A stretch of DNA of 64,000 nt from Myxococcales bacterium (GTDB lineage: Bacteria; Myxococcota_A; SURF-8), in contig QZKR01000079.1 of the NCBI GenBank assembly GCA_003598065.1, positions 1-64,000 on the forward strand, read 5' to 3'. Below are positions 1 to 64,000 of the stretch, in pieces (the stretch's first letter is position 1; the number at the start of each line of letters is the position of its first letter). A model generated the notes under the pieces. The model saw only the letters and a program-made list of their open reading frames with translations. It was not told the DNA's origin and searched no databases. The position numbers and the translations under genes were made by a program.

Positions 1-2
1 AA

Positions 3-1724
3 GAGAAGCGGATTCCCGCCGGCGCTCGGGCGGCCATCGCCGCCGAGGCGCTGACCATGGCCAGCAACTCGTGGGTCGTGGGGGGCGACCGAAGCGCCTC
101 GGGCAAACCGATCGTCGCCAACGATCCGCACATGGCGCACCTTCTGCCGTCGATGGTCTACCTGCAGCATCTGCGCGCCCCCGGCCTCGACGTGATCGGG
201 GCCACGGTGGCCGGCGTGCCGTTCGTGCTGATGGGCCACAACGGCCGCGTCGCCTGGGGCACGACGAGCACGGTCGCCGACGCGACCGACCTCTACATCG
301 AACGCCTCAATCCCGCCAATCCCGACGAATACGAGACGCCCGAAGGCTTTCGGCCGTTTGCGAAGGACGAAGTCGTCATCCGCGTGCGCCAGGGCGGCAG
401 GCAGCGCGAAGAGCGCCGCACGCTACGCCGCACGATCCACGGCCCGCTCTTGAACGACATGTATCCCGGCCTGTTCCCTGCCGGCTCGCCGCCGGTCGCG
501 CTGCGCTGGGAGACGGGCTCGCTCGCCGGCGGCATCCTCGCCCTGGGCCGGGCCAATCGCGCCCCGGACGTGGCCGCCCTGCGCGCCGAATTGAGCAAGA
601 TCGCCACGCCCGTGGCGAGTTGGAGCGCCGCCGACGTCAACGGCCGCATCGCCAATTTCGCCACCGGCCGCGTGCCGATTCGCCGCCATCATCTCGGCAC
701 GTTTCCCGTCCCCGGCTGGCGCGCCGAGTATGAGTGGGCGGGGACCATCCCGGCCGACGCCATGCCCGGCGGCGAGGCCGACGGCGGGCGCTTCGTCCAC
801 GCCAACAATCTCTACTTCCCGCTTGGCTGCGGCGGCGATTATCTGCAGGCGGACAGCGCCCCCTCCTACCGCCATGACCGCATTCTTGCGCTGCTTGACG
901 CCGAGCCCAGGCACACGGTGGAAACGATGCGCGTCGTCCAGAACGACGTGCTGCTCTTGCGCGCCGCGCGGCTGACGCCGATGCTGACGGCGGATCTGGA
1001 CGGCGCGGCGACGACGGACGAAGAACGAAAAGCGCTGGAAATCCTGCGCGGCTGGGACTTCGTGGCCCGGCCGGAGTCGCCCGCGGCGGCGATCTTCTTC
1101 GTCACGTATCGCGAAGCGACGCTCAGCGCCCTTGGCGACGAGGCCGAGCCGCGCGTCGTCGAGTACATCCTCGCCAACCGCTACAGCACGGCCGTGGCCG
1201 ATCTGTGGTTCGACGATCCGAATCACGTCGCCTGGGACCGCCGCGATACGCCGGTCGTCGAAACGCGCCGCGAAATCCTGCGCGCCGCCTTCGTCCGCGC
1301 CGTGGCGATGCTGGCCGGCAAGCAGGGCAAAGACCCGGCGGCGTGGCAATGGGGCAAGCTGCACGAACTGACGATCGCCCACGCCTTCGGCGCCAAGAAA
1401 GCCGTCGGCAAGAAGTTCAATCTGCCCAGGACCGGCGTCGGCGGCGGGCTCGATTCGGTGTGGAAAACCCATTTCGACATCGCCAATTCCAAAGAGCCGT
1501 TCCGCGCCATCGCCGGGCCGGTGTACCGCATGGTCGTCGATCTCGCCGATCCGGCCCACGGCTGGTGGATCATCGACGGCGGAGTCTCCGGCTGGCCGCT
1601 TTCGCCGCACTACGGCGACCAGTTCGCCCTCTGGGCGCGCGGCGAACTCGCGCCCATGCCTTTCGACTGGACGGAAATCGCGGCGGCGGCCGAGGCGACG
1701 GTCACGCTGCGCCCTCCGGAATAG
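3..1724 (+). CDS. Penicillin acylase family protein, 5'-truncated by the window edge
   Basis: Secreted or periplasmic Ntn-hydrolase of the penicillin acylase family, which cleaves amide bonds in acylated substrates; the substrate cannot be read here. The frame is open to the window edge, so the signal peptide, alpha subunit and spacer lie upstream. The first visible Met is at 57, but this is not the true start. The codon at 63-65 encodes the Ser of an SNSWVV motif, the usual autoproteolytic junction and N-terminal nucleophile of the beta subunit. The following stretch, GKPIVANDPHM, GHNGRVAWG and TSTVADATDLYIE, fits the family. About 553 residues follow the nucleophile, a normal beta-subunit length. 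The member could equally be an acyl-homoserine-lactone acylase. Family call is secure; specificity is unknown. Confidence 0.9.
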   Translation, partial: EKRIPAGARAAIAAEALTMASNSWVVGGDRSASGKPIVANDPHMAHLLPSMVYLQHLRAPGLDVIGATVAGVPFVLMGHNGRVAWGTTSTVADATDLYIERLNPANPDEYETPEGFRPFAKDEVVIRVRQGGRQREERRTLRRTIHGPLLNDMYPGLFPAGSPPVALRWETGSLAGGILALGRANRAPDVAALRAELSKIATPVASWSAADVNGRIANFATGRVPIRRHHLGTFPVPGWRAEYEWAGTIPADAMPGGEADGGRFVHANNLYFPLGCGGDYLQADSAPSYRHDRILALLDAEPRHTVETMRVVQNDVLLLRAARLTPMLTADLDGAATTDEERKALEILRGWDFVARPESPAAAIFFVTYREATLSALGDEAEPRVVEYILANRYSTAVADLWFDDPNHVAWDRRDTPVVETRREILRAAFVRAVAMLAGKQGKDPAAWQWGKLHELTIAHAFGAKKAVGKKFNLPRTGVGGGLDSVWKTHFDIANSKEPFRAIAGPVYRMVVDLADPAHGWWIIDGGVSGWPLSPHYGDQFALWARGELAPMPFDWTEIAAAAEATVTLRPPE

Positions 1725-1773
1725 CTGGGACTCATGATAGGATGAGCGCGTCCTGACTTTGGAAGAGGGTTGG

Positions 1774-4044
1774 ATGGGACGCGCTTGGTTTTTTGCCGTG
1801 CTGCTGATTTTCGGCTGTGCGAGTGCGCCGGCCGGTTCTCCGCCGCCGAGCGGGGCCGCGCCTGCCGCCTTGACGGATCGAGCTTTGCCCGGGGCGACGG
1901 GAACGGATTTTCTTGCCCTGGAAAAGGCCTTCCGCGCCCGCTATGAGGCGGCGCCTGTCGCCCTGAGCGGCCGCTTTGTCGAAGAGAGCGGCTCTCCTTT
2001 ATCCGGCGCGTCCGTCGCCGTAAGCGGTCAAAAAGCGGTCAGCGGGAGCGATGGAACGTTCCGCCTGGACGCCCTGCCGCGCCGCAACGCGCTGCTGGTT
2101 GCGACCTGCGAGGGCCGCCGCGCTACGGTGCTCGCCGTGCAACTCGCCTTGCCGCTCGGGCAGACGATCGTGGAGCTAGGCGATGTCGAACTTGTCCGCG
2201 CCGGGAAGAACTCGGTCCGCCTGCTGTTCGGGGGCGACGCGATGTTCGGTCGGCGCTACCTCGATCCGGCAGGCGAAGCGCGGCGTGGCGAGCCGTATTT
2301 CGATCGCCCCGAAGCGCTGATTCTCGCCTCCGATCCCGAGGCCGGCGCGCGCCGGGTCGTGCAGCATCTCAAGCCTTACTTCGACTCGGCCGATTTCGCC
2401 TCGGCAAATCTGGAAACGACGGTCACGTTCGATCCGGCGACGCCTCATCGGCAGAAGACCTATGTCTACCACACGCTGCCGGGTTCGCTCGCCGCGCTCA
2501 AATGGCTCGGGCTCGATTACGTCAGCCTCGGCAACAACCACGTTTACGATTACCTGGAAAAAGGGCTCGCCGACACGCGGACGCATCTCGGCACCGTAGG
2601 TCTGACATACAGCGGAGCGGGAGCGAACGCGAAAGCCGCCTGGGCGCCCTATCGCGTCACGCTCGGCGGTGCGCCGTATTCGTTCGTTTCCGCTACGGCG
2701 ATCGACGGGGCGCGATACACCCCGACGCTCACCGCCGCCGATACGAAAGGCGGCGCGGCGAATCTCAACGATTGGCCGGCGGCGCGAGCGGTCATTGCCG
2801 CCGAGAAGGCCGCCGGTCATATTCCCATCGTCCAGTGGCATGCCGGTCGCGAATACGCTTTCCGTCCACAAAAAAGCGCCGAGGCGCTCATGCGCGCCGC
2901 CGTGGAGGAGGGCGCGGCGCTTGTCGTCGGCCATCATCCGCACGTCGCCGAGGGTTTCGAGATTTATCGCGACGCGCTGATCGCCCATAGTCTCGGCAAC
3001 CTGTTCTTCGATCAGGACCGGCACGAGACGTTCGCTTCGCATTTCGTCGAAATCGACATGCAGGGCGCAACGTGGCGGCGCGCGTATTCCATTCCCTTCC
3101 TGCTGGAAAACTACGTCCCCAAGCCGCTCGCCGGCCCCTTCGCGGCGCGTTTCGCTCGCCGGCTGGCCGAGGTTTCCTCCCATGCGCTCGTCCTCCCTCG
3201 CCTCGGACGCGGGGAAGTGCTGCCGGAAGATGGAGCGATAGCCGAGGATATTAATATTATCGTTGAAGTGACGATTCCTATTTCCGGCGAGCTTGTCGCC
3301 GATCTCCGCGCGTATGCCCCTCCCGACGCCTCGCTGTTGAAGGCGACGCTGGAAGGCGAGCCGGTCAAGGCGCGGATCGGCCGCGACCTGTTTCTGTACG
3401 GCGATTTCGAAGACATCGATGTGGACGAGGCGGCGTTCGAGGCCTTCGGCTGGGAAACCAGACCGGGCGAGCGCGAAGCCTGCCTGAGCCGCGCCTTTCG
3501 CGGCGCGGCGGGTTTCTGCCTTTACCGTTCGGCCGCCGAGGCGAAAGCCGCCGTCGGCGCCTTCGCCTGGCGGGTGCGTCTGTGGGGCGGAGACGATCTG
3601 CCCGACAGGCGCGACCTCACGCTGTTCGGCTATGCGCATGGCGAAGCGGCGGGGGAAGCGCAACTGGTCGTGCAACTCTACGGCGACGGCGGCGCGAAGG
3701 AGCCGCTCGGGACCTGGTCGGCCATTCTGCCGCCGGGAGATTATCCTTGGACGCCCGTCGCCGTCTCCTTCTCGTCGCCCGCCGACGCCACGGATTTCAT
3801 CGCCGGCCCCGAAGCCGTATCGGTCGCGCTACGGCATGCGCCGCCCGCCAAAGAATCCGGCGTCGTCGCTTTCGACGAATTGGCGCTTATCGGCTGGGAG
3901 GAATCGATCTCCCTCGACGGCCGGTCTCCGCTCGCCGCCCCGCACGGACGCGATTTTCTCAAGTTGACCGGAGCGCCGGGAACGCGTTTCTTAAGCCTCG
4001 TTTTTCGGCGATTTTCGCCGCGAATCGCCAAAACGCCGAATTGA
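1774..4044 (+). CDS. CapA-family metallophosphatase-like lipoprotein with carboxypeptidase-regulatory-like domain
   Basis: About 756 residues. The N-terminus is a lipoprotein signal (hydrophobic run ending LLIFGCASAP). Residues about 55-125 form a carboxypeptidase-regulatory-like beta domain (SGRFVEESGSPLSGASV, DGTFRLDALP). Residues about 149-430 are a CapA/PgsA-type domain with LLFGGDAMFGRRYL, ANLETTV, LGNNHVYDY, QWHAGREY, GHHPHVAEGFEIY and HSLGNLFFDQ. CapA proteins take part in poly-gamma-glutamate capsule formation, but no capB, capC or capD is visible here, so the substrate is open. The last 300 residues are not recognised. A TTG at 1759 is also in frame; ATG 1774 is preferred because GGAAGAGG lies just before it. 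Confidence 0.8.
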   Translation: MGRAWFFAVLLIFGCASAPAGSPPPSGAAPAALTDRALPGATGTDFLALEKAFRARYEAAPVALSGRFVEESGSPLSGASVAVSGQKAVSGSDGTFRLDALPRRNALLVATCEGRRATVLAVQLALPLGQTIVELGDVELVRAGKNSVRLLFGGDAMFGRRYLDPAGEARRGEPYFDRPEALILASDPEAGARRVVQHLKPYFDSADFASANLETTVTFDPATPHRQKTYVYHTLPGSLAALKWLGLDYVSLGNNHVYDYLEKGLADTRTHLGTVGLTYSGAGANAKAAWAPYRVTLGGAPYSFVSATAIDGARYTPTLTAADTKGGAANLNDWPAARAVIAAEKAAGHIPIVQWHAGREYAFRPQKSAEALMRAAVEEGAALVVGHHPHVAEGFEIYRDALIAHSLGNLFFDQDRHETFASHFVEIDMQGATWRRAYSIPFLLENYVPKPLAGPFAARFARRLAEVSSHALVLPRLGRGEVLPEDGAIAEDINIIVEVTIPISGELVADLRAYAPPDASLLKATLEGEPVKARIGRDLFLYGDFEDIDVDEAAFEAFGWETRPGEREACLSRAFRGAAGFCLYRSAAEAKAAVGAFAWRVRLWGGDDLPDRRDLTLFGYAHGEAAGEAQLVVQLYGDGGAKEPLGTWSAILPPGDYPWTPVAVSFSSPADATDFIAGPEAVSVALRHAPPAKESGVVAFDELALIGWEESISLDGRSPLAAPHGRDFLKLTGAPGTRFLSLVFRRFSPRIAKTPN

Positions 4045-4069
4045 CTTGAGCCGCTCCGGCTGCTACCCT
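4041..4069 (+). promoter_or_regulatory. Candidate sigma-70 promoter for the 4082 and 4669 genes
   Basis: TTGACT at 4041-4046, a 17-base spacer, then TACCCT at 4064-4069. The -35 is good and the -10 is weak. It overlaps the stop codon of the upstream gene, which argues against the TTG start at 4046 for the next gene. Confidence 0.3.
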
Positions 4070-4081
4070 ATTGGAATCGAA

Positions 4082-4672
4082 ATGAAGGGCGGCAAAATGG
4101 TCCAACGCGAGACGTACGGGATTCGTTGGAAGAAGAGGAAAGGCCGCGCGACGTGGAGGCGGATCGCGGTTTTGCTTGCGCTGGTCGCTATCGGCTCGAT
4201 GGATGGCGGCGCGGCGCAGGCCAAGGAAGGCGAATTCGGGCTTACGCTCGCCGCCGGCTCGGGCTACCTTGTCGGTTACACGCCCGACAAGGCCGCGCCG
4301 GACAGCACGATCACGGCCCGCAACCCGGCCTTTCTCGATCTCGACCTGCAATACGAAGCCACCCCCCATCTTGCGCCGTCCTTGCGGCTGGAGATGACCG
4401 TCGAACAGGGCGGCGCGCTCACCATCGTTCCCAACCTCGTGTTCGACTCCGACGGGGACAAAGTCACCGTCTTCGGGCGCACGGGCGTCGCCATCCGCAC
4501 CGAACCGAATTACTACGGCCTCGACTTCGGCGTGGGCGTCATCTGGCACTTCATCCGCCATTTGGGTTTCGTGGCCGAATTCAACGTCGAGCCGCTCTTT
4601 CTGGGCGACGGCCTGACCGGCGGCATCGTCGTCCCGCTCCTGGGCTTCGCCGGCTTCAGAGGCAACGTATGA
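4082..4672 (+). CDS. Small predicted outer-membrane beta-barrel protein, unknown function
   Basis: About 196 residues. A basic N-terminus (KKRKGRATWRR) and a hydrophobic stretch ending GGAAQA form a signal peptide. The mature part alternates hydrophobic and polar residues (FGLTLAAGSGYLVGYT, LDLDLQYEATPHLAPSLRLE, VGVIWHFIRHLGFVAEFNVEP) and ends in an aromatic-rich strand, as small outer-membrane barrels do. The start could be ATG 4082 or ATG 4097; the latter has AAGGGCGG four bases upstream. The stop overlaps the next start in an ATGA arrangement, so this gene is translationally coupled to the PEGA-protein gene. No named family is recognised; barrel topology is inferred. Confidence 0.6.
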   Translation: MKGGKMVQRETYGIRWKKRKGRATWRRIAVLLALVAIGSMDGGAAQAKEGEFGLTLAAGSGYLVGYTPDKAAPDSTITARNPAFLDLDLQYEATPHLAPSLRLEMTVEQGGALTIVPNLVFDSDGDKVTVFGRTGVAIRTEPNYYGLDFGVGVIWHFIRHLGFVAEFNVEPLFLGDGLTGGIVVPLLGFAGFRGNV

Positions 4673-5979
4673 AGCCGACAAAAATCACCACCCTGGGGCT
4701 TTCGCTGGTCCTTTGGCTCTGCACCCAGGCCGCCTGGGCCGACATCGACACCACGGCCGCCGTGCTGCCGGTGTACAACGCGGCCAACCTCGATGCGAAG
4801 AACGAGGCCAAACTGGTGAAGGCGCTGGAAGCGCCTCTGAAGGCCCGCGACGGCTACGACCTCGTGCCGCAAAGCCGCTCCAAGCGGGCGATGGGCAAAC
4901 GGCCCAGCAGCCCCGACGCGGCGAAGCTGGCCGCGATCGGCGAGGCGGTGGAGGCGGACCTCGTCGTCGCCTGCCGCGTCTCGGCCGAATCGGCCACGAG
5001 GAAAGAACGCAAACGCGACTACGAATTCGCGCTTTATTTCGTTGACGTGAAAGGCGGCGCGCTATTGGCCTCGCAGGAAGGAAGCTGCGACCGGTGCACG
5101 TCGGCGGAGTTGGCCAAGGCGATCGGCGCGAAGACGAAAGCCCTTTACGCCGGTCCTTATCCCCTGGGTCTGGACACCGATCCCAGCGGCGCAGCCGTGA
5201 AGGTGGGAGACGAAGACTGGGGCGCGACGCCGATCAACAAGCGCATCGCCGGCGGGACCTACACCTTGCGCATCGAAAAAGACGGTTACAAAGCGCTGGA
5301 AGTCGAGTTCGAGATGCCCGACGACCGGCCCGTCTACGCCGCGCTGCCTTTGAAAGAAGACCCGAACTGGTCGCCTGCTCCGGTGGTCCTCGTGCCGCCG
5401 CCGATCGCGCTGGGCCGCAATGAAGCGTCTCCTCCCGCAGCGGCTCCGCCTGTCGCGCCAGAACCGGCCGCCAAGCCCGCGCCGCCTCCGGTTGAGGAGC
5501 CGCCGGCGACGCCGGAACCGCGCGAGGAAGCGAAGCCCGCGCCTGTCGCCGCGCCGGAACCGGAACCGGCTCCCGAGCCGGTTGGCCGCCGGCTGGAAGA
5601 AGGCGATGAAGGCGAGGACGCTCCTCCGCCGCCGGCGCGGAGCGTGAAAAAAGAGATGAGCGTGCAGCGCAAGTGGGCCTGGCGCACGATCGGAATTTCC
5701 GCGGCGACGCTCGCCGGCAGTCTGGCCTTCACCTTCTCCGCGCTTTACGCCGACGACCGGGCGAGCGACGGCAAGCTTCTGCCCTCTACCCAGCGGGATT
5801 ACGCCGACCGCCGCGACGCCTACTGGATCGGCGCTTACACGCTCTACGGAGCGACCGGCGCGGCCCTCGTGACGGCCACCGTTCTCTTCCTCACCGAAAG
5901 CCCGGAGCCGCGACAGGCGGTGATCGTTCCCGCGATCACGCCCGACGGCGTCGGCCTCTCCGCCGTCGTGCGGTATTGA
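4669..5979 (+). CDS. PEGA-domain protein with Pro-rich linker and C-terminal membrane segments
   Basis: 436 residues from ATG 4669, overlapping the previous stop by four bases. The signal peptide ends TQAAWA. Residues about 25-150 resemble the N-terminal region of envelope proteins that sum a score over parameters (AAVLPVYNAANLDAKNEAKLV). A PEGA-type beta domain follows (LDTDPSGAAVKVGD, WGATPINKRIAGGTYTLRIE, KDGYKALEVEF). A long Pro/Ala/Glu linker leads to two hydrophobic segments (TIGISAATLAGSLAFTFSAL and YTLYGATGAALVTATVLFL). PEGA domains are common in surface and kinase-associated proteins of myxobacteria. A related architecture occurs at 55789-57273. The function is not known; a periplasmic or envelope scaffold is likely. 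Confidence 0.7.
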   Translation: MKPTKITTLGLSLVLWLCTQAAWADIDTTAAVLPVYNAANLDAKNEAKLVKALEAPLKARDGYDLVPQSRSKRAMGKRPSSPDAAKLAAIGEAVEADLVVACRVSAESATRKERKRDYEFALYFVDVKGGALLASQEGSCDRCTSAELAKAIGAKTKALYAGPYPLGLDTDPSGAAVKVGDEDWGATPINKRIAGGTYTLRIEKDGYKALEVEFEMPDDRPVYAALPLKEDPNWSPAPVVLVPPPIALGRNEASPPAAAPPVAPEPAAKPAPPPVEEPPATPEPREEAKPAPVAAPEPEPAPEPVGRRLEEGDEGEDAPPPPARSVKKEMSVQRKWAWRTIGISAATLAGSLAFTFSALYADDRASDGKLLPSTQRDYADRRDAYWIGAYTLYGATGAALVTATVLFLTESPEPRQAVIVPAITPDGVGLSAVVRY

Positions 5980-5993
5980 CGGAGGCGGCCGCG

Positions 5994-8150
5994 ATGCGCG
6001 CGAAAGCACAACGGTTCACATTCGTCCTGGCTGCGCTTGCCGCGTGGATCTGCGCCGGCTGCGATCCCAACAATCTCTTGGCCCGCCTGGCTCAAGGCGC
6101 GGGTTACTGCGACGAGGCCGCCATCGCCGCCGCCGCCTGCTGCGCCGCCGCCGAGCTTGCCGCCAAGCATCCGCGCGTCTGCGGCTTGGTTACGGCGGAA
6201 TCGCTGGGCGCAACGTGTGCGGACGGCGGCGGATTGTTCGGAACGGGCGACAACACGCTCTCCGCCGCCGACGCCGTTGAAATGGATTGCCAAACCCTGC
6301 TTACCGTATTGGGAGACGTCCTCGCGGACGGCGACGACGATCAGCCGGACGGCGACCCGGACGGAGACGCGGACGGAGACTGCCCGTTCGACGGAGCGCC
6401 GTGCAGCGACGGCGATCCCTGCACCGAGAACGACGTCTGCGATAAAGGCGAATGCAAATCCGGCGAACCGAAAGACTGTTCCGGCCTCGATACCCAGTGT
6501 CGCGTCGGCGTTTGCGAAGCCGGGGAGTGCATTAAGCAGGAGAAAGACAACGGCGAGCCTTGCGACGATGACGACAAATGCACCGTGGAAGACCAGTGTA
6601 CGGACGGCGTCTGCGGCGGCGAGGCGAAAACCTGCGACGACGAGAATCCCTGCTCTATCGACGCCTGCGACCCCGCCGACGGCGAATGCCGGCACGATTT
6701 CGAGTCCATGGAAAACGAAGCCTGCGAGGACGGCGATCCCTGCACGGCGCAGGAGCGGTGCCTATCGGGGGTCTGCACGCCGGGCGGGGCGACGGATTGC
6801 TCCGGCTTCGGCGACGATTGCAACGAAGGCGTCTGCGGCGAGTCCGGCTGCGAAAAGCGGCCGCTCCAGAACGGCCTCGACTGCGACGACGAAAGCCTTT
6901 GCACCTCCAACGACGCCTGCCAGGACGGTGTCTGCACGGGTCTGGCCGCCGATTGCGCCGATACGAATCCCTGCACCGTCGATGGCTGCGATCCCAGCAC
7001 CGGCGAATGCCTGCACGACGAGGCGGCGGCGAACGGCCAGGGCTGCGACGACCTGAATTTGTGCACGGAGGGCGATGTCTGCCTGGACGGCGTCTGCCAG
7101 TCCGGCGGGCCCAAGGACTGTTCCTTCCTGAACACCGACTGCGCGGTCGGCGCCTGCGCGGCCGGCGTCTGTCTGCCTCAGAGCGTTCAGGACGGCGTCC
7201 CGTGCGACGATCTCGACGCCTGCACCGAGGGCGACAAATGCCGCGGCGGTCTGTGCAGCGAATTCGACAGCCGCAAGACCTGCGACGATCAGAACGAGTG
7301 TACCGTGGATAGCTGCAATTCCGTCACGGGAGCTTGTTCGAACGTGGTGAACCCGAACACCTGTCTGATCAGCGGCAGATGCTACGCCAACGGCACGCCG
7401 AACCCGGCGGAGCCGATCTGCGCTGTCTGCGATACGGACGCCAATCACATTGGCTGGACGCCGATCAACGAAGGCGGGGATTGCTCCTCTTCGCTCTGCC
7501 ACGTAAACGACCGCTGCGAATTCGGCCAATGCTATTTCGATGAGAAAGAGTGCAACACCGACGATCCCTGCCGGCGCGGAATGTGCAACCTCGGCACCGG
7601 CGAGTGCGAGTACACGACGGAAGGGCAGGAAGGCCACCCCTGCGACGATCAAGAAGAGGACACCTACAACGACAGCTGCGACTCTCAAGGGGGATGCGCC
7701 GGCACGGAGCCGCCGTTCAGGACGCACCTGGAAACCGGCTCGCTGAATGTGACGACGTATGTCGCGGAGCCGGGCCCGGCGGCTCCGCTGTGCGTGAGGC
7801 TCCAGGTCGAGGCGACCAACAGCGAAAATCTTCGCATCGATCTCATCTCGCCTCAGGATATACCCTTGATGCCGCCGCTGTTCGACCATGACTCCGAAGC
7901 GGCCAGTCCGATTCTGATCGAACGATCGACCGAGCAGTACGCCAATCTGGCGCGGACGGGGGTATGGACGCTCACGATGCAGGTCGATCAGGCCGACCAG
8001 TGGGCGGAACTCCATTTGCTGTCTCTGAGCTTCGCTTCCTGTCAGAAGCGTTCCGTCGCGTCCGACGACGCGGAAGAACCCGTTTCCGGCGATGATAAGC
8101 CGGCGGACGCGCCGGTCTCGGAAGACGGCGATTTCACGCCGGACCGGTAA
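5994..8150 (+). CDS. Cys-rich repeat lipoprotein with C-terminal proprotein-convertase P-domain
   Basis: 718 residues from ATG 5994, with GGAGGCGG five bases upstream. The lipobox is ICAGC followed by Asp. After a short Ala/Cys-rich stretch comes an acidic tract (DGDDDQPDGDPDGDADGD). About 450 residues of repeats follow, built on the pattern PCxDGDPCTxxDxCxxGxCxxG and interleaved with SIDACDPxDGECxH units. Residues about 574-686 match a P-domain (LETGSLNVTTYV, LRIDLISPQ, LARTGVWTLTMQVDQAD), a beta-sandwich often found at the C-terminus of secreted bacterial proteins. The tail is acidic. The Cys are presumably disulfide-bonded outside the cytoplasm. No enzymatic domain is seen; a surface or adhesion role is inferred. 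The architecture parallels the 26016 and 51234 genes. Confidence 0.75.
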   Translation: MRAKAQRFTFVLAALAAWICAGCDPNNLLARLAQGAGYCDEAAIAAAACCAAAELAAKHPRVCGLVTAESLGATCADGGGLFGTGDNTLSAADAVEMDCQTLLTVLGDVLADGDDDQPDGDPDGDADGDCPFDGAPCSDGDPCTENDVCDKGECKSGEPKDCSGLDTQCRVGVCEAGECIKQEKDNGEPCDDDDKCTVEDQCTDGVCGGEAKTCDDENPCSIDACDPADGECRHDFESMENEACEDGDPCTAQERCLSGVCTPGGATDCSGFGDDCNEGVCGESGCEKRPLQNGLDCDDESLCTSNDACQDGVCTGLAADCADTNPCTVDGCDPSTGECLHDEAAANGQGCDDLNLCTEGDVCLDGVCQSGGPKDCSFLNTDCAVGACAAGVCLPQSVQDGVPCDDLDACTEGDKCRGGLCSEFDSRKTCDDQNECTVDSCNSVTGACSNVVNPNTCLISGRCYANGTPNPAEPICAVCDTDANHIGWTPINEGGDCSSSLCHVNDRCEFGQCYFDEKECNTDDPCRRGMCNLGTGECEYTTEGQEGHPCDDQEEDTYNDSCDSQGGCAGTEPPFRTHLETGSLNVTTYVAEPGPAAPLCVRLQVEATNSENLRIDLISPQDIPLMPPLFDHDSEAASPILIERSTEQYANLARTGVWTLTMQVDQADQWAELHLLSLSFASCQKRSVASDDAEEPVSGDDKPADAPVSEDGDFTPDR

Positions 8151-8214
8151 TTTTGGCGCAAAGGTTTTGCAGCGGGATGATCCGGCTCGAACAAGAGGCG
8201 AGGGCGCTATTCGT

Positions 8215-10410
8215 ATGACCCGCTCGCGTGCGAACGACAGCCGGCGCTTGTGGCCATTCTATCTGGCCGTATTCGCCATGCCGATACTCGGCGGCGGCAA
8301 TTTCCCCTGGCTGGCCGAGGCGCATACGGCCTCCCTCGTCTGGCAGGTGCTCGTCCTTCTCGTCTGGACATCGACGACGGTGCAACGGCCCGTGGGCTTC
8401 CGCGATCTCTTCGCCCATCGGCCGCTCTGGCCGTTCTACTTGTTCTCCCTCTGGCTTGTGGCGCTCGTTCCGTTTTCCCAGGTCATCGACGCCAGCGTGA
8501 AAACGTCGCTTGTCTGGGTCGGCGCGATGCTTCTGGCGCAAACGGCGCTTCAGCTTCGCCTGGACGAGAAAGAGCGAACGCGGACGCTCATCGTTTATTT
8601 CGCCGCCGTCGTCTTCTGCGCCGTTTACGGCATTTACCAGGGCCTTTGGGGCATGCCCGCGCTGAAGTCGCTCGAAGGGCTTTCGGCCGACGACCTGAAG
8701 CTCCTTGCCGAAGTGCAACGGCCGTTTTCCTTTTTCCCCGGGGCCAACGTTTTCGGCGGCGTGCTCGTGTCGCTGATGCCGATCGCCGTGCTTCTGTTCC
8801 TCGCCGGCGGGCGGCTCCGGACGCGCGTCGCCCTGGGCGCCGGCGTGGCGCTCGTCGTCACCGCGTTGCTGTTCTCCTATTCGCGAGGCGCCTGGGCCGT
8901 CTGCCTCGTCGGTCTTTTCCCCGTCGCTCTCGCGGCGGCCGGCCACCGAAAGCGGCGTCGCGTGATTCTCGCTTTCGCCGCTTTGTTCGCCCTGGCCTAC
9001 GTTTTCTTCCTCGGCTTGCAGTTCGAAGCCGACCCGTCGCGCGACCAGCTTGCGCAATCGGTGATCGACCGCTTCTACGCGCTGGGTCACAAATCCGACG
9101 CCTCGGTGAAGGCGCGGCTCGGTTACTGGGCCACGGGTCTGGCCATGGGCCATGCCCATTTTCCCTTCGGCGCGGGGCCGGGAACCTTCGCCGAGCTGTC
9201 GCGGCTGCATCAGACGCTGCCCAACTATACGCGCTCGCCGCACAACGTTCTCATTCAGCTTTACGCCGAGACGGGCCCGATCGGGTTGATGCTGTTTTTC
9301 TGGCTTCTCGTCAGCGCGGCGCGCGAGGCGTGGCGCAGGCGCGACGGCGACGCTTCCCCCTGGGCCCTGCGGCTGATCGCCGTGGCGGCCTTGTTGGCGC
9401 TTCTGCACGGCCTGATCGACATCGATTTCGAAAGCCCCGCCGTCATCGGCGCGTTTTTCCTTTTTACGGCGCTGCTCTGGACGCCGGCTCTGCCGCAGGC
9501 GATCCGCAAAGGCCGCGCCTCGGACCCGACGGTGCGCACGCTCGCGGCTACGGCGTTCATCGTTCTTTTCTTTGTCGGCCGTTTTTTGCCGTTTCTGGGC
9601 GGCCGCTATTACGATCTCTCGCTGGCCGCCGAGGAAACGGGGGCGCGCGAGAAGGCTCGCGCCTTCACCGCCGACTCCCTCGCCGTCTGGCCGTACAATC
9701 CCGCCGCCCACTACCGCCAGTCGCGGTTTCTGATCGACGATTATCAGGGTTCGAAAGACAGCGCCGCGCTCGCCCGCGCCCGCGCGGAGGTTGAGCGGGC
9801 GATCGCGCTTAGCCCCGGCAATCCGGAATACCGGCTCGGCCTGGCCGACGTGATCGCCATGGCCGGCGACCGGCAGGCGGCTCTCGACGCCCTTCGCGCG
9901 GCGGCGCAGCTCTACCCGACGTCGGTGTACTACCGTTACGAACTGGCGCGCGGCCTGGCTTTGGCGGGCAACCTCAGCCACGCGGTATACGAACTGAACG
10001 ACGTGCTGCGCTACGAGCAGGCCTATCTCGACCACAAGAACCCCAACGGCATCGATCTGATTTACGCCCGTTTTCTGCGCGCCGCCATCCTCAACGATCA
10101 GAAGCAATACGGCGAGGCGATCGACGAGTATGGGCGGATCATCCGGCTTTGCCAGGATTCCGGTCTGATCCTGAACGCCTACACGAGTCAGCGTCCGTCT
10201 CATACGACGTGCGAGCAGATCGTCCAGCAGGCGAAGGATTACATCGGGCGAGTGGAGACGGATCGCAAAGCCTCCGACTCCAGGGGACAGCCGCAACCGG
10301 CGCCGCCGATGAACATTCCATTGCAGGCGCCGGCGTTGCCCGATTCCGCGCCCGGCGAGACTGGGCAGGTTCCCCCTCCGGCGCATTCGGACGACGGCGA
10401 CGCACACTGA
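8215..10410 (+). CDS. O-antigen ligase family (Wzy/WaaL-like) membrane protein with C-terminal TPR region
   Basis: 731 residues from ATG 8215, preceded by an AGAGGCGAGGG ribosome binding site. The first ~420 residues hold about ten or more membrane segments. They include a large loop containing GHAHFPFGAGPGTFAEL and SPHNVLIQLYAETGPIGL, the typical O-antigen ligase/polymerase signature. Residues about 480-660 are TPR-like helices (AHYRQSRFLIDDY, SPGNPEYRLGLADVIAMAGD), and the tail is Pro-rich. Such proteins join or polymerise glycans on the periplasmic face. Its place directly before wbpD-like and wbpE-like genes supports a surface-polysaccharide role. Ligase and polymerase cannot be told apart from sequence. 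Confidence 0.8.
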   Translation: MTRSRANDSRRLWPFYLAVFAMPILGGGNFPWLAEAHTASLVWQVLVLLVWTSTTVQRPVGFRDLFAHRPLWPFYLFSLWLVALVPFSQVIDASVKTSLVWVGAMLLAQTALQLRLDEKERTRTLIVYFAAVVFCAVYGIYQGLWGMPALKSLEGLSADDLKLLAEVQRPFSFFPGANVFGGVLVSLMPIAVLLFLAGGRLRTRVALGAGVALVVTALLFSYSRGAWAVCLVGLFPVALAAAGHRKRRRVILAFAALFALAYVFFLGLQFEADPSRDQLAQSVIDRFYALGHKSDASVKARLGYWATGLAMGHAHFPFGAGPGTFAELSRLHQTLPNYTRSPHNVLIQLYAETGPIGLMLFFWLLVSAAREAWRRRDGDASPWALRLIAVAALLALLHGLIDIDFESPAVIGAFFLFTALLWTPALPQAIRKGRASDPTVRTLAATAFIVLFFVGRFLPFLGGRYYDLSLAAEETGAREKARAFTADSLAVWPYNPAAHYRQSRFLIDDYQGSKDSAALARARAEVERAIALSPGNPEYRLGLADVIAMAGDRQAALDALRAAAQLYPTSVYYRYELARGLALAGNLSHAVYELNDVLRYEQAYLDHKNPNGIDLIYARFLRAAILNDQKQYGEAIDEYGRIIRLCQDSGLILNAYTSQRPSHTTCEQIVQQAKDYIGRVETDRKASDSRGQPQPAPPMNIPLQAPALPDSAPGETGQVPPPAHSDDGDAH

Positions 10411-10423
10411 GTGAGGCGAGGCC

Positions 10424-10999
10424 ATGGCGACGATGAAAATCCACCCCACAGCCGTAGTCGATGAGGGCGCAACCATCGGACCGGGCACGAAGATCTGGCA
10501 TTTCTGCCACGTCTGCGCCGGCGCGACGGTCGGCGCGAACTGCTCGCTCGGCCAGAATGTCTACGTCGCCCCGACGGCGAAAATCGGCGACGGCGCGAAG
10601 ATCCAGAACAACGTCTCGCTCTACGACGGCGTGGTGCTGGAGGACGATGTCTTCTGCGGGCCGTCGATGGTGTTCACCAACGTTCTCACGCCGCGCGCCC
10701 ACGTCTCCCGCAGGGACGAATACGCGCCGACGCTCGTCAAACGCGGCGTGACGATCGGGGCCAACGCGACGATCGTCTGCGGGCGCACGATCGGCGAATA
10801 CGCCTTTATCGGCGCGGGAGCGGTGGTGACGAAAGACGTCTTGCCGCACGCGGTGATGCTCGGCAATCCGGCGCGCCGGAAGGGCTGGGCCTGCCGTTGC
10901 GGCGAAATGCTGAGGACGACGGCCGACGACCGCGCGCGCTGCGCGCGCTGCGGCGACCGTTATGCAATCCGGGAGGGCCGCCTCGCGCGGGAGGAATGA
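10424..10999 (+). CDS. wbpD: Hexapeptide-repeat acetyltransferase, WbpD-like (UDP-3-amino sugar N-acetyltransferase)
   Basis: 191 residues, the normal length of WbpD/WlbB. It is a left-handed beta-helix of hexapeptide repeats ([80 protein letters not shown]). It ends with [10 protein letters not shown] and four Cys (CRC and CARC) that may bind zinc. Known members acetylate the 3-amino group of UDP-2-acetamido-3-amino-2,3-dideoxy-glucuronate, using acetyl-CoA, for B-band O-antigen. ATG 10424 follows GAGGCGAGG. The stop overlaps or abuts the aminotransferase gene, which acts just before it in that pathway. The dehydrogenase and epimerase genes are not in the window. Confidence 0.82.
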
Positions 11000-11001
11000 C
11001 G

Positions 11002-12126
11002 ATGGCGATGAAGGTTCCGCTGCTGGATCTGAAGCGGCAGTACGCGGCGCTGAAGGACGAGTTGAATGCGGCGCTCTTGCGCGTCGCCGCGAGCACGCAG
11101 TACATCCTCGGACCGGAAGTCGAGGCGCTGGAGAAAGAAATCGCGCCGATGTGCGGCGCGGCGCACGCGGTGGGCGTGACGTCGGGTTCGGACGCGCTGA
11201 TCGTCGCCTTGATGGCGCTCGGCGTCGGCGCAGGCGACGAGGTCGTGACCACGCCCTATACGTTTTTCGCCACGGCGGGCGCGATCGTGCGGCTGGGCGC
11301 CAAGCCGGTGTTCGTCGAGATCGAAGCGAATTCCTACAACATCGACGCGGCGCGGCTGGAAGCGGCGATCACGCCGCGCACGAAAGCCATCCTGCCCGTC
11401 CATCTCTTCGGCCGGCTGGCGGCGATGGAGCCGATCATGGACCTCGCCCGCGCCAAAGGGCTTCCCGTGATCGAGGACGCGGCGCAGGCGATCGGCTCGA
11501 CGGACGCCCGGGGCCGTCGCGCCGGAGGCATCGGGACGATCGGCTGTTTTTCCTTTTTCCCCTCGAAAAACCTCGGCGCGATGGGCGACGGAGGGCTGGT
11601 CACCACCAGCGACGCCGCGCTCGCCGAAACGATGCGCATGCTGCGCGGCCATGGCGCGAAGCCGAAATACTATCACGCCAAGGTCGGCGGCAATTTCCGG
11701 CTCGACCCCATGCAGGCGGCCGTGCTGCGCGTGAAACTGCCGCACCTGGAAGCCTGGCACGAAGGGCGTCGCGCCAACGCCGATCGCTATCGTCGCCTCT
11801 TCGCCTCCGCGCCGACGCGCGTGGCGGAGAATGTGTCGCTGCCGGAGCCGGGAGATGGCCGGCACATCTACAACCAGTTTATCCTCCGTTGCTCCCGGCG
11901 GGATGCGTTGCGGAATCATCTGACGGAACGCGGCGTCGGCACGGAAATCTATTACCCAGTGCCCTTGCATCTGCAGGAATGTTTCGCCGACCTAGGGCAT
12001 AAAAAAGGCGATTTTCCCGTTTCCGAGGCGGCCGCCGAGAAAACACTGGCGTTGCCGATTTTCCCGGAACTGACGGATGCCGAAGCCGCTTACGTGGTCG
12101 AGGCGATTTCTGATTTTTATAAGTAA
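11002..12126 (+). CDS. wbpE: DegT/DnrJ/EryC1/StrS aminotransferase, WbpE-like
   Basis: 374 residues. A PLP-dependent sugar aminotransferase with [41 protein letters not shown] and the PLP lysine in [16 protein letters not shown] (about K189). In the WbpE branch it converts UDP-3-keto-GlcNAcA to the 3-amino sugar, which the adjacent WbpD-like enzyme then acetylates. ATGs at 10996, 11002 and 11008 are in frame. 11002 is preferred because GGGAGG at 10989-10994 then has seven bases of spacing, whereas 10996 would have one. The pairing with wbpD is the main support for substrate; the family itself is certain. Confidence 0.85.
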
Positions 12127-12170
12127 TCTAGTAACTTCCGCAGGCTACGCTTCCCCCCTGGCGTTTTCCC

Positions 12171-12199
12171 TTGACGAAACTAGGAATATTTCTTAGCAT
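12171..12199 (+). promoter_or_regulatory. Sigma-70 promoter of the Rrf2 regulator gene
   Basis: TTGACG at 12171-12176, a 17-base spacer, then TAGCAT at 12194-12199. A near-palindrome fills the spacer (see 12180-12196), as expected of autorepression by the Rrf2 protein encoded immediately downstream. Confidence 0.6.
12180..12196 (+). promoter_or_regulatory. Candidate Rrf2-type operator in the regulator's own promoter
   Basis: CTAGGAATATTTCTTAG, a 17-base imperfect palindrome (six of eight arm positions pair) between the -35 and -10. A further half-like CTAGGATATT lies at 12231-12240. A related CTAGGAATTTCCTGG occurs at 13833-13847. Operator function is inferred. Confidence 0.45.
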
Positions 12200-12282
12200 T
12201 CGAACATCTGGAAGTTATGGCGTAAGAATACTAGGATATTCGCGCAACCCGTCAGCTTGAAACCAGGAGGAAACTCATCACC

Positions 12283-12732
12283 ATGAAGCTATCGACCCGG
12301 GGCCGATATGGAATGCGGGCTATGGTGGACCTGTGCATGCATTACAATGAAGGCTCGGTGCAGCTCAAGGAAATCGCCAGGCGCCAGAAAGTATCGCTGA
12401 AATACCTCGAGCAGCTTGTCACCCCCTTGCGGGCGGCAGGGCTTGTGCGCGGCGTACGCGGCGCACGGGGCGGCTATACGCTCTCGCGGCCGCCGGAGGA
12501 CATCAATCTCGGCGAGATCCTCCAGGCTCTGGAAGGCAGCCTCGCCCCCGTGGATTGCGCCGCCGACGAAACGATCTGCCCGGCCGCAGGCGGCTGCGCC
12601 ACCCATGAATTGTGGCAAGAGCTTTACGTATCGGTCAACAAAGTGCTGGAGCGTCGCACGCTGAAGGATCTCGCCACCCGGCAGACGGAGCTGGAGCGCG
12701 AAGGACGCGACGCTTTCACCTATCAAATCTGA
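12283..12732 (+). CDS. Rrf2-family transcription regulator with IscR-like cysteines
   Basis: 149 residues. The winged-helix N-terminus is typical of Rrf2 (MKLSTRGRYGMRAMVDL, LKEIARRQKVSLKYLEQLV, RGARGGYTLSRP). Three cysteines at 92, 99 and 105 (C-x6-C-x5-C) lie where IscR binds its [2Fe-2S] cluster, so iron-sulfur or redox sensing is likely. CymR-type Rrf2 proteins lack this set. The neighbour 50 bases downstream is cysK, which suggests control of cysteine supply, as CymR does in Firmicutes. The promoter contains a palindrome that it may bind itself. AGGAGG precedes the ATG with a rather long spacer. Confidence 0.85.
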   Translation: MKLSTRGRYGMRAMVDLCMHYNEGSVQLKEIARRQKVSLKYLEQLVTPLRAAGLVRGVRGARGGYTLSRPPEDINLGEILQALEGSLAPVDCAADETICPAAGGCATHELWQELYVSVNKVLERRTLKDLATRQTELEREGRDAFTYQI

Positions 12733-12783
12733 TTCTCCAAACCCGAACCCATCCCCGTACGGCGGGGCTGCAAGGAGCCAATG

Positions 12784-13710
12784 ATGCAAATCGCCAAGAA
12801 CGTCATCGACCTCGTAGGCAAGACGCCGCTGGTCCGCCTCAATCGCGTCGCCAAGGACGTCCAGGCGGAAGTGGTGGCGAAGCTGGAATACCGCAACCCG
12901 GCCGGCAGCGTGAAGGATCGCATCGGGATGTCGATGATTCTGGCCGCCGAGCAGGAAGGCAAGCTGAAGCCGGGCATGACGATCGTCGAGCCCACCAGCG
13001 GCAATACGGGCATCGCGCTGGCCTTCGTCGCCGCGGCCAAGGGGTACAAGTGCGTGTTGACGATGCCCGAAACGATGTCGATGGAGCGCCGCGCGCTCTT
13101 GAAAGCGTATGGCGCGGAGCTTGTGCTTACTCCCGGCGAACTGGGCATGCGCGGCGCGATCGCCAAGGCGAAGGAAATCTTCGAGTCCGATCCGCATCTG
13201 TACTACATGCCGCAGCAATTCGAGAATCCCTCGAATCCGTGGATCCACGAGAAGACGACGGCCGAGGAGATATGGAACGATACGGACGGCAAGGTCGATG
13301 CCCTGGTGGCCGGCGTCGGCACGGGCGGCACGATCACCGGCGTGGCGCGCGTCATCAAACCGCGCAAGCCCTCCTTCAAAGCGATCGCCGTCGAACCCGC
13401 CGATTCGCCCGTGCTCTCCGGCGGACAGCCCGGTCCGCATAAAATCCAAGGCATCGGCGCCGGTTTCAAGCCGGCCGTGCTGGACTCGTCCCTCCTCGAC
13501 GAAATCGTCACGGTCACCAACGATGAGGCGTTCGAGATGGCGCGGCGCATAGGCCGCGAAGAGGGCATCCTGGTCGGCATTTCGTCCGGCGCGAACGTCG
13601 CCGCCGCCCTGAAGGTGGCGGCTCGTCCGGAAATGAAAGGCAAGCTGATCGTGACGATCGTGCCTTCCAACGGCGAGCGCTACCTCTCGACGCCGCTCTA
13701 TAATTTTTAA
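12784..13710 (+). CDS. cysK: Cysteine synthase A (O-acetylserine sulfhydrylase)
   Basis: 308 residues. A PLP-dependent fold-type II enzyme that makes cysteine from O-acetylserine and sulfide in the cytoplasm. Visible are the PLP lysine in NPAGSVKDR, the substrate loop TSGNTG, the glycine-rich phosphate loop [10 protein letters not shown], and [11 protein letters not shown]. The length is normal for CysK. ATG occurs at 12781 and 12784; AAGGAG at 12772-12777 gives better spacing to 12784. It follows the Rrf2 gene with a short gap, likely as one transcript, and ends at a strong terminator. A cystathionine-beta-synthase role is less likely because no regulatory domain is present. Confidence 0.93.
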
Positions 13711-13764
13711 TCGTCGGATCGATTCGCCCGCAGCCTGACTGGCCCGGCGGTTGGCTTTTGAGCA

Positions 13765-13796
13765 GGCCCGCGCATAGGCGCGGGCCAAATATTTTT
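13765..13796 (+). terminator. Rho-independent terminator after cysK
   Basis: Nine-base GC stem (GGCCCGCGC at 13765-13773, GCGCGGGCC at 13778-13786) with an ATAG loop, followed by AAATATTTTT. It insulates the Rrf2-cysK unit from the next gene. Confidence 0.85.
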
Positions 13797-13832
13797 GTAA
13801 TCGTTTTAAATTGGGAGGCGCGTCGGGAAAAA

Positions 13833-13847
13833 CTAGGAATTTCCTGG
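13833..13847 (+). promoter_or_regulatory. Palindrome resembling the Rrf2-promoter operator
   Basis: CTAGGAATTTCCTGG; arms CTAGGAA and TTCCTGG pair at six of seven positions. It begins with the same eight bases as the palindrome at 12180. It sits about 33 bases upstream of the -35 at 13880, a position more typical of activation than repression. Confidence 0.4.
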
Positions 13848-13879
13848 TAATTTTTCCGCAAATTAATCATCAGGCGCCC

Positions 13880-13909
13880 TTGACATCCCTGTTTTGGCTT
13901 TGTTAGAAT
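13880..13909 (+). promoter_or_regulatory. Strong sigma-70-like promoter of the Ser-His-Gly repeat gene
   Basis: Perfect TTGACA at 13880-13885, 18-base spacer, TAGAAT at 13904-13909. It is among the closest matches to consensus in the window and predicts high expression. Confidence 0.65.
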
Positions 13910-14035
13910 GCCCTTGTGCCAGTTATGGTTGGAAACCCGCGTGGCATGCTCCGGATGAAAAGTGAGCCGACCCGCTGCCATGGGAGTTGGGGTCGTTCAA
14001 GCCTTTCGTATTAAGCTCGTGCAGGAGGAGAAGCG

Positions 14036-14446
14036 ATGTGCGCGGCAAAGAGAGTTCCATCGATTAAGCGCAAGGTGGCGCAGTTCCTCACCAGCGAGGA
14101 AGGAAAAATCACCAAGAAGCAGGCCCTCACGGCTTCGACGACTCTCCTTCTGCTGGGGCAGTCGCTGAACGCCGAAGCGGCCGAACAGGCCGATGGCGTG
14201 GATGACGGCCACACCCCGACCCACGACTACCTCGACGGCCAGATCGCCCCCGCCTCCGGGACGCTGGACGGCCAGCTTTACGCCGGCCACTGTTCCCACG
14301 GCTCCCACGGCTCCCACGGCTCGCATGGGTCGCACGGCTCCCACGGCTCCCACGGGTCGCACGGCTCCCACGGGTCGCACGGCTCCCACGGGTCGCACGG
14401 CTCCCACGGGTCGCACGGCTCCCACGGGTCGCACGGAAGCTGGTAA
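14036..14446 (+). CDS. His-rich peptide with 16 tandem Ser-His-Gly repeats; possible modified-peptide precursor or metal-binding protein
   Basis: 136 residues from ATG 14036, with AGGAGGAG five bases upstream and a near-consensus promoter. Residues 1-45 have a basic and charged start (KRKVAQFLTSEEGKITKKQA), then a hydrophobic signal-like stretch (TASTTLLLLGQSLNAEAA). Residues 46-85 are an acidic linker. Residue 86 is Cys, residues 87-134 are 16 Ser-His-Gly units, and the end is Ser-Trp. Read as His-Gly-Ser, the tract resembles the His-Xaa-Ser repeats of HxsA-type peptides, but no radical-SAM HxsB/HxsC partner is beside it. Alternatives are a secreted or membrane-anchored Ni/Zn/Cu-binding protein, or a low-complexity surface peptide. 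The two other forward frames across the repeat are open too, but only this frame has the ribosome binding site. Confidence 0.7.
   Translation: MCAAKRVPSIKRKVAQFLTSEEGKITKKQALTASTTLLLLGQSLNAEAAEQADGVDDGHTPTHDYLDGQIAPASGTLDGQLYAGHCSHGSHGSHGSHGSHGSHGSHGSHGSHGSHGSHGSHGSHGSHGSHGSHGSW
14294..14437 (+). repeat. Nine-base tandem repeat encoding Ser-His-Gly, with an 18-base higher-order unit
   Basis: Sixteen in-frame nine-base units. From 14347 to 14436 there are five perfect copies of an 18-base unit beginning CTCCCACGGG, each encoding two Ser-His-Gly. Perfect copies imply recent expansion, so length variation between strains is expected. Confidence 0.9.
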
Positions 14447-14560
14447 TCCGCGCGCCGGGGCAGTTTTCCACCCTGCGAAAACATCGGGATTTTGCCTTAC
14501 GCGGCTTAAGGGCCGTGGGGAGTGTCAGCGGCATCGACCTTCCGGAAAGACCGTGAGGCG

Positions 14561-15439
14561 ATGGAATACGAGCAGATCATTGAAGCCATCGCCGCCCGCC
14601 TGCGAGGCCTGTCGCAACGTGAGTTTCGCGTTCACCGTCTCTGCCGCGATCTGATCCGTTTCTCCGACGCCGACATCGCCTATATCCTCCAAGCGCTTTA
14701 TCGCGGCTCGCTGAAAAAGCAGCGCAGCTGCCTGTTCATCGTCGAAGCGCTCGCCGATTTCAGCGAGCTGCGCGGCATGCTCGGCGCGCGGCTGGCCGAG
14801 ATTTACCGGGAGGCGGAGGCCGGCAGGCTCTACCTCGCCGCCGAATGGCTCGTGCCCCTGCCGTTGCACGCCACGGAGCCGCGTGGCCTGGAAACGCACG
14901 AAGACCTGCAAAGTCTGACCTTGGGCGAGCGCAAATGGATGGCGCGCAAGGCCGAGCCGGCCATGCTGGAGAAACTGCTGGTCGATCCCAACCCGACGGT
15001 GATCCGCAACCTGCTCAACCATCCCCGTCTGGAGGAGCGGCACGTCGTGCGCATCTGCGCCAAGCAGCCCAACCACCCCGGCGTGATGATCGAGGTGTAT
15101 CGCCATCGGCACTGGTTCTCGCGTCTGCCGGTGAAGAAGGCGCTGCTCAACAACCCCGCCTCCCCCTCCTGGCTTGTGATGCTGATCATCCCCTGGCTTC
15201 CGGTGCAGGACCTGCGGGCGCTTTTGAAATCGGCCCGTTTTTCGCAGGGCTTCATCAATCAGATCCTCGCCGAACGGCGCCGCGACGAGACCGACGACGC
15301 CGAGGAGGCCTGGCCCGCCTGGGCCTTGGAGAGCGAGCAGGACGCCACGGACCGCCTGCCGTCCGCCGCGCCGATTCCCTCCGATCTTACGGCTTTCTCC
15401 GATTTGTCGGAAGACGAAGACGGCGGCGAGCTGCACTGA
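14561..15439 (+). CDS. Unknown protein with leucine/helical-repeat (LRV/HEAT-like) core and acidic tail
   Basis: 292 residues from ATG 14561 (a GTG at 14522 is also in frame). No signal peptide or membrane segment, so it is probably cytoplasmic. The N-terminal ~85 residues are helical and charged. The middle has repeat-like helices with LLVDPNPTVIRNLLNHPRL, VKKALLNNPASPSWLVMLI and ALLKSARFSQGFINQIL, reminiscent of leucine-rich-repeat-variant or HEAT repeats. The last ~45 residues are acidic (DLSEDEDGGELH). It lies 115 bases after the Ser-His-Gly peptide gene with no clear terminator between, so co-transcription is possible. The family is not recognised and no function is assigned. Confidence 0.6.
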   Translation: MEYEQIIEAIAARLRGLSQREFRVHRLCRDLIRFSDADIAYILQALYRGSLKKQRSCLFIVEALADFSELRGMLGARLAEIYREAEAGRLYLAAEWLVPLPLHATEPRGLETHEDLQSLTLGERKWMARKAEPAMLEKLLVDPNPTVIRNLLNHPRLEERHVVRICAKQPNHPGVMIEVYRHRHWFSRLPVKKALLNNPASPSWLVMLIIPWLPVQDLRALLKSARFSQGFINQILAERRRDETDDAEEAWPAWALESEQDATDRLPSAAPIPSDLTAFSDLSEDEDGGELH

Positions 15440-15481
15440 AGCCGCCGCGCCGCCGGGAAAGAGCAGCCCTAAAACGATGCG

Positions 15482-16171
15482 TTAAATCTGTCCGCGATCG
15501 ATGTAGGCGCGGATGCGGTTGCCGCCGCCGCGCCGCGCGTCCTCCATCGCCGCCTCGGCTTTGCGAACCATGCGATCGACGTTGTCGTTGTCTTCCAGGG
15601 AGGCCACGCCGATCGAGAGCGCCAGTTCCCCGCCGAATTGATTGAAGAAGCTTTCCCGCAGCCGCTCGGCGATGATCCGCCCCTGCATGCGGTCGGTTTC
15701 GGGCAGGATCAGGGCGAATTCGTCGTTGCCGAAGCGGAAGCCGGCGTCGTACTTGCGCGTCGAGTTGCGGATCAGGTCGCCGATGAAACGCAGCACGCGG
15801 TCGCCGGCCTTCAGTCCGTGCGTTTCGTTGTAGCGGTGGAAATAGTCGATGTCCAGATAAAGGGCCGAGAGCGGGTGGGCTTTGCGGCGCGAGCGGTCGA
15901 TCTCCCCTTCGAGCGTGCGGAAAAAGTGGCGCGAATTGAACAGGAGCGAGAGCGAATCGGTGATCGAAGCCCGCGTGACTTCCTCGGCATGCAGCCGTTT
16001 CGCCACTTTCCAGAACTGGAGGATCAGAACGAAAAAGAGGATCACCAGGAGAAACTGGACCCAATTCGAGAGATCGAGCTGCAGCGTCGCGAAGTCGAAG
16101 TTGGCCAGCACGAACAACAGGGCGTAGAAGCCCATCAACAGGTACAGGACCTTCTCCAGCTTGTCGTTCAT
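15482..16171 (-). CDS. Membrane-anchored GGDEF-domain protein with degenerate GNDEF active site
   Basis: 229 residues, start ATG 16171 with GGAGG just upstream. Two membrane segments (about 8-28 and 37-53) are followed by a GGDEF domain (about 65-225). The domain retains LDIDYFHRYNETHGLKAGD, but the signature reads FGNDEF at 148-152 in place of GGDEF, and the usual LTGL motif reads DSLSLLF. The inhibitory-site motif RxxD is intact (R139 to D142), exactly five residues before GNDEF. Canonical enzymes join two GTP into cyclic di-GMP; the Gly-to-Asn change makes activity doubtful, so it may be a weak cyclase or a cyclic-di-GMP receptor. It lies in a minus-strand run with the kinase and phosphorylase genes. 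Confidence 0.82.
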   Translation of the reverse strand: MNDKLEKVLYLLMGFYALLFVLANFDFATLQLDLSNWVQFLLVILFFVLILQFWKVAKRLHAEEVTRASITDSLSLLFNSRHFFRTLEGEIDRSRRKAHPLSALYLDIDYFHRYNETHGLKAGDRVLRFIGDLIRNSTRKYDAGFRFGNDEFALILPETDRMQGRIIAERLRESFFNQFGGELALSIGVASLEDNDNVDRMVRKAEAAMEDARRGGGNRIRAYIDRGQI

Positions 16172-16216
16172 CCTCCCTCCTTTGCCTCTGCCGTGCGCCG
16201 CTTCCTGCGCAAGGGG

Positions 16217-17140
16217 TCAGGCGAAGAGATCCCGTACGTCGTCCCAATGGGTGCAGGCGGCGAATCGTCCGGCGCGCTCCCGCAAGTCGGCGTCGCCGAT
16301 AGCGCACAATCGCGCCACGGAAAAATCCTCGACCGTGAAGCTCGCCACCAGCGTGCCGGCCACCACCCCCGCCTTGAGGCCGTCGAAGTCGGTGCGATTC
16401 GTTTTGGCCAGCGCGCCCAATAATCCGCCGGCGAAGCTGTCGCCCGCGCCCGTCGGATCGACCACCCGCTCCACCGGATAAGCCGGGAGCGCGAACATCC
16501 GCCCTTCGCCATAGAGTGCGCTGCCGTGCTCGCCGCGTTTGATGATGAGGTATTTCGGCCCCATCGCCAAAATCGCCTCCGCCGCGCGATGGATGTTGCG
16601 CAAGCCGGTCAAGAGGCGCGCTTCCTCGTCGTTGACCGTCGCCAGATCGACGCGCCGGAAAACTTCCTTGAGCGCGTCGAGCCGCGTGTCGATCCAGAGG
16701 TTCATCGTGTCGCAGGCCACGAAGCGGGGGCGCGCGACCTGGTCGAGCACCTGGAGTTGAAGCTCCGGCTGGATGTTGGCGAGGAAGAGATACTCCGTCT
16801 CCTTGAAGTGGCACGACAGCTTCGGGGCGAAATTCCGAAACACGTTGAGCTGCGTTTCGATGGTCTTGCGTTCGCAGAAATCCTCGGAGTAGACGCCCGA
16901 CCAGAAGAAGGTCTTGCCGGCCAGCCGCTCGACGCCCGAGACGTCCACGCCGTGGGCGCGAAGGAGTTCCAGGTGTTCGCGGGCGAAATCGTCGCCGACC
17001 ACGGCCACGATCCCCGCCGGCGCGAAGCGCGAAGCGGCGAGGCCGGCGTATGACGCCGAGCCGCCCAAGATCCGCTCGCGCGTCGCCTGCGCCGTGGCGA
17101 TCGTGTCGTAGGCCACCGAACCGACGATGACGAGCCGCAT
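16217..17140 (-). CDS. PfkB-family (ribokinase-like) sugar or nucleoside kinase
   Basis: 307 residues. The two PfkB signatures are visible: the N-terminal GGSASYAGLAASRFA and the C-terminal DPTGAGDSFAGGLLGAL with the catalytic Asp and anion hole. The first residues (MRLVIVGSVAYDTI) fit the family. Its start lies five bases after the mtnP stop, so the two are an operon. That context makes a nucleoside or ribose-type substrate attractive, for example adenosine, and family members annotated as adenosine or sugar kinases are similar in layout. Substrate is inferred; the kinase fold is secure. Confidence 0.85.
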   Translation of the reverse strand: MRLVIVGSVAYDTIATAQATRERILGGSASYAGLAASRFAPAGIVAVVGDDFAREHLELLRAHGVDVSGVERLAGKTFFWSGVYSEDFCERKTIETQLNVFRNFAPKLSCHFKETEYLFLANIQPELQLQVLDQVARPRFVACDTMNLWIDTRLDALKEVFRRVDLATVNDEEARLLTGLRNIHRAAEAILAMGPKYLIIKRGEHGSALYGEGRMFALPAYPVERVVDPTGAGDSFAGGLLGALAKTNRTDFDGLKAGVVAGTLVASFTVEDFSVARLCAIGDADLRERAGRFAACTHWDDVRDLFA

Positions 17141-17145
17141 CGGCT

Positions 17146-18018
17146 TTACTCCTTGAAGAACCGGCCGACCAGCGGCTCCAGCTTGCGCCGGACCGCTTCG
17201 TCGATAGCCTCGCCGCGGGTGATGATCGCTCCCTCCAGGGCATGACGGCAGGAGCAGTCGTCGGGTTGTTTGTCGAGTCCGGCCACGGCCAGCTTGAGGA
17301 TTTTCTGGGCCGCCTCCACGTTCTGCTTGAAAGTGGCGACGATCTTCTCGGCCGAAAACGCTTCCTCGGATTCGCGCCAGCAGTCGTAATCGGTGACCAG
17401 GGCGATCGTCGCGTAGCAGATCTCCGCCTCGCGCGCCAGCCTGGCTTCCGTGGCGTTGGTCATGCCGATCACGTCCGCTCCCCAGGAGCGATAAAGGAAG
17501 CTTTCGGCCTTCGTGGAAAGCTGCGGCCCTTCGATGCACAAATACGTTCCGCCTTCATGGGCCTGCGCGCCGGCTTCTTTCGCCGCCTGGAAGAGAGTCT
17601 TCGCCAGGCCGGAGCAAACCGGCTCGGCCAGCAGGATGTGGGCCGTCAATCCCGCCTCGTCGAAGAAGGTCGATTTTCGCTGTTTGGTGCGGTCGATGAA
17701 CTGATCGACCGCCACGACGTGGCCGGGATGATACTGCTCCTTCAAGCTGCCCACCGCCGAGACGGAGAGAATTTTCTCCACGCCCAGCAGTTTCATGCCG
17801 AAGACGTTGGCGCGGTAATTGACGAACGGCGCGCTGATGCGGTGCCCCTGGCCGTGCCGCGGCAGAAAGACCACCGGCCGGCCGGACAATTCGCCGATCA
17901 CGTAAGCATCCGACGGTTCGCCGAAGGGCGTGTCGAGTCGTTTCGTTTCGCGCACGACGAAACCGGCCATCTGATACAGGCCGCTTCCGCCGATGATGCC
18001 GATCCGGGGTTGGGTCAT
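17146..18018 (-). CDS. mtnP: S-methyl-5'-thioadenosine phosphorylase
   Basis: 290 residues, normal for the family. It cleaves 5'-methylthioadenosine with phosphate to adenine and methylthioribose-1-phosphate, the first step of methionine salvage. Diagnostic stretches are IGIIGGSGLYQ, FLPRHGQGH, PFVNYRANVF, GTYLCIEGPQLSTKAES and VIGMTNATEARLAREAEICY. AGGAGGAG lies upstream of ATG 18018. It is followed after five bases by the PfkB kinase gene. None of the mtnA, mtnB, mtnC or mtnD genes is in the window, so the fate of the sugar phosphate here is unknown. Some family members prefer inosine or adenosine. Confidence 0.92.
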   Translation of the reverse strand: MTQPRIGIIGGSGLYQMAGFVVRETKRLDTPFGEPSDAYVIGELSGRPVVFLPRHGQGHRISAPFVNYRANVFGMKLLGVEKILSVSAVGSLKEQYHPGHVVAVDQFIDRTKQRKSTFFDEAGLTAHILLAEPVCSGLAKTLFQAAKEAGAQAHEGGTYLCIEGPQLSTKAESFLYRSWGADVIGMTNATEARLAREAEICYATIALVTDYDCWRESEEAFSAEKIVATFKQNVEAAQKILKLAVAGLDKQPDDCSCRHALEGAIITRGEAIDEAVRRKLEPLVGRFFKE

Positions 18019-18126
18019 GCGCCTCCTCCTGCCGCTGAAATTCCCGCCCGCCTTTCATCCGGAGTCCGCGAGGAATCTCGCGCCGTGTTTCAGGATGCCT
18101 AACCCTACTCGAAAGAGGGGAGCCGT

Positions 18127-21100
18127 TCAAGAGGTTTTCGTTTCCTCGCGCCCGCACAGAGAGAGGTAAGGGCAGCCGAGCCGGCGGCAGATGTCCGGCG
18201 GCGCATCGGACCACTCGACGAACGCCTTCGCCTCGTTTTCCCCTGCGGTCGAAAGGCGCTGTTCCAGGTCGGTCAAGAAGGCGTCGAGAGCCGAGTCGTT
18301 CACGTCCACCGGCCGCCAGGGCGCCCGATCCTGAAGATAGGCCACGGCGGCCTGTCGCGCGGCGGCTGCGCCGCCCGAAGCGGCGCGCAGCACGGCGGCG
18401 TAAGTCAAGAGCTGGAATCGATACGATTCGGCGCGCTCGGGATTGCGGGCGGCGTATTTGTAGTCCACCAGGTCGAAGCCGCCGTCGGGATAGGTGCGCG
18501 CCGCGTCGATCCGGCCTTTCAGCCGTATGGAGCGGCCCGAGGGAAGCGTCAGCGCGGCGAGGAAGGGCAATTCGCGGTGCAGCGCCGCATCGGGAGAGCG
18601 TGGCGGCGCGGGAAAATCGCCGGCGGCGGCGATGGCCCGTCCCATGGAATCAAATTCAGGTTTTTCAGAGGAGAGACCTTTGCGAGCGAGAAACGCCTTC
18701 CAGGCCGCGACATCGATCGGCGCAGCCGGGTCGCGCGTTTCGTAGAACTCGTGGACGAGCTTCCCCGCATCGGCCGCCGTCGAAATAGCGGTCGGGGATT
18801 CGTCGGGGGACGGCTCCACCCACAACAGCGTCGTGCGGTCGAGCAGCCGGCGAAGCTGGAAGCGCCGTTCGCAGACGGTCAGGTCCTGCAGCAGCGACAC
18901 GCTGAACGTCCCGCCCGGTCCCGCTTCGACGGGAGGCGGCGTGGCGTCGGCGAGCGCGGCGAGCGCTTCGGCGGCGTTGCGGAAGGCCGGCGCGGCGGCA
19001 TGAAGTTCGTTCTCCCGCGTCGTCGCCGTCTCGGCGGTCGGCGGCGGATGGTCGTCGTCGGGCGCGGCGGTCCCGGCGGCCATGGCCTCGGCGATCCAGT
19101 CGTACCAGCTTCGCCTTTTCTCGTCGCCGCCGTCGTCGCGGCCGTCGCGGTCGTCGCGCCGCGTTACATCGCCCGAAAGGATCAGATAGTCGCGGGCGCG
19201 CGTGAGGCCGACGTAAAGCAGCCGCTTGTACTCCGCCTCCTCCTCGGCGCGGTCGCGATCCTTGGCTTCGAGATAGTCCCAGGTCGGGTAGTCGTCCTCT
19301 TCGCCCGCCACGGCGAGCTTGAGGCCGTAGCGCGCCCGGCCGGCGATGACCAGCCGATCGCGGTTCGACATCGGCCGGTGCGAAAGATCGGGGAAGACGA
19401 CGATCGGAAATTCGAGCCCTTTGGCCTGGTGCAAGGTCATCACGCGCAGGGCCTCGCCGCCGCGGGCGACGGGACTTTCGCCTTCCTCGGCCTCGATCCG
19501 CCGCAAGGTTTCGATTCGCTCGCAGAAGGCGGACGGGCCGAAGCCCGGCCGTTCCCGTTCCCAGAGGCGCGCGAGATCGACCAGCTTTTCCTGGTTGGCC
19601 GCGAGCCGCGCCCCTTCCGGATCGAGCGCCGCCACGGCGGCGAGATCGAAGCGGAGCCGCGATTCCTCCAGCAGCTCCGAGACCGGCAGCAGCGGCAGCC
19701 GCGCGCGAAGCGCATGAATTTCGGCGACGAAGCGCGCCAGTCTCGTTTTTTCCGGTTCGTCGGCGGGAAGCGAGGCGACGATCGGAGCCCAGTTTTCCGG
19801 CGCAAACGCCGCGTCGCTCCAGATCGTCTCGGGTTGCGCGAAGAGTCCGAGCAGCGCGAGATCGGAGAGCAGCACGGCGGGCGAGCGCAGCACGGCGGCG
19901 CGGACGAAGGCGTCGTGCGGCTGGACGAGAAAGCGCACGAGGTGGATCAGGTCGCGCACTTCCGGACGCGCATAAAAGCCCGTGCTCTGGGCGATCGCAT
20001 ACGGCAGGCCGGTTTCGCGCAGCGCCTGCTCGTAGACGGCGGCATGGGTCATGCGGCGCAGGAGAATCGCCGCGTCCCCCGGCGTCGGCGGGCGCGGCGC
20101 GCCGTCTTCGCCGCGCACGCGCACGCCCGTTTCGCCGGCGAAGATCGCCTTCAGGCGAACGGCGATGCGGCGGGCTTCGGCCAGTCGTCGCGCGGGCATG
20201 TCGCCCTCCGCATCGTTGGCCAGCAGTTCCACCGGCCGCGCGTTGAGCGTCGTCGCTTCGTTCAAACCGGAACTCAGATCGTCGCTTGCGCCGTAGGCCA
20301 CTTCGAAATCCGCTTCGCCATCGGCCGCCATCACGCGGGGGAAAAGGCCGTTGTAGAAATCGAGCAGCGTGGAGACGGAGCGGAAGTTTTCGGCGAAGCT
20401 GAGGCGGCGGCCGCCTTCGGCGAGGACCCGCCGTTCGAGCTCGGCGAACACCGACACGTCCGCGCCGCGGAAACGGTAGATCGACTGCTTGCGGTCGCCG
20501 ACGACGAGAAAGCGCGTCGGCGGCAGGTTGAGCGCCCCTGCGGCCTCGGCGTCGCGGCGCACGAGGCCGCGCAAAAGCTCCATCTGGGTGCGGTTGGTGT
20601 CCTGCGCCTCGTCCACGAGGATCGCGTGAAACTGGCGCTGCACGCGCCGGCGGATCTCCGGCCTCCGCCGCAAGAGTCGAATGGCGAGGACCTGCAGATC
20701 GTCGAAGTCCAGCACGCCGGCCTGCCGCTTCCTTTCCCGATACGTGCGGCGCGCGCGTTGGGCAAGTTCGGCGAGAGCCGCCCGTTCCGGCAAGGCATGG
20801 ATCTGGCAGAACAGCGCCTGGGCTCGCTCGCGGATCGCATCGAGCCGGACGCGCCAGGGCTGGATCGGTTTGGAGAGCCTGGAGAACCGCGAAAGCGCTT
20901 CGCGCCAGGCTTTGAAAAACGCCAGACCGGCGGCCAGCGCGGCGTCGGCGTCGGGAAGAGACCCGGCGCCGGCGACCCCGCGCCAGTGGGCGGCGAGATC
21001 GTCCGCCTTTTGTTTCGTCAGCGGCGTCGTCTTGTTCGATGCGACGACGTCGGCCAGCGTCGTCAGCTCGTCGCCATAGAGGCGGTAGGCGGTTTTCAGG

Positions 21101-21678
21101 TCTTCCCCCAGCCGCCTCCGTTCGCGCGGGATGGACGGACGCCGCACCGGCCAGCCCTGATGCGCGAGAATCAGCCGGATCAGCATCGCCGCCAGGCCGC
21201 TTGCCGAGAAGCGGCCGGCGAGGCGCACGGCGTCCGCGTCGCCTCGCTCAAGCCGCTCGGCGAGCGTATCGGCGGCCGCGCGATCCAGAAGCGAGCGCGC
21301 ATCCGCTTCCTCGGCCGTTTTGAAATCCGGCGAGAGCCCGGCCTCGAAGGCGTGCTCGCGCAAAAGCCGCGCGCAGAAGGCATGGAACGTGTGGATGTAG
21401 GCGTCGCGGATGGCGTCGCCGCCGCCGAGGCCGCGTTCGCGCAAGGCCGCGGCGAGCTTGTCGCGCATCTGCCGCGCGGCCTTGTTGGTGAAGGTGATGG
21501 CGAGGATGTTGTCCACGCCGATGCCGCCTTCGACGGCGAGCGCCGTCTCGCCGGCCGCCAGCCGCGCCATCAGCTCCACCAAAGCCGTCGTTTTTCCCGT
21601 GCCGGCCGAAGCGGAGACGACGATGTCGGTCTCGAAGCGGAACAGCGCTTCTTTTTCCGGGGACCAGGAAAACGTCAT
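18127..21678 (-). CDS. AddA-like UvrD-family helicase-nuclease with Fe-S-type cysteines
   Basis: 1183 residues. A superfamily 1 helicase for double-strand-break processing. Motifs in order: SASAGTGKTTA (22-32, Walker A), AILVDEAQDTNRTQME, FLVVGDRKQSIYRFRGADVS, VMTLHQAKGLEFPIVVFPDL and LLYVGLTRARDYLIL. The C-terminal ~250 residues form a PD-(D/E)xK nuclease (IRLKGRIDAART, FDLVDYKYA, RFQLLTYAAVL). A Cys near 940 (LTVCERRFQ) and three at 1164, 1169 and 1175 (C-x4-C-x5-C) resemble the iron-sulfur staple of AddB/Cas4-type nucleases. No addB-like gene is adjacent, so it may act alone or with a distant partner. The upstream neighbour is an unrelated sensor gene. Confidence 0.85.
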   Translation of the reverse strand: MTFSWSPEKEALFRFETDIVVSASAGTGKTTALVELMARLAAGETALAVEGGIGVDNILAITFTNKAARQMRDKLAAALRERGLGGGDAIRDAYIHTFHAFCARLLREHAFEAGLSPDFKTAEEADARSLLDRAAADTLAERLERGDADAVRLAGRFSASGLAAMLIRLILAHQGWPVRRPSIPRERRRLGEDLKTAYRLYGDELTTLADVVASNKTTPLTKQKADDLAAHWRGVAGAGSLPDADAALAAGLAFFKAWREALSRFSRLSKPIQPWRVRLDAIRERAQALFCQIHALPERAALAELAQRARRTYRERKRQAGVLDFDDLQVLAIRLLRRRPEIRRRVQRQFHAILVDEAQDTNRTQMELLRGLVRRDAEAAGALNLPPTRFLVVGDRKQSIYRFRGADVSVFAELERRVLAEGGRRLSFAENFRSVSTLLDFYNGLFPRVMAADGEADFEVAYGASDDLSSGLNEATTLNARPVELLANDAEGDMPARRLAEARRIAVRLKAIFAGETGVRVRGEDGAPRPPTPGDAAILLRRMTHAAVYEQALRETGLPYAIAQSTGFYARPEVRDLIHLVRFLVQPHDAFVRAAVLRSPAVLLSDLALLGLFAQPETIWSDAAFAPENWAPIVASLPADEPEKTRLARFVAEIHALRARLPLLPVSELLEESRLRFDLAAVAALDPEGARLAANQEKLVDLARLWERERPGFGPSAFCERIETLRRIEAEEGESPVARGGEALRVMTLHQAKGLEFPIVVFPDLSHRPMSNRDRLVIAGRARYGLKLAVAGEEDDYPTWDYLEAKDRDRAEEEAEYKRLLYVGLTRARDYLILSGDVTRRDDRDGRDDGGDEKRRSWYDWIAEAMAAGTAAPDDDHPPPTAETATTRENELHAAAPAFRNAAEALAALADATPPPVEAGPGGTFSVSLLQDLTVCERRFQLRRLLDRTTLLWVEPSPDESPTAISTAADAGKLVHEFYETRDPAAPIDVAAWKAFLARKGLSSEKPEFDSMGRAIAAAGDFPAPPRSPDAALHRELPFLAALTLPSGRSIRLKGRIDAARTYPDGGFDLVDYKYAARNPERAESYRFQLLTYAAVLRAASGGAAAARQAAVAYLQDRAPWRPVDVNDSALDAFLTDLEQRLSTAGENEAKAFVEWSDAPPDICRRLGCPYLSLCGREETKTS

Positions 21679-21789
21679 CGTCGGCGTCCGGGGCGGGAGT
21701 GGGGCGCGGCGAAAATCGATTCTTCGCCGCGCTCTCGGCTGTCGGCGGCGCGGAGCAGGACCGGCATCGGCGCGAGCAGCGCGCGGCCG

Positions 21790-23241
21790 CTATTTTTTCC
21801 AGATCGGCGTCGGCTTCAGCGTCACCTTGCCGTTCTCTTCCTTTACGCTGAAGCGCACGGAGGCGCAGCCGTGCTTGGCTTTGAGCGTCTCCTCGGCTCG
21901 CTTGAGTTTGACGATCATCCGCGCCTTGGTGATCTGGGAGATGTCTTCGCCGGCTTTGCGTTTCTCGCGGATGAATTCCTCGTAAATCCGGTCGTAGTAA
22001 CCATCCAGGTCCTCGGTTTCGTCGCCGGGAGCCCGTTCGCCTTCCGGCGTGGACGCCTCGCCGAGGTTCTGGATGAGCATTTTATCCTGAAGCCCTTTGG
22101 CCCTGCCGCTGTCCAGCGAGCCGCGCATGGCGGCGAGGGTGTTTTCATCATCCTCCTCGGGGATGTATTTGCCGAGCAGGATGGCGATCATCAGGTTCAT
22201 CGTCTGGCCGAGTTGGTTCAGGTACGGATCTTCGGAAGAGAACTGATACTCCTTGTTGCCGACGATGATCTGGTGGGCGCCTTCGAGAATGAAGTCGATG
22301 GCGTTGTAGGCTTTCTGGATGATGTAGAACGCCGACGAGACGCCGAGCAGCACGAGCAGGAGCGACACCAGAAACAGGAAATTGCGGCTGCCGACGTATT
22401 CGCTGAGCCAGTCGTCCTGCGACGTGAGCAGCATGAAGCCGGCCAGTTCGTTATTGAAGCCGGTGTCGATCGGCGAGAGGATGACGATGTAACGCTCTTC
22501 TCCCAAGACGAGGCGTTCCTCGAAATAGTCGTTTTTCGAGAGCAGGACCCGGGCGATTTTCGGCGCATTCTGTCGCACGTAGGAGTCGAGCGCCATCTGC
22601 TTGGCCGAAGACATGGTCGAGGCCAGCACGCGATCGCGGGAGAAAAAGGCGAACTCGCCGAACGCCAGTTCGTTTTCCTGGCGGGCCAGAGCCTCGTCGA
22701 TCACGTTCGCCATCAGCACCGCGCCGATCACGGCGTTGTTGAAAACGATCGGAGCGGCGGAGACGACCGCGATTTTGTCGTCCAGCAGCAGAATGTCTTC
22801 GGCCGTTTCGCCGGAAAGCGCCGCCTTCACCGCCGGCCGGTCGCTGAAGCGGTTTTTCCGCCATGTCGCGACGAGTGTTCGCGCCAGTTCCTGGCCGTCG
22901 GCATCGACGACGATGAACGTGTCGGCGAAATACTTCACCCGGGAAAGCACTTCCATCTGTTCGAAAAGTTTGAAGTGCCGTTCTTCCTGCTCTTTGTCGG
23001 TCGTGGCTGGCAGCTGCATGGCCGCCAGGAAATCTTGTTCTTTTGCAAACTTGCGAACGAGGTCGAGGCGTTTTTCCTGGGTGGCGCGGCGGGCGGTGGC
23101 GTAAACCTGGTAACTCTTCACCAGATTCTGCTCCAATTTGCTGACGGAGTCGGATTCAAGCGTGCCGATGATGTAGAAATTCGTCAGCAGGCTGAAAATC
23201 AGAATCACGCCGAAAACGACCAGACCCAGTTTCAGGCGCAT
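21790..23241 (-). CDS. Membrane sensor with extracytoplasmic domain and MXAN_5187-type C-terminal domain
   Basis: 483 residues. Membrane segment 1 is at about 5-27, a periplasmic Cache-like sensory region at about 28-290 (ADTFIVVDADGQELARTLV, VVSAAPIVFNNAVIGAVLM), and membrane segment 2 at about 298-320. A HAMP-like helical stretch follows, then an acidic linker. The last ~75 residues (YDRIYEEFIREKRKAGED, KHGCASVRFSVKEENGKVTL) match my recollection of the MXAN_5187 C-terminal domain described in myxobacteria. There is no kinase, cyclase or methyl-accepting output domain, so the signal route is unknown. A TTG-rich upstream region gives no clear promoter. Confidence 0.7.
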   Translation of the reverse strand: MRLKLGLVVFGVILIFSLLTNFYIIGTLESDSVSKLEQNLVKSYQVYATARRATQEKRLDLVRKFAKEQDFLAAMQLPATTDKEQEERHFKLFEQMEVLSRVKYFADTFIVVDADGQELARTLVATWRKNRFSDRPAVKAALSGETAEDILLLDDKIAVVSAAPIVFNNAVIGAVLMANVIDEALARQENELAFGEFAFFSRDRVLASTMSSAKQMALDSYVRQNAPKIARVLLSKNDYFEERLVLGEERYIVILSPIDTGFNNELAGFMLLTSQDDWLSEYVGSRNFLFLVSLLLVLLGVSSAFYIIQKAYNAIDFILEGAHQIIVGNKEYQFSSEDPYLNQLGQTMNLMIAILLGKYIPEEDDENTLAAMRGSLDSGRAKGLQDKMLIQNLGEASTPEGERAPGDETEDLDGYYDRIYEEFIREKRKAGEDISQITKARMIVKLKRAEETLKAKHGCASVRFSVKEENGKVTLKPTPIWKK

Positions 23242-23416
23242 GGCGATCCCCGTCGCGTTGGCAATTGTCGGGACAGACGAACCCCTACCGCAGAGATTAC
23301 ATCACTATATGCAACTGGCCGAATTGCGTCAACTATTTTCGTCGGGACAATCCGTTCGCCGGTTTACGGCGGGGCGGCGGTCGGCCGGGGAAACCGCCGG
23401 GAAAGATTCGGGCCGT

Positions 23417-24142
23417 TTATTCGGTTTCGACGTCGTAGCCTTCGCCCTTGAGGCGTTCGTAAACCGTTTGCCGGGCGGCCGGAGAGATAAAGGGGCCGAT
23501 ATACACTTTCCAATCCCCCTGGCGGCCTTCGATGCGGGTGGTGGAAAAACGGCCGCGCAGATAGTAATAGAGCCGCTCGGCATCGACGCGGCTGGCGTAG
23601 GCGCCGATGCGCAGGCGGTTGGTGGCCACGGCTCGGCCGCCGAGCAGAGGCGCGCCGGCTTTGAGCACGATCTGGGCGCGCACGTTCGTCGTGCCGGACC
23701 CCACATATCCCAGTTCCTTGGCGGCGCCATAGGAGAGGTCGAGCACGCGATCGCCGACGAACGGCCCCCGGTCGTTCACGGTCACATCCAGCGACCGGCC
23801 GTTGGCGAGATTGGTCACGCGCAGGACGGTGCCGAAAGGAAGGGTGCGATGGGCGGCGGTGTAGGCGTTCATATTGTAGATCTTGCCGCTCGCCGTCGGT
23901 CGGCCGTGAAAATCGCGGCCATACCACGACGCCACGCCCTCGAAGCTTTCGCCGAAAGCCGGTCCCATGCCGTCCGGCTTCTGCACCATCGCCGTCGGTT
24001 CGGCCGGGTCCGGCGACGGCGTCGGCTGGTCGGGGATGGTCTGGCGCGTCGTCCCCATGCATCCCACCGCCCAAAGGGCCAGCCACAAGGCGGCCCAGAT
24101 GGCCGAAGTGCGCAGGACGGCCAGCGTCTCCCGCAATTTCAT
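23417..24142 (-). CDS. rlpA: RlpA-like lipoprotein: septal lytic transglycosylase with SPOR domain
   Basis: 241 residues. The signal ends in a lipobox (WAVGC) followed by Met. Residues about 65-160 form the double-psi beta-barrel of RlpA with ASWYGRDFHGRPTASG, AAHRTLPFGTVLRVTNL and VTVNDRGPFVGDRVLDLS, including the conserved His and Asp. Residues about 170-240 form a SPOR domain (RLRIGAYASRVDAERLYYYL, GDWKVYIGPF) that binds denuded peptidoglycan at the septum. RlpA cleaves such glycan strands in Pseudomonas, while the E. coli protein is inactive. The start codon overlaps the prfB stop (ATGA), so translation is coupled to prfB. Confidence 0.88.
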   Translation of the reverse strand: MKLRETLAVLRTSAIWAALWLALWAVGCMGTTRQTIPDQPTPSPDPAEPTAMVQKPDGMGPAFGESFEGVASWYGRDFHGRPTASGKIYNMNAYTAAHRTLPFGTVLRVTNLANGRSLDVTVNDRGPFVGDRVLDLSYGAAKELGYVGSGTTNVRAQIVLKAGAPLLGGRAVATNRLRIGAYASRVDAERLYYYLRGRFSTTRIEGRQGDWKVYIGPFISPAARQTVYERLKGEGYDVETE

Positions 24143-25237
24143 GATCCCACTCGCGACATGAGGTACTCCTTGATAAACGGAACGAGGTCCCCGTCCAGCA
24201 CGGCGTCAACGTTGCTTGTCTCGTGGTCCGTGCGATGGTCTTTCACCAGCCGGTACGGAGCGAGCACATAGGAGCGGATCTGACTGCCGAAGCTGATCTC
24301 CATTTTCGACGCCTGATTCTTTTCCGCCTCCTTGCGCCGTTTCTCCAACTCCATTTCGTACATCTTCGAGCGCAGCAGCTTCATCGCCGTATGGCGGTTT
24401 TTGTGCTGCGAACGCTCGTTTTGGCAGGCCACGACGATGCCCGAGGGCAGGTGAGTGATGCGCACCGCCGAATCGGTGGTGTTGACGTGTTGTCCGCCCG
24501 CGCCGGAGGAGCGGTAGGTGTCGATGCGCAGGTCCGCCTCGTTGATCTCGATGTCGATCGAATCGTCGATCTCCGGCGTTACGGAAACGGAAGAGAACGA
24601 CGTGTGCCTCCGCTTGGCGGCGTCGAAGGGCGAAATGCGCACCAGGCGGTGCACGCCCTGCTCGGCCTTCAGATAGCCGTAGGCGTGAAGCCCGGAGACG
24701 ACGAACGTGACGTTTTTCACGCCGGCCTCTTCGCCGGGGAGGATATCGACGATCTGTGTCTCATAGCCCTGCTTTTCCGCGTAGCGCAGATACATTCGCA
24801 GAAGCATCTCCGACCAGTCCTGGCTTTCCGTCCCGCCCGCGCCGGAATTGATGGAGATGATGGCGTTGAGCGGATCGACGTCGCCGGCGAGCAGCAACCT
24901 GATTTCCAGTTCGCGCAATCCCTCGTCGAGCGCTTCGAGATTGGCGCCCAGCTCGGCGGCCAGTTCCGGGTCGCCCAGCTCGAAGATGGCGTCGATGTCG
25001 CCTTGACGTCTCAAAAGAGCGTCGAATTCGCCGACCAGCTGCTCCAAAGTCTTTTTCTCCCGTTGGACGGGTTTGCTTTTTTCCGGGTCCGACCAGTATT
25101 CCTCGCGCTCCAGAAGCTGGACGCACTCGGCCAGACGCCGGCGTTTGGATTCCAGGTCAAAGATGGTCCCTGAGCGCGAACAGTTTCTGGCGCAATTTTT
25201 CCGCTTCGTATTTCGCTTCGGACCATTCCTTGCTCAT
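24139..25237 (-). CDS. prfB: Peptide chain release factor 2, expressed through a programmed +1 frameshift
   Basis: RF2 recognises UGA and UAA stops and triggers peptide release. The gene is in two frames. Codons 1-26 run from ATG 25237 to CTT at 25162-25160, then an in-frame TGA (25159-25157). After skipping one T, reading resumes at GAC 25158 and continues to the stop at 24139, giving 365 residues, the usual RF2 length. An AGGGA element lies just upstream of the slip site, as in E. coli. The codon-recognition tripeptide SPF (RISPFDAAKR) and the catalytic GGQ (SGAGGQHVNTTDSAVR) are present. AAGGAA precedes the ATG. Gene callers will truncate it to 302 residues starting near 25047. It is followed by rlpA with overlapping stop and start. 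Confidence 0.95.
25156..25171 (-). promoter_or_regulatory. RF2 autoregulatory +1 frameshift site
   Basis: On the minus strand, AGGGACCATCTTTGAC: an internal Shine-Dalgarno-like AGGGA, a spacer equal to that in E. coli, the CTT slip codon, the TGA stop, then C. Low RF2 makes termination at TGA slow and favours the +1 shift, so synthesis is self-limiting. The layout is the textbook one. Confidence 0.93.
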
Positions 25238-26015
25238 GGTTGTTCCTTCTCCCAAACGACAGAGTTCCCACTCCTGCCATAACAAAAGATAAAAAGCAAC
25301 CAAAAATTGTTCCCGTGACGCTGTTATAATTTTACGCCGGCGAATTCAAAATCATCAGCAGCGGCGAGCATGTCTGACGCTAAGGCGGCGCGAGGACTTG
25401 CAAATTCAAGCTAAAAATAGATAAGTGCAAGTGTATTAATTGAGGTTTCTCGACGGCGTCTTGTCCTTAGTAAATAATTTTGAGCCTCTCGGCCTGGAAC
25501 CATCCGCGGAAACGGGCCCATCATTAATTAAACCGAATTTGACTTGACGTTCGGGGCGAGATTGTGGGAATTATCCGGAGCGTTAAAGTCGTCATTTGTG
25601 GAACCCAATGCGCTAGCCGGTTGAGTTGGTTTGGCCTCGGACGAAGCGGAAATTTTCCGAAAGCCAGTGGGTGTGCGCTGCTTTTTGATAAACTTTTTCC
25701 TAGTTTGGACGATTTGGTGGTCCACGCCGAGCGCCCAGGGGGCTTTTGGAAGCGAAAAAGCCGTATCTCTGTGGCCTTCGGGCGAATGGGAATATTTTAA
25801 TGCTTGACTTTTGGGGCGTTTCGTGGCAAAAGTGGCCAAACGCTGGTACGAGGGAAAGTACGCGAAGCCATTAGGTTTGGTCTCTTTGTGGGCGGGTTTG
25901 AGTAAGCAAGGCTTTACGGATAGCAGCCGTGGAGCTTTGATTTCGATTTGGGGCACCGACATACGGTGAATTGGGATTTAGGCGGTTCAACCACAGGAGA
26001 AGGAGGAGGTCTTAG
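25238..26015. other. AT-rich intergenic region between prfB and the giant lipoprotein gene
   Basis: About 780 bases, visibly poorer in GC than its flanks. Two overlapping ORFs of 144 and 78 codons exist, but their translations look unlike proteins and they lack ribosome binding sites, so I read it as non-coding. A weak promoter (TTGAGT at 25898, 17-base spacer, TAGCAG at 25921) could serve the 26016 gene. A seven-base stem (GGCTTTT at 25741, AAAAGCC at 25756) has no T-run after it. Possible TATAAC at 25328-25323 on the minus strand for prfB. No RNA gene is recognised. Confidence 0.55.
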
Positions 26016-29000
26016 ATGCTAAAGCAAAGCCTGGTCCTGCTTGCGTTACTGTTCTTTATTTTCGCGCTCGGAGGATGCGACGACAGCAATGAGTTACCGC
26101 TCAATCCGGGGGACTTTTATCCTCCCGGCACGCCGGGCGCGACCTGCACCGAAGGCCCTTGCTGCCAGAATAGTGTGATCGTCGCCAACGGCACGGCGTG
26201 CGACGACGGCAGCGATTTGACGGGCAACGATGAATGCCAGGGCGGCCAATGCAACGGCACACCCTGCGTCTGCAACACGGAAGATGAGTGCTGCGATGGA
26301 TGCTTCGCCATCAACAACGGCGGAAGCTGCGAGAGCGACGACCTGGCCTGCACGACGGATGCCTGCATGGCCGGCGCCTGCACCCACGAGATCACGGACG
26401 GCTTCTGCCTGATCGAGGACGCGTGCTTCGCCCAGAATCAGCCGAACCCGACGAACGTGTGTCTCTTCTGCGATCCGACCCGCTTCGTGGCGGCCTGGTC
26501 GGCTCTGCCCAACGGCGCGGCTTGCAGCGACGGCGAATTCTGCACCGTCGGCGACACCTGCATGGCCGGCGCGTGCCAGGGCGGCGGCGCGAACGACTGC
26601 GTCGCGGCGCTGCCGAACATCGATGCGCAGTGCCAGGCCCGCACCTGCGACGAAGCCAACGACGTCTGCGTCGCGGCCAACATCAATGAGGGCATGGTCT
26701 GCAACGACGGCTTCTTCTGCACGGTGAACGATACGTGCAACACCGGCGCCTGCGCCGGCGCGGCCCGGGACTGCACCGGCCTGATCACCGAAGATCAGTG
26801 CGAGGATGCGTTCTGCGACGAAGACAACGACCTCTGCACGGTGGTCAACACCAACCAGGGTCAGACCTGCGACGACGGTCTCTTCTGCACGGTCAACGAC
26901 ACCTGCAACCTCGGCGCTTGCAACGGCGGCGCCCGCGACTGCTCCAATTCGGTTTCCGAGCCGCAGTGCCAGCTGCCGGTCTGCGACGAAGAGCTGGACC
27001 AGTGCGAAGCTCTCAGCGCGAACAACGGCGGCGGCTGCAACGACGCCAACCGCTGCACCGTCGGCGACATGTGCATCACCGGCGTCTGCTCCGGCGCGCC
27101 GATGAACTGCACGGGTCTGGCCGACCAGTGCAACGACGGCGTCTGCAATCCGGACACCGGCGCCTGCAATGCCGTCGCCGCTCGCGAAGGCATTGCCTGC
27201 GAGGACGGCAACTTCTGCACCGTTAACGAAGTCTGCCTCGAAGGCGAATGCTACGGCACGGACGAGCGCGACTGCACGTTCACCGTCGACGATCCGGCCT
27301 GCCAGTTCGCCTTCTGCGATCCGACCGCCAATCTCGGCGCCGGCGACTGCGTGCAGCAGGACAAGGCGAACGGCACGGTCTGCGTGGACGACGGCATCGC
27401 CTGCACGAACGATGTGTGCGACGACGGTCTTTGCGAACACGTCATCGACGCCGCCTACTGCCTGATCGGCGGCGTGTGCTACAACGCCGGCGACTGGAAT
27501 CCGGCCGATCCCTGCTTCGCGTGCAACATCGCTTCGCCGACGGTCTGGACGGCGCGCGCGGCTGGCGCCAACTGCGAAGTGGACGACGACGAGTTGGAAT
27601 GCACGAAGCACGTTTGCAACGCCGAACACGTCTGCGAGCTGGATATCGTGGACAACACCTGCCTGATCGGCGGCGTGTGCTATGCCGACGGCGAGAAGCC
27701 GGAAGGCGACACCTGCCGCGAATGCGACGACGATGTCGAGAACGGCCAGACCCAGTGGACCAACGTGGCCGAGGGTACGGTCTGCGACGACGACGACACC
27801 AACTTCTGCACCACGGGCGAATGCCATGCCGGCGCTTGCGTCATTGAGAACAAAGACGACGGTACGGCGTGCGACGACCTGGGCGATACGGTAATCGTCA
27901 ACGGGAACACCGACGACTACGGCGAAGAGGACCAGGACGACAACGAGTGCACCAAAGGCGAGTGCGCCGCTGGCGTCTGCCAGAACGTCAACATTCCGAA
28001 CACTCAGCACGAAGCTTGCGAGGACGGCGTCTTCTGCACCATCAACGAAGAGTGCGTTGACGGCGCCTGCACCGGCGGCGTGCCGCGTCAGAGCGTGGTG
28101 GGCGGCGGCGCTCCATACGCCGATGACGAGGGCTGCGACGACGACGACGACGCCTGCACGACGAATTACTGCGACGAATTCTTCGGCTGCTGGGCCGACG
28201 ACATCGATTGCGCGGAGCCTGCCGACGACCTCTGCCAGTGGCACGCTTGCGTGGAAGGCGCTCCCGAGGACGATCCGGCCACGGCTTGGAACGAAGGCGA
28301 CACGGCTTACACTTGCGAGCTGCTGACGCCGGACACCGACGCCGACCCGCTCACGGGTCCCATCGACGACGACGATGCCTGCACGATCGACGAATGCGAT
28401 CCGCTGACGGGCGACGCCGTCTACACCGACGTGGTGTGCGACGACGACGACCTCTGCACCGACGACGTCTGCGAATTCACCATCGGCTGCGTCTACCTGC
28501 CGGTCGAGTGCACGCCTTACGACGACACCTGCGAGACGGCGGCATGCGACACGACTACCGGCGAGTGCGTGCGCGAATGGGACGCCGACAAGTGCCCCTG
28601 CTGCGACTGCCTCGACGATCCGGACTGCCCCTGCCTGACGAGCTACGAGGACGCCGCGACCGAACTGGACTGCGACGACGGCGTCGGCTGCACCATAGAA
28701 GTTTGCGATCGCACGCCTGGCGTGGGGACGGAGTGCAATACCGATGAACTCGTGGACGACGTTCTCGACGGCGAGAACATCGACGACACCACCGCCGAAC
28801 GCGTTGCGGACCGCAACCGCGCGGTGACGGGAACCGTGGCCAAGAACGACTTTGTCGCCATCGATTCCAGCGACGACTGGTGGTATCTCGAGGCGTGCGC
28901 GGGCGAGCAGCTCACCGTGACGATCGCCTTCGACAACGACGCCTCGAATCTGAGCCTCTTCGGTTTCCGGGCCGATGGCGTGACCGATGTAGGCTCCTCG

Positions 29001-30986
29001 GAGAACTTCACCGGCAACACGGAAAGCTTCGACTTCACCGCCCCCGCTAGCGAGATTTACTATTTCCAGGTGGTGAACGAGGAAGTGGCGCTGGCCTGCT
29101 CCGACTACGACCTGACGATCACCTCGGCGGGCGGCTGCACGGAGGAGTTCGGTCCCACCTGCAACGACGGCGGAACCGACCTGGAAGTCGTGGACGACCT
29201 TATCGACTGCGGCGATCCGGATTGCGACGACGCGCTGGACACCGACGCATTGGACAACAACGATTGGTGCAAAGCCGAGTTCCTCAGCAACGCCGACCCG
29301 GCCTGCGGCACCGACGCCGTGGACGGCAACTTCGACGACTTCACCCCTCCCCAGATGCCTCTCGAGCTGAAGGATCTGGTGGTCGGCCGCGACGCCAATA
29401 CCGACACGGAACTCGCGGACTGGTTCGCCTTCCCGTGGTGCCAGCCCTATGGCGCCTACTCGGCGACGCTGACGGTGACTGCGACTTTCACCCATGCCGA
29501 GGGCGACATCGACCTGTACCTCTTTAAGGCCGACGACGACGCCAATGATGGCTTCGACAGTTTCGAGGCGGTCAACACCGGCGGCGGCGCGATCAAGGAC
29601 GAGGGTACGGCCAGCAACGTCACGCTGACCGCTTCGATTGATTCTACGGGAACAGGCTTCTACGATGCCAACGCGCTGGCCATGTTGGCTGCTGGCAATG
29701 GCGGCGCTGGTATCCAGCCCTTCTATCTCATCCAAGCGAAGATCAAGCCGAGCACCGATCCGGCTGGAGCCGGCGTTCTGGCCAACATGTGCAACACCAT
29801 GGACCTGACGGTGAACTTCAACAACGGCGACGACGCCGATGAGGGCGCGACTGGCAACAACACAGCTGCGGAGGCGACTGCGTTCCCGGTCAACACCACG
29901 CTCAGCAACCGCGTGGTGTGGGGCGACGATAGCGTGCCCGACCTGCAGACGAATGACTTCTACATGTTCGAAGCCTGCGCCGGCGCGCAAGTGGCGGTAA
30001 AGATGATCGACAAAGCCGAGCCGGTCGGGTTTGCGGAAGACACGGATATGAGATTGATGCGCGACACCAACGCCGACGGGCTGCCTGATCTCGAAGTCGG
30101 CGCTCATGCGGATGCCGCTACCGAAACCACCGGCACGCTAGTGCTCGCCAACGCTGGCACCTACTGGGTGGAAGTCACCCTCGACAGCGCCAACAACGGT
30201 TTCTGCAGCCGCGCGATTTACAACCTGCAGGTCCTCTACGACGACAGCGGTTGCGTGGAGACGGGCTGCGGCGACGGCGCCGAGGCCTGCTGCTCGGATG
30301 GCCTGGACACGGAAGGCGACGGAGCCATCGACTGCGCCGACGAGGATTGCGACGCCACGAACGCCTGCAACGAGGCGATGTGCATTCCGAATCCGGAAGA
30401 CGCCGATCTCGCCAAGCTGGTGTGCTGCACCGACGGTGTTGACAACGAAGGCAACGGCGTGGCCGACTGCGTCGATCCCAACTGCGACGACGGCCTGGAA
30501 GACAACGAAGCCGATCCGACGAACGCCGCGTTCGACGAGCCGGACGAGTACGCGTACCAGGTCAACGCTGACTTCGTGTTCGACGAATTCAATACGGCCG
30601 AGTACACGGAACTCGTGGCCGCGGACGACGACCACTACGAAGTGCCGGTTTGCGACGGCGCGCCGGTGTCGATCCTGGTCGAGTTCGACGGTGAAGCCGT
30701 CAACATCGATCTGCGCGGGTACAAGTATGTCGATCCCGACCTGCTGTACTTCCTGCAGTCGCAGACCCCGACGGGCGACAGCGAGTCGATCCAGTGGGTG
30801 GCCACTTACGACGGCGTTGTCTACTTCCAGGTGGAGAACGACGGCGGCCTGCCGGCCTGCGGTTACTACAGCATGACCATCACCAACGGCGAAGAGGAAA
30901 GCACCGCCGCGGGCAACTGCGACGACGGCATCGACAACGACTGCGACGGTTTGGAAGACACCGGTGTCGATCCGGATTGTCCCTAA
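26016..30986 (+). CDS. Giant Cys-rich repeat lipoprotein with PPC-like beta domains and MopE-like metal-binding motif
   Basis: 1656 residues; a GGAGAAGGAGGAGG tract precedes ATG 26016. The lipobox is ALGGC followed by Asp-Asp. Residues about 35-900 are repeats of DGxFCTVxDTCxxGxCxGGxxDC units, interleaved with YCLIGGVCYxxGxxNP units, all with many Cys and Asp. From about 930 onward lie four pre-peptidase-C-terminal-like beta-sandwiches (DDWWYLEACAGEQLTVTIAF, ADWFAFPWCQPYG, NDFYMFEACAGAQVAVKM, DDHYEVPVCDGAPVSILVEF). Between and after them are CCSDGLDTEGDGAIDC, CCTDGVDNEGNGVADC and, at the very end, NCDDGIDNDCDGLED, matching the MopE-like metal-binding motif. It is likely a surface or secreted structural protein stabilised by disulfides and calcium. 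No enzyme domain is seen. It is monocistronic, with its own terminator. Confidence 0.75.
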   Translation: MLKQSLVLLALLFFIFALGGCDDSNELPLNPGDFYPPGTPGATCTEGPCCQNSVIVANGTACDDGSDLTGNDECQGGQCNGTPCVCNTEDECCDGCFAINNGGSCESDDLACTTDACMAGACTHEITDGFCLIEDACFAQNQPNPTNVCLFCDPTRFVAAWSALPNGAACSDGEFCTVGDTCMAGACQGGGANDCVAALPNIDAQCQARTCDEANDVCVAANINEGMVCNDGFFCTVNDTCNTGACAGAARDCTGLITEDQCEDAFCDEDNDLCTVVNTNQGQTCDDGLFCTVNDTCNLGACNGGARDCSNSVSEPQCQLPVCDEELDQCEALSANNGGGCNDANRCTVGDMCITGVCSGAPMNCTGLADQCNDGVCNPDTGACNAVAAREGIACEDGNFCTVNEVCLEGECYGTDERDCTFTVDDPACQFAFCDPTANLGAGDCVQQDKANGTVCVDDGIACTNDVCDDGLCEHVIDAAYCLIGGVCYNAGDWNPADPCFACNIASPTVWTARAAGANCEVDDDELECTKHVCNAEHVCELDIVDNTCLIGGVCYADGEKPEGDTCRECDDDVENGQTQWTNVAEGTVCDDDDTNFCTTGECHAGACVIENKDDGTACDDLGDTVIVNGNTDDYGEEDQDDNECTKGECAAGVCQNVNIPNTQHEACEDGVFCTINEECVDGACTGGVPRQSVVGGGAPYADDEGCDDDDDACTTNYCDEFFGCWADDIDCAEPADDLCQWHACVEGAPEDDPATAWNEGDTAYTCELLTPDTDADPLTGPIDDDDACTIDECDPLTGDAVYTDVVCDDDDLCTDDVCEFTIGCVYLPVECTPYDDTCETAACDTTTGECVREWDADKCPCCDCLDDPDCPCLTSYEDAATELDCDDGVGCTIEVCDRTPGVGTECNTDELVDDVLDGENIDDTTAERVADRNRAVTGTVAKNDFVAIDSSDDWWYLEACAGEQLTVTIAFDNDASNLSLFGFRADGVTDVGSSENFTGNTESFDFTAPASEIYYFQVVNEEVALACSDYDLTITSAGGCTEEFGPTCNDGGTDLEVVDDLIDCGDPDCDDALDTDALDNNDWCKAEFLSNADPACGTDAVDGNFDDFTPPQMPLELKDLVVGRDANTDTELADWFAFPWCQPYGAYSATLTVTATFTHAEGDIDLYLFKADDDANDGFDSFEAVNTGGGAIKDEGTASNVTLTASIDSTGTGFYDANALAMLAAGNGGAGIQPFYLIQAKIKPSTDPAGAGVLANMCNTMDLTVNFNNGDDADEGATGNNTAAEATAFPVNTTLSNRVVWGDDSVPDLQTNDFYMFEACAGAQVAVKMIDKAEPVGFAEDTDMRLMRDTNADGLPDLEVGAHADAATETTGTLVLANAGTYWVEVTLDSANNGFCSRAIYNLQVLYDDSGCVETGCGDGAEACCSDGLDTEGDGAIDCADEDCDATNACNEAMCIPNPEDADLAKLVCCTDGVDNEGNGVADCVDPNCDDGLEDNEADPTNAAFDEPDEYAYQVNADFVFDEFNTAEYTELVAADDDHYEVPVCDGAPVSILVEFDGEAVNIDLRGYKYVDPDLLYFLQSQTPTGDSESIQWVATYDGVVYFQVENDGGLPACGYYSMTITNGEEESTAAGNCDDGIDNDCDGLEDTGVDPDCP

Positions 30987-31021
30987 GCCTAGCGCTTAGA
31001 CAGACCTAGTCGGAACGAGAG

Positions 31022-31054
31022 CCGCCCGGGCGCAAGCCCGGGCGGTTTTCGATT
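31022..31054 (+). terminator. Rho-independent terminator of the giant lipoprotein gene
   Basis: Ten-base perfect stem CCGCCCGGGC / GCCCGGGCGG with GCAA tetraloop (31022-31045), followed by TTTTCGATTT. Confidence 0.9.
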
Positions 31055-31559
31055 TATGAAACGGAACCATTTCGCATCATCTTCTGTAAAGCACGCCGAG
31101 GATAGTCATATCCCGATGGGTGGTGGTTGTGGAGCAAACGGTTAGGATGATGCGTGTGGCGACGGGCTAAGCTGCCGGCTTGGCACCGCCGTCGTTGGAG
31201 CAGGCGTCCACGCCTGGTCCAAAACGTTTTGGAGCAGGTCTGGAGACCTGCTCCAACAAAGAGAGGATGGAGCGCCAAAGGCGCGGAATCCTCCCGCAAA
31301 GAACGGGCGGATTCCGCTGAAGCTTCATCCGCCCCTACCGCGAACCATTCGTGGCGATCGGCCGAAAATCGATCGTATCGAACCATGAACGGGCCGCCCT
31401 TCGATACGCGCCTGCGGCGCTACTCAGGGCGAACGGATTTCGGCCCCGTAGGGGCGAGTGAAAGGGCCTTGCCCCCTTTCGGGCCGAGACGACGATGCCG
31501 CCCCCTTGCCCTCTGGCGTCACCTCTAAGGAGGGGGAACCATCCTGCTTTGGGGAAGGA
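31055..31559. other. Non-coding mosaic of intergenic inverted repeats
   Basis: About 500 bases between convergent genes. Besides the paired elements at 31195-31256 it contains GAGGAT...GGCGC...ATCCTC (31263-31293), a stretch near 31396-31440 (CCCTTCGATACGCGCC, CTACTCAGGGCGAACGG) like the short repeats common between genes in environmental genomes, and CCCCCTT with AAGGAGGGGG near 31500-31545. No plausible ORF with a ribosome binding site is present. Confidence 0.6.
31195..31256. repeat. Two adjacent REP-like inverted repeats
   Basis: First: TTGGAGCAGGCGT, CC, ACGCCTGGTCCAA (31195-31222), one mismatch. Second: TTGGAGCAGGTCT, GG, AGACCTGCTCCAA (31229-31256), perfect 13-base arms. They share the TTGGAGCAGG outer arm and are separated by AACGTT-centred sequence, so they look like paired units of a dispersed REP/BIME-type element. 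Confidence 0.75.
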
Positions 31560-33080
31560 TTACTTGGATACCGCTCCCGCCGCCGCGCCGGCCGCGCCGG
31601 CGGTGAAGAGCGTCTTCAGGTCTTCGTCGTTGAACTGGATGCCCGCGCCGAAGAAGTAATCGCGCGTGCTGTCGTTGATGGCGTCATCGACGCCGCCGGC
31701 CAGGAAGAAATATTTCCAGATTTCCACGTTGACCTGACTTTTCACGCGCGGGAGGGGCTCGCCGCTGGAGAACTCGTAGACGTCCTGCTTGAACTTGAGG
31801 ATGTCGTCGAAAAATTCGAGGTCCAGCCCGAAGCCGCCCGAATTCTCGATCATCCCGAAACGCAAGGTGGCGAAGCTGAAGCGTTGCGCGTACAGCAGCG
31901 ACGCCTTGAACGCGTAGCTGGTGACGGTGCGATCCTCCCGGATGAAGGAATCGCGGCTGGAATCGGACGTCTTGACGTAAGTCCGGTAGCGGCGCGTCCG
32001 GCCGCGCGGATCGTCGATCAAAGAGATCATGTAATATTTGTCTTTGCGCGGCATGAGCTTCAGCGAAACGGCCGTCTTCGCCGACAGCTGATTGACGTAG
32101 AAGTCGCTCTGCACGTGAAACCACGTCTGCAGTTCGTCAAGCTTGCGAACCGTTTTCGCCGCGGTGGAGGAGATGGATTTGATGTCTTCGGCCACCTGCT
32201 TGTCGTTGATGAGCGTGCCCGCGGCGCCCTCGCCTTCATCGACCTTCCGGGCCACGGACTGGGCGTGGGTCATCGCCTGGTCGAGCTTCACCAGGCTGCC
32301 GTCGAGCCGTTGCAGCAGAGCGTTAACCGAATCCATGGCTTGATCGGCCTTCGTCCCCTCCCGGTCCACGACGCTTTTGAGGGCCACGGCCACGTCCTTG
32401 ATTTCGGCCAGGATGGCGCGGATTTCGGCGCGGCTCTCCGCCGCCGTGCCGACGAGCTGATAGGACAGGATCTCGGTTTGCTCCAGGATGCGCTGGATGT
32501 GGGCGGTGTTCTGGCCCACCGTGCCGTCGATCGCTCCCGTGATGCGCGTCAGGTTGTCAACAAGCGCCTTGATCGAACCGCGATCCGGGTCGGACGATTG
32601 CATGATCTCGCGCAGCGAGCGGGTGATGGCTTGCAAGTCCTCGGAAATCTTGCCCATGCGGACCATCATGTCGTTGATCCCCGGCGAGGTGAGGACGTTT
32701 TTGATCTCGCCGCCGTCGCCGAGCGCGGGGTGATCGGATGTGCCGGGATAGATTTCCAGGAGGCTGGTGCCGAGCACCGATTCCTGGACTTTGCGGATGG
32801 CGGCGTTCTCGTAGAGCGCAATGCTCGGATGAACGCGCACGAAAACGCGCGCCCGTCCTCCGTCGAGCGTTATGTCCTTGATTTCGCCGACGGGGATGCC
32901 GGCGATCAGCACGCGCGATTTGCGCACCAGCCCCATGGCGTTGTCGAAGACGGCCGAAACGACGTAGCCCTGACCGCCGGTGATCGGCGTGTCGGAGGTC
33001 TCGAAAACGTAGTAGGCGAAGGCGGCGATGCCGATGACCAGCACCAGCCCCACCCTCAATGGCGTTGCGACGCGCGGCAT
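31560..33080 (-). CDS. mlaD: MlaD/MCE-family substrate-binding protein of a phospholipid ABC transporter
   Basis: 506 residues. One N-terminal membrane anchor (LRVGLVLVIGIAAFAYYVF) is followed by the MCE domain (about 38-115: VVSAVFDNAMGLVRKSRVLI, GIPVGEIKDI, LGTSLLEIYPG). A long coiled-coil-prone region spans about 130-310. The C-terminal ~190 residues (SAKTAVSLKLMPRKDKYYMI, FSFATLRFGMIENSGGFGLD, YFFGAGIQF) look like beta strands ending in Phe, suggesting an outer-membrane or extended beta domain absent from E. coli MlaD (183 residues). It works with MlaE and MlaF, encoded just upstream, to move phospholipids across the envelope. The last gene of the rho-mlaE-mlaF-mlaD run. Confidence 0.87.
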   Translation of the reverse strand: MPRVATPLRVGLVLVIGIAAFAYYVFETSDTPITGGQGYVVSAVFDNAMGLVRKSRVLIAGIPVGEIKDITLDGGRARVFVRVHPSIALYENAAIRKVQESVLGTSLLEIYPGTSDHPALGDGGEIKNVLTSPGINDMMVRMGKISEDLQAITRSLREIMQSSDPDRGSIKALVDNLTRITGAIDGTVGQNTAHIQRILEQTEILSYQLVGTAAESRAEIRAILAEIKDVAVALKSVVDREGTKADQAMDSVNALLQRLDGSLVKLDQAMTHAQSVARKVDEGEGAAGTLINDKQVAEDIKSISSTAAKTVRKLDELQTWFHVQSDFYVNQLSAKTAVSLKLMPRKDKYYMISLIDDPRGRTRRYRTYVKTSDSSRDSFIREDRTVTSYAFKASLLYAQRFSFATLRFGMIENSGGFGLDLEFFDDILKFKQDVYEFSSGEPLPRVKSQVNVEIWKYFFLAGGVDDAINDSTRDYFFGAGIQFNDEDLKTLFTAGAAGAAAGAVSK

Positions 33081-33137
33081 GCTCTGACGATTTTCCCCTT
33101 TCCGACCGGCCTGGAGGTTTCCAGAGATGATAGGCAG

Positions 33138-33896
33138 TTATTGCCCCGGACGCAAGCGTTCGGAAAGTCCGGCGGCTAAAAATTCGCGCACGAACGGATG
33201 CTCGCTGGCGCGGACCTCCTCGGGCGTCCCGCAGGCGGCGACGCGGCCGCCGGCCAGCACGGCGACGCGATCGGCGAGCACGAAGGCCGACGGGATGTCG
33301 TGGCTGATGACGACGCTTGTGCCGCGCTGCCTGGCCTGGGTGTCGGCGATCAGCGCATTGATCTGTTCGACCATCAACGGATCGAGGCCCGTCGTCGGCT
33401 CGTCGTAGAGCAGGATTTCCGGGTCGAGCGCCAGGGCGCGCGCCAGGCCGACGCGCTTCCTCATGCCGCCGGACAATTCGGCGGGATACTTGTTTTCCAC
33501 GCCCTCCAGCCCGACCTGCCCAAGCTTGGCGCGGACGACCTCGGCGATCCGGTCGGGGCGCAACCGGCGATGCTCGACGAGCGGGAAAGCGACGTTTTCG
33601 AAGACGGACATCGAGTCGAAAAGCGCCGCGTCCTGGAAGAGGAGGCCGAATTTTATGCGCACGCGGCGGAGGTCCCTGTCCGGGAGGCGGGTGATGTCCT
33701 CGTCGTCGATAAGGACGCGGCCTTCGTCGGGGCGCAAGAGGCCGATGGCGTGCTTGATGAGCACGCTCTTGCCCGTGCCCGACTTGCCGAGGATGAAAGT
33801 GATGCGGCCGCGTTCGATCGCCAGATCGACGCCATCGAGCACGACCTGCTCGCCGAAGCGTTTGATCACCGATTCGTAGCGGATCGCCGCATCCAT
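33138..33896 (-). CDS. mlaF: ABC transporter ATPase of the phospholipid (Mla) system
   Basis: 252 residues. Cytoplasmic ATPase with Walker A GKSGTGKS, Q-loop FGLLFQDAALFDSM, signature LSGGMRKRVGLARALAL, Walker B ILLYDEPTTGLDP and the switch His in VVISHD. The region LFDSMSVFENVAFPL is typical of MlaF rather than other ABC ATPases. It powers MlaE/MlaD phospholipid movement. It starts four bases after the mlaE stop, a tight coupling. The direction of transport cannot be told from the sequence. Confidence 0.92.
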   Translation of the reverse strand: MDAAIRYESVIKRFGEQVVLDGVDLAIERGRITFILGKSGTGKSVLIKHAIGLLRPDEGRVLIDDEDITRLPDRDLRRVRIKFGLLFQDAALFDSMSVFENVAFPLVEHRRLRPDRIAEVVRAKLGQVGLEGVENKYPAELSGGMRKRVGLARALALDPEILLYDEPTTGLDPLMVEQINALIADTQARQRGTSVVISHDIPSAFVLADRVAVLAGGRVAACGTPEEVRASEHPFVREFLAAGLSERLRPGQ

Positions 33897-33900
33897 CGCC

Positions 33901-34698
33901 TCACCGGATCCACGTATTCTGTTCGAAGAAGGTATTGATGAACTGGGTCAGGAAATAGTCGGTCACGAGGATCGTGACCGAGGAGATCACCACCGCCTGG
34001 GTCGTCGCCAGACCCACGCCGCGCGCGCCGCCCTGGGTGGTGTAGCCCTTATAGCAGCCGACCAGCGAAAGAATCAGCGCGAAGACGGCGGCCTTGGCGA
34101 AACCGATGTAGACGTCGGCCGGATCGACGAACCAGCGCACGTTGTCCAGGAGAATGCCCGGATCCACGCCTTCGAAGTAAACCGCCACGACGTAGGCGCC
34201 GGCCGTGCCGACGACGTTGAAAACCATCGTCAAGATGGGAACCATGATCAGCGAGGCGAGGACGCGCGGCGCGAAGAGGTACTGCACCGGATTGACGGCC
34301 ATCGAGGCCAGGGCGTCGATCTGCTCGGTGACGCGCATCGTGCCGATTTCGGCGGCCATCGCCGAGCCGCAGCGGCCGGTGACCATGAGGCTGGTGAGCA
34401 CGGGGGCGAGTTCGCGCGTCAGGGACAGCGCCACCGTCGAGCCGACCATGCTCTCGGCGTTGAACAGCCGGAAGGCGAAAATCGATTGCAGGGCGAACAC
34501 CGCGCCCGTAAACAGGCCGGTCAGGAGAATGATGGAGAGGGAACGATTGCCGACGAATTCGAGCTGCTGCAAGAGCAGCCGGCGCCTAAACGGCGGTCTG
34601 AACAGCCAGGCGAAGGTTTCGGCGGCGAGCAGGCCGAAACGGCCCAGCTCTTCGAGGCTTCGCCCAATCGGACCGCCCATGCCGTTGTTGCCGATCAC
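33901..34698 (-). CDS. mlaE: MlaE-family phospholipid ABC transporter permease
   Basis: 265 residues with five or six membrane segments. Family signatures include SLSIILLTGLFTGAVFALQS, LTRELAPVLTSLMVTGRCGS, AMAAEIGTMRVTEQIDAL and GVGLATTQAVVIS. The start is probably GTG 34698; ATG 34680 is an alternative and neither has a good ribosome binding site. It lies 61 bases downstream of the rho stop without an obvious terminator, so read-through from rho is possible. It forms the membrane core for the MlaF ATPase and MlaD binding protein encoded next. Confidence 0.9.
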   Translation of the reverse strand: MIGNNGMGGPIGRSLEELGRFGLLAAETFAWLFRPPFRRRLLLQQLEFVGNRSLSIILLTGLFTGAVFALQSIFAFRLFNAESMVGSTVALSLTRELAPVLTSLMVTGRCGSAMAAEIGTMRVTEQIDALASMAVNPVQYLFAPRVLASLIMVPILTMVFNVVGTAGAYVVAVYFEGVDPGILLDNVRWFVDPADVYIGFAKAAVFALILSLVGCYKGYTTQGGARGVGLATTQAVVISSVTILVTDYFLTQFINTFFEQNTWIR

Positions 34699-34759
34699 CG
34701 CGCGCGCCCCGCCGAATTGCCGTCCGCTCCGCGCCGCTGGAGGCTTCCAGGGCCCCGGA

Positions 34760-36454
34760 TCAGGCGTTCATGCTGTCCAGAAACTCCCGGTTGGAGGCCG
34801 TCTTCGTGATCTTGTCGAGCAGAAACTCCATGGCGTCGATCACGGAGAGCGGATGCAACAGCTTGCGCATGATGTACATCTTGTTGAGTTCCTCGACCGG
34901 CATCAACAGTTCTTCCTTGCGCGTCGCCGACTTGTTGATGTCGAGGCAGGGGAAGATGCGCTTCTCCATCAGCCGGCGGTCGAGATGCAGTTCGCTGTTG
35001 CCGGTGCCCTTGAACTCCTCGAAGATCACTTCGTCCATGCGCGAACCGGTGTCGATCAGCGCCGTGCCGATGATCGTCAGCGAGCCGCCCTCCTCGATGT
35101 TGCGCGCCGCGCCCAGAAAGCGCTTCGGCTTGTGCAGGGCGTTGGAATCGACGCCGCCGGAGAGGATCTTGCCGGACGGCGGGACGACCGTATTGTAGGC
35201 GCGCGCCAGACGCGTGATGCTGTCCAGAAGAATGCAGACGTGGCGTCTGTGCTCGACCAGCCGCTTGGCCTTCTCGATCACCATCTCCGCCACCTGGACG
35301 TGGCGCGTGGCCGGTTCGTCGAACGTGGAGGAGATGACCTCGCCTCGCACCGACCGTTCCATGTCGGTCACTTCCTCCGGCCGCTCGTCGATCAAGAGCA
35401 CGATGAGGATGATTTCCGGGTGGTTGGTGGAAATGGCGTTGGCGATGTCCTGGAGCATCACCGTTTTGCCGGCGCGGGGCGGGGAGACCACGAGGCAGCG
35501 TTGCCCCTTGCCCAGCGGCGTCAGCAGGTTGAGGATGCGCGTCGAGTAGTTCTTCTGGGTCCACTCGAGATTGATGCGCTCCAGGGGATACAGCGGCGTC
35601 AGGTTGTCGAAAAGGATCTTGTCCCGCGCCACCTCCGGATCCTCGAAATTCACCTTCTCCACCTTAAGGAGGGCGTAATAGCGCTCGTTCTCTTTCGGCG
35701 GACGGATCTGGCCGGAGATCGTGTCGCCCGTGCGGAGGTTGAAGCGGCGGATCTGCGACGGGCTCACGTAGATGTCGTCGGGGCCGGGTAGGTAGCTGTA
35801 GTCCGGCGACCGCAGAAAGCCGAAGCCGTCGGGCAGGGTTTCCAGCACGCCCTCGGCGTAGATCATGCCTTCCTGGGCGGACTGATGCTGCAGAATGGAG
35901 AAAATCAGTTCCTGCTTGCGCATCCCGGAGGCGCCCTCGATTTTCAGGTTTTGGGCGAGATGCGTCAGCTCTTTGATATTTTTCTCTTTCAGCTCCTTGA
36001 GGTTGATGCGCTTGCCCTGGTACTGCCCGTCGCCGGCGGCGGTCTCCGCCTGACGCTCCTCTTCCTCCTCGGCCGCAGCGGCCGGCGGGGCTTCGGTGGA
36101 AGCTGACGGATCAGCGGGAGTTTGGGCCTCCGACCCTTCGCCCCCTTCCTCCGGCGGCGGAGATTCAGGCCGCGTCTCGTCCGGCTCGCGCCGATCATCG
36201 GCCGGTCGGCGGGGTTCTGAGCCCCGTCGTTCTTCAGGGCCGGCCTCGTCGTTGTCCGGTTGCCCGGAAAGACGCTTGCGCGTCACCTCGCGGAAGCTGT
36301 CTTCCACGTCCTGACGGGAAACCGTGCGCTTTCCAGGTCGTACAACCGTCGAATCCGGGCGAATGATAACGCGCCGGCGGCTTTTTTTGCGCGGATCTCC
36401 GCCGTCGCCGTTCATGCCATTGTTCCCGTTGCCATTAGGGTCGTAGGGTGTCAC
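34760..36454 (-). CDS. rho: Transcription termination factor Rho with extended acidic N-terminus
   Basis: About 564 residues, against 419 in E. coli. The first ~145 residues are a low-complexity, charged extension rich in Glu, Pro, Arg and Asp, as in Rho of several phyla. Then come the Rho N-terminal helix bundle ([19 protein letters not shown]), the cold-shock-like RNA-binding domain ([20 protein letters not shown]) and the hexameric ATPase with Walker [11 protein letters not shown] and Walker [18 protein letters not shown]. Start: GTG 36454 is favoured because GGAGG lies five bases upstream; GTG 36466, four codons earlier, is also in frame. It is preceded by a leader of about 320 bases, in keeping with autogenous control of rho. 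Confidence 0.95.
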
Positions 36455-39057
<2,603 letters not shown>

Positions 39058-39066
39058 GGTTTCCCG

Positions 39067-41121
39067 TCAATTCGCGGCGATCGCGATCAGTTTTGCAGGG
39101 TCGCGACGCGCGGCGTGCTCCCAGATCGCCTCGAAAGCCGCCTCCAGGCGGCCGACGAAGCGTTTCTGATCGAAGAGCGGCGACGCCTCGCGCCGTTCGA
39201 TCAAACGCTGTCTGAGTGAGGGGAGTTCGTCCGAGCGGCGCAACAGCCGCACGGCTTTTTCCTCGTATTCGGCGACGCTCGTCGCCACGAGTTCCGGCGT
39301 TCCGGCGGCGACGGCGAACGCCGCGCCGGTGCGCGCCTGGGGCGTTTCGCCGGCGAGGGTGAGCACCGGCACGCCCGCCCAGGCGCAAAGATAGCTCGCC
39401 GTCCCCGCCGTCAGAACGAACGTGTCCAGCCACAGGTCGGCCCGCGCGTGCGGCCAGAAGCGGGAAAGCGGCTGGCCGTCGTTGAACACGAGCCGTCTGG
39501 GATCGACGCCGCGCATCTCCGCCGCCTTGCGCAGTCGCGTCTCGACGGCGCTGTCGCCGCCCTTGAGCCAGAGAACGGCCTCTGGAGCGCGCGACAGGAT
39601 CCGCATCCAGGCGTCGAAGACGGCGCGGTCGATGCGATAGGCGTTGGCGAAGCAGCAGGCGACGGGCCCGCCTTCCGGCAGGCCGAGCGCGGCGCGCGTC
39701 GGGATCTGGCCGGGCATGCTCATCGACCGCGTCGCCCATTCCGTTTGCGGCAGAAGCACGAGCGTTTCGGCGAAGTGCGCCGCCGCCGCTTCGGGAATGT
39801 TCTCCCGGGCGGTGATGAAATAGCGGATATAGTCCGCGCCGAGGGTGGACGGATAGCCGAGCATGGCCGCCTGCGCCGCCGCCGGACGATAGGCGAGAAT
39901 CTCCGTGCGCGCCCCCGCCGTGTGTCCCGCGAGATCGATGAGAACGTGGACGCCGTCGGCGGCGATGCGCCGCGCCGCCTCGGCGTCGGAGAGACCCGCC
40001 AGACGGATGTAATTATCCGCGCTGCGCACGATCGTCGCCTGCACCGGGTCCTCGCGATTTTGCAGAGCGTAGGCCGAGACGACGTAGCGCGCCCGGTCGT
40101 GATGGGCGAAAAGATCCTGCACGAGAAAGCCCACGGCGTGTTCGGAGAAATCGGGCGAAAGGTAGGCGACGTGCAGGCGTTCCGGACGCGCTCCGGGCAT
40201 AGGCGCGAGGCGCGGGACGTCCTTGGGGACGAGCGTCGCCGCGTGCGCGCGGGCCACGGCGGCCTGAAGCGCATAGGGCCATGGATAGTACAGCGTCTCG
40301 AACGGCAGCGTCGGCGCGGGACGCCCGATCGCGAGCGCCTCATGAGTAAGCGTCGCGAGCGTCGCCGCGGCGCGTTCCAGCGTCTCCCAGTCGCAGAGAT
40401 GGGCGCCGGCGCGGGCAAGCTGGTTGAGGGCGCTCATGTGGCGCGGCGCGGAACGCGCCGCTTCGACGAAGTGGCGTTGCGCCTCGCTCCATTCTTTGCG
40501 CTGCGCCAGACGCAGACCGACGTTGATCTCCGCCTCCGTGTCCTTCGGGCGCAACGCCAAGGCCTGTCGCGCGTGCGCCAGCGCGGCATCGAGATCGCCC
40601 TGGCGCTCGAGGATCGCCGCCAGATTCGTATGCGCCTCCGGTTGGGAAGGGAAAATCGCCAGCGAAGCGCGGTAGTGTTCGACGGCGGACGCAAGTTCGC
40701 CGATGGCTTGCAGGGCCACCGCGAGGTTGTAGTGGGCGATGGCCGACTGCGGGTTGAGACGAACGGCGGCTTGATGATGCTCGACGGCCGAGCGCATATC
40801 GCCCGCGCGCTGGAAAGCCGTGCCGAGGTTGTCGCGCATCTGCGCCGAGTCCGGCGCGAGCGCCACCGCCCGCGCCAGATAATCCATGGCCTCGGCGTGG
40901 CGGCCGATCTGCGAGCAGGCGATGCCGGCCAAGGCCAGGGCGTCGGCGTTTTCCCTGTCCTGAGCGATCAGCGCCTCCAGCCGACGCAGGGCGTCCTGCG
41001 TCTGTCCGGCTTCCAGCGCGGCGCGCGCCTGAGTCAGCGCCGCGCCGCCGTCGGGCCGCCTCGGGGACGGTTTTTCGGTCTGGCCGGTTTTGGGTTTCAG
41101 GCTCACGAAACGACGAGGCAT
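39067..41121 (-). CDS. TPR-containing O-GlcNAc-transferase-like (SPINDLY/GT41) protein
   Basis: 684 residues. Residues about 25-265 are six or so TPR repeats (ADALALAGIACSQIGRHAEA, SAIAHYNLAVALQAIGELAS). Residues about 310-665 match the GT41 catalytic region: RLHVAYLSPDFSEHAVGFL, VHVLIDLAGHTAGARTEILA, RPAAAQAAMLGYPSTLGADY and DLWLDTFVLTAGTASYLCAW. Eukaryotic OGT puts GlcNAc on Ser/Thr of proteins; most bacterial members have unknown acceptors. No signal peptide, so it is cytoplasmic. It is a single gene, convergent with ligA nine bases away. Whether the donor is UDP-GlcNAc or GDP-fucose cannot be decided. Confidence 0.85.
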   Translation of the reverse strand: MPRRFVSLKPKTGQTEKPSPRRPDGGAALTQARAALEAGQTQDALRRLEALIAQDRENADALALAGIACSQIGRHAEAMDYLARAVALAPDSAQMRDNLGTAFQRAGDMRSAVEHHQAAVRLNPQSAIAHYNLAVALQAIGELASAVEHYRASLAIFPSQPEAHTNLAAILERQGDLDAALAHARQALALRPKDTEAEINVGLRLAQRKEWSEAQRHFVEAARSAPRHMSALNQLARAGAHLCDWETLERAAATLATLTHEALAIGRPAPTLPFETLYYPWPYALQAAVARAHAATLVPKDVPRLAPMPGARPERLHVAYLSPDFSEHAVGFLVQDLFAHHDRARYVVSAYALQNREDPVQATIVRSADNYIRLAGLSDAEAARRIAADGVHVLIDLAGHTAGARTEILAYRPAAAQAAMLGYPSTLGADYIRYFITARENIPEAAAAHFAETLVLLPQTEWATRSMSMPGQIPTRAALGLPEGGPVACCFANAYRIDRAVFDAWMRILSRAPEAVLWLKGGDSAVETRLRKAAEMRGVDPRRLVFNDGQPLSRFWPHARADLWLDTFVLTAGTASYLCAWAGVPVLTLAGETPQARTGAAFAVAAGTPELVATSVAEYEEKAVRLLRRSDELPSLRQRLIERREASPLFDQKRFVGRLEAAFEAIWEHAARRDPAKLIAIAAN

Positions 41122-41236
41122 GACTGTAGACCGCCTAAGTCCAAGATGATGCTGCCCGGATTATAGGCGGCAATTCGCAAACACGCCAGAACCCCGGCTT
41201 AAAGTTCTGAAAACTCAAGGACATCCAAGAATTTAC

Positions 41237-41265
41237 TTGACATACACCCGCAAATCCACTAGATA
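41237..41265 (+). promoter_or_regulatory. ffh promoter
   Basis: TTGACA at 41237-41242, 17-base spacer, TAGATA at 41260-41265, 75 bases before the ATG. Confidence 0.6.
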
Positions 41266-41340
41266 AATCGCTCTGCGCGGGGGACGGGGAGGCGGACGTA
41301 TGCGTCCGTTCGGACTCGACGCATCGGAGTGTGTAGTTTT

Positions 41341-42693
41341 ATGTTCGACGCCCTTTCCGACAAACTGGCCGCGACGTTCAAGTCCCTGCGCGGCCGGGGC
41401 AAGCTCAGCGAGCAGAACATCGAGGAAGCCGTCCGCGACGTGCGGATGTCTTTCCTCGAAGCCGACGTCAATTTCAAGGTCGTCAAGCAGTTTATCGCCC
41501 AGGTGAAAGAGCAGGCGCTCGGCGAGACGGTGATGAAATCGCTGTCGCCGGGGCAGCAGTTCATCAAGGTCGTCTACGACAATCTCGTCGAAGTATTAGG
41601 CGGCACGGCCCAAGGCCTCGATTTCGGCCACAAACCGCCGATCTGCATCATGCTTGTCGGCCTGCAGGGCTCCGGCAAAACCACGAGCATCGGCAAGCTG
41701 GCCCGTTATTTGAAGAGCATCAAGCGCCGGCCCTACCTCGTCCCCGCCGACGTTTACCGCCCGGCGGCCATCGAACAGTTGAAGAAGCTCGCCGAGCAGG
41801 TGGACGCGCCGGTCTATCCGACGGAACCTGGCGAACATCCCGTCGTCATCGCCGCCAAGGCGAAAGTGATTGCGGAGACGAAGGGCTACGACACGGTGCT
41901 CATCGACACCGCCGGCCGTCTGCAGATCGACGAAGCGATGATGGCCGAATTGCAGCAGATGAAGCGGGCCATCGAGCCGCACGAGATTCTCTTCGTGGCG
42001 GACGCCATGACCGGCCAGGAGGCGGTCAACGTCGCGGAGAAATTCAACGCCGATCTGGACATCAGCGGCGTGATCCTCACCAAGATGGACGGCGACGCGC
42101 GCGGCGGCGCGGCGCTGTCGATCAAGGCCGTCACCGGCAAGCCCCTGAAGTTCGTGGGCGTGGGCGAGAAGCTGGACGGCCTGGAGGTGTTTCATCCCGA
42201 CCGCATGGCTTCGCGCATTCTCGGCATGGGCGACGTCCTCTCGCTGATCGAGAAAGCCCAGGACGTCGTTCAGAAAGAGGAAGCGGAGGAGATGCAGAAG
42301 AAGTTCCTCAAGGCGAACTTCACGCTGGAGGACTTCTACAAGCAGATGCAGCTCGTCAAGCGCATGGGCTCCATGTCGAGCATCTTCGCGATGATCCCGG
42401 GAATGAAAAAAGTCGCGCAGGCGTTGGAAGAAGGCAAGGAGGGCATGGAGGTCGAGCGCGAATTGAAGCACATCGAAGCCATCATCATGTCGATGACGCC
42501 GGCCGAGCGGCACAACCACGAGATTCTGAACGGCTCGCGCCGCCGCCGCATCGCCGCCGGGTCGGGGACGACGGTGCAGGACGTGAACCGCTTCATCAAG
42601 CAGTTCATGGAGATGCGCAAGATGATGAAGAAGCTGAAAGGCATGGGACCCAAGCAGCTTCTGCGACAATTCGGCCAGTTGGGACAGAACTGA
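41341..42693 (+). CDS. ffh: Signal recognition particle protein Ffh
   Basis: 450 residues. A GTPase that binds 4.5S RNA and signal sequences and delivers ribosomes to FtsY at the inner membrane. N domain (LSEQNIEEAVRDVRMSFLEA), G domain with GLQGSGKTTSIGKLA, DVYRPAAIEQL, DTAGRLQIDEAMM and TKMDGDARGGAALSI, and a Met-rich M domain (MGSMSSIFAMIPGMKK, MRKMMKKLKGMG). ATG 41341 is chosen; an in-frame GTG at 41329 adds four residues. GGAG lies about 11 bases upstream. It heads the conserved cluster continuing with rpsP, khpA, rimM, trmD and rplS. No 4.5S RNA gene was seen. Confidence 0.96.
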   Translation: MFDALSDKLAATFKSLRGRGKLSEQNIEEAVRDVRMSFLEADVNFKVVKQFIAQVKEQALGETVMKSLSPGQQFIKVVYDNLVEVLGGTAQGLDFGHKPPICIMLVGLQGSGKTTSIGKLARYLKSIKRRPYLVPADVYRPAAIEQLKKLAEQVDAPVYPTEPGEHPVVIAAKAKVIAETKGYDTVLIDTAGRLQIDEAMMAELQQMKRAIEPHEILFVADAMTGQEAVNVAEKFNADLDISGVILTKMDGDARGGAALSIKAVTGKPLKFVGVGEKLDGLEVFHPDRMASRILGMGDVLSLIEKAQDVVQKEEAEEMQKKFLKANFTLEDFYKQMQLVKRMGSMSSIFAMIPGMKKVAQALEEGKEGMEVERELKHIEAIIMSMTPAERHNHEILNGSRRRRIAAGSGTTVQDVNRFIKQFMEMRKMMKKLKGMGPKQLLRQFGQLGQN

Positions 42694-42741
42694 CGACACG
42701 CCCCGGCGTGCGAAAAAATCCGGAACGGATGTAGAAAAAGA

Positions 42742-42770
42742 TTGCAAAGAAAACCCTAGCTTGTTAGTGT
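42742..42770 (+). promoter_or_regulatory. rpsP promoter
   Basis: TTGCAA at 42742-42747, 17-base spacer, TAGTGT at 42765-42770, directly before rpsP. Confidence 0.5.
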
Positions 42771-42797
42771 GAAACCATTGGAATAGAGGTAACGATC

Positions 42798-43046
42798 ATG
42801 GCCGTAGCAATTCGCTTGACGCGCACCGGCGCCAAGAAGCAGCCCTATTATCGCATCGTCGCCGCCGATTCGCGCTACGCGCGAGACGGGCGCTTTCTCG
42901 AGCTTCTGGGCACCTACGACCCGAGAGCGACGAGCGGCAAGGTGAAGTACAACGCGGAGCGGATGCGCTATTGGTTGTCGCAGGGCGCCACGCCCAGCGA
43001 CACGGTGCGCAGCCTGCTGAAAGAAGGATTGCCCGCCGCCGGTTGA
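42798..43046 (+). CDS. rpsP: 30S ribosomal protein S16
   Basis: 82 residues, the normal length. S16 sits in the body of the 30S subunit and helps assembly. The sequence starts [20 protein letters not shown] and contains [16 protein letters not shown] and the [19 protein letters not shown] segment typical of the family. It has its own promoter after ffh and leads into khpA. In other bacteria the rpsP-rimM-trmD-rplS order is strongly conserved and the genes are co-transcribed. Confidence 0.97.
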
Positions 43047-43146
43047 CGGCGCGGTTTTGGGTTACAGGCGGAAAAACGGGGGGACCGGGTGTAGACGGTA
43101 ATGCGGATGTGCGTACTCATTCCTTTTTAACGCTGGAGAAATGGAG

Positions 43147-43380
<234 letters not shown>

Positions 43381-43466
43381 GAGCGGGGAGCGTTCGACCG
43401 CCATCGTTGCGGTTGGGCCTCTGCCCGTGACGGACAGGCCTAAAAGGGCTTGTCTTTTTTTTTGGC

Positions 43467-43988
43467 ATGAAACAATACGTCGAAATCGGCCGGATCATGG
43501 GCGCGCACGGCGTGCGAGGCGACCTGCGCGTGGACCCCTACAACCCCGAGTCGGAGTTGTTCGTTCCCGGCGGCGTCGTCTACCTCAGAGAAAACGACGC
43601 CTATCGTTCCTTCCAGATCACGCTTGTCACCGGGGCGACGCGCGGCCTGCGTTTGCATCTTCAAGGCGTCGAGACGTGCGAAGCGGCCAAGGCGCTTTAT
43701 CGCGCCGAGTTGTTCTATCCCCGCGACGCTTTCGCGGCGACGACCGACAACGAAAATTACATCATCGACCTGATCGGCATCGACGTGTTCGACGCCGACA
43801 CGGGCCGGCGTTACGGCAAGCTCTTGGAAATCATCGCCACAGCGGCCAACGACGCCTACGTAGTGGAGGACGGCGGGCGGGAGATCGTTTTTCCCGCCAC
43901 GAAAGACGTGATCGTCGAGGTCGATGTCAAGGCGGGCCGGATGCGCGTCCGGCCGCCGGAAGGACTGCTGGACGTCTATGAGAGTTGA
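43467..43988 (+). CDS. rimM: Ribosome maturation factor RimM
   Basis: 173 residues, family-typical. It binds S19 and aids maturation of the 30S head. The N-terminal domain opens YVEIGRIMGAHGVRGDLRV, and the C-terminal PRC-barrel contains LIGIDVFDADTGRRYGKLLEI, NDAYVVED and ATKDVIVEVDVKAGRMRV. The last codons overlap the start of trmD by 11 bases, so the two are translationally coupled. No good ribosome binding site is visible before ATG 43467. Confidence 0.95.
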   Translation: MKQYVEIGRIMGAHGVRGDLRVDPYNPESELFVPGGVVYLRENDAYRSFQITLVTGATRGLRLHLQGVETCEAAKALYRAELFYPRDAFAATTDNENYIIDLIGIDVFDADTGRRYGKLLEIIATAANDAYVVEDGGREIVFPATKDVIVEVDVKAGRMRVRPPEGLLDVYES

Positions 43989-44721
43989 CATTCTTTCCAT
44001 TCTGCCGGGCACGCTGCATTCCTATCTTCAGGAGGGCATGATCGGCCGCGCCATCCGCGAGGGGCGCCTCGACGTGAACGTCGTCAACGTCCGCGACTTC
44101 GCGCCGCCTCCGCACCGCCAGACCGACGACGGCCCGTACGGCGGCGGGCCGGGACAGGTGATGCGCGCCGCGCCGCTCGCCGGGGCGGTCCGCAGCGTGC
44201 CGCGCTGCAAAAAGAACCTGGTGATTCTTCTGTCGGCGCAGGGCGCGCGTTTCAACGCGAAAACGGCGCGCCGCCTGGCCGGTTGCGAACAGCTGATCCT
44301 CGTTTGCGGCCGTTACGAAGGCGTCGATCAACGTTTCATCGATCGCTGCATTGACGAGGAACTTTCCATCGGCGATTACGTGCTCACCGGCGGCGAACTC
44401 CCGGCGCTGGTGGTGCTTGACGCCGTGGCGCGCTTTGTCCCTGGCGTGCTCGGCAACGAGCAATCGGCCGAAAACGACAGTTTCACCAATGGGTTATTGG
44501 AATACCCGCACTACACCAAACCGCAGGAGTTCGAAGGACTGGCCGTGCCGCAGGTGCTTTTGTCGGGCGACCACGCCGTGATCGCCGAATGGCGGCGGCA
44601 GGAGGCGTTGCGCCGGACGCGCCGGCTGCGGCCCGACCTGCTGACGCCCGACCCCGCCCACCGCCGGCCGGGCCGGGCGACGGTGGTGCTGCGCGGCCCC
44701 GCGGATCGATTGCTAAAATAA
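43978..44721 (+). CDS. trmD: tRNA (guanine-N1-)-methyltransferase TrmD
   Basis: 247 residues. A SPOUT-knot enzyme that methylates G37 of tRNAs using SAM and prevents +1 frameshifting. Visible motifs: MRVDILSILPG, DDGPYGGGPGQVM, LILVCGRYEGVDQRFID, SIGDYVLTGGELPALVVLD, NDSFTNGLLEYPHYTKP and the C-terminal RPDLL segment. The start is ATG 43978 inside the end of rimM; a family-typical N-terminus begins exactly there. The upstream in-frame extension to 43924 is rejected for that reason. Confidence 0.96.
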   Translation: MRVDILSILPGTLHSYLQEGMIGRAIREGRLDVNVVNVRDFAPPPHRQTDDGPYGGGPGQVMRAAPLAGAVRSVPRCKKNLVILLSAQGARFNAKTARRLAGCEQLILVCGRYEGVDQRFIDRCIDEELSIGDYVLTGGELPALVVLDAVARFVPGVLGNEQSAENDSFTNGLLEYPHYTKPQEFEGLAVPQVLLSGDHAVIAEWRRQEALRRTRRLRPDLLTPDPAHRRPGRATVVLRGPADRLLK

Positions 44722-44724
44722 AGC

Positions 44725-44753
44725 TTGCATTTTCCGAACGTTTTCTCTAGCAT
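44725..44753 (+). promoter_or_regulatory. rplS promoter
   Basis: TTGCAT at 44725-44730, 17-base spacer, TAGCAT at 44748-44753. It follows the trmD stop immediately and gives rplS-rnhB a promoter of their own. Confidence 0.6.
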
Positions 44754-44838
44754 ACGATTCCCGTTGCGGCCGGAGCGCGGCCCGCGAAACGACAGACGCG
44801 TTTCAACGAAACGTTGCGATATCAGGAAGGGTTTCGCC

Positions 44839-45213
44839 ATGAAAGCGCAAGAGAAGATCCGCGAGTACGAAAAAAGCCAAATGCGCGCCGATTTGCCGAA
44901 GTTTCACGTCGGCGACCGCGTCAAGGTATTCTGGCGCATTCAGGAAGGCGATCGCCAGCGCCTGCAGCCCTTCGAGGGCCACATCATCCGCATCGCCAAC
45001 GGCAAGAGCCTGCGCACGATGGTCACGGTGCGCAAGGTGAGCTACGGGGTGGGTGTGGAACGCATCTTCCCGATCCACTCGCCGCTGTTGGATCGCATCG
45101 AAATCATCCAGGAAGGCAAGGTCCGCCGCAGCCGTCTCTACTATCTGCGCGGTCTGCGCGGCAAAGCGGCGCGCATCGCGGAGCGGCGCGACAACATCGG
45201 CCAGGACGAATAA
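44839..45213 (+). CDS. rplS: 50S ribosomal protein L19
   Basis: 124 residues, typical length. L19 lies at the 30S-50S interface. The sequence carries LPKFHVGDRVKVFWRIQEGD, LQPFEGHIIRI, TMVTVRKVSYGVGVERIFPI and the C-terminal RLYYLRGLRGKAARI. AGGAAGGG precedes ATG 44839. It ends seven bases before rnhB. Confidence 0.97.
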   Translation: MKAQEKIREYEKSQMRADLPKFHVGDRVKVFWRIQEGDRQRLQPFEGHIIRIANGKSLRTMVTVRKVSYGVGVERIFPIHSPLLDRIEIIQEGKVRRSRLYYLRGLRGKAARIAERRDNIGQDE

Positions 45214-45219
45214 CCCTTC

Positions 45220-45900
45220 ATGTCCAAAGCGCCGGCCCAGCTTGAACTGCTCTGGGACGACGGCGCAAAGCACCCCCGATTGGACGAAATCGAGAAGCGC
45301 GCCCGCGCCAGCGGCTACCTGCGCCTGATCGGCGCGGACGAGGCCGGACGCGGCCCCTTGGCCGGGCCGGTCGTGGCGGCGGCGGTGGCGCTGCCGGACG
45401 GCTTTCGTCTCGACGGCCTCAACGACTCCAAACAGCTTTCCGAGGCCGAGCGGCTGCGCCTCTTTCGGCCGATCCTCAACGCGGCGCGGGCCTGGGCCGT
45501 GGCCTTCGGCTCGCCGGCCGAGATCGACCGCGACAACATCCTGCGCGCCTCGCTCAACGCCATGGCGCGCGCCGTGGCCAAGGCGGAAGGGAAGGGCGAA
45601 TCGTTCGATCTGGTCGTCGTGGACGGCAACCAGGCCCTGCCCTTGAACCGTCCGCAGTGGGCCGTGGTGCATGGCGACGCGCGCTGCATGGCCGTCGCCG
45701 CCGCGTCGGTCGTGGCCAAGGTCGTCCGCGACCTGTGGATGCAGGCCGCCGACAGGCGCTGGCCGGACTACGGCTTCGCGCGCCACAAGGGCTATCCCAC
45801 CTCCGAGCATCGCGCCGCCCTGGCGCGCCTGGGCCCCTGCCCCATCCACAGGAGGACGTTCCGGGGAGTGAGGGAAATACAGCAGACAAAGATAGACTAG
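45220..45900 (+). CDS. rnhB: Ribonuclease HII
   Basis: 226 residues. It removes ribonucleotides from DNA-RNA hybrids. The catalytic Asp-Glu pair is in GADEAGRGPLAGPVVAAAV, with further conserved stretches LNDSKQLSEAERLRLF, VVVDGNQAL, AVHGDARCMAVAAASVVAKV and GFARHKGYPTSEHRAAL. It follows rplS closely, an arrangement common in proteobacteria. The C-terminal end (REIQQTKID) is short and the stop is followed by a shift to AT-rich sequence. Confidence 0.96.
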   Translation: MSKAPAQLELLWDDGAKHPRLDEIEKRARASGYLRLIGADEAGRGPLAGPVVAAAVALPDGFRLDGLNDSKQLSEAERLRLFRPILNAARAWAVAFGSPAEIDRDNILRASLNAMARAVAKAEGKGESFDLVVVDGNQALPLNRPQWAVVHGDARCMAVAAASVVAKVVRDLWMQAADRRWPDYGFARHKGYPTSEHRAALARLGPCPIHRRTFRGVREIQQTKID

Positions 45901-45927
45901 AATGGTAAATCAATTATAATTTTACCG

Positions 45928-45954
45928 TTGACAAACAATATTTTATTGTATAAG
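45928..45954 (+). promoter_or_regulatory. Candidate promoter of the DUF4282-type gene
   Basis: TTGACA at 45928-45933 and TATAAG at 45949-45954, separated by only 15 bases; TAAGTA at 45951 would give 17. It lies in markedly AT-rich sequence. Confidence 0.4.
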
Positions 45955-46025
45955 TAAAAGGTGCTTCGTAAAAATGGTAGTCTCCCCATAAACAAAGCGA
46001 TGACATTGAAAAAAAAGGAGAAACT

Positions 46026-46304
46026 ATGGAAGAGTCTTTTTGGGGCTTTAGAAAGCTTGTGTCTCTTTCTCTCATCAAAATAATCTACGTTCTTGTCGCT
46101 GTACTCGGCTCCTTGGTGGGCTTCTTGGCAGTCCTTTGGAGTGCAGGGGAAATGAGGTTTGGCGCCGCTGTAGGAGGCTTGATTTCCTTGGTTGTCGGCA
46201 ACCTGGTGTGGCGGATCCTTTGCGAAGGGATGATCGTCGTTTTCAGCATCCACGAGACTCTTGTCTCGATTGACAAAAAGCTCCCCAGCGTAAAATCGGA
46301 ATAA
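46026..46304 (+). CDS. DUF4282-type small membrane protein
   Basis: 92 residues, with AAAAAAGGAG before ATG 46026. Two membrane segments (about 17-41 and 48-70) and the pattern FRKLVSLSLIKIIYVLVA ... RILCEGMIVVFSIHETLVSI agree with the DUF4282 family, whose function is unknown. Together with its flanks it is clearly richer in A and T than neighbouring genes, which suggests later acquisition or relaxed composition in a small gene. Confidence 0.72.
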   Translation: MEESFWGFRKLVSLSLIKIIYVLVAVLGSLVGFLAVLWSAGEMRFGAAVGGLISLVVGNLVWRILCEGMIVVFSIHETLVSIDKKLPSVKSE

Positions 46305-46360
46305 GCGAGCGCACCGCCTTAGCTGTATTGCTTATCGTTAGGTATGCGGAGGGAGCATAA

Positions 46361-47671
46361 TCATCCCCCCAGGGATTTTCGCGAACTGCCGGTGGTGGTC
46401 TTCGCGCCCTTGACCAGCGCATTCAGGAAAACGGAACGGAGCGGCGCGATGGCCATTGCCGCTTTGTAGGGCGGCGACTTCTCGATGAGGCCGACCATTC
46501 TCGCCAGGGCGCGGTGGCTGAATTTTTCCGGGTTGTCGAAGAGCAGGGTCGAGATTTTTCCCCGCTCGATAGCCATGGCGACGGTCTTGTCGAAAACGGT
46601 TTCGGGCGTGTACACGCGCTTGGCGCGCGGCCGCATGGCGATCGCGCCGTGCTTGCAGGCCGAATAGCAGACGCCGCAGCCCAGGCAGAGCGATTCATCC
46701 AGGACCGCCCAGGCTTTTTTCTTCTGGCCGCGCATTTCCGTTTTGAGTTCGATGGCGTCCACGGGGCAGGCCTTCGCGCATTTCCCGCAGCCCTTGCAGA
46801 CCTCGGGGTCGGTGTGCATGATCCAATTCGAGGTGACGATGGCGTTCTTGATATTGAAAGTACGGATCGCCTGCATCATGCCGCAGCAGCAGCCGCAACA
46901 GTTGCACATATAAACCGGCCGGCGCTTGACGTTGTCGCCCACCTGCGCCAGGCCGAGTTCCTTGCACTCCTGCAGGATCTTCAGCGCCTCCTGAACGGAA
47001 ATCCGCTCCGCCAGACCGGCGTTGATCATCGGGATGGCGCCGTAATTGAACGAGAGGCAGGTGCGTTGCGGCCGCTCGCAGGCATTGCCCAAGTGGCTGT
47101 GATGGTGGCGGCAGGCGCAGAGGGAAACGCCGATGTCGGTGGCCTGCTCGATGAAGGAGGAGGCCCTCTCCCAGTCCAGAATCTCGGAAAAATCCTCCTC
47201 GGGCAGGGCTTCCTCGCGGACCAGGGCGCGGCCGATCTGGGTTTGCCCCTGGAAGACGGAATGGGCGAACTCCTTCTCCTCCTTCATGTAGGTGTCGAAC
47301 AGCTTCGACAGCTCTTTCATCGGCAGTTCGTCGCGCGTGCGCATGAACGTATACTCGAAAAAGCCGATGACGACCGGGGCGAGAATCACGTAACGCTTGT
47401 CGTTCAACTCCATGTCGATCACCAGCCCGCGCCGGGCCATGTCGGTGATTTTCTCGCCCAATTCTTCAGGGGGAAGCCCCAGCTTGCCCGAAATGGAGGA
47501 CAAGGGCTGGAGTTTGAGCGGCAGCTTGTTGGCCAGGCGGGCCTCTTCCGGCCGGAATAGCAGCTTGAGAATCTGCATGAAGGTCGGGGAATACGGCGCG
47601 CCCGTGACGGTGGAATCCAGGCGCTGCTGCAGCAGGCGGTATTCGCGATCCGTGTTCACCATGTGGCCCAT
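46361..47671 (-). CDS. 4Fe-4S polyferredoxin-type iron-sulfur protein with extra Cys clusters
   Basis: 436 residues from ATG 47671, with GGAG seven bases upstream; an ORF extension to 47800 lacks a ribosome binding site. The N-terminal ~190 residues contain a winged-helix-like part (LGLPPEELGEKITDMARRGL). Then come C-A-C-R-HHHSHLGNACERPQRTC, a dense CNCCGCCCG cluster, and two typical 4Fe-4S ferredoxin motifs (CKGCGKCAKACPVDAIEL and CLGCGVCYSACKHGAIAM). Similar proteins are frequent in anaerobic deltaproteobacteria and are thought to carry electrons. No redox partner is adjacent, so the electron donor and acceptor are unknown. Single gene. Confidence 0.83.
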   Translation of the reverse strand: MGHMVNTDREYRLLQQRLDSTVTGAPYSPTFMQILKLLFRPEEARLANKLPLKLQPLSSISGKLGLPPEELGEKITDMARRGLVIDMELNDKRYVILAPVVIGFFEYTFMRTRDELPMKELSKLFDTYMKEEKEFAHSVFQGQTQIGRALVREEALPEEDFSEILDWERASSFIEQATDIGVSLCACRHHHSHLGNACERPQRTCLSFNYGAIPMINAGLAERISVQEALKILQECKELGLAQVGDNVKRRPVYMCNCCGCCCGMMQAIRTFNIKNAIVTSNWIMHTDPEVCKGCGKCAKACPVDAIELKTEMRGQKKKAWAVLDESLCLGCGVCYSACKHGAIAMRPRAKRVYTPETVFDKTVAMAIERGKISTLLFDNPEKFSHRALARMVGLIEKSPPYKAAMAIAPLRSVFLNALVKGAKTTTGSSRKSLGG

Positions 47672-48069
47672 CGAGGACTCCTGCAACCGTGTAATTGAAG
47701 GGATAGCACGGGAAATCAGTGTCCCTCGCTTCGGCGGGAGTGTCAAACCAATTTGCTTTTTATCGGCCCCAGCGGGCGCCGCCGCCTTACCAAGCGCCAT
47801 GGCGGGTTTTTCTCGCCAGGCCGGCGCGGTGTTTCAGCCGACCCATCGCCTCTTTTGAATCGCGGGCCGGAATGGCCGGGAGCGTCATAGGTCTCTATTT
47901 CCCTGTATTTCATGGGGAATAATTTTGCAAGGCATTCCACAAGAGTAGAAAAATACGGATCAAAAAAGAGATTGATGGAATCCATCCCGCGCGGCGAGGC
48001 TCCAAAGTTTAACGCGATCATCAAAGCAGCGAAGTGGGGGCAACGGAGTCAGGTGCAAAGGAGAGAGCA
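47672..48069. other. Divergent intergenic region
   Basis: About 400 bases between the polyferredoxin and DUF1289 genes. On the minus strand, TTGACA at 47746-47741 has only a weak -10 (GACACT) 17 bases on. A 93-codon minus-strand ORF (47743-48024) and short forward ORFs look spurious. Nothing else recognised. Confidence 0.5.
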
Positions 48070-48495
48070 ATGGGAGAGCGCGAAAAACCGATCGTATCGC
48101 CGTGTCATGGACAATGCGACGTAAACAAGGGAGTCGATTTGTGTCGAGGGTGCTTCCGCACCATTGGTGAGATCCGCGAATGGCGTACGGCCTCCAACGA
48201 CGTCAAGCGGGCCATCCTCGAACAAGTGGGAATCCGCAAAGCCGCCAGCGGCAAAAGCCAGCGGGTGGAGATAACCGCCACCCTGCAACGCCATCCCTGC
48301 ATCAATCAATGCGCGATCAGTCCCGGCACGTTTCTCTGCAAGGGTTGCTATCTGTACCCCGATGAAGTCGATCGCTGGCACAAAATGGATCAGGCCGAAC
48401 GCGCGCGTCTGTTGGAACAAATCGAGCGGCGCCGGCGCAAGTATGCCGAGAGCCCGTCGTCCTCCGGTGCGGGTCGCCTTAAAAAAACCGGCTAG
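48070..48495 (+). CDS. Protein with two DUF1289 Cys-rich modules
   Basis: 141 residues from ATG 48070, with AAGGAGAGAG upstream. Two DUF1289-like modules: SPCHGQCDVNKGVDLCRGCF with GEIREW (about 9-40), and HPCINQCAISPGTFLCKGCY with DEVDRWHKM (about 75-115). Each has Cys spaced C-x3-C-x8-C-x2-C, probably a small zinc or Fe-S site. Most DUF1289 proteins have a single copy of about 60-80 residues, so the tandem form is notable. The tail is basic. Function of the family is unknown. Confidence 0.85.
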   Translation: MGEREKPIVSPCHGQCDVNKGVDLCRGCFRTIGEIREWRTASNDVKRAILEQVGIRKAASGKSQRVEITATLQRHPCINQCAISPGTFLCKGCYLYPDEVDRWHKMDQAERARLLEQIERRRRKYAESPSSSGAGRLKKTG

Positions 48496-48542
48496 CCGCT
48501 GAACCGTGTTCATTACGCTCAAATTTCGAATTCCATCAGCAT

Positions 48543-48579
48543 AAAAAGGCGCGGGCCCGAAGGAAACCCTCGGGCCCGC
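48543..48579 (-). terminator. Terminator of the 48634-49209 gene
   Basis: On the minus strand GCGGGCCCGA, a nine-base loop, TCGGGCCCGC, GC, then CTTTTT. It may also act on the plus strand for the DUF1289 gene, although no T-run follows in that direction. Confidence 0.8.
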
Positions 48580-48633
48580 TATGGGGAAGTCCGGCGTGCC
48601 AGCCGGACGGCGTGAAAGGCTCCCAGCCGTGGG

Positions 48634-49209
48634 CTAGTTATTGGAGCCTTCCAAGTCCTTGAGACTCTCGGTGAAGCGCGCCAGCAGCTTGTTGTACCGC
48701 CGTGTCCGCATGTCCACCTGCTCCGCCGTCAGCTCGCCGCATTTCTCGGACAGTCTCTCCAGATTCTTCATGAACTCGTTGTAGGTCTTGTTCAGCCTGA
48801 ACAGCGTCGCGTCCGTCAAGAGATCCGGATCGGCGCGCATCGGCCTGTTTTCATTGAGAAAAGCGAATTGGCTCTCGATGTGGGTCTTGAAGTTCTGCAT
48901 TTCGGTTTGACGGGTGGCCAGTTTCTCCTCCAGCGCCGCCTTCATCGCCGGGTCCTCCGCCGCCGGGGCCTCGTTGGCCTGGCCCTCCATCTTTTCGCAG
49001 ACGGCGAACTTGTTGATGTCGATGTTGCGCTCGATGTGACGGCTCAAGTCCTCGTAGGCGGTGTAAAGCGCCTTGAGCTGAGCCTCGCGCTCGGCATCCT
49101 TGGCGGCGTTCCACCAGACAAGTCCGACGATGAACACCACCATCAGAATCGTCGCCGCGATGTAGACCTTGATTTCGGTCGTGTACTTTTGCACCTGCAG
49201 GTTTTCCAT
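48634..49209 (-). CDS. Single-pass membrane protein with helical extracytoplasmic domain, unknown function
   Basis: 191 residues from ATG 49209, which has AAGGAGGCAGCC before it. One membrane segment (about 14-35: IKVYIAATILMVVFIVGLVW) is followed by ~150 charged, helix-forming residues in heptad-like runs (LKALYTAYEDLSRHIERNID, MKAALEEKLATRQTEMQNF), with two Cys (VCEKMEG and SEKCGEL). It is likely anchored in the inner membrane with a periplasmic coiled coil. No family is recognised. Two stem-loops precede the gene (see 49224-49245 and 49264-49306). Confidence 0.65.
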   Translation of the reverse strand: MENLQVQKYTTEIKVYIAATILMVVFIVGLVWWNAAKDAEREAQLKALYTAYEDLSRHIERNIDINKFAVCEKMEGQANEAPAAEDPAMKAALEEKLATRQTEMQNFKTHIESQFAFLNENRPMRADPDLLTDATLFRLNKTYNEFMKNLERLSEKCGELTAEQVDMRTRRYNKLLARFTESLKDLEGSNN

Positions 49210-49223
49210 GGCTGCCTCCTTGT

Positions 49224-49245
49224 TTCGGTTTGCCCCCAAACCGAA
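49224..49245 (-). promoter_or_regulatory. Leader stem-loop next to the ribosome binding site of the 49209 gene
   Basis: Perfect arms TTCGGTTT and AAACCGAA around a six-base loop (GGGGGC on the minus strand), ending only a few bases before AAGGAGG. It could affect translation. Function inferred. Confidence 0.45.
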
Positions 49246-49263
49246 TTGCTGAAAAGAGCCGCT

Positions 49264-49306
49264 AAAATATAAAGCCCCGCTGGCCGGGGGAACCGACGAG
49301 CGGGGC
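49264..49306 (-). terminator. Terminator or attenuator-like hairpin upstream of the 49209 gene
   Basis: Minus strand GCCCCGCT ... AGCGGGGC (49306-49274) followed by TTTATATTTT. It lies only ~55 bases before the next start codon on the same strand, so it is either a second terminator for the upstream lipoprotein gene or an attenuator. Confidence 0.5.
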
Positions 49307-49442
49307 GCACAGGCAGAACTTCAGCCTCAACTTACAGCCGCAACCGCTGGATCTCCATTTTTTCTTGGTCCCGTCGTTTCCCTACAATTTGATACTACGC
49401 GGCTTCCATTCGCCTGTCAAGCGAAACGGGCCGGCTACGGAT

Positions 49443-49472
49443 AAAAAAACGCCCGCCGTGGCCGGCGGGCGT
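49443..49472 (-). terminator. Terminator of the 49506-51095 lipoprotein gene
   Basis: Minus strand ACGCCCGCCG, GCCA loop, CGGCGGGCGT, then TTTTTT; a ten-base perfect stem. Confidence 0.9.
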
Positions 49473-49505
49473 TCGGGATCGGAAATCCGTTGTCGCGGTT
49501 TGGTT

Positions 49506-51095
49506 TTATTTCCCGGCTTCGGGAGGAGCGCAGGCGCCTTCCACGTCCGGGCTGACCACCAGCGGGGCGGGGGCATCGACGTAAAGCTGCGCGCCGTCGA
49601 TAAGCACGGCGCCCGCCGGGTCGGGGCACCAGGGGTCGTTCGCGTCGATGAGATTGTCGCCGTTCTGGTCGATCGCCAGCGTCATCGTCCACTCGCCGCC
49701 CTTGGCCGGGTAGATGACGAAATCGGCCGTCCGCTGCCCGCCGTCGGGAGCGGGCAAAAGCAGATCCGCGCCGCCGCCGATCGCGCCTTCCTCGTTGACC
49801 AGGAAGATCCGCGCCAGGCTCCAGTTCGCCTCGGTCGTCACCACCGCCAGCGTTCCGGAGAACTCGGTGATGGCGATGTTGAAATCGATATCGGTCCAGT
49901 CCTTCGTGTCCGGTTGGTCGAAATCGATGGTCAGCGGTTCGGGCCAGAAATCGACCGACAGCCGGAACTCGGAAGGCTGGAAGAAGCCGGCCACCCAGAA
50001 CTGTTCCTGCGCCTTGAGGTTGGGCACGACGTAGTCGTAAACGGTCTCCTCGTCGTTCTTTTTCACGAACACCCAGGAGACGGGCGTGATTTTGTCCTCG
50101 ATGGCGTAGAGGTAGACGCCCAGAAGCCCTTCCGGCACCCGGCCGGAGAGGGTGATCGTGCCGGAGACGGAGCCGAGGTTCGGGTCGGCCACGCCGACGT
50201 AAAACGTTTCGCCGGCATAGTTGCGTTTGCTCTCGTCGGAGAACAAGATTTCATAGGGGCTGTAAGGGGAGAACTGCGCCGGCGGCGCCTGATCCTCGCC
50301 CATGTTGATGAAGGCGATCACGTAGTAATTGCCGTCGGGGAGATTGCGCAGATTGAAGGCGCGCGCCTGCTCGCCTTCGCGGCTCTCCGGCGGCGGATAA
50401 GTGAAGTCCACCGAACTCGGCCAGAACTCCACGTCGCCGCCCGGCTTTTGCTGCGCGGCGACGACGACGATTTGCCGGTCCTGGAACTGTTCGGCCACGT
50501 ACATCGTGCCGCCCACGCTGCCCCAGTCGGGGTTCTGGCGGCCGGCGTAGAGGTCGATGCCCATATGCACGGGGTTTTCTTGTACGACGACGACGCGGTC
50601 GGGATAGACCGACGCCACGTCGTCGATGTCGTCCTCGTTGTTGCCGATGTCGATGTAGAGCATCAGATAATAGGTGGCCGTCGGCACGTCGTCGAATTTG
50701 TAGGCGACATCCGTCGTCCCCGCGCCGCCGGCGATGTCGAGCACCTGCATCGGCTCGGCGTTCTCGTTCTCGAACGGGTTGCGGCGGTAAATTTTGACCT
50801 GGCGGTTGTACGTCGCCAGTTCCTCGCTGACGCGCACCGTGCCCGAGATCTCGGTGTGAACGTCGTCGCCGTCGGTCTCGTCGCCGTCGGTCTCGTCGCC
50901 GTCGCTCTGATCGCCGTCCGCCTCGTCGCCGTCCGCCTCGTCGCCGTCCGCTTCATCGCCGTCAATCTGATCGCCGTCGCTCGCGTCGCCATCCGTATAA
51001 ATTTCTTCCGTTTCGCCGTCGCAGCCGGAGAGCCACACGGCCCAAAGTCCGGCCAGCGCCAGCAGCGTCAAAAGCATCGCGCGGGTTGGTTTCAT
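49506..51095 (-). CDS. Acidic-repeat lipoprotein with four Ig-like SGT-starting repeats
   Basis: 529 residues from ATG 51095; GGAGGAG lies upstream, and the ORF extension to 51143 lacks support. Lipobox WLSGC followed by Asp. An acidic tract of DGD/DGDEA units follows (about 30-75). Four beta-rich repeats begin EISGTVRV, VGGTMYV, VSGTITLSG and FSGTLAV, each of about 100 residues with NLPDGNYYVIAF-like closing strands. They resemble bacterial Ig-like or carboxypeptidase-regulatory folds. The C-terminus mentions DQNGDNLIDANDPWC, a calcium-loop-like segment. A cell-envelope display or binding role is inferred. It has an extended -10 promoter (51173-51181) and its own terminator. Confidence 0.72.
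   Translation of the reverse strand: MKPTRAMLLTLLALAGLWAVWLSGCDGETEEIYTDGDASDGDQIDGDEADGDEADGDEADGDQSDGDETDGDETDGDDVHTEISGTVRVSEELATYNRQVKIYRRNPFENENAEPMQVLDIAGGAGTTDVAYKFDDVPTATYYLMLYIDIGNNEDDIDDVASVYPDRVVVVQENPVHMGIDLYAGRQNPDWGSVGGTMYVAEQFQDRQIVVVAAQQKPGGDVEFWPSSVDFTYPPPESREGEQARAFNLRNLPDGNYYVIAFINMGEDQAPPAQFSPYSPYEILFSDESKRNYAGETFYVGVADPNLGSVSGTITLSGRVPEGLLGVYLYAIEDKITPVSWVFVKKNDEETVYDYVVPNLKAQEQFWVAGFFQPSEFRLSVDFWPEPLTIDFDQPDTKDWTDIDFNIAITEFSGTLAVVTTEANWSLARIFLVNEEGAIGGGADLLLPAPDGGQRTADFVIYPAKGGEWTMTLAIDQNGDNLIDANDPWCPDPAGAVLIDGAQLYVDAPAPLVVSPDVEGACAPPEAGK
50862..50997 (-). repeat. In-frame repeats encoding Asp-Gly-Asp tract
   Basis: Imperfect 12- to 15-base units (minus strand GGCGACGAGGCGGAC and similar) encode the DGD-rich spacer after the lipid anchor. 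Exact 15-base copies occur in a row, so the length may vary between strains. Confidence 0.8.
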
Positions 51096-51172
51096 TGTCT
51101 CCTCCTCAACGTTAAATGCCCCTCTCCGTTTGCCGCTCTTCAAAGGCTCTTAAATCGGTATTTTAGGGAAAA

Positions 51173-51181
51173 AGTATACCA
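51173..51181 (-). promoter_or_regulatory. Extended -10 promoter of the 51095 lipoprotein gene
   Basis: Minus strand TGGTATACT (51181-51173): TATACT with the extended -10 TG. No good -35 at normal spacing. It lies between the two lipoprotein genes and makes the second one independently transcribable. Confidence 0.5.
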
Positions 51182-51233
51182 TATTTTTCGACGATCGTGT
51201 GGACACAATAGCAGGGGAAAGCGGGGCGTTGCG

Positions 51234-53564
51234 CTACGGGGCCAGAAGCGCCGAGAGCGAATAGCGGTTTTCGCCGTCGGAATAGAGGTACACCTGCAGG
51301 TAATAAATATCGGTTGCTTCGGCGAGGTATTCGATCTGTTCGACGTCCTCGGTATAGGTGGAACTGTCCACTTCGTCCTCGTAATCGCCATGGCGATAGA
51401 ACTTGATGTCGATATCCCCTTCGTCGTTGTCGAAGGCCACGATGATTTTGATCCGCTGCCCGGCGTTGAGCCGGAAGCGATACCAGTCATCCGTCGAATC
51501 GCAGACGAAAAGGCTGTCGAAGGACGCCGGCAGGTTGAGCGGCAAGGCCGTACCCGGCGACCAGTTGCCGTTCTGGAACAGATCGGGAGTGCAATCGGAG
51601 TCGAGGTCCGGTTCGAGTTCGTAATCGTCGGCGTCGCCGTCGGCCTGGCCGCAAGTAAGATCGATCCGCCAGCCGTCGAGCGTGCCGACGTTATAGGGCG
51701 CGTCGTCCGCCGCCGTAAGCCGCCATTCGCCCCAGGCCCAGTCGCCGGCGAAGGCGTCGGTGACGAACGAGCGATGGATGCCGCCCGGATCGTCGCCGTG
51801 CGCGAACAGCGTCGTTTCGCGGTTGCCCGGCGATCGCAGCGACACCGTCAGTTCCGAGGGCATGGGGTGCGTGACATCCACGCCGACGCAAATGTTTTCT
51901 ACGGCAAAAAGCCCGCCCGAATTGGCGACGGAAGAGACGCCGCCGGGGGAATCGTCGGGAATTGCGAGAGGAAAGTCGCCCTGGCCGTGGATGACGGCGC
52001 GGCCGGAGGCGTCGCCGGCTTCGACGCGCAGCGTGAAGGGGCCGGGCGCGTCTTCCCCGCCGGCATCGACGACGAGAAAATACTCGCCGGTTTCCGGCGC
52101 CGTGAAGACCAGCAATTCCTCGCCGCCGGCGGCGTTTTCATCGACGGCGACGCAGGCCGGCGCGAGGCTGGCGCATTCGGAAAGCAGATAGAGGATGGCG
52201 TTGAAACCGGGATTTTCGACGCGCGCCGTGATCGTTTCGCCCGCATCGAGGGCGATCCGATACACTTTTTCCGGCCCCTCGGCCGCCCATCCCGTGCAAT
52301 CGGCGGGCGGCGTCAGGTCGTTGGCGTAGCCGACCAGCGTGCTTTCGTTGACGAAAGGCAGCTGGCGGATCGCCGTCGGTTTGGCGCAGGTGCCCGTGTC
52401 CGGCGCTTCTTGGGCTTCATCGTCCTCGAAGGCGTCGAGATCGTCCTCGTCTTCGTCCTCGTCGCCGTCGGGAAAGACGTAGGGGCATTGGAACTCCAGG
52501 CTCCAGGCGTTGAGCGCGCCCGCGTCGCCGGCGTAAAGATCGCGGACGACGAGCGTCCAGCGGCCGGCGGCGGCCTGATCGGCGAGCGCGAACGTATCGT
52601 AGCGGCGCGGGCCGCCATGCGGCGCGGCGATCGTCCCCGTGCGCTTGATGATCGCCCGTCCGCCCGCTTCCGTTTTCAGTTCGATTTCCAGGTCGGCCGC
52701 ATACGGATGATCGATATCGACGGTGACGCAAATCCCGCCCGCCTGTCCCTCGCCGCCGACTTCGCGCGAATCCGCGAGGCCGCCGGGATCGTTGTCCGGT
52801 ATGGGCTGGGGCAGCCCCTCCTCGGGCCAGTCGCGTTCGACATCGGCGTCGCCGTCGGCCGGCGAAGGCGCAAGGAGCGTCAAGGACCAGAAAAGCAGCG
52901 CGCCCGCGTCGCCGGCGCGATTGTCCGAGACGGCGAGCGTCCACGCACCCTCGGATCGTTCGCCGATGAAGTCCGCGCGGCGCTGCGTCTGGTCGAGACG
53001 ATTGCCGGGAGCCGGCTCGCCGTAGGACCGCAGGACCGCCGTCGTCCCCTGCGGCGAGGTCAGCGTGATTTGCAGGTCGGGAATGAAATCGTGCGCCACG
53101 ATGAAACGCGCGTCGAGATCGTACACCGGCAGATCGCCCTTGACCTCGATCGTCGAGGTCGCCTCGCCGGGGTCGGGGATGGGGGCGGGCGCATAGCCGC
53201 CCTCCATCGGCAGGCTGTCGTAGTCGAAGGCTTCCGCGTCGTCGATATCGGGCGCGTCGTCTTCCTCGCCGGACGAGGTCTCATCCTCGGCGTCCTCGTC
53301 CTCGCCGTCTTCATCACCGTCAGCGAGGCTCTCGTCTTCTTCTGTCGCCTCATCGTCATCGCCGCCGGGTGAAGAGTCTTCGTCGGCGGGCGTTTCTTCT
53401 TCGTCGCTTAGGTCGGCGGATTCGTCGTCGTCCGTCGGTCGAACGCCCAGCGTCGAGTCGCAGGCGGCGAAAAGCCACAGCGACGCCGCCAGCACGACGC
53501 ACCACCTCGCGCCGCGATTCGCCCCGGCGCTCAGGATCGATAACATGCGGAGAAAACCAGACAT
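51234..53564 (-). CDS. Lipoprotein with acidic spacer, three P-domains and PPC-like domains
   Basis: 776 residues. The signal ends LWLFAAC followed by Asp. Residues about 45-115 are a highly acidic linker rich in Asp, Glu and DGD. Then come three proprotein-convertase P-domain-like modules at roughly 130-235 (FIPDLQITLTSPQGT, GAWTLAVSDNRAGDAGAL), 255-365 (AADLEIELKTEAGG, GRWTLVVRDLYAGDAGAL) and 520-640 (PSELTVSLRSPGN, GEWRLTAADD), all opening with PIPDNDPGG or AIPDDSPGG. PPC-like domains lie at about 400-495 (EKVYRIALDAGETITARV) and at the end (DDWYRFRLNAGQRIKIIVAF). No protease domain is present, though these modules usually flank one. Downstream of the kinase gene; envelope display is inferred. 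Confidence 0.78.
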   Translation of the reverse strand: MSGFLRMLSILSAGANRGARWCVVLAASLWLFAACDSTLGVRPTDDDESADLSDEEETPADEDSSPGGDDDEATEEDESLADGDEDGEDEDAEDETSSGEEDDAPDIDDAEAFDYDSLPMEGGYAPAPIPDPGEATSTIEVKGDLPVYDLDARFIVAHDFIPDLQITLTSPQGTTAVLRSYGEPAPGNRLDQTQRRADFIGERSEGAWTLAVSDNRAGDAGALLFWSLTLLAPSPADGDADVERDWPEEGLPQPIPDNDPGGLADSREVGGEGQAGGICVTVDIDHPYAADLEIELKTEAGGRAIIKRTGTIAAPHGGPRRYDTFALADQAAAGRWTLVVRDLYAGDAGALNAWSLEFQCPYVFPDGDEDEDEDDLDAFEDDEAQEAPDTGTCAKPTAIRQLPFVNESTLVGYANDLTPPADCTGWAAEGPEKVYRIALDAGETITARVENPGFNAILYLLSECASLAPACVAVDENAAGGEELLVFTAPETGEYFLVVDAGGEDAPGPFTLRVEAGDASGRAVIHGQGDFPLAIPDDSPGGVSSVANSGGLFAVENICVGVDVTHPMPSELTVSLRSPGNRETTLFAHGDDPGGIHRSFVTDAFAGDWAWGEWRLTAADDAPYNVGTLDGWRIDLTCGQADGDADDYELEPDLDSDCTPDLFQNGNWSPGTALPLNLPASFDSLFVCDSTDDWYRFRLNAGQRIKIIVAFDNDEGDIDIKFYRHGDYEDEVDSSTYTEDVEQIEYLAEATDIYYLQVYLYSDGENRYSLSALLAP

Positions 53565-53611
53565 GCTTGCAGCATAGCCTCCGAGAGCAAACCCGTCAAT
53601 CGACGCGTCGG

Positions 53612-55774
53612 TCAGCGCAGCGTGAGCGTCAGCGTCTGATCGGGGCCCTGACCGCCGAGCGAAAAACGCAAACTGTGCCGGCCGGCGCGGATCGTTTTTC
53701 CCGAGGCGGGCGTCGTCTGCGCCGGGCCGCCGTCCAGCGAGAAACGGGCCCAGGGCTGGGCGTCGATGTTCATCGTCGCCTCGGGCAGGAAACGGCCGGC
53801 GGCGTCGCGCGCCTGCGCCACCTTGACCCGCAGCGACAGCTTGCCGCCTGGAACGGAAACGGCGATGAGCTGCACGTCCTTATGAGCATCGTCGAGATGC
53901 GCGCTCGCTCCCTTGGCCTCGCCGTTCACCGACACGACCGCGCCTTCCGGCGCGCCGACGCTCAGATCGGCGGCGAAAGGCTTGAGCGCGATGCGCAGGG
54001 GACCGTCGAGTTCTTCCGGGACGACGTCCTGCATCTCGCTGGAGTAGCCTTCCATGCTGACCACGACGCGCACGGCGCGGCCGGGCAGAAGATCGTCCAC
54101 CGTAAAAGGCGACGGGCCGGCGAGCCGACGCCCGTCCACGAACACCGCCGCTTCGCTCGGGTCCGCCTCGACGGTCAGTCGCTTGAACAGGTCCTGCAAC
54201 GCATAGGCGAGCGTCTTGACGCCTTCTTCCTTGCGTTCCAGGATGAATTCCGTTTGCAGAGGGACGTATTTGTCTTTTTCAACGCGCAGAACGTGCTTTT
54301 CGCCGAGGGGGATTTCGCCCAGGTCGATGGGCGTCGCGCCGTCGAGGAGCTTGTCGTTCAGGAAGACGCGCGCTCCGGGCGGCGTCGTCTCCAGCCGGCA
54401 GGGTTGGAGCGACCGGGCCAGCGTCGCTTCGGCGATCCGGGTTTCGCCGCGCAGCAGTGAAAACGTCGTCTCGTAATCTTCATGGTAGAGAAGGGTCAGA
54501 CGCAGAGAGAACGGCGTTTCCGCATCGACGTCGAGAGCGGCGGGCGCAACCCGCCCCGCATCTTTGCCGTCGATCCAGATGCGCGCGCCCGGCGGCGTGG
54601 AGCGGACCTCCAGCGTCGCCCCGGCGAGCGCCCAACGCCAGTAGCCCGTTGCGGCGAGCGCCGCCAGGAGCGCGACGGCGAAAACCCAAGCCCAGCGGAA
54701 TCGCGAGGATGGCGACGGGAGCGCCGCCGCCGGCGTTGGCGTGGCGGCCGCCGCCGGAGCGGGTTCGGCGCTTGCCGGCGGCGTCGCCTCCGCCGCAAGC
54801 GGTCTGGCGATGCGTTGCGTGGCGAGAATCGTCCGTTCCGGCGCGCCGCAACGCTCGGTGAAGCGGTCGGGAAAGAGGCGGACGAACAGGGCCGGCAGGT
54901 CTTCCTTCTGTTCGACCTTCAAACGGTCGTAAACCCGCTGCACATCGTTTTGCATCTCGCGCGCCGTGGCGTAGCGGCCGGCTTTGTCGGGCGAAGCGGC
55001 TTTGCGGACGAGGGCGACGACATCGTCGGACATGGCCGGATCGGCCGGGAATTCGATGACGCCGCTTTCCACCCGAACCATCAACTCCTTGTCGGGCAGG
55101 CTGGCGGGTCGGGCCCGCTGACCGCAAAGCATTTCATAGAGCACGAGCCCCACCGCGTAGATGTCGGTGCGGCGGTCCAGCGGCTCGCCGCGCGCCTGCT
55201 CGGGGGCGAGATAGGCGAGCTTGCCGGCGATCACATCGTCCTGCGTCGCGTCCGTCTGCACCGAGGCGATGCCGAAATCGGCGAGCTTCACCTCGCCTTC
55301 GCAGGAGAGGAGAATATTCGACGGGCTGATGTCGCGGTGAATCAGCTTCAAAGGATGGTTCTGCTCGTCGGCGAGGCGATGCGCGTAATCGAGGCCGCGG
55401 CAGATCTCGATGGCGACAAGCAGCGCGAGCGCCGCCGGCAGCCGTTCGTTCCGCTCCCGCAGCGCGGCCAGCACCGATCCCAGGTCAACGCCGTCCACGT
55501 ATTCCATGGCGATGAACAGCGTTTCGGAAACCTTGCCGAAGTCGAAGACGTGGACGATGTTGTTGTGGTTGAGCCGCGCCGCCAGGCGGGCCTCGTTGCG
55601 GAAATGCGTTTCGAAGCCGGGCCGCGTGGAAAGGGCGGGAAGCAGGCGTTTGACGGCGACGATCTTCTCGAAACCGCCCTCGCGCAGGAGCTTGGCCTTG
55701 AAGACCTCGCCCATACCGCCCTCGGCGATACGTTCGATCAGCCGGTACTGTCCAAAAAGGTCGGTGGTCGCCAT
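53612..55774 (-). CDS. Membrane Ser/Thr protein kinase with extracytoplasmic PEGA domains
   Basis: 720 residues. Residues about 9-280 are an active-looking kinase domain: GGMGEVFKAK, ATP lysine in IVAVKRLLP, HRDISPSNILL catalytic loop, DFGIAS and YLAPEQARGEPLDRRTDIYA. A Pro/Ala linker leads to one membrane segment near 362-385 (AWVFAVALLAALAATGYW). The outer part has PEGA-type repeats (LEVRSTPPGARIWIDGKDAG, LETTPPGARVFLNDKLLDGA, LTVEADPSEAAVFVDGRRLA) and a final unrecognised module. It is the typical PknB-like layout of myxobacteria. It is preceded, 14 bases away, by another PEGA-protein gene and followed by the P-domain lipoprotein gene. Targets are unknown. Confidence 0.92.
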   Translation of the reverse strand: MATTDLFGQYRLIERIAEGGMGEVFKAKLLREGGFEKIVAVKRLLPALSTRPGFETHFRNEARLAARLNHNNIVHVFDFGKVSETLFIAMEYVDGVDLGSVLAALRERNERLPAALALLVAIEICRGLDYAHRLADEQNHPLKLIHRDISPSNILLSCEGEVKLADFGIASVQTDATQDDVIAGKLAYLAPEQARGEPLDRRTDIYAVGLVLYEMLCGQRARPASLPDKELMVRVESGVIEFPADPAMSDDVVALVRKAASPDKAGRYATAREMQNDVQRVYDRLKVEQKEDLPALFVRLFPDRFTERCGAPERTILATQRIARPLAAEATPPASAEPAPAAAATPTPAAALPSPSSRFRWAWVFAVALLAALAATGYWRWALAGATLEVRSTPPGARIWIDGKDAGRVAPAALDVDAETPFSLRLTLLYHEDYETTFSLLRGETRIAEATLARSLQPCRLETTPPGARVFLNDKLLDGATPIDLGEIPLGEKHVLRVEKDKYVPLQTEFILERKEEGVKTLAYALQDLFKRLTVEADPSEAAVFVDGRRLAGPSPFTVDDLLPGRAVRVVVSMEGYSSEMQDVVPEELDGPLRIALKPFAADLSVGAPEGAVVSVNGEAKGASAHLDDAHKDVQLIAVSVPGGKLSLRVKVAQARDAAGRFLPEATMNIDAQPWARFSLDGGPAQTTPASGKTIRAGRHSLRFSLGGQGPDQTLTLTLR

Positions 55775-55788
55775 CGCCGCTTATCGCG

Positions 55789-57273
55789 TTAGAAGGCGGC
55801 TTTCAGCCGCAGCATCGCCTGCTGGCGGCCGGCGTCGTATTCCGGCGTAATGGCAATGTTCTTGGCCGGCGGCAGGATCAGCAGCACCGTGCCGGCGATG
55901 ACCGCCGCCGAGCCCAGGCCCATCGAGATGCCGCCGCCGATGCGCGAGTAAAGGCCGTTGCGCTCCTCCCCGTCGCGGTCGGAATCGTCGCTCGTCATGC
56001 CCGCCGCGTTGTCGTAATGACGTTGCGCCTCGAACTCCAGGAAGATGCCGAAGCCCAGGGCCAGCGCGCCCAAGGCCAGCGTGAAGCCGCCCGGCCGATA
56101 GTCGGGCTCCTGCCCCGCCACCTGCCCCGGCATGAGCGACAGCCCGCCCTCCAGCGCCGGCCGCAGTTCGACCGTCTCGCCGGGACGGATCGTCACCTTC
56201 TTTTCATAGGTATTGCTGCCGCGACGGACGATGTGAACTAAATATTCGCCGGGCGCAAGATCCGCCCGGTAAAGCGTCTCCGCGACTTTCTGGTTGTTGA
56301 TGAAAATCTCGATCGGATCGCCCTTGTCGTCGGCCGGCTGACCGACGACGAGCGTCCCCGTTTCCGGGACGAATCCGTGCCGCACGCGCGCCACGTCGTC
56401 GGCCGCGATTTTGACGTTGTAGGACACGTCCGGGTACGGCGGCATCGAGAGTTCGACGCGATGCTCGCCGGTAAGAATGCCGTCGAGCACCAGAGGCGTC
56501 GTACCCGCCGGCCGGCCGTCCAGCTTGACGGAGGCGCCCGGCGGCAGGGAATCGACGAGCAGCTGCCCTTGACGCGTGACGAGATCGGCGAAAACGCGCG
56601 CCACCGCGCCGCGACGGATCGTGACGCGTTCCTTGACCGGCGGGTGGCCTTCGCGCTCCACCTTGATGTCCAAAGTCTCGCCGCCCTTGGCGGCGTACGA
56701 CAGCGGCGTGCGGCCGAGCGGCCGGCCGCCGATGGACACCGCCGCGCCCATGGGAAACGAGGCGATGCGCACGACGCCCTGCTCATAGCTCAGCCCCGTC
56801 GGTTCGCCGATCAGATCGGGGATCATGTTGTCGATCAGAACGGGCGCGGCGTCGAACTCGGGGATCGCCTGGACGAACTCGCGGCCTTCGTCGGCGACAA
56901 TCAGATTCAACTTCAGGTGCAGTCGTCCATCGGCGAGGGGAACGAGCGCCAGTTTCACCTCGTGCGAGATGCCGAGCGTCGCCTTGAGCGCGGCGGCGCA
57001 ATCCGCCGGGAATTGGCATTCCAGCCGTTTTTGCTGGCGTTCCCAGCCGATCTGATGGGCGAATTCCGATTGGGTGTAGACGGCTAGGCGCGTGTAGCCA
57101 AACAGCGCGTCTTCCAGCCGTTGAGTGAGCGTCTGGCGCTGCTCGGTCGTCAGGTCGCCTTCCACGGGCAACAGCAGCACGGGCAGAAGCGACGGAGAAG
57201 GGTTTGAGGCAAGCGGTCCTACCGCCGCGCTCGCCGCAACCATCATCCAGGCTATCGCCCACACCGCGCTCAT
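55789..57273 (-). CDS. PEGA-domain envelope protein with C-terminal membrane segments
   Basis: 494 residues from ATG 57273; the in-frame TTG at 57288 lacks a ribosome binding site. Signal peptide, then an N-terminal region resembling that of the 4669 protein (LLLPVEGDLTTEQRQTLTQR, LGISHEVKLALVPLADGRLH). PEGA repeats follow at about 165-235 and 235-305 (RIASFPMGAAVSIGGRPLGR, VDSLPPGASVKLDGRPAGTT), then a third unit (DPIEIFINNQKVAET). Two C-terminal membrane segments (FTLALGALALGFGIFLEF and ISMGLGSAAVIAGTVLLILP) end it. Gene order with the kinase 14 bases away suggests a kinase partner, substrate or receptor. Function unproven. Confidence 0.78.
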   Translation of the reverse strand: MSAVWAIAWMMVAASAAVGPLASNPSPSLLPVLLLPVEGDLTTEQRQTLTQRLEDALFGYTRLAVYTQSEFAHQIGWERQQKRLECQFPADCAAALKATLGISHEVKLALVPLADGRLHLKLNLIVADEGREFVQAIPEFDAAPVLIDNMIPDLIGEPTGLSYEQGVVRIASFPMGAAVSIGGRPLGRTPLSYAAKGGETLDIKVEREGHPPVKERVTIRRGAVARVFADLVTRQGQLLVDSLPPGASVKLDGRPAGTTPLVLDGILTGEHRVELSMPPYPDVSYNVKIAADDVARVRHGFVPETGTLVVGQPADDKGDPIEIFINNQKVAETLYRADLAPGEYLVHIVRRGSNTYEKKVTIRPGETVELRPALEGGLSLMPGQVAGQEPDYRPGGFTLALGALALGFGIFLEFEAQRHYDNAAGMTSDDSDRDGEERNGLYSRIGGGISMGLGSAAVIAGTVLLILPPAKNIAITPEYDAGRQQAMLRLKAAF

Positions 57274-57499
57274 GATTGCAATTCCCAAGTCTGATGAACA
57301 AGTTGCCGCATCCTAGCACGCCGCGCCGGGCGTCGCAACACGCCGGAAAGAAAAGCGCGGACTTGACAGCGCCGCGCCAACGGTGCGAAAGTCGGGATTT
57401 GCCGCCGGAGCGAAAACGGTTTTTCCGGCGAAATGACAGGCGATTCCCGGCGATGGCCGGGATGAGCGGCGATGCGAAAAAAGGGTGCGGACGGCAGGC

Positions 57500-58648
57500 G
57501 TGACAGGACGGACGATCACATTTTACGCCGAGGCGGTTGAGGCGAAACACTTCGTCGAGCGCCTGGCCAACAACCAACTCCACAGGGTTTTTCTGAAGGA
57601 GTTCGAGACCGAGAAGGGCGAGCGGATCGTCAATCTCAAGCTCGCCTATCGCGTCTGGGGCAAGCCCAACGCCGAGCGCGACAATATCCTGCTGATCTTT
57701 CACGCGCTGACCGGCGACGCCAACTGCGCCGGCTACACCGGACCGGACGGACGCGTGGCCGGCTGGTGGGAAGCGCTCTTCGGGCGGCACGCCGCGATCG
57801 ACCTCGCCCAATGGTGCGTGATCTGCGCCAACCATCCCGGTTCGTGTTACGGGTCCAGCGGCCCCACCGATCGCGAAGTGGGCGCAACCCGGCCGATCGG
57901 CCGCGACTTTCCCGAATTCTCGCCGCGCGACCTCGCTTGCGCCCACAAACAACTTCTCGACCTGCTGGAAATCCCCTCCGTCCATGCCGTTCTGGGCGGC
58001 TCGTTGGGCGGGATGGCCGCCCTGGAATGGGCCGTCCTCTTTCCCGGGGCGGCGAAAAGGGCGGTGGTGCTGGCCGCGCCGGCCGCCTCCTCGGCGCAGG
58101 CGATCGCCTTCAACCACATCCAGGCGAAATGTTTCGAGATCGATCCGGCTTTCAAAAACGGCGATTATTACGGCGGCCCGCGGCCGATGCTGGCCCTTTC
58201 CCTGGCGCGGCAGATCGCGACGATCACCTACCGCAGCCCGGGCGAATTCCACAGCCGCTTCGGCCGCGATACGGCGTTTTCGCCCCAGCCCGACGCGCAG
58301 GCCTACCTTATCCAGCGTTACCTCGATTATCAGGGAGAAAAACTCGTGCGCCGTTTCGATCCCAACAGCTATCTGAAACTTCTGGCGACGCTCGACCGTC
58401 ACGATCTGGCGCGCGGCCGCGGCTCGCTGGCCGAGGTCTTGAAGGCGATCCGGGCGCAGATGTGCCTGATCTCCATCGATTCCGACATTCTCTACACCGG
58501 CGAGGAAGTGGAGTCGCTTTATCGGGCGATGGCCGAGGCCGGCGTCGCCGCGCAATACAAGCAGATCGCCTCGCTGCACGGCCACGACGGCTTTTTGATC
58601 GAGAGCGATCAGCTCAACCCCCTCGTCGGCAAATTCCTCGAAACGTGA
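57500..58648 (+). CDS. metX: Homoserine O-acetyltransferase
   Basis: About 382 residues from GTG 57500 (GTG 57485 is an alternative). An alpha/beta-hydrolase enzyme transferring acetyl (or succinyl) from CoA to homoserine, opening the methionine branch. Seen: LIFHALTGDANCAGY, VLGGSLGGMAALEWA with the nucleophile Ser, SPGEFHSRFGRDTAF, and C-terminal HGHDGFLIESDQL with the catalytic His. Acyl donor cannot be fixed from sequence alone. It lies directly before hom, its substrate-supplying gene. An approximately 210-base leader with hairpins precedes it; a weak promoter (TTGACA at 57363, poor -10) is present. Confidence 0.93.
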   Translation: MTGRTITFYAEAVEAKHFVERLANNQLHRVFLKEFETEKGERIVNLKLAYRVWGKPNAERDNILLIFHALTGDANCAGYTGPDGRVAGWWEALFGRHAAIDLAQWCVICANHPGSCYGSSGPTDREVGATRPIGRDFPEFSPRDLACAHKQLLDLLEIPSVHAVLGGSLGGMAALEWAVLFPGAAKRAVVLAAPAASSAQAIAFNHIQAKCFEIDPAFKNGDYYGGPRPMLALSLARQIATITYRSPGEFHSRFGRDTAFSPQPDAQAYLIQRYLDYQGEKLVRRFDPNSYLKLLATLDRHDLARGRGSLAEVLKAIRAQMCLISIDSDILYTGEEVESLYRAMAEAGVAAQYKQIASLHGHDGFLIESDQLNPLVGKFLET

Positions 58649-58685
58649 ATCCGCCGAGGGCGGATCGAACGGCAGGGAGAACGGC

Positions 58686-59984
58686 ATGGCGAAGAAGATC
58701 AAACTGGGCGTTTTCGGCTTGGGCGTGGTCGGCTGCGGCCTGGTGAACATCGTCAACGGCCGCCGCGAGGCGCTCAGCCAGGCGCACGGCATCGAACTGG
58801 AAATCGTCAAGGCGGTGGTGCGCGATCCCACCAAGAAACGCCCGGCCGATCTTTTCGGTATTCAGGTTTCCACCGACATGAACTCGATCCTCGATGACGA
58901 TACGTTGGATCTCGTGGTCGAACTGATCGGCGGCATGGAGCCGGCGTTCACGATCATCAAGTCGGCCCTGGCGCGCGGCAAGCCGGTGGTGAGCGCCAAC
59001 AAGGCGCTGATCGCCGAACACGGCCCGGAAATTCTGAATCTGGCCCGGCAGGCGAAGCGGCCGTTTTTCGCCGAGGCGTCCGTCGGCGGCGGCATTCCGA
59101 TTCTCAAGACGCTGCGCGAAAGCCTTGTGGCCAACGAGATCACGGCGGTCACGGCGATCATCAACGGCACGACGAACTTCATCCTCACCAAGATGGAAGA
59201 GGAGGGCCTGAGCTACTACGAAGCGTTGAAGATCGCCGGCGAGCGCGGTTTCGCCGAGGCCGACCCGACGATGGACGTGGAAGGCTTCGACGCGGCTCAG
59301 AAGCTGCGCATTCTCGCCGCCCACACGCTCGGCGGCCGTTATCCGCAGGGCGACATCCTCTGCGAGGGCGTCAGCGGGCTGACCGAGCACCATTTCGCCT
59401 TCGCTCGCAAGCACGGCTTCGCCATCAAACTATTGGCCCTGGCGCGCCGGCGCGCCGACGCGCTGGAACTGCGCGTCCACCCGACGCTGATCCCGCGCCT
59501 CCATCCGCTGGCCAGCGTCCGCAACGAATTCAACGCCATCTATCTTATTGGCGACGCCGTGGGCGAAATCATGCTCTCCGGACGCGGCGCGGGCTCGCTG
59601 CCCACCGCGAGCGCCGTGTATGCCGACATTGTGGACATCTGCACGCGGACCACGACGATCGAGGCGAGCGTCGAGTCCGCCCCGGCCGCCTGGCCGACCC
59701 GCGTTCTGCCGGCGGACGAGGCGCAGAGCGAGTACTATCTGCACTTCACCGTGCTGGACAAGCCCGGCGTGATCGGCGAGATCGCCACGGTCTTGGGCCG
59801 GCATCACATCTCGGTGAGGTCCGCCGCCGCCGAACTCGTACCGAACGTGGAAGAGGTGGGCGAACTGGACGTCATCGTCCACCGGTCGCGCGAGCGCGAC
59901 GTCCGCCAGGCGATCGCCGAGATTGATAAGCTGGAGCGCACGCGGGGTCAGGGCAAGCTGATCCGCATCGCCCGCGATCTGTAA
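58686..59984 (+). CDS. hom: Homoserine dehydrogenase with ACT domain
   Basis: 432 residues. It reduces aspartate-4-semialdehyde to homoserine with NAD(P)H. N-terminal Rossmann motif GVFGLGVVGCGLVNI; the catalytic region contains KPVVSANKALIAEHG, FAEASVGGGIPILKTLRE, TAIINGTTNFILTKMEEEG and AEADPTMDVEGFDAAQKLRI. The last ~80 residues are an ACT domain (YYLHFTVLDKPGVIGEIATV), which usually gives threonine feedback control. GGGAGAACGG precedes ATG 58686. It follows metX by 37 bases and forms an operon with it. Confidence 0.95.
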   Translation: MAKKIKLGVFGLGVVGCGLVNIVNGRREALSQAHGIELEIVKAVVRDPTKKRPADLFGIQVSTDMNSILDDDTLDLVVELIGGMEPAFTIIKSALARGKPVVSANKALIAEHGPEILNLARQAKRPFFAEASVGGGIPILKTLRESLVANEITAVTAIINGTTNFILTKMEEEGLSYYEALKIAGERGFAEADPTMDVEGFDAAQKLRILAAHTLGGRYPQGDILCEGVSGLTEHHFAFARKHGFAIKLLALARRRADALELRVHPTLIPRLHPLASVRNEFNAIYLIGDAVGEIMLSGRGAGSLPTASAVYADIVDICTRTTTIEASVESAPAAWPTRVLPADEAQSEYYLHFTVLDKPGVIGEIATVLGRHHISVRSAAAELVPNVEEVGELDVIVHRSRERDVRQAIAEIDKLERTRGQGKLIRIARDL

Positions 59985-59997
59985 TCGAATTCCGGAA

Positions 59998-61677
59998 TCA
60001 ACCGCCCCACAAAACGGCCGCCGCGAGAAAGGCGATGAGCGCCGCGGCGCGCATGGAAGATCTGTCCGCTTTAAGAAGGCGGGCGAGCGCCGCCGCGCCC
60101 GCGCCGGCAAGGACGGCGAAAAGCGCCCAGGCGCGTCCGAGGAGGATCGGCGAAGGTCCGTAGCCGTCGAGGCTGGCGGCGGCGAGAAGCAGCGCGAATT
60201 GCAGCGCGAGGATGGCGATGAGCGGCCGGCGTGCAGGGCGTGATGCAAAAATCAAGGCAATAATGGCCAGCGCCGCGACGAGCAACGGCAGGTCATAGGG
60301 CCATAGCGAGGCCGGAGCGGCGAATCGGACCCGCCAGCCGCCTGAAAGCGCAACCGCGAGCGTCGTATCGGGGACGGCCGCCAGCGCCGACAAAAGCGGC
60401 GGGACGGCGAAAACGGCCAGCGTTAAAAAGACGATCCACGGCGCCGGGTGGGCGAGCGCCGCCAAGCGATCCTTGCTTTTCAGCCAGACGATCGCCAGAT
60501 GCAGCGGTCCCAGGATGACGGCCGCCGGGTCCAGCCAGACGGCCAGCAGGCCGCCGCCGAGCGATGGCGCGAGGCGATGCAGGCGGGAGTCCCGCGCCTC
60601 CAGAAAAGCTATGCCGAGAAAAAGACTCAGCGCCAGGTCGATCAGCGCCGGCGACAGCGGATCGCCGCCCAGCGGGGTTGTCAGACGCAGCCCGGCGTAA
60701 AGCAGCCCGGCGGCAATGGCGGCAAGACGATCGGCGGTGGCGAAGAGCGTCAGGCGCAGCACGGCCCAGGCGGCGAAAAGCGTGGTCAATGCCACGAGCA
60801 GCGAGAACGCGGGCAGCGCGTACGCGCCGAAGCCGGAGCAGCATCGCGCCAGAAAAGCGGCGGCAAGGCGCGGCGTTTCCGGGCCGAGCGCCGGCGCATC
60901 GGCAAGGCGAAGCAGCGCCCGCCATTCGATAGGATCCAGCCGTGCGCCGGCGACGATCGCCGCGGCGATCAAAAACAGCAGATAGAACGGCTTCGCCGCC
61001 CGGCGCCGGATCGCCAGGTGGGATGCGTCGGCCGGATGGACGAGCGCTTCGTCGCGGAGCACTCGGCGCGACAGACCGGCAAGCGCCGAGATCGAGGCCA
61101 ACGCAAGAAACGCCGCGAAGAAGCCGGAGGAAAACGGCGGAAGCTCGGCCAGTCCTCCCAATCGTCCAAGCCCTTTGGCGCGGCGTTGCGCCTCGCTCGC
61201 CCGTTTGCGCCGTTCGGCGCGCTGGCGTTCGCTTTCGGCCTCCCGCGCCGCCTGGGCCGCCTGCTCGGCGGAAAGCCGCTCGGCCGCCGGCTCCAGCGCG
61301 CTCGCTTCCGGTTCGTGGGCGCGGACGTACTCCACGAAGGCGGCCATCAGCCGTTCGGTTTCGGGCGAGGCCTGGGCCTCTTCGCGCGTGGATTCGAAAA
61401 ACAGGTTGTACGATTGCGTGCGGGCGAAGGCGGGCAGCGCGTCGTCGCGGCGGTGGGCGACGATCTCCACCCGCTCGCCGGTGACGCGGTGCTCTGCGGC
61501 GAGCTTGATCTCCCAGTCGCTTTGCGCCCAGCCGTCGAACGTCCATTCGGAAAACGGCGCTTCGACCATGCGGAAAGCGCCGGCCAGCCGCTCGGCTTCC
61601 GTTTCGGCGTACGCCGACGCGGCGGAAAGCGCGAGCCATAACGCCACGGCCAAAGCGAACGCGAACATTCGTTTCAA
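59998..61677 (-). CDS. Polytopic membrane protein with N-terminal periplasmic domain, unknown function
   Basis: About 559 residues. Start TTG 61677 is chosen because GGAGG lies five bases upstream; TTG 61689 and ATG 61668 are also in frame. A signal peptide (about 1-22, ending SAYAE) precedes a soluble ~110-residue domain (FRMVEAPFSEWTFDGWAQS, RVEIVAHRRDDALPAFA). An Ala/Glu/Arg helical stretch and then about nine or ten membrane segments (KPFYLLFLIAAAIVAGA, LPLLVAALAIIALIFA and others) follow. The hydrophobic half has the general feel of a GT-C-type glycosyltransferase or polymer carrier but no diagnostic motif is seen. It is convergent with hom. Confidence 0.55.
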   Translation of the reverse strand: MKRMFAFALAVALWLALSAASAYAETEAERLAGAFRMVEAPFSEWTFDGWAQSDWEIKLAAEHRVTGERVEIVAHRRDDALPAFARTQSYNLFFESTREEAQASPETERLMAAFVEYVRAHEPEASALEPAAERLSAEQAAQAAREAESERQRAERRKRASEAQRRAKGLGRLGGLAELPPFSSGFFAAFLALASISALAGLSRRVLRDEALVHPADASHLAIRRRAAKPFYLLFLIAAAIVAGARLDPIEWRALLRLADAPALGPETPRLAAAFLARCCSGFGAYALPAFSLLVALTTLFAAWAVLRLTLFATADRLAAIAAGLLYAGLRLTTPLGGDPLSPALIDLALSLFLGIAFLEARDSRLHRLAPSLGGGLLAVWLDPAAVILGPLHLAIVWLKSKDRLAALAHPAPWIVFLTLAVFAVPPLLSALAAVPDTTLAVALSGGWRVRFAAPASLWPYDLPLLVAALAIIALIFASRPARRPLIAILALQFALLLAAASLDGYGPSPILLGRAWALFAVLAGAGAAALARLLKADRSSMRAAALIAFLAAAVLWGG

Positions 61678-61771
61678 TTCCGCCTCCAACGATTAATCGG
61701 AGCGATTGTGCCCCAAGCGGCGGCGCTTGTCACGGGTCGAGCGGAGAAAACGCGCCGAAAAGCCGGGGTCG

Positions 61772-63160
<1,389 letters not shown>

Positions 63161-63277
63161 GCTTGCGTGGAACTGCCGTCTATTTTTTGAAGCATTCGAC
63201 GTTCACCTCTTAACATGGCCTGCGACAGGCGGCAACCTTTTCCGAAACGCGCCGCGTCTCGCGCCGACATTTGTCGC

Positions 63278-63306
63278 AGTATAGGGAGGTTTGCCGTGGA
63301 TGTCAA
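63278..63306 (-). promoter_or_regulatory. Promoter of the sigma-54 response regulator
   Basis: Minus strand TTGACA (63306-63301), exact 17-base spacer, TATACT (63283-63278). The -35 forms a palindrome with an opposing TTGACA (TGTCAATTTTTTGACA, 63301-63316), which has no good plus-strand -10. Confidence 0.7.
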
Positions 63307-63387
63307 TTTTTTGACACGAGTTTGGATCGCGGCGCGGCTTGAGGCGTCGGATCGGCTATGCTAGGTTGCCGCCGGACGGAGACGCGG

Positions 63388-64000
63388 ATGAAAGGGATGA
63401 TGGACATCGAGGCGCGCATCGCACGGGCGCTCGTCGTGCGTCCCGACGACCGGCTGGGCAACGTCGTGCTCACGACGGGACTCGTCGCCGCGTTGCGCCG
63501 GGCGCTTCCCGACGCCGAAATCGACTGGCTTGTTCCCCGCCGTTTCGCGCCGCTGGTCGCCGACAATCCGCATCGGGTGCGCGTGCTCGGCTTTGAAAAG
63601 CGCTGGCTGTTTCGCGCCCCGTGGAAGTGGGCGGCCTTTCTCGCCGAACTTGGAAACAGGCGTTACGATCTGACGATCGACGCCAGTCACGAACACGTCG
63701 TATCACGGACCGGCCTGTGGCTGACGCGCTGGAGCGGCGCGCCGCTTCGCGTCGGCCATGCGCGCGGCGGCGTTGGACGTCATTACACGCATGTCGTTTC
63801 CCCTGCCGACGCTCCAACGCACGAGCTGACCCGCAAGCATCGGCTGTTGCGGGCGCTGTTCCCCGAGATTGCTCCAGCCCCGCCCTGGATCGGCCGTTTG
63901 CCGTCTCCGGCGACAAAGCGCATCGATGCCTGGTTGAACGAATCCGGTCTTGATGGCCGGTCCTTCGTCGTGCTCTGGCCCGGCTCGCGCAAGGCCGATC
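63388..64000 (+). CDS. Glycosyltransferase family 9 (heptosyltransferase-like), 3'-truncated by the window edge
   Basis: At least 204 residues; the frame from ATG 63388 stays open to the window end, so no stop codon is seen. The N-terminus (ALVVRPDDRLGNVVLTTGL, VAALRRALPDAEIDWLV) is the GT9 Rossmann start, and a later VLWPGSRKAD is the usual donor-binding motif of ADP-heptose:LPS transferases. ATGs at 63397 and 63400 are alternatives; a weak GGACGGAGACG site lies before 63388. It probably adds heptose or a similar sugar to LPS core; acceptor unknown. It is transcribed away from the response-regulator gene. Confidence 0.82.
   Translation, partial: MKGMMDIEARIARALVVRPDDRLGNVVLTTGLVAALRRALPDAEIDWLVPRRFAPLVADNPHRVRVLGFEKRWLFRAPWKWAAFLAELGNRRYDLTIDASHEHVVSRTGLWLTRWSGAPLRVGHARGGVGRHYTHVVSPADAPTHELTRKHRLLRALFPEIAPAPPWIGRLPSPATKRIDAWLNESGLDGRSFVVLWPGSRKAD

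Follow-up and report, generated by a model that had tools for sequence, protein, structure and literature searches.

A predicted HxsA4 precursor peptide encoded apart from its likely radical-SAM maturases in a Myxococcota genome

The window, the whole 64,000-nucleotide stretch of DNA analysed here, is part of contig C14 of a Myxococcota genome bin and carries a 136-codon open reading frame predicted to encode a repeat peptide of the His-Xaa-Ser type. The gene, its putative expression signals and the segments of its product are as follows.

13880-13909, plus strand: sigma-70-type promoter, TTGACA-18-TAGAAT, TG-extended (consensus match only)
14023-14029, plus strand: ribosome binding site AGGAGGA, 6 bases 5' of the ATG (read directly)
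14036-14446, plus strand: hxsA4, precursor peptide of 136 amino acids with an ATG start (NCBIfam NF038313 match)
14054-14122, plus strand: conserved leader motif VPSIKRKVAQFLTSEEGKITKKQ, residues 7-29 (leader-only profile match)
14123-14158, plus strand: hydrophobic stretch ALTASTTLLLLG, residues 30-41, lineage-specific (read directly; relatives compared)
14288-14443, plus strand: core HC(SHG)16SW, residues 85-136 (precursor sequence and relatives)

The gene upstream of hxsA4 is cysK. Because a terminator-like hairpin (13765-13786) separates the two, transcription of hxsA4 probably starts at its own promoter. This promoter agrees with the consensus at 11 of 12 positions, has a TG preceding the -10 element, and is the sole sigma-70-like match in the 1 kb scanned, where 0.2 would be expected. 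An earlier note on this DNA, made from the letters alone, had pointed to a near-consensus promoter and a strong ribosome binding site, and both were found. An Rfam scan of the hxsA4 region returned no score near the gathering level. Elsewhere in the window, positions 5673-8150 encode an 825-residue Cys- and Asp-rich repeat protein with a match to Pfam Dicty_CTDC.

The peptide scores 89.7 bits against the NCBIfam HxsA4 model (NF038313; cut-off 55), and the HxsA3 model matches its leader (residues 8-48) at 48.8 bits, below that model's cut-off. The window gene is therefore predicted to encode a precursor of an already catalogued family, HxsA4, and the earlier suggestion of a possible His-Xaa-Ser-type modified peptide precursor gains support from a match over a curated cut-off. 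No further HxsA was found in this genome with the HxsA4 and HxsA models.

Residues 87-134 form 16 unbroken SHG units, followed by SW and the stop codon. The charged leader, the 16 Ser-His-Gly units and the terminal Trp named in the earlier note are all borne out in the reading frame. A Cys does precede the repeats (residue 86), but it is not the lone Cys of that description, as Cys2 follows the start Met. The hydrophobic stretch is likewise present in the peptide, although it is not a family-wide feature: it is seen in relatives from families f10, f33 and f39 and is absent in f5. By itself, the leader shows homology to those of other HxsA4 peptides. Compared without the repeats to a profile built from 34 such leaders, it reaches 45 bits, whereas the best of 2000 shuffles attains 10.8 bits, and its closest counterparts come from families f33, f39 and f10.

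Tandem Repeats Finder reports periods of 9 and 18 bases across 14294-14436. The SHG units of hxsA4 differ among themselves only synonymously. Ser and His are retained in all 340 triplets of 21 distinct cores from relatives, with all six Ser codons in use. Gly is the only triplet position that varies, with four Ala inside the arrays; since the cores were gathered by a pattern requiring a few SH.SH.SH units, a few units per core are search-biased and the rest are unbiased. The pattern is more than chance and amounts to conservation of the His-Xaa-Ser register at the protein level. The flanks of the core are also constrained, with HCSH in 41 of 44 complete precursors, a C-terminal Trp in all 44, and mostly Q, E or G as the residue preceding the core.

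Two explanations of this core would dispense with modifying enzymes. The peptide might be an unmodified poly-His chain that binds Ni, Zn, Cu or Co, a metal-binding role that the earlier note had also raised and that the 17 His in its 52-residue core and its strong promoter and ribosome site would suit. This is improbable, because metal binding alone needs no strict three-residue Ser/His register and calls for neither the terminal Trp of the relatives nor their presence in step with radical-SAM enzymes, described below. Metal binding could be the role of a modified product. A collagen-like reading, in which Gly at every third residue would allow a structural, enzyme-free (Gly-Ser-His)n triple helix, is very improbable. 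The Pfam Collagen model (PF01391) matches at 33.7 bits, above its cut-off of 27.2, because Gly recurs every three residues. In bacterial collagen-like proteins, however, Gly is obligatory and the other positions are free, whereas here Ser and His are invariant and it is the Gly position that varies. The core also lacks Pro, collagen adhesin models fall far under cut-off, and both the leader homology and the presence in step with HxsB would be left unexplained.

The source genome was searched with profile models for enzymes that could act on HxsA4. As a bin it comprises 183 contigs and has 5% contamination, and the separation of its genes is known at the contig level. No radical-SAM gene was found within the window, and the sole match on its contig begins at C14:69087. 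HxsB (TIGR03978) is encoded on contig C1 (G000:C1:186466-187869; 529.5 bits, cut-off 370), and an HxsD-like protein (NF038315; C1:186227-186412), also over cut-off, lies directly upstream of it. Directly 3' of HxsB is a 308-residue radical-SAM protein, rSAM2. On the opposite strand to HxsB, C1 also encodes rSAM3, whose 607 residues include an HxsC4-like radical-SAM domain. HxsD (TIGR03976) is found over cut-off on contig C176 (6861-7115, minus strand), two genes from rSAM4, a 335-residue HxsC-like radical-SAM protein that begins MANLGYIQ (L181:4502-5509, minus strand, G000:C176).

The HxsC component is less clearly assigned. Against the HxsC4 model (NF038332, cut-off 500), rSAM3 scores 77.2 bits and rSAM4 82.9 bits; rSAM4 also scores 105.7 bits against HxsC, and the best HxsC (TIGR03977) match in this genome is 110 bits, under the cut-off of 267.9. 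None of rSAM2, rSAM3 and rSAM4 reaches the HxsC or HxsC4 cut-off, and rSAM4 reaches the cut-off of no NCBIfam model. The genome search that the earlier note had called for thus yielded HxsB and HxsD, with HxsC not over cut-off. Its observation that no maturase lies beside the gene holds for the window; its description of the peptide as a possible orphan does not, if an orphan is taken to lack any enzyme, given HxsB, HxsD and the HxsD-like protein over their cut-offs on other contigs. The HxsA4 match and these distant enzymes together support its alternative of maturation by a distant enzyme. No His-Xaa-Ser repeat runs were found in the C1 or C176 loci.

Three further observations concern these loci. 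A second copy of rSAM4, 47% identical, is encoded at G000:C18:42476-43405. On visual inspection, a membrane protein adjoining rSAM4 (L181:3298-4452, minus strand, G000:C176) resembles an A24 prepilin peptidase (SGGDAKLY); it was rejected as an A24-type leader protease, since neither Pfam nor NCBIfam matched it and the other Hxs loci compared showed no homologue. A reading of HxsD as a PqqD-like leader-binding domain was also considered and is not supported. Its model has the order EEHEEH, and its matches are weak, the best being to Rpb11-like RNA polymerase subunits (E 2e-3, not significant), so the predicted fold identifies no leader-binding domain.

The window, C1 and C176 have matching tetranucleotide signatures, which suggests that the three contigs belong together. 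Contamination of the bin was rejected as the cause of the split, because these signatures agree and the dispersal recurs in a genome of only five contigs (G102).

The candidate enzymes and the precursor have a nearly identical distribution. Among 237 Myxococcota genomes, HxsA4 is found over cut-off in 76, and matches to HxsB occur in 86, to HxsD in 85 and to rSAM4 in 81; the four occur together in 71. HxsB is present in 74 of the 76 genomes with HxsA4 (Fisher p=8e-46). In families where some genomes have them and others do not, the presence or absence of HxsA4 matches that of HxsB in 44 of 49 genomes, compared with 42 in the best of 20000 within-family shuffles; the co-distribution tests correct for phylogeny only in part. 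Some HxsB genomes lacking an over-cut-off HxsA4 keep an HxsA4-like peptide that is sub-threshold or truncated where a contig ends (G003, G025, G027). rSAM4 accompanies HxsB in 80 of 86 genomes, and a single rSAM4 genome lacks HxsB. An unnamed HxsC-like family, rSAM4 thus appears to belong to the HxsA4/HxsB/HxsD set, a membership that is new here.

The subtype of HxsB agrees with this pairing. A tree was built from 38 HxsB proteins; its midpoint root and long branches leave the inner order uncertain. In it, 33 Myxococcota sequences (all but that of G066) form one clade with support of 100/100. This genome's HxsB falls in that clade, together with the HxsB proteins linked to HxsA4. Falling outside are HxsB of the Pseudomonas type and the G066 protein, which adjoins a different, canonical-looking HxS peptide.

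The distance between HxsA4 and HxsB is 77-455 bases in 32 genomes, and the two are unlinked in 42, namely this one, with HxsA4 on C14 and HxsB on C1, and 41 others. All 17 genomes of f5 and all 12 of f10 have the unlinked layout. It is therefore common, and universal in some families of the sample, which is new here. At the other extreme, f39, whose HxsA4 leader is among those nearest the window leader, has HxsD, the HxsD-like protein, HxsB, HxsA4 and an HxsC-like enzyme in one row, and in G177 HxsB and HxsA4 share a row with an HxsC4 that exceeds its cut-off at 631 bits. In G102, 0.8 Mb separates HxsA4 from rSAM4, and other contigs carry HxsB and HxsD; with all four parts far apart in five contigs, fragmentation alone does not explain the dispersal. 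That the window gene is a relic, an HxsA4 copy stranded when its cassette moved and no longer modified, would fit the lack of an adjoining enzyme and the sub-cut-off HxsC but is hardly credible given its unbroken repeats, whose units differ only synonymously, its intact promoter and ribosome site, the retention of HxsB, HxsD and rSAM4 in the genome, and the stability of the unlinked layout across whole families.

Two known systems provide a frame for comparison. The NCBIfam HxsA4 set (NF038313, TIGR03978, NF038332, TIGR03976, NF038315) shares with this genome the precursor family, HxsB, HxsD and the HxsD-like protein. Here, however, the parts are spread over three contigs, no candidate attains the HxsC4 cut-off, and rSAM4 is present with scores below both HxsC and HxsC4 cut-offs. 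The canonical Hxs system, for example in Pseudomonas, consists of HxsA/B/C/D in the account of Haft and Basu as relayed in PMC9062424. His-Xaa-Ser repeats and homologues of HxsB and HxsD are shared with it, whereas here HxsB belongs to a separate clade, the repeat is strictly SHG, HxsC is under cut-off, and the canonical HxsA model (TIGR03979) gives the window peptide 22.5 bits against a cut-off of 121.65.

Taken together, these results make it highly likely that the window HxsA4 is a substrate of a myxobacterial Hxs system with scattered genes, and the peptide is most likely a trans-encoded substrate rather than a true orphan. The peptide family, the presence and subtype of the enzymes, their co-distribution with the precursor and its direct adjacency to them in relatives are read from sequence; from these we infer which enzymes would act on the window HxsA4, in what order, and where cleavage would occur. 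The peptide would be made from its own strong promoter, and its LPxLKKxxxDFLxSEEG-type leader would be recognised in trans by the radical-SAM enzyme HxsB (C1), with help from HxsD, encoded on C176, and from the HxsD-like protein, encoded on C1. HxsB and at least one HxsC-like radical-SAM enzyme, namely rSAM4 (C176) and possibly rSAM2 and rSAM3 (C1), would then modify the His-Gly-Ser units successively. The core HC(SHG)16SW would probably be freed near the E/Q/G-HCSHG junction.

For the chemistry of the modification, cyclophanes joining C2 of His to the beta carbon of the Ser at i+2 are the leading guess, by analogy with triceptides. Triceptide enzymes are radical-SAM enzymes that form three-residue cyclophanes, bonding C2 of His or C4 of Phe (residue i) to the beta carbon at i+2 (reviewed in PMC11002830). 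Links from His C2 to a beta carbon are known for HaaB, YhhB and ScaB, and a link from Phe to the beta carbon of Ser for MscB (PMC11002830). The His-Gly-Ser spacing of the window peptide fits this motif of an aromatic residue at i and its partner at i+2. HxsB, in contrast, lies far below the cut-offs of the FxsB, GrrM/OscB and YhhB models of known cyclophane-forming families, scoring 41-42 bits against FxsB and GrrM/OscB (cut-offs 370 and 310), and no papers reporting the chemistry of HxsB or other Hxs enzymes were found in the open-access literature. The cyclophane reading is accordingly tentative. Equally speculative is the broader picture of a widespread Myxococcota system in which at least two radical-SAM enzymes (HxsB and rSAM4) might turn an SHG polymer into a chain of many consecutive His-Ser cyclophanes, or of some other recurring His/Ser crosslink, with the precursor encoded far away in many lineages.

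Mining for precursors near the maturase would class this HxsA4 as an orphan, because such mining searches beside the enzyme. Unlinked HxsA4 and HxsB can still be paired through leader homology and co-distribution, and the likely pairing of this precursor with its maturases in spite of their separation is new here. HxsA4, HxsB, HxsD and rSAM4 form a defined four-part set for testing Hxs enzyme action.

No neighbouring gene common to the unlinked HxsA4 of all families was found. In f5, the copies are followed by genes for a YkuD transpeptidase and a protein kinase. In four f10 genomes (L106, L107, L110, L123), HxsA4 lies immediately upstream of ccmE-ccmF-ccmA-ccmB on the same strand, a possible link to cytochrome c maturation. 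Upstream of HxsB, L041:2843-8140 encodes a large protein in which Pfam recognises Cu-binding MopE motifs, and proteins related to it adjoin HxsB in two further genomes (L114 and L116).
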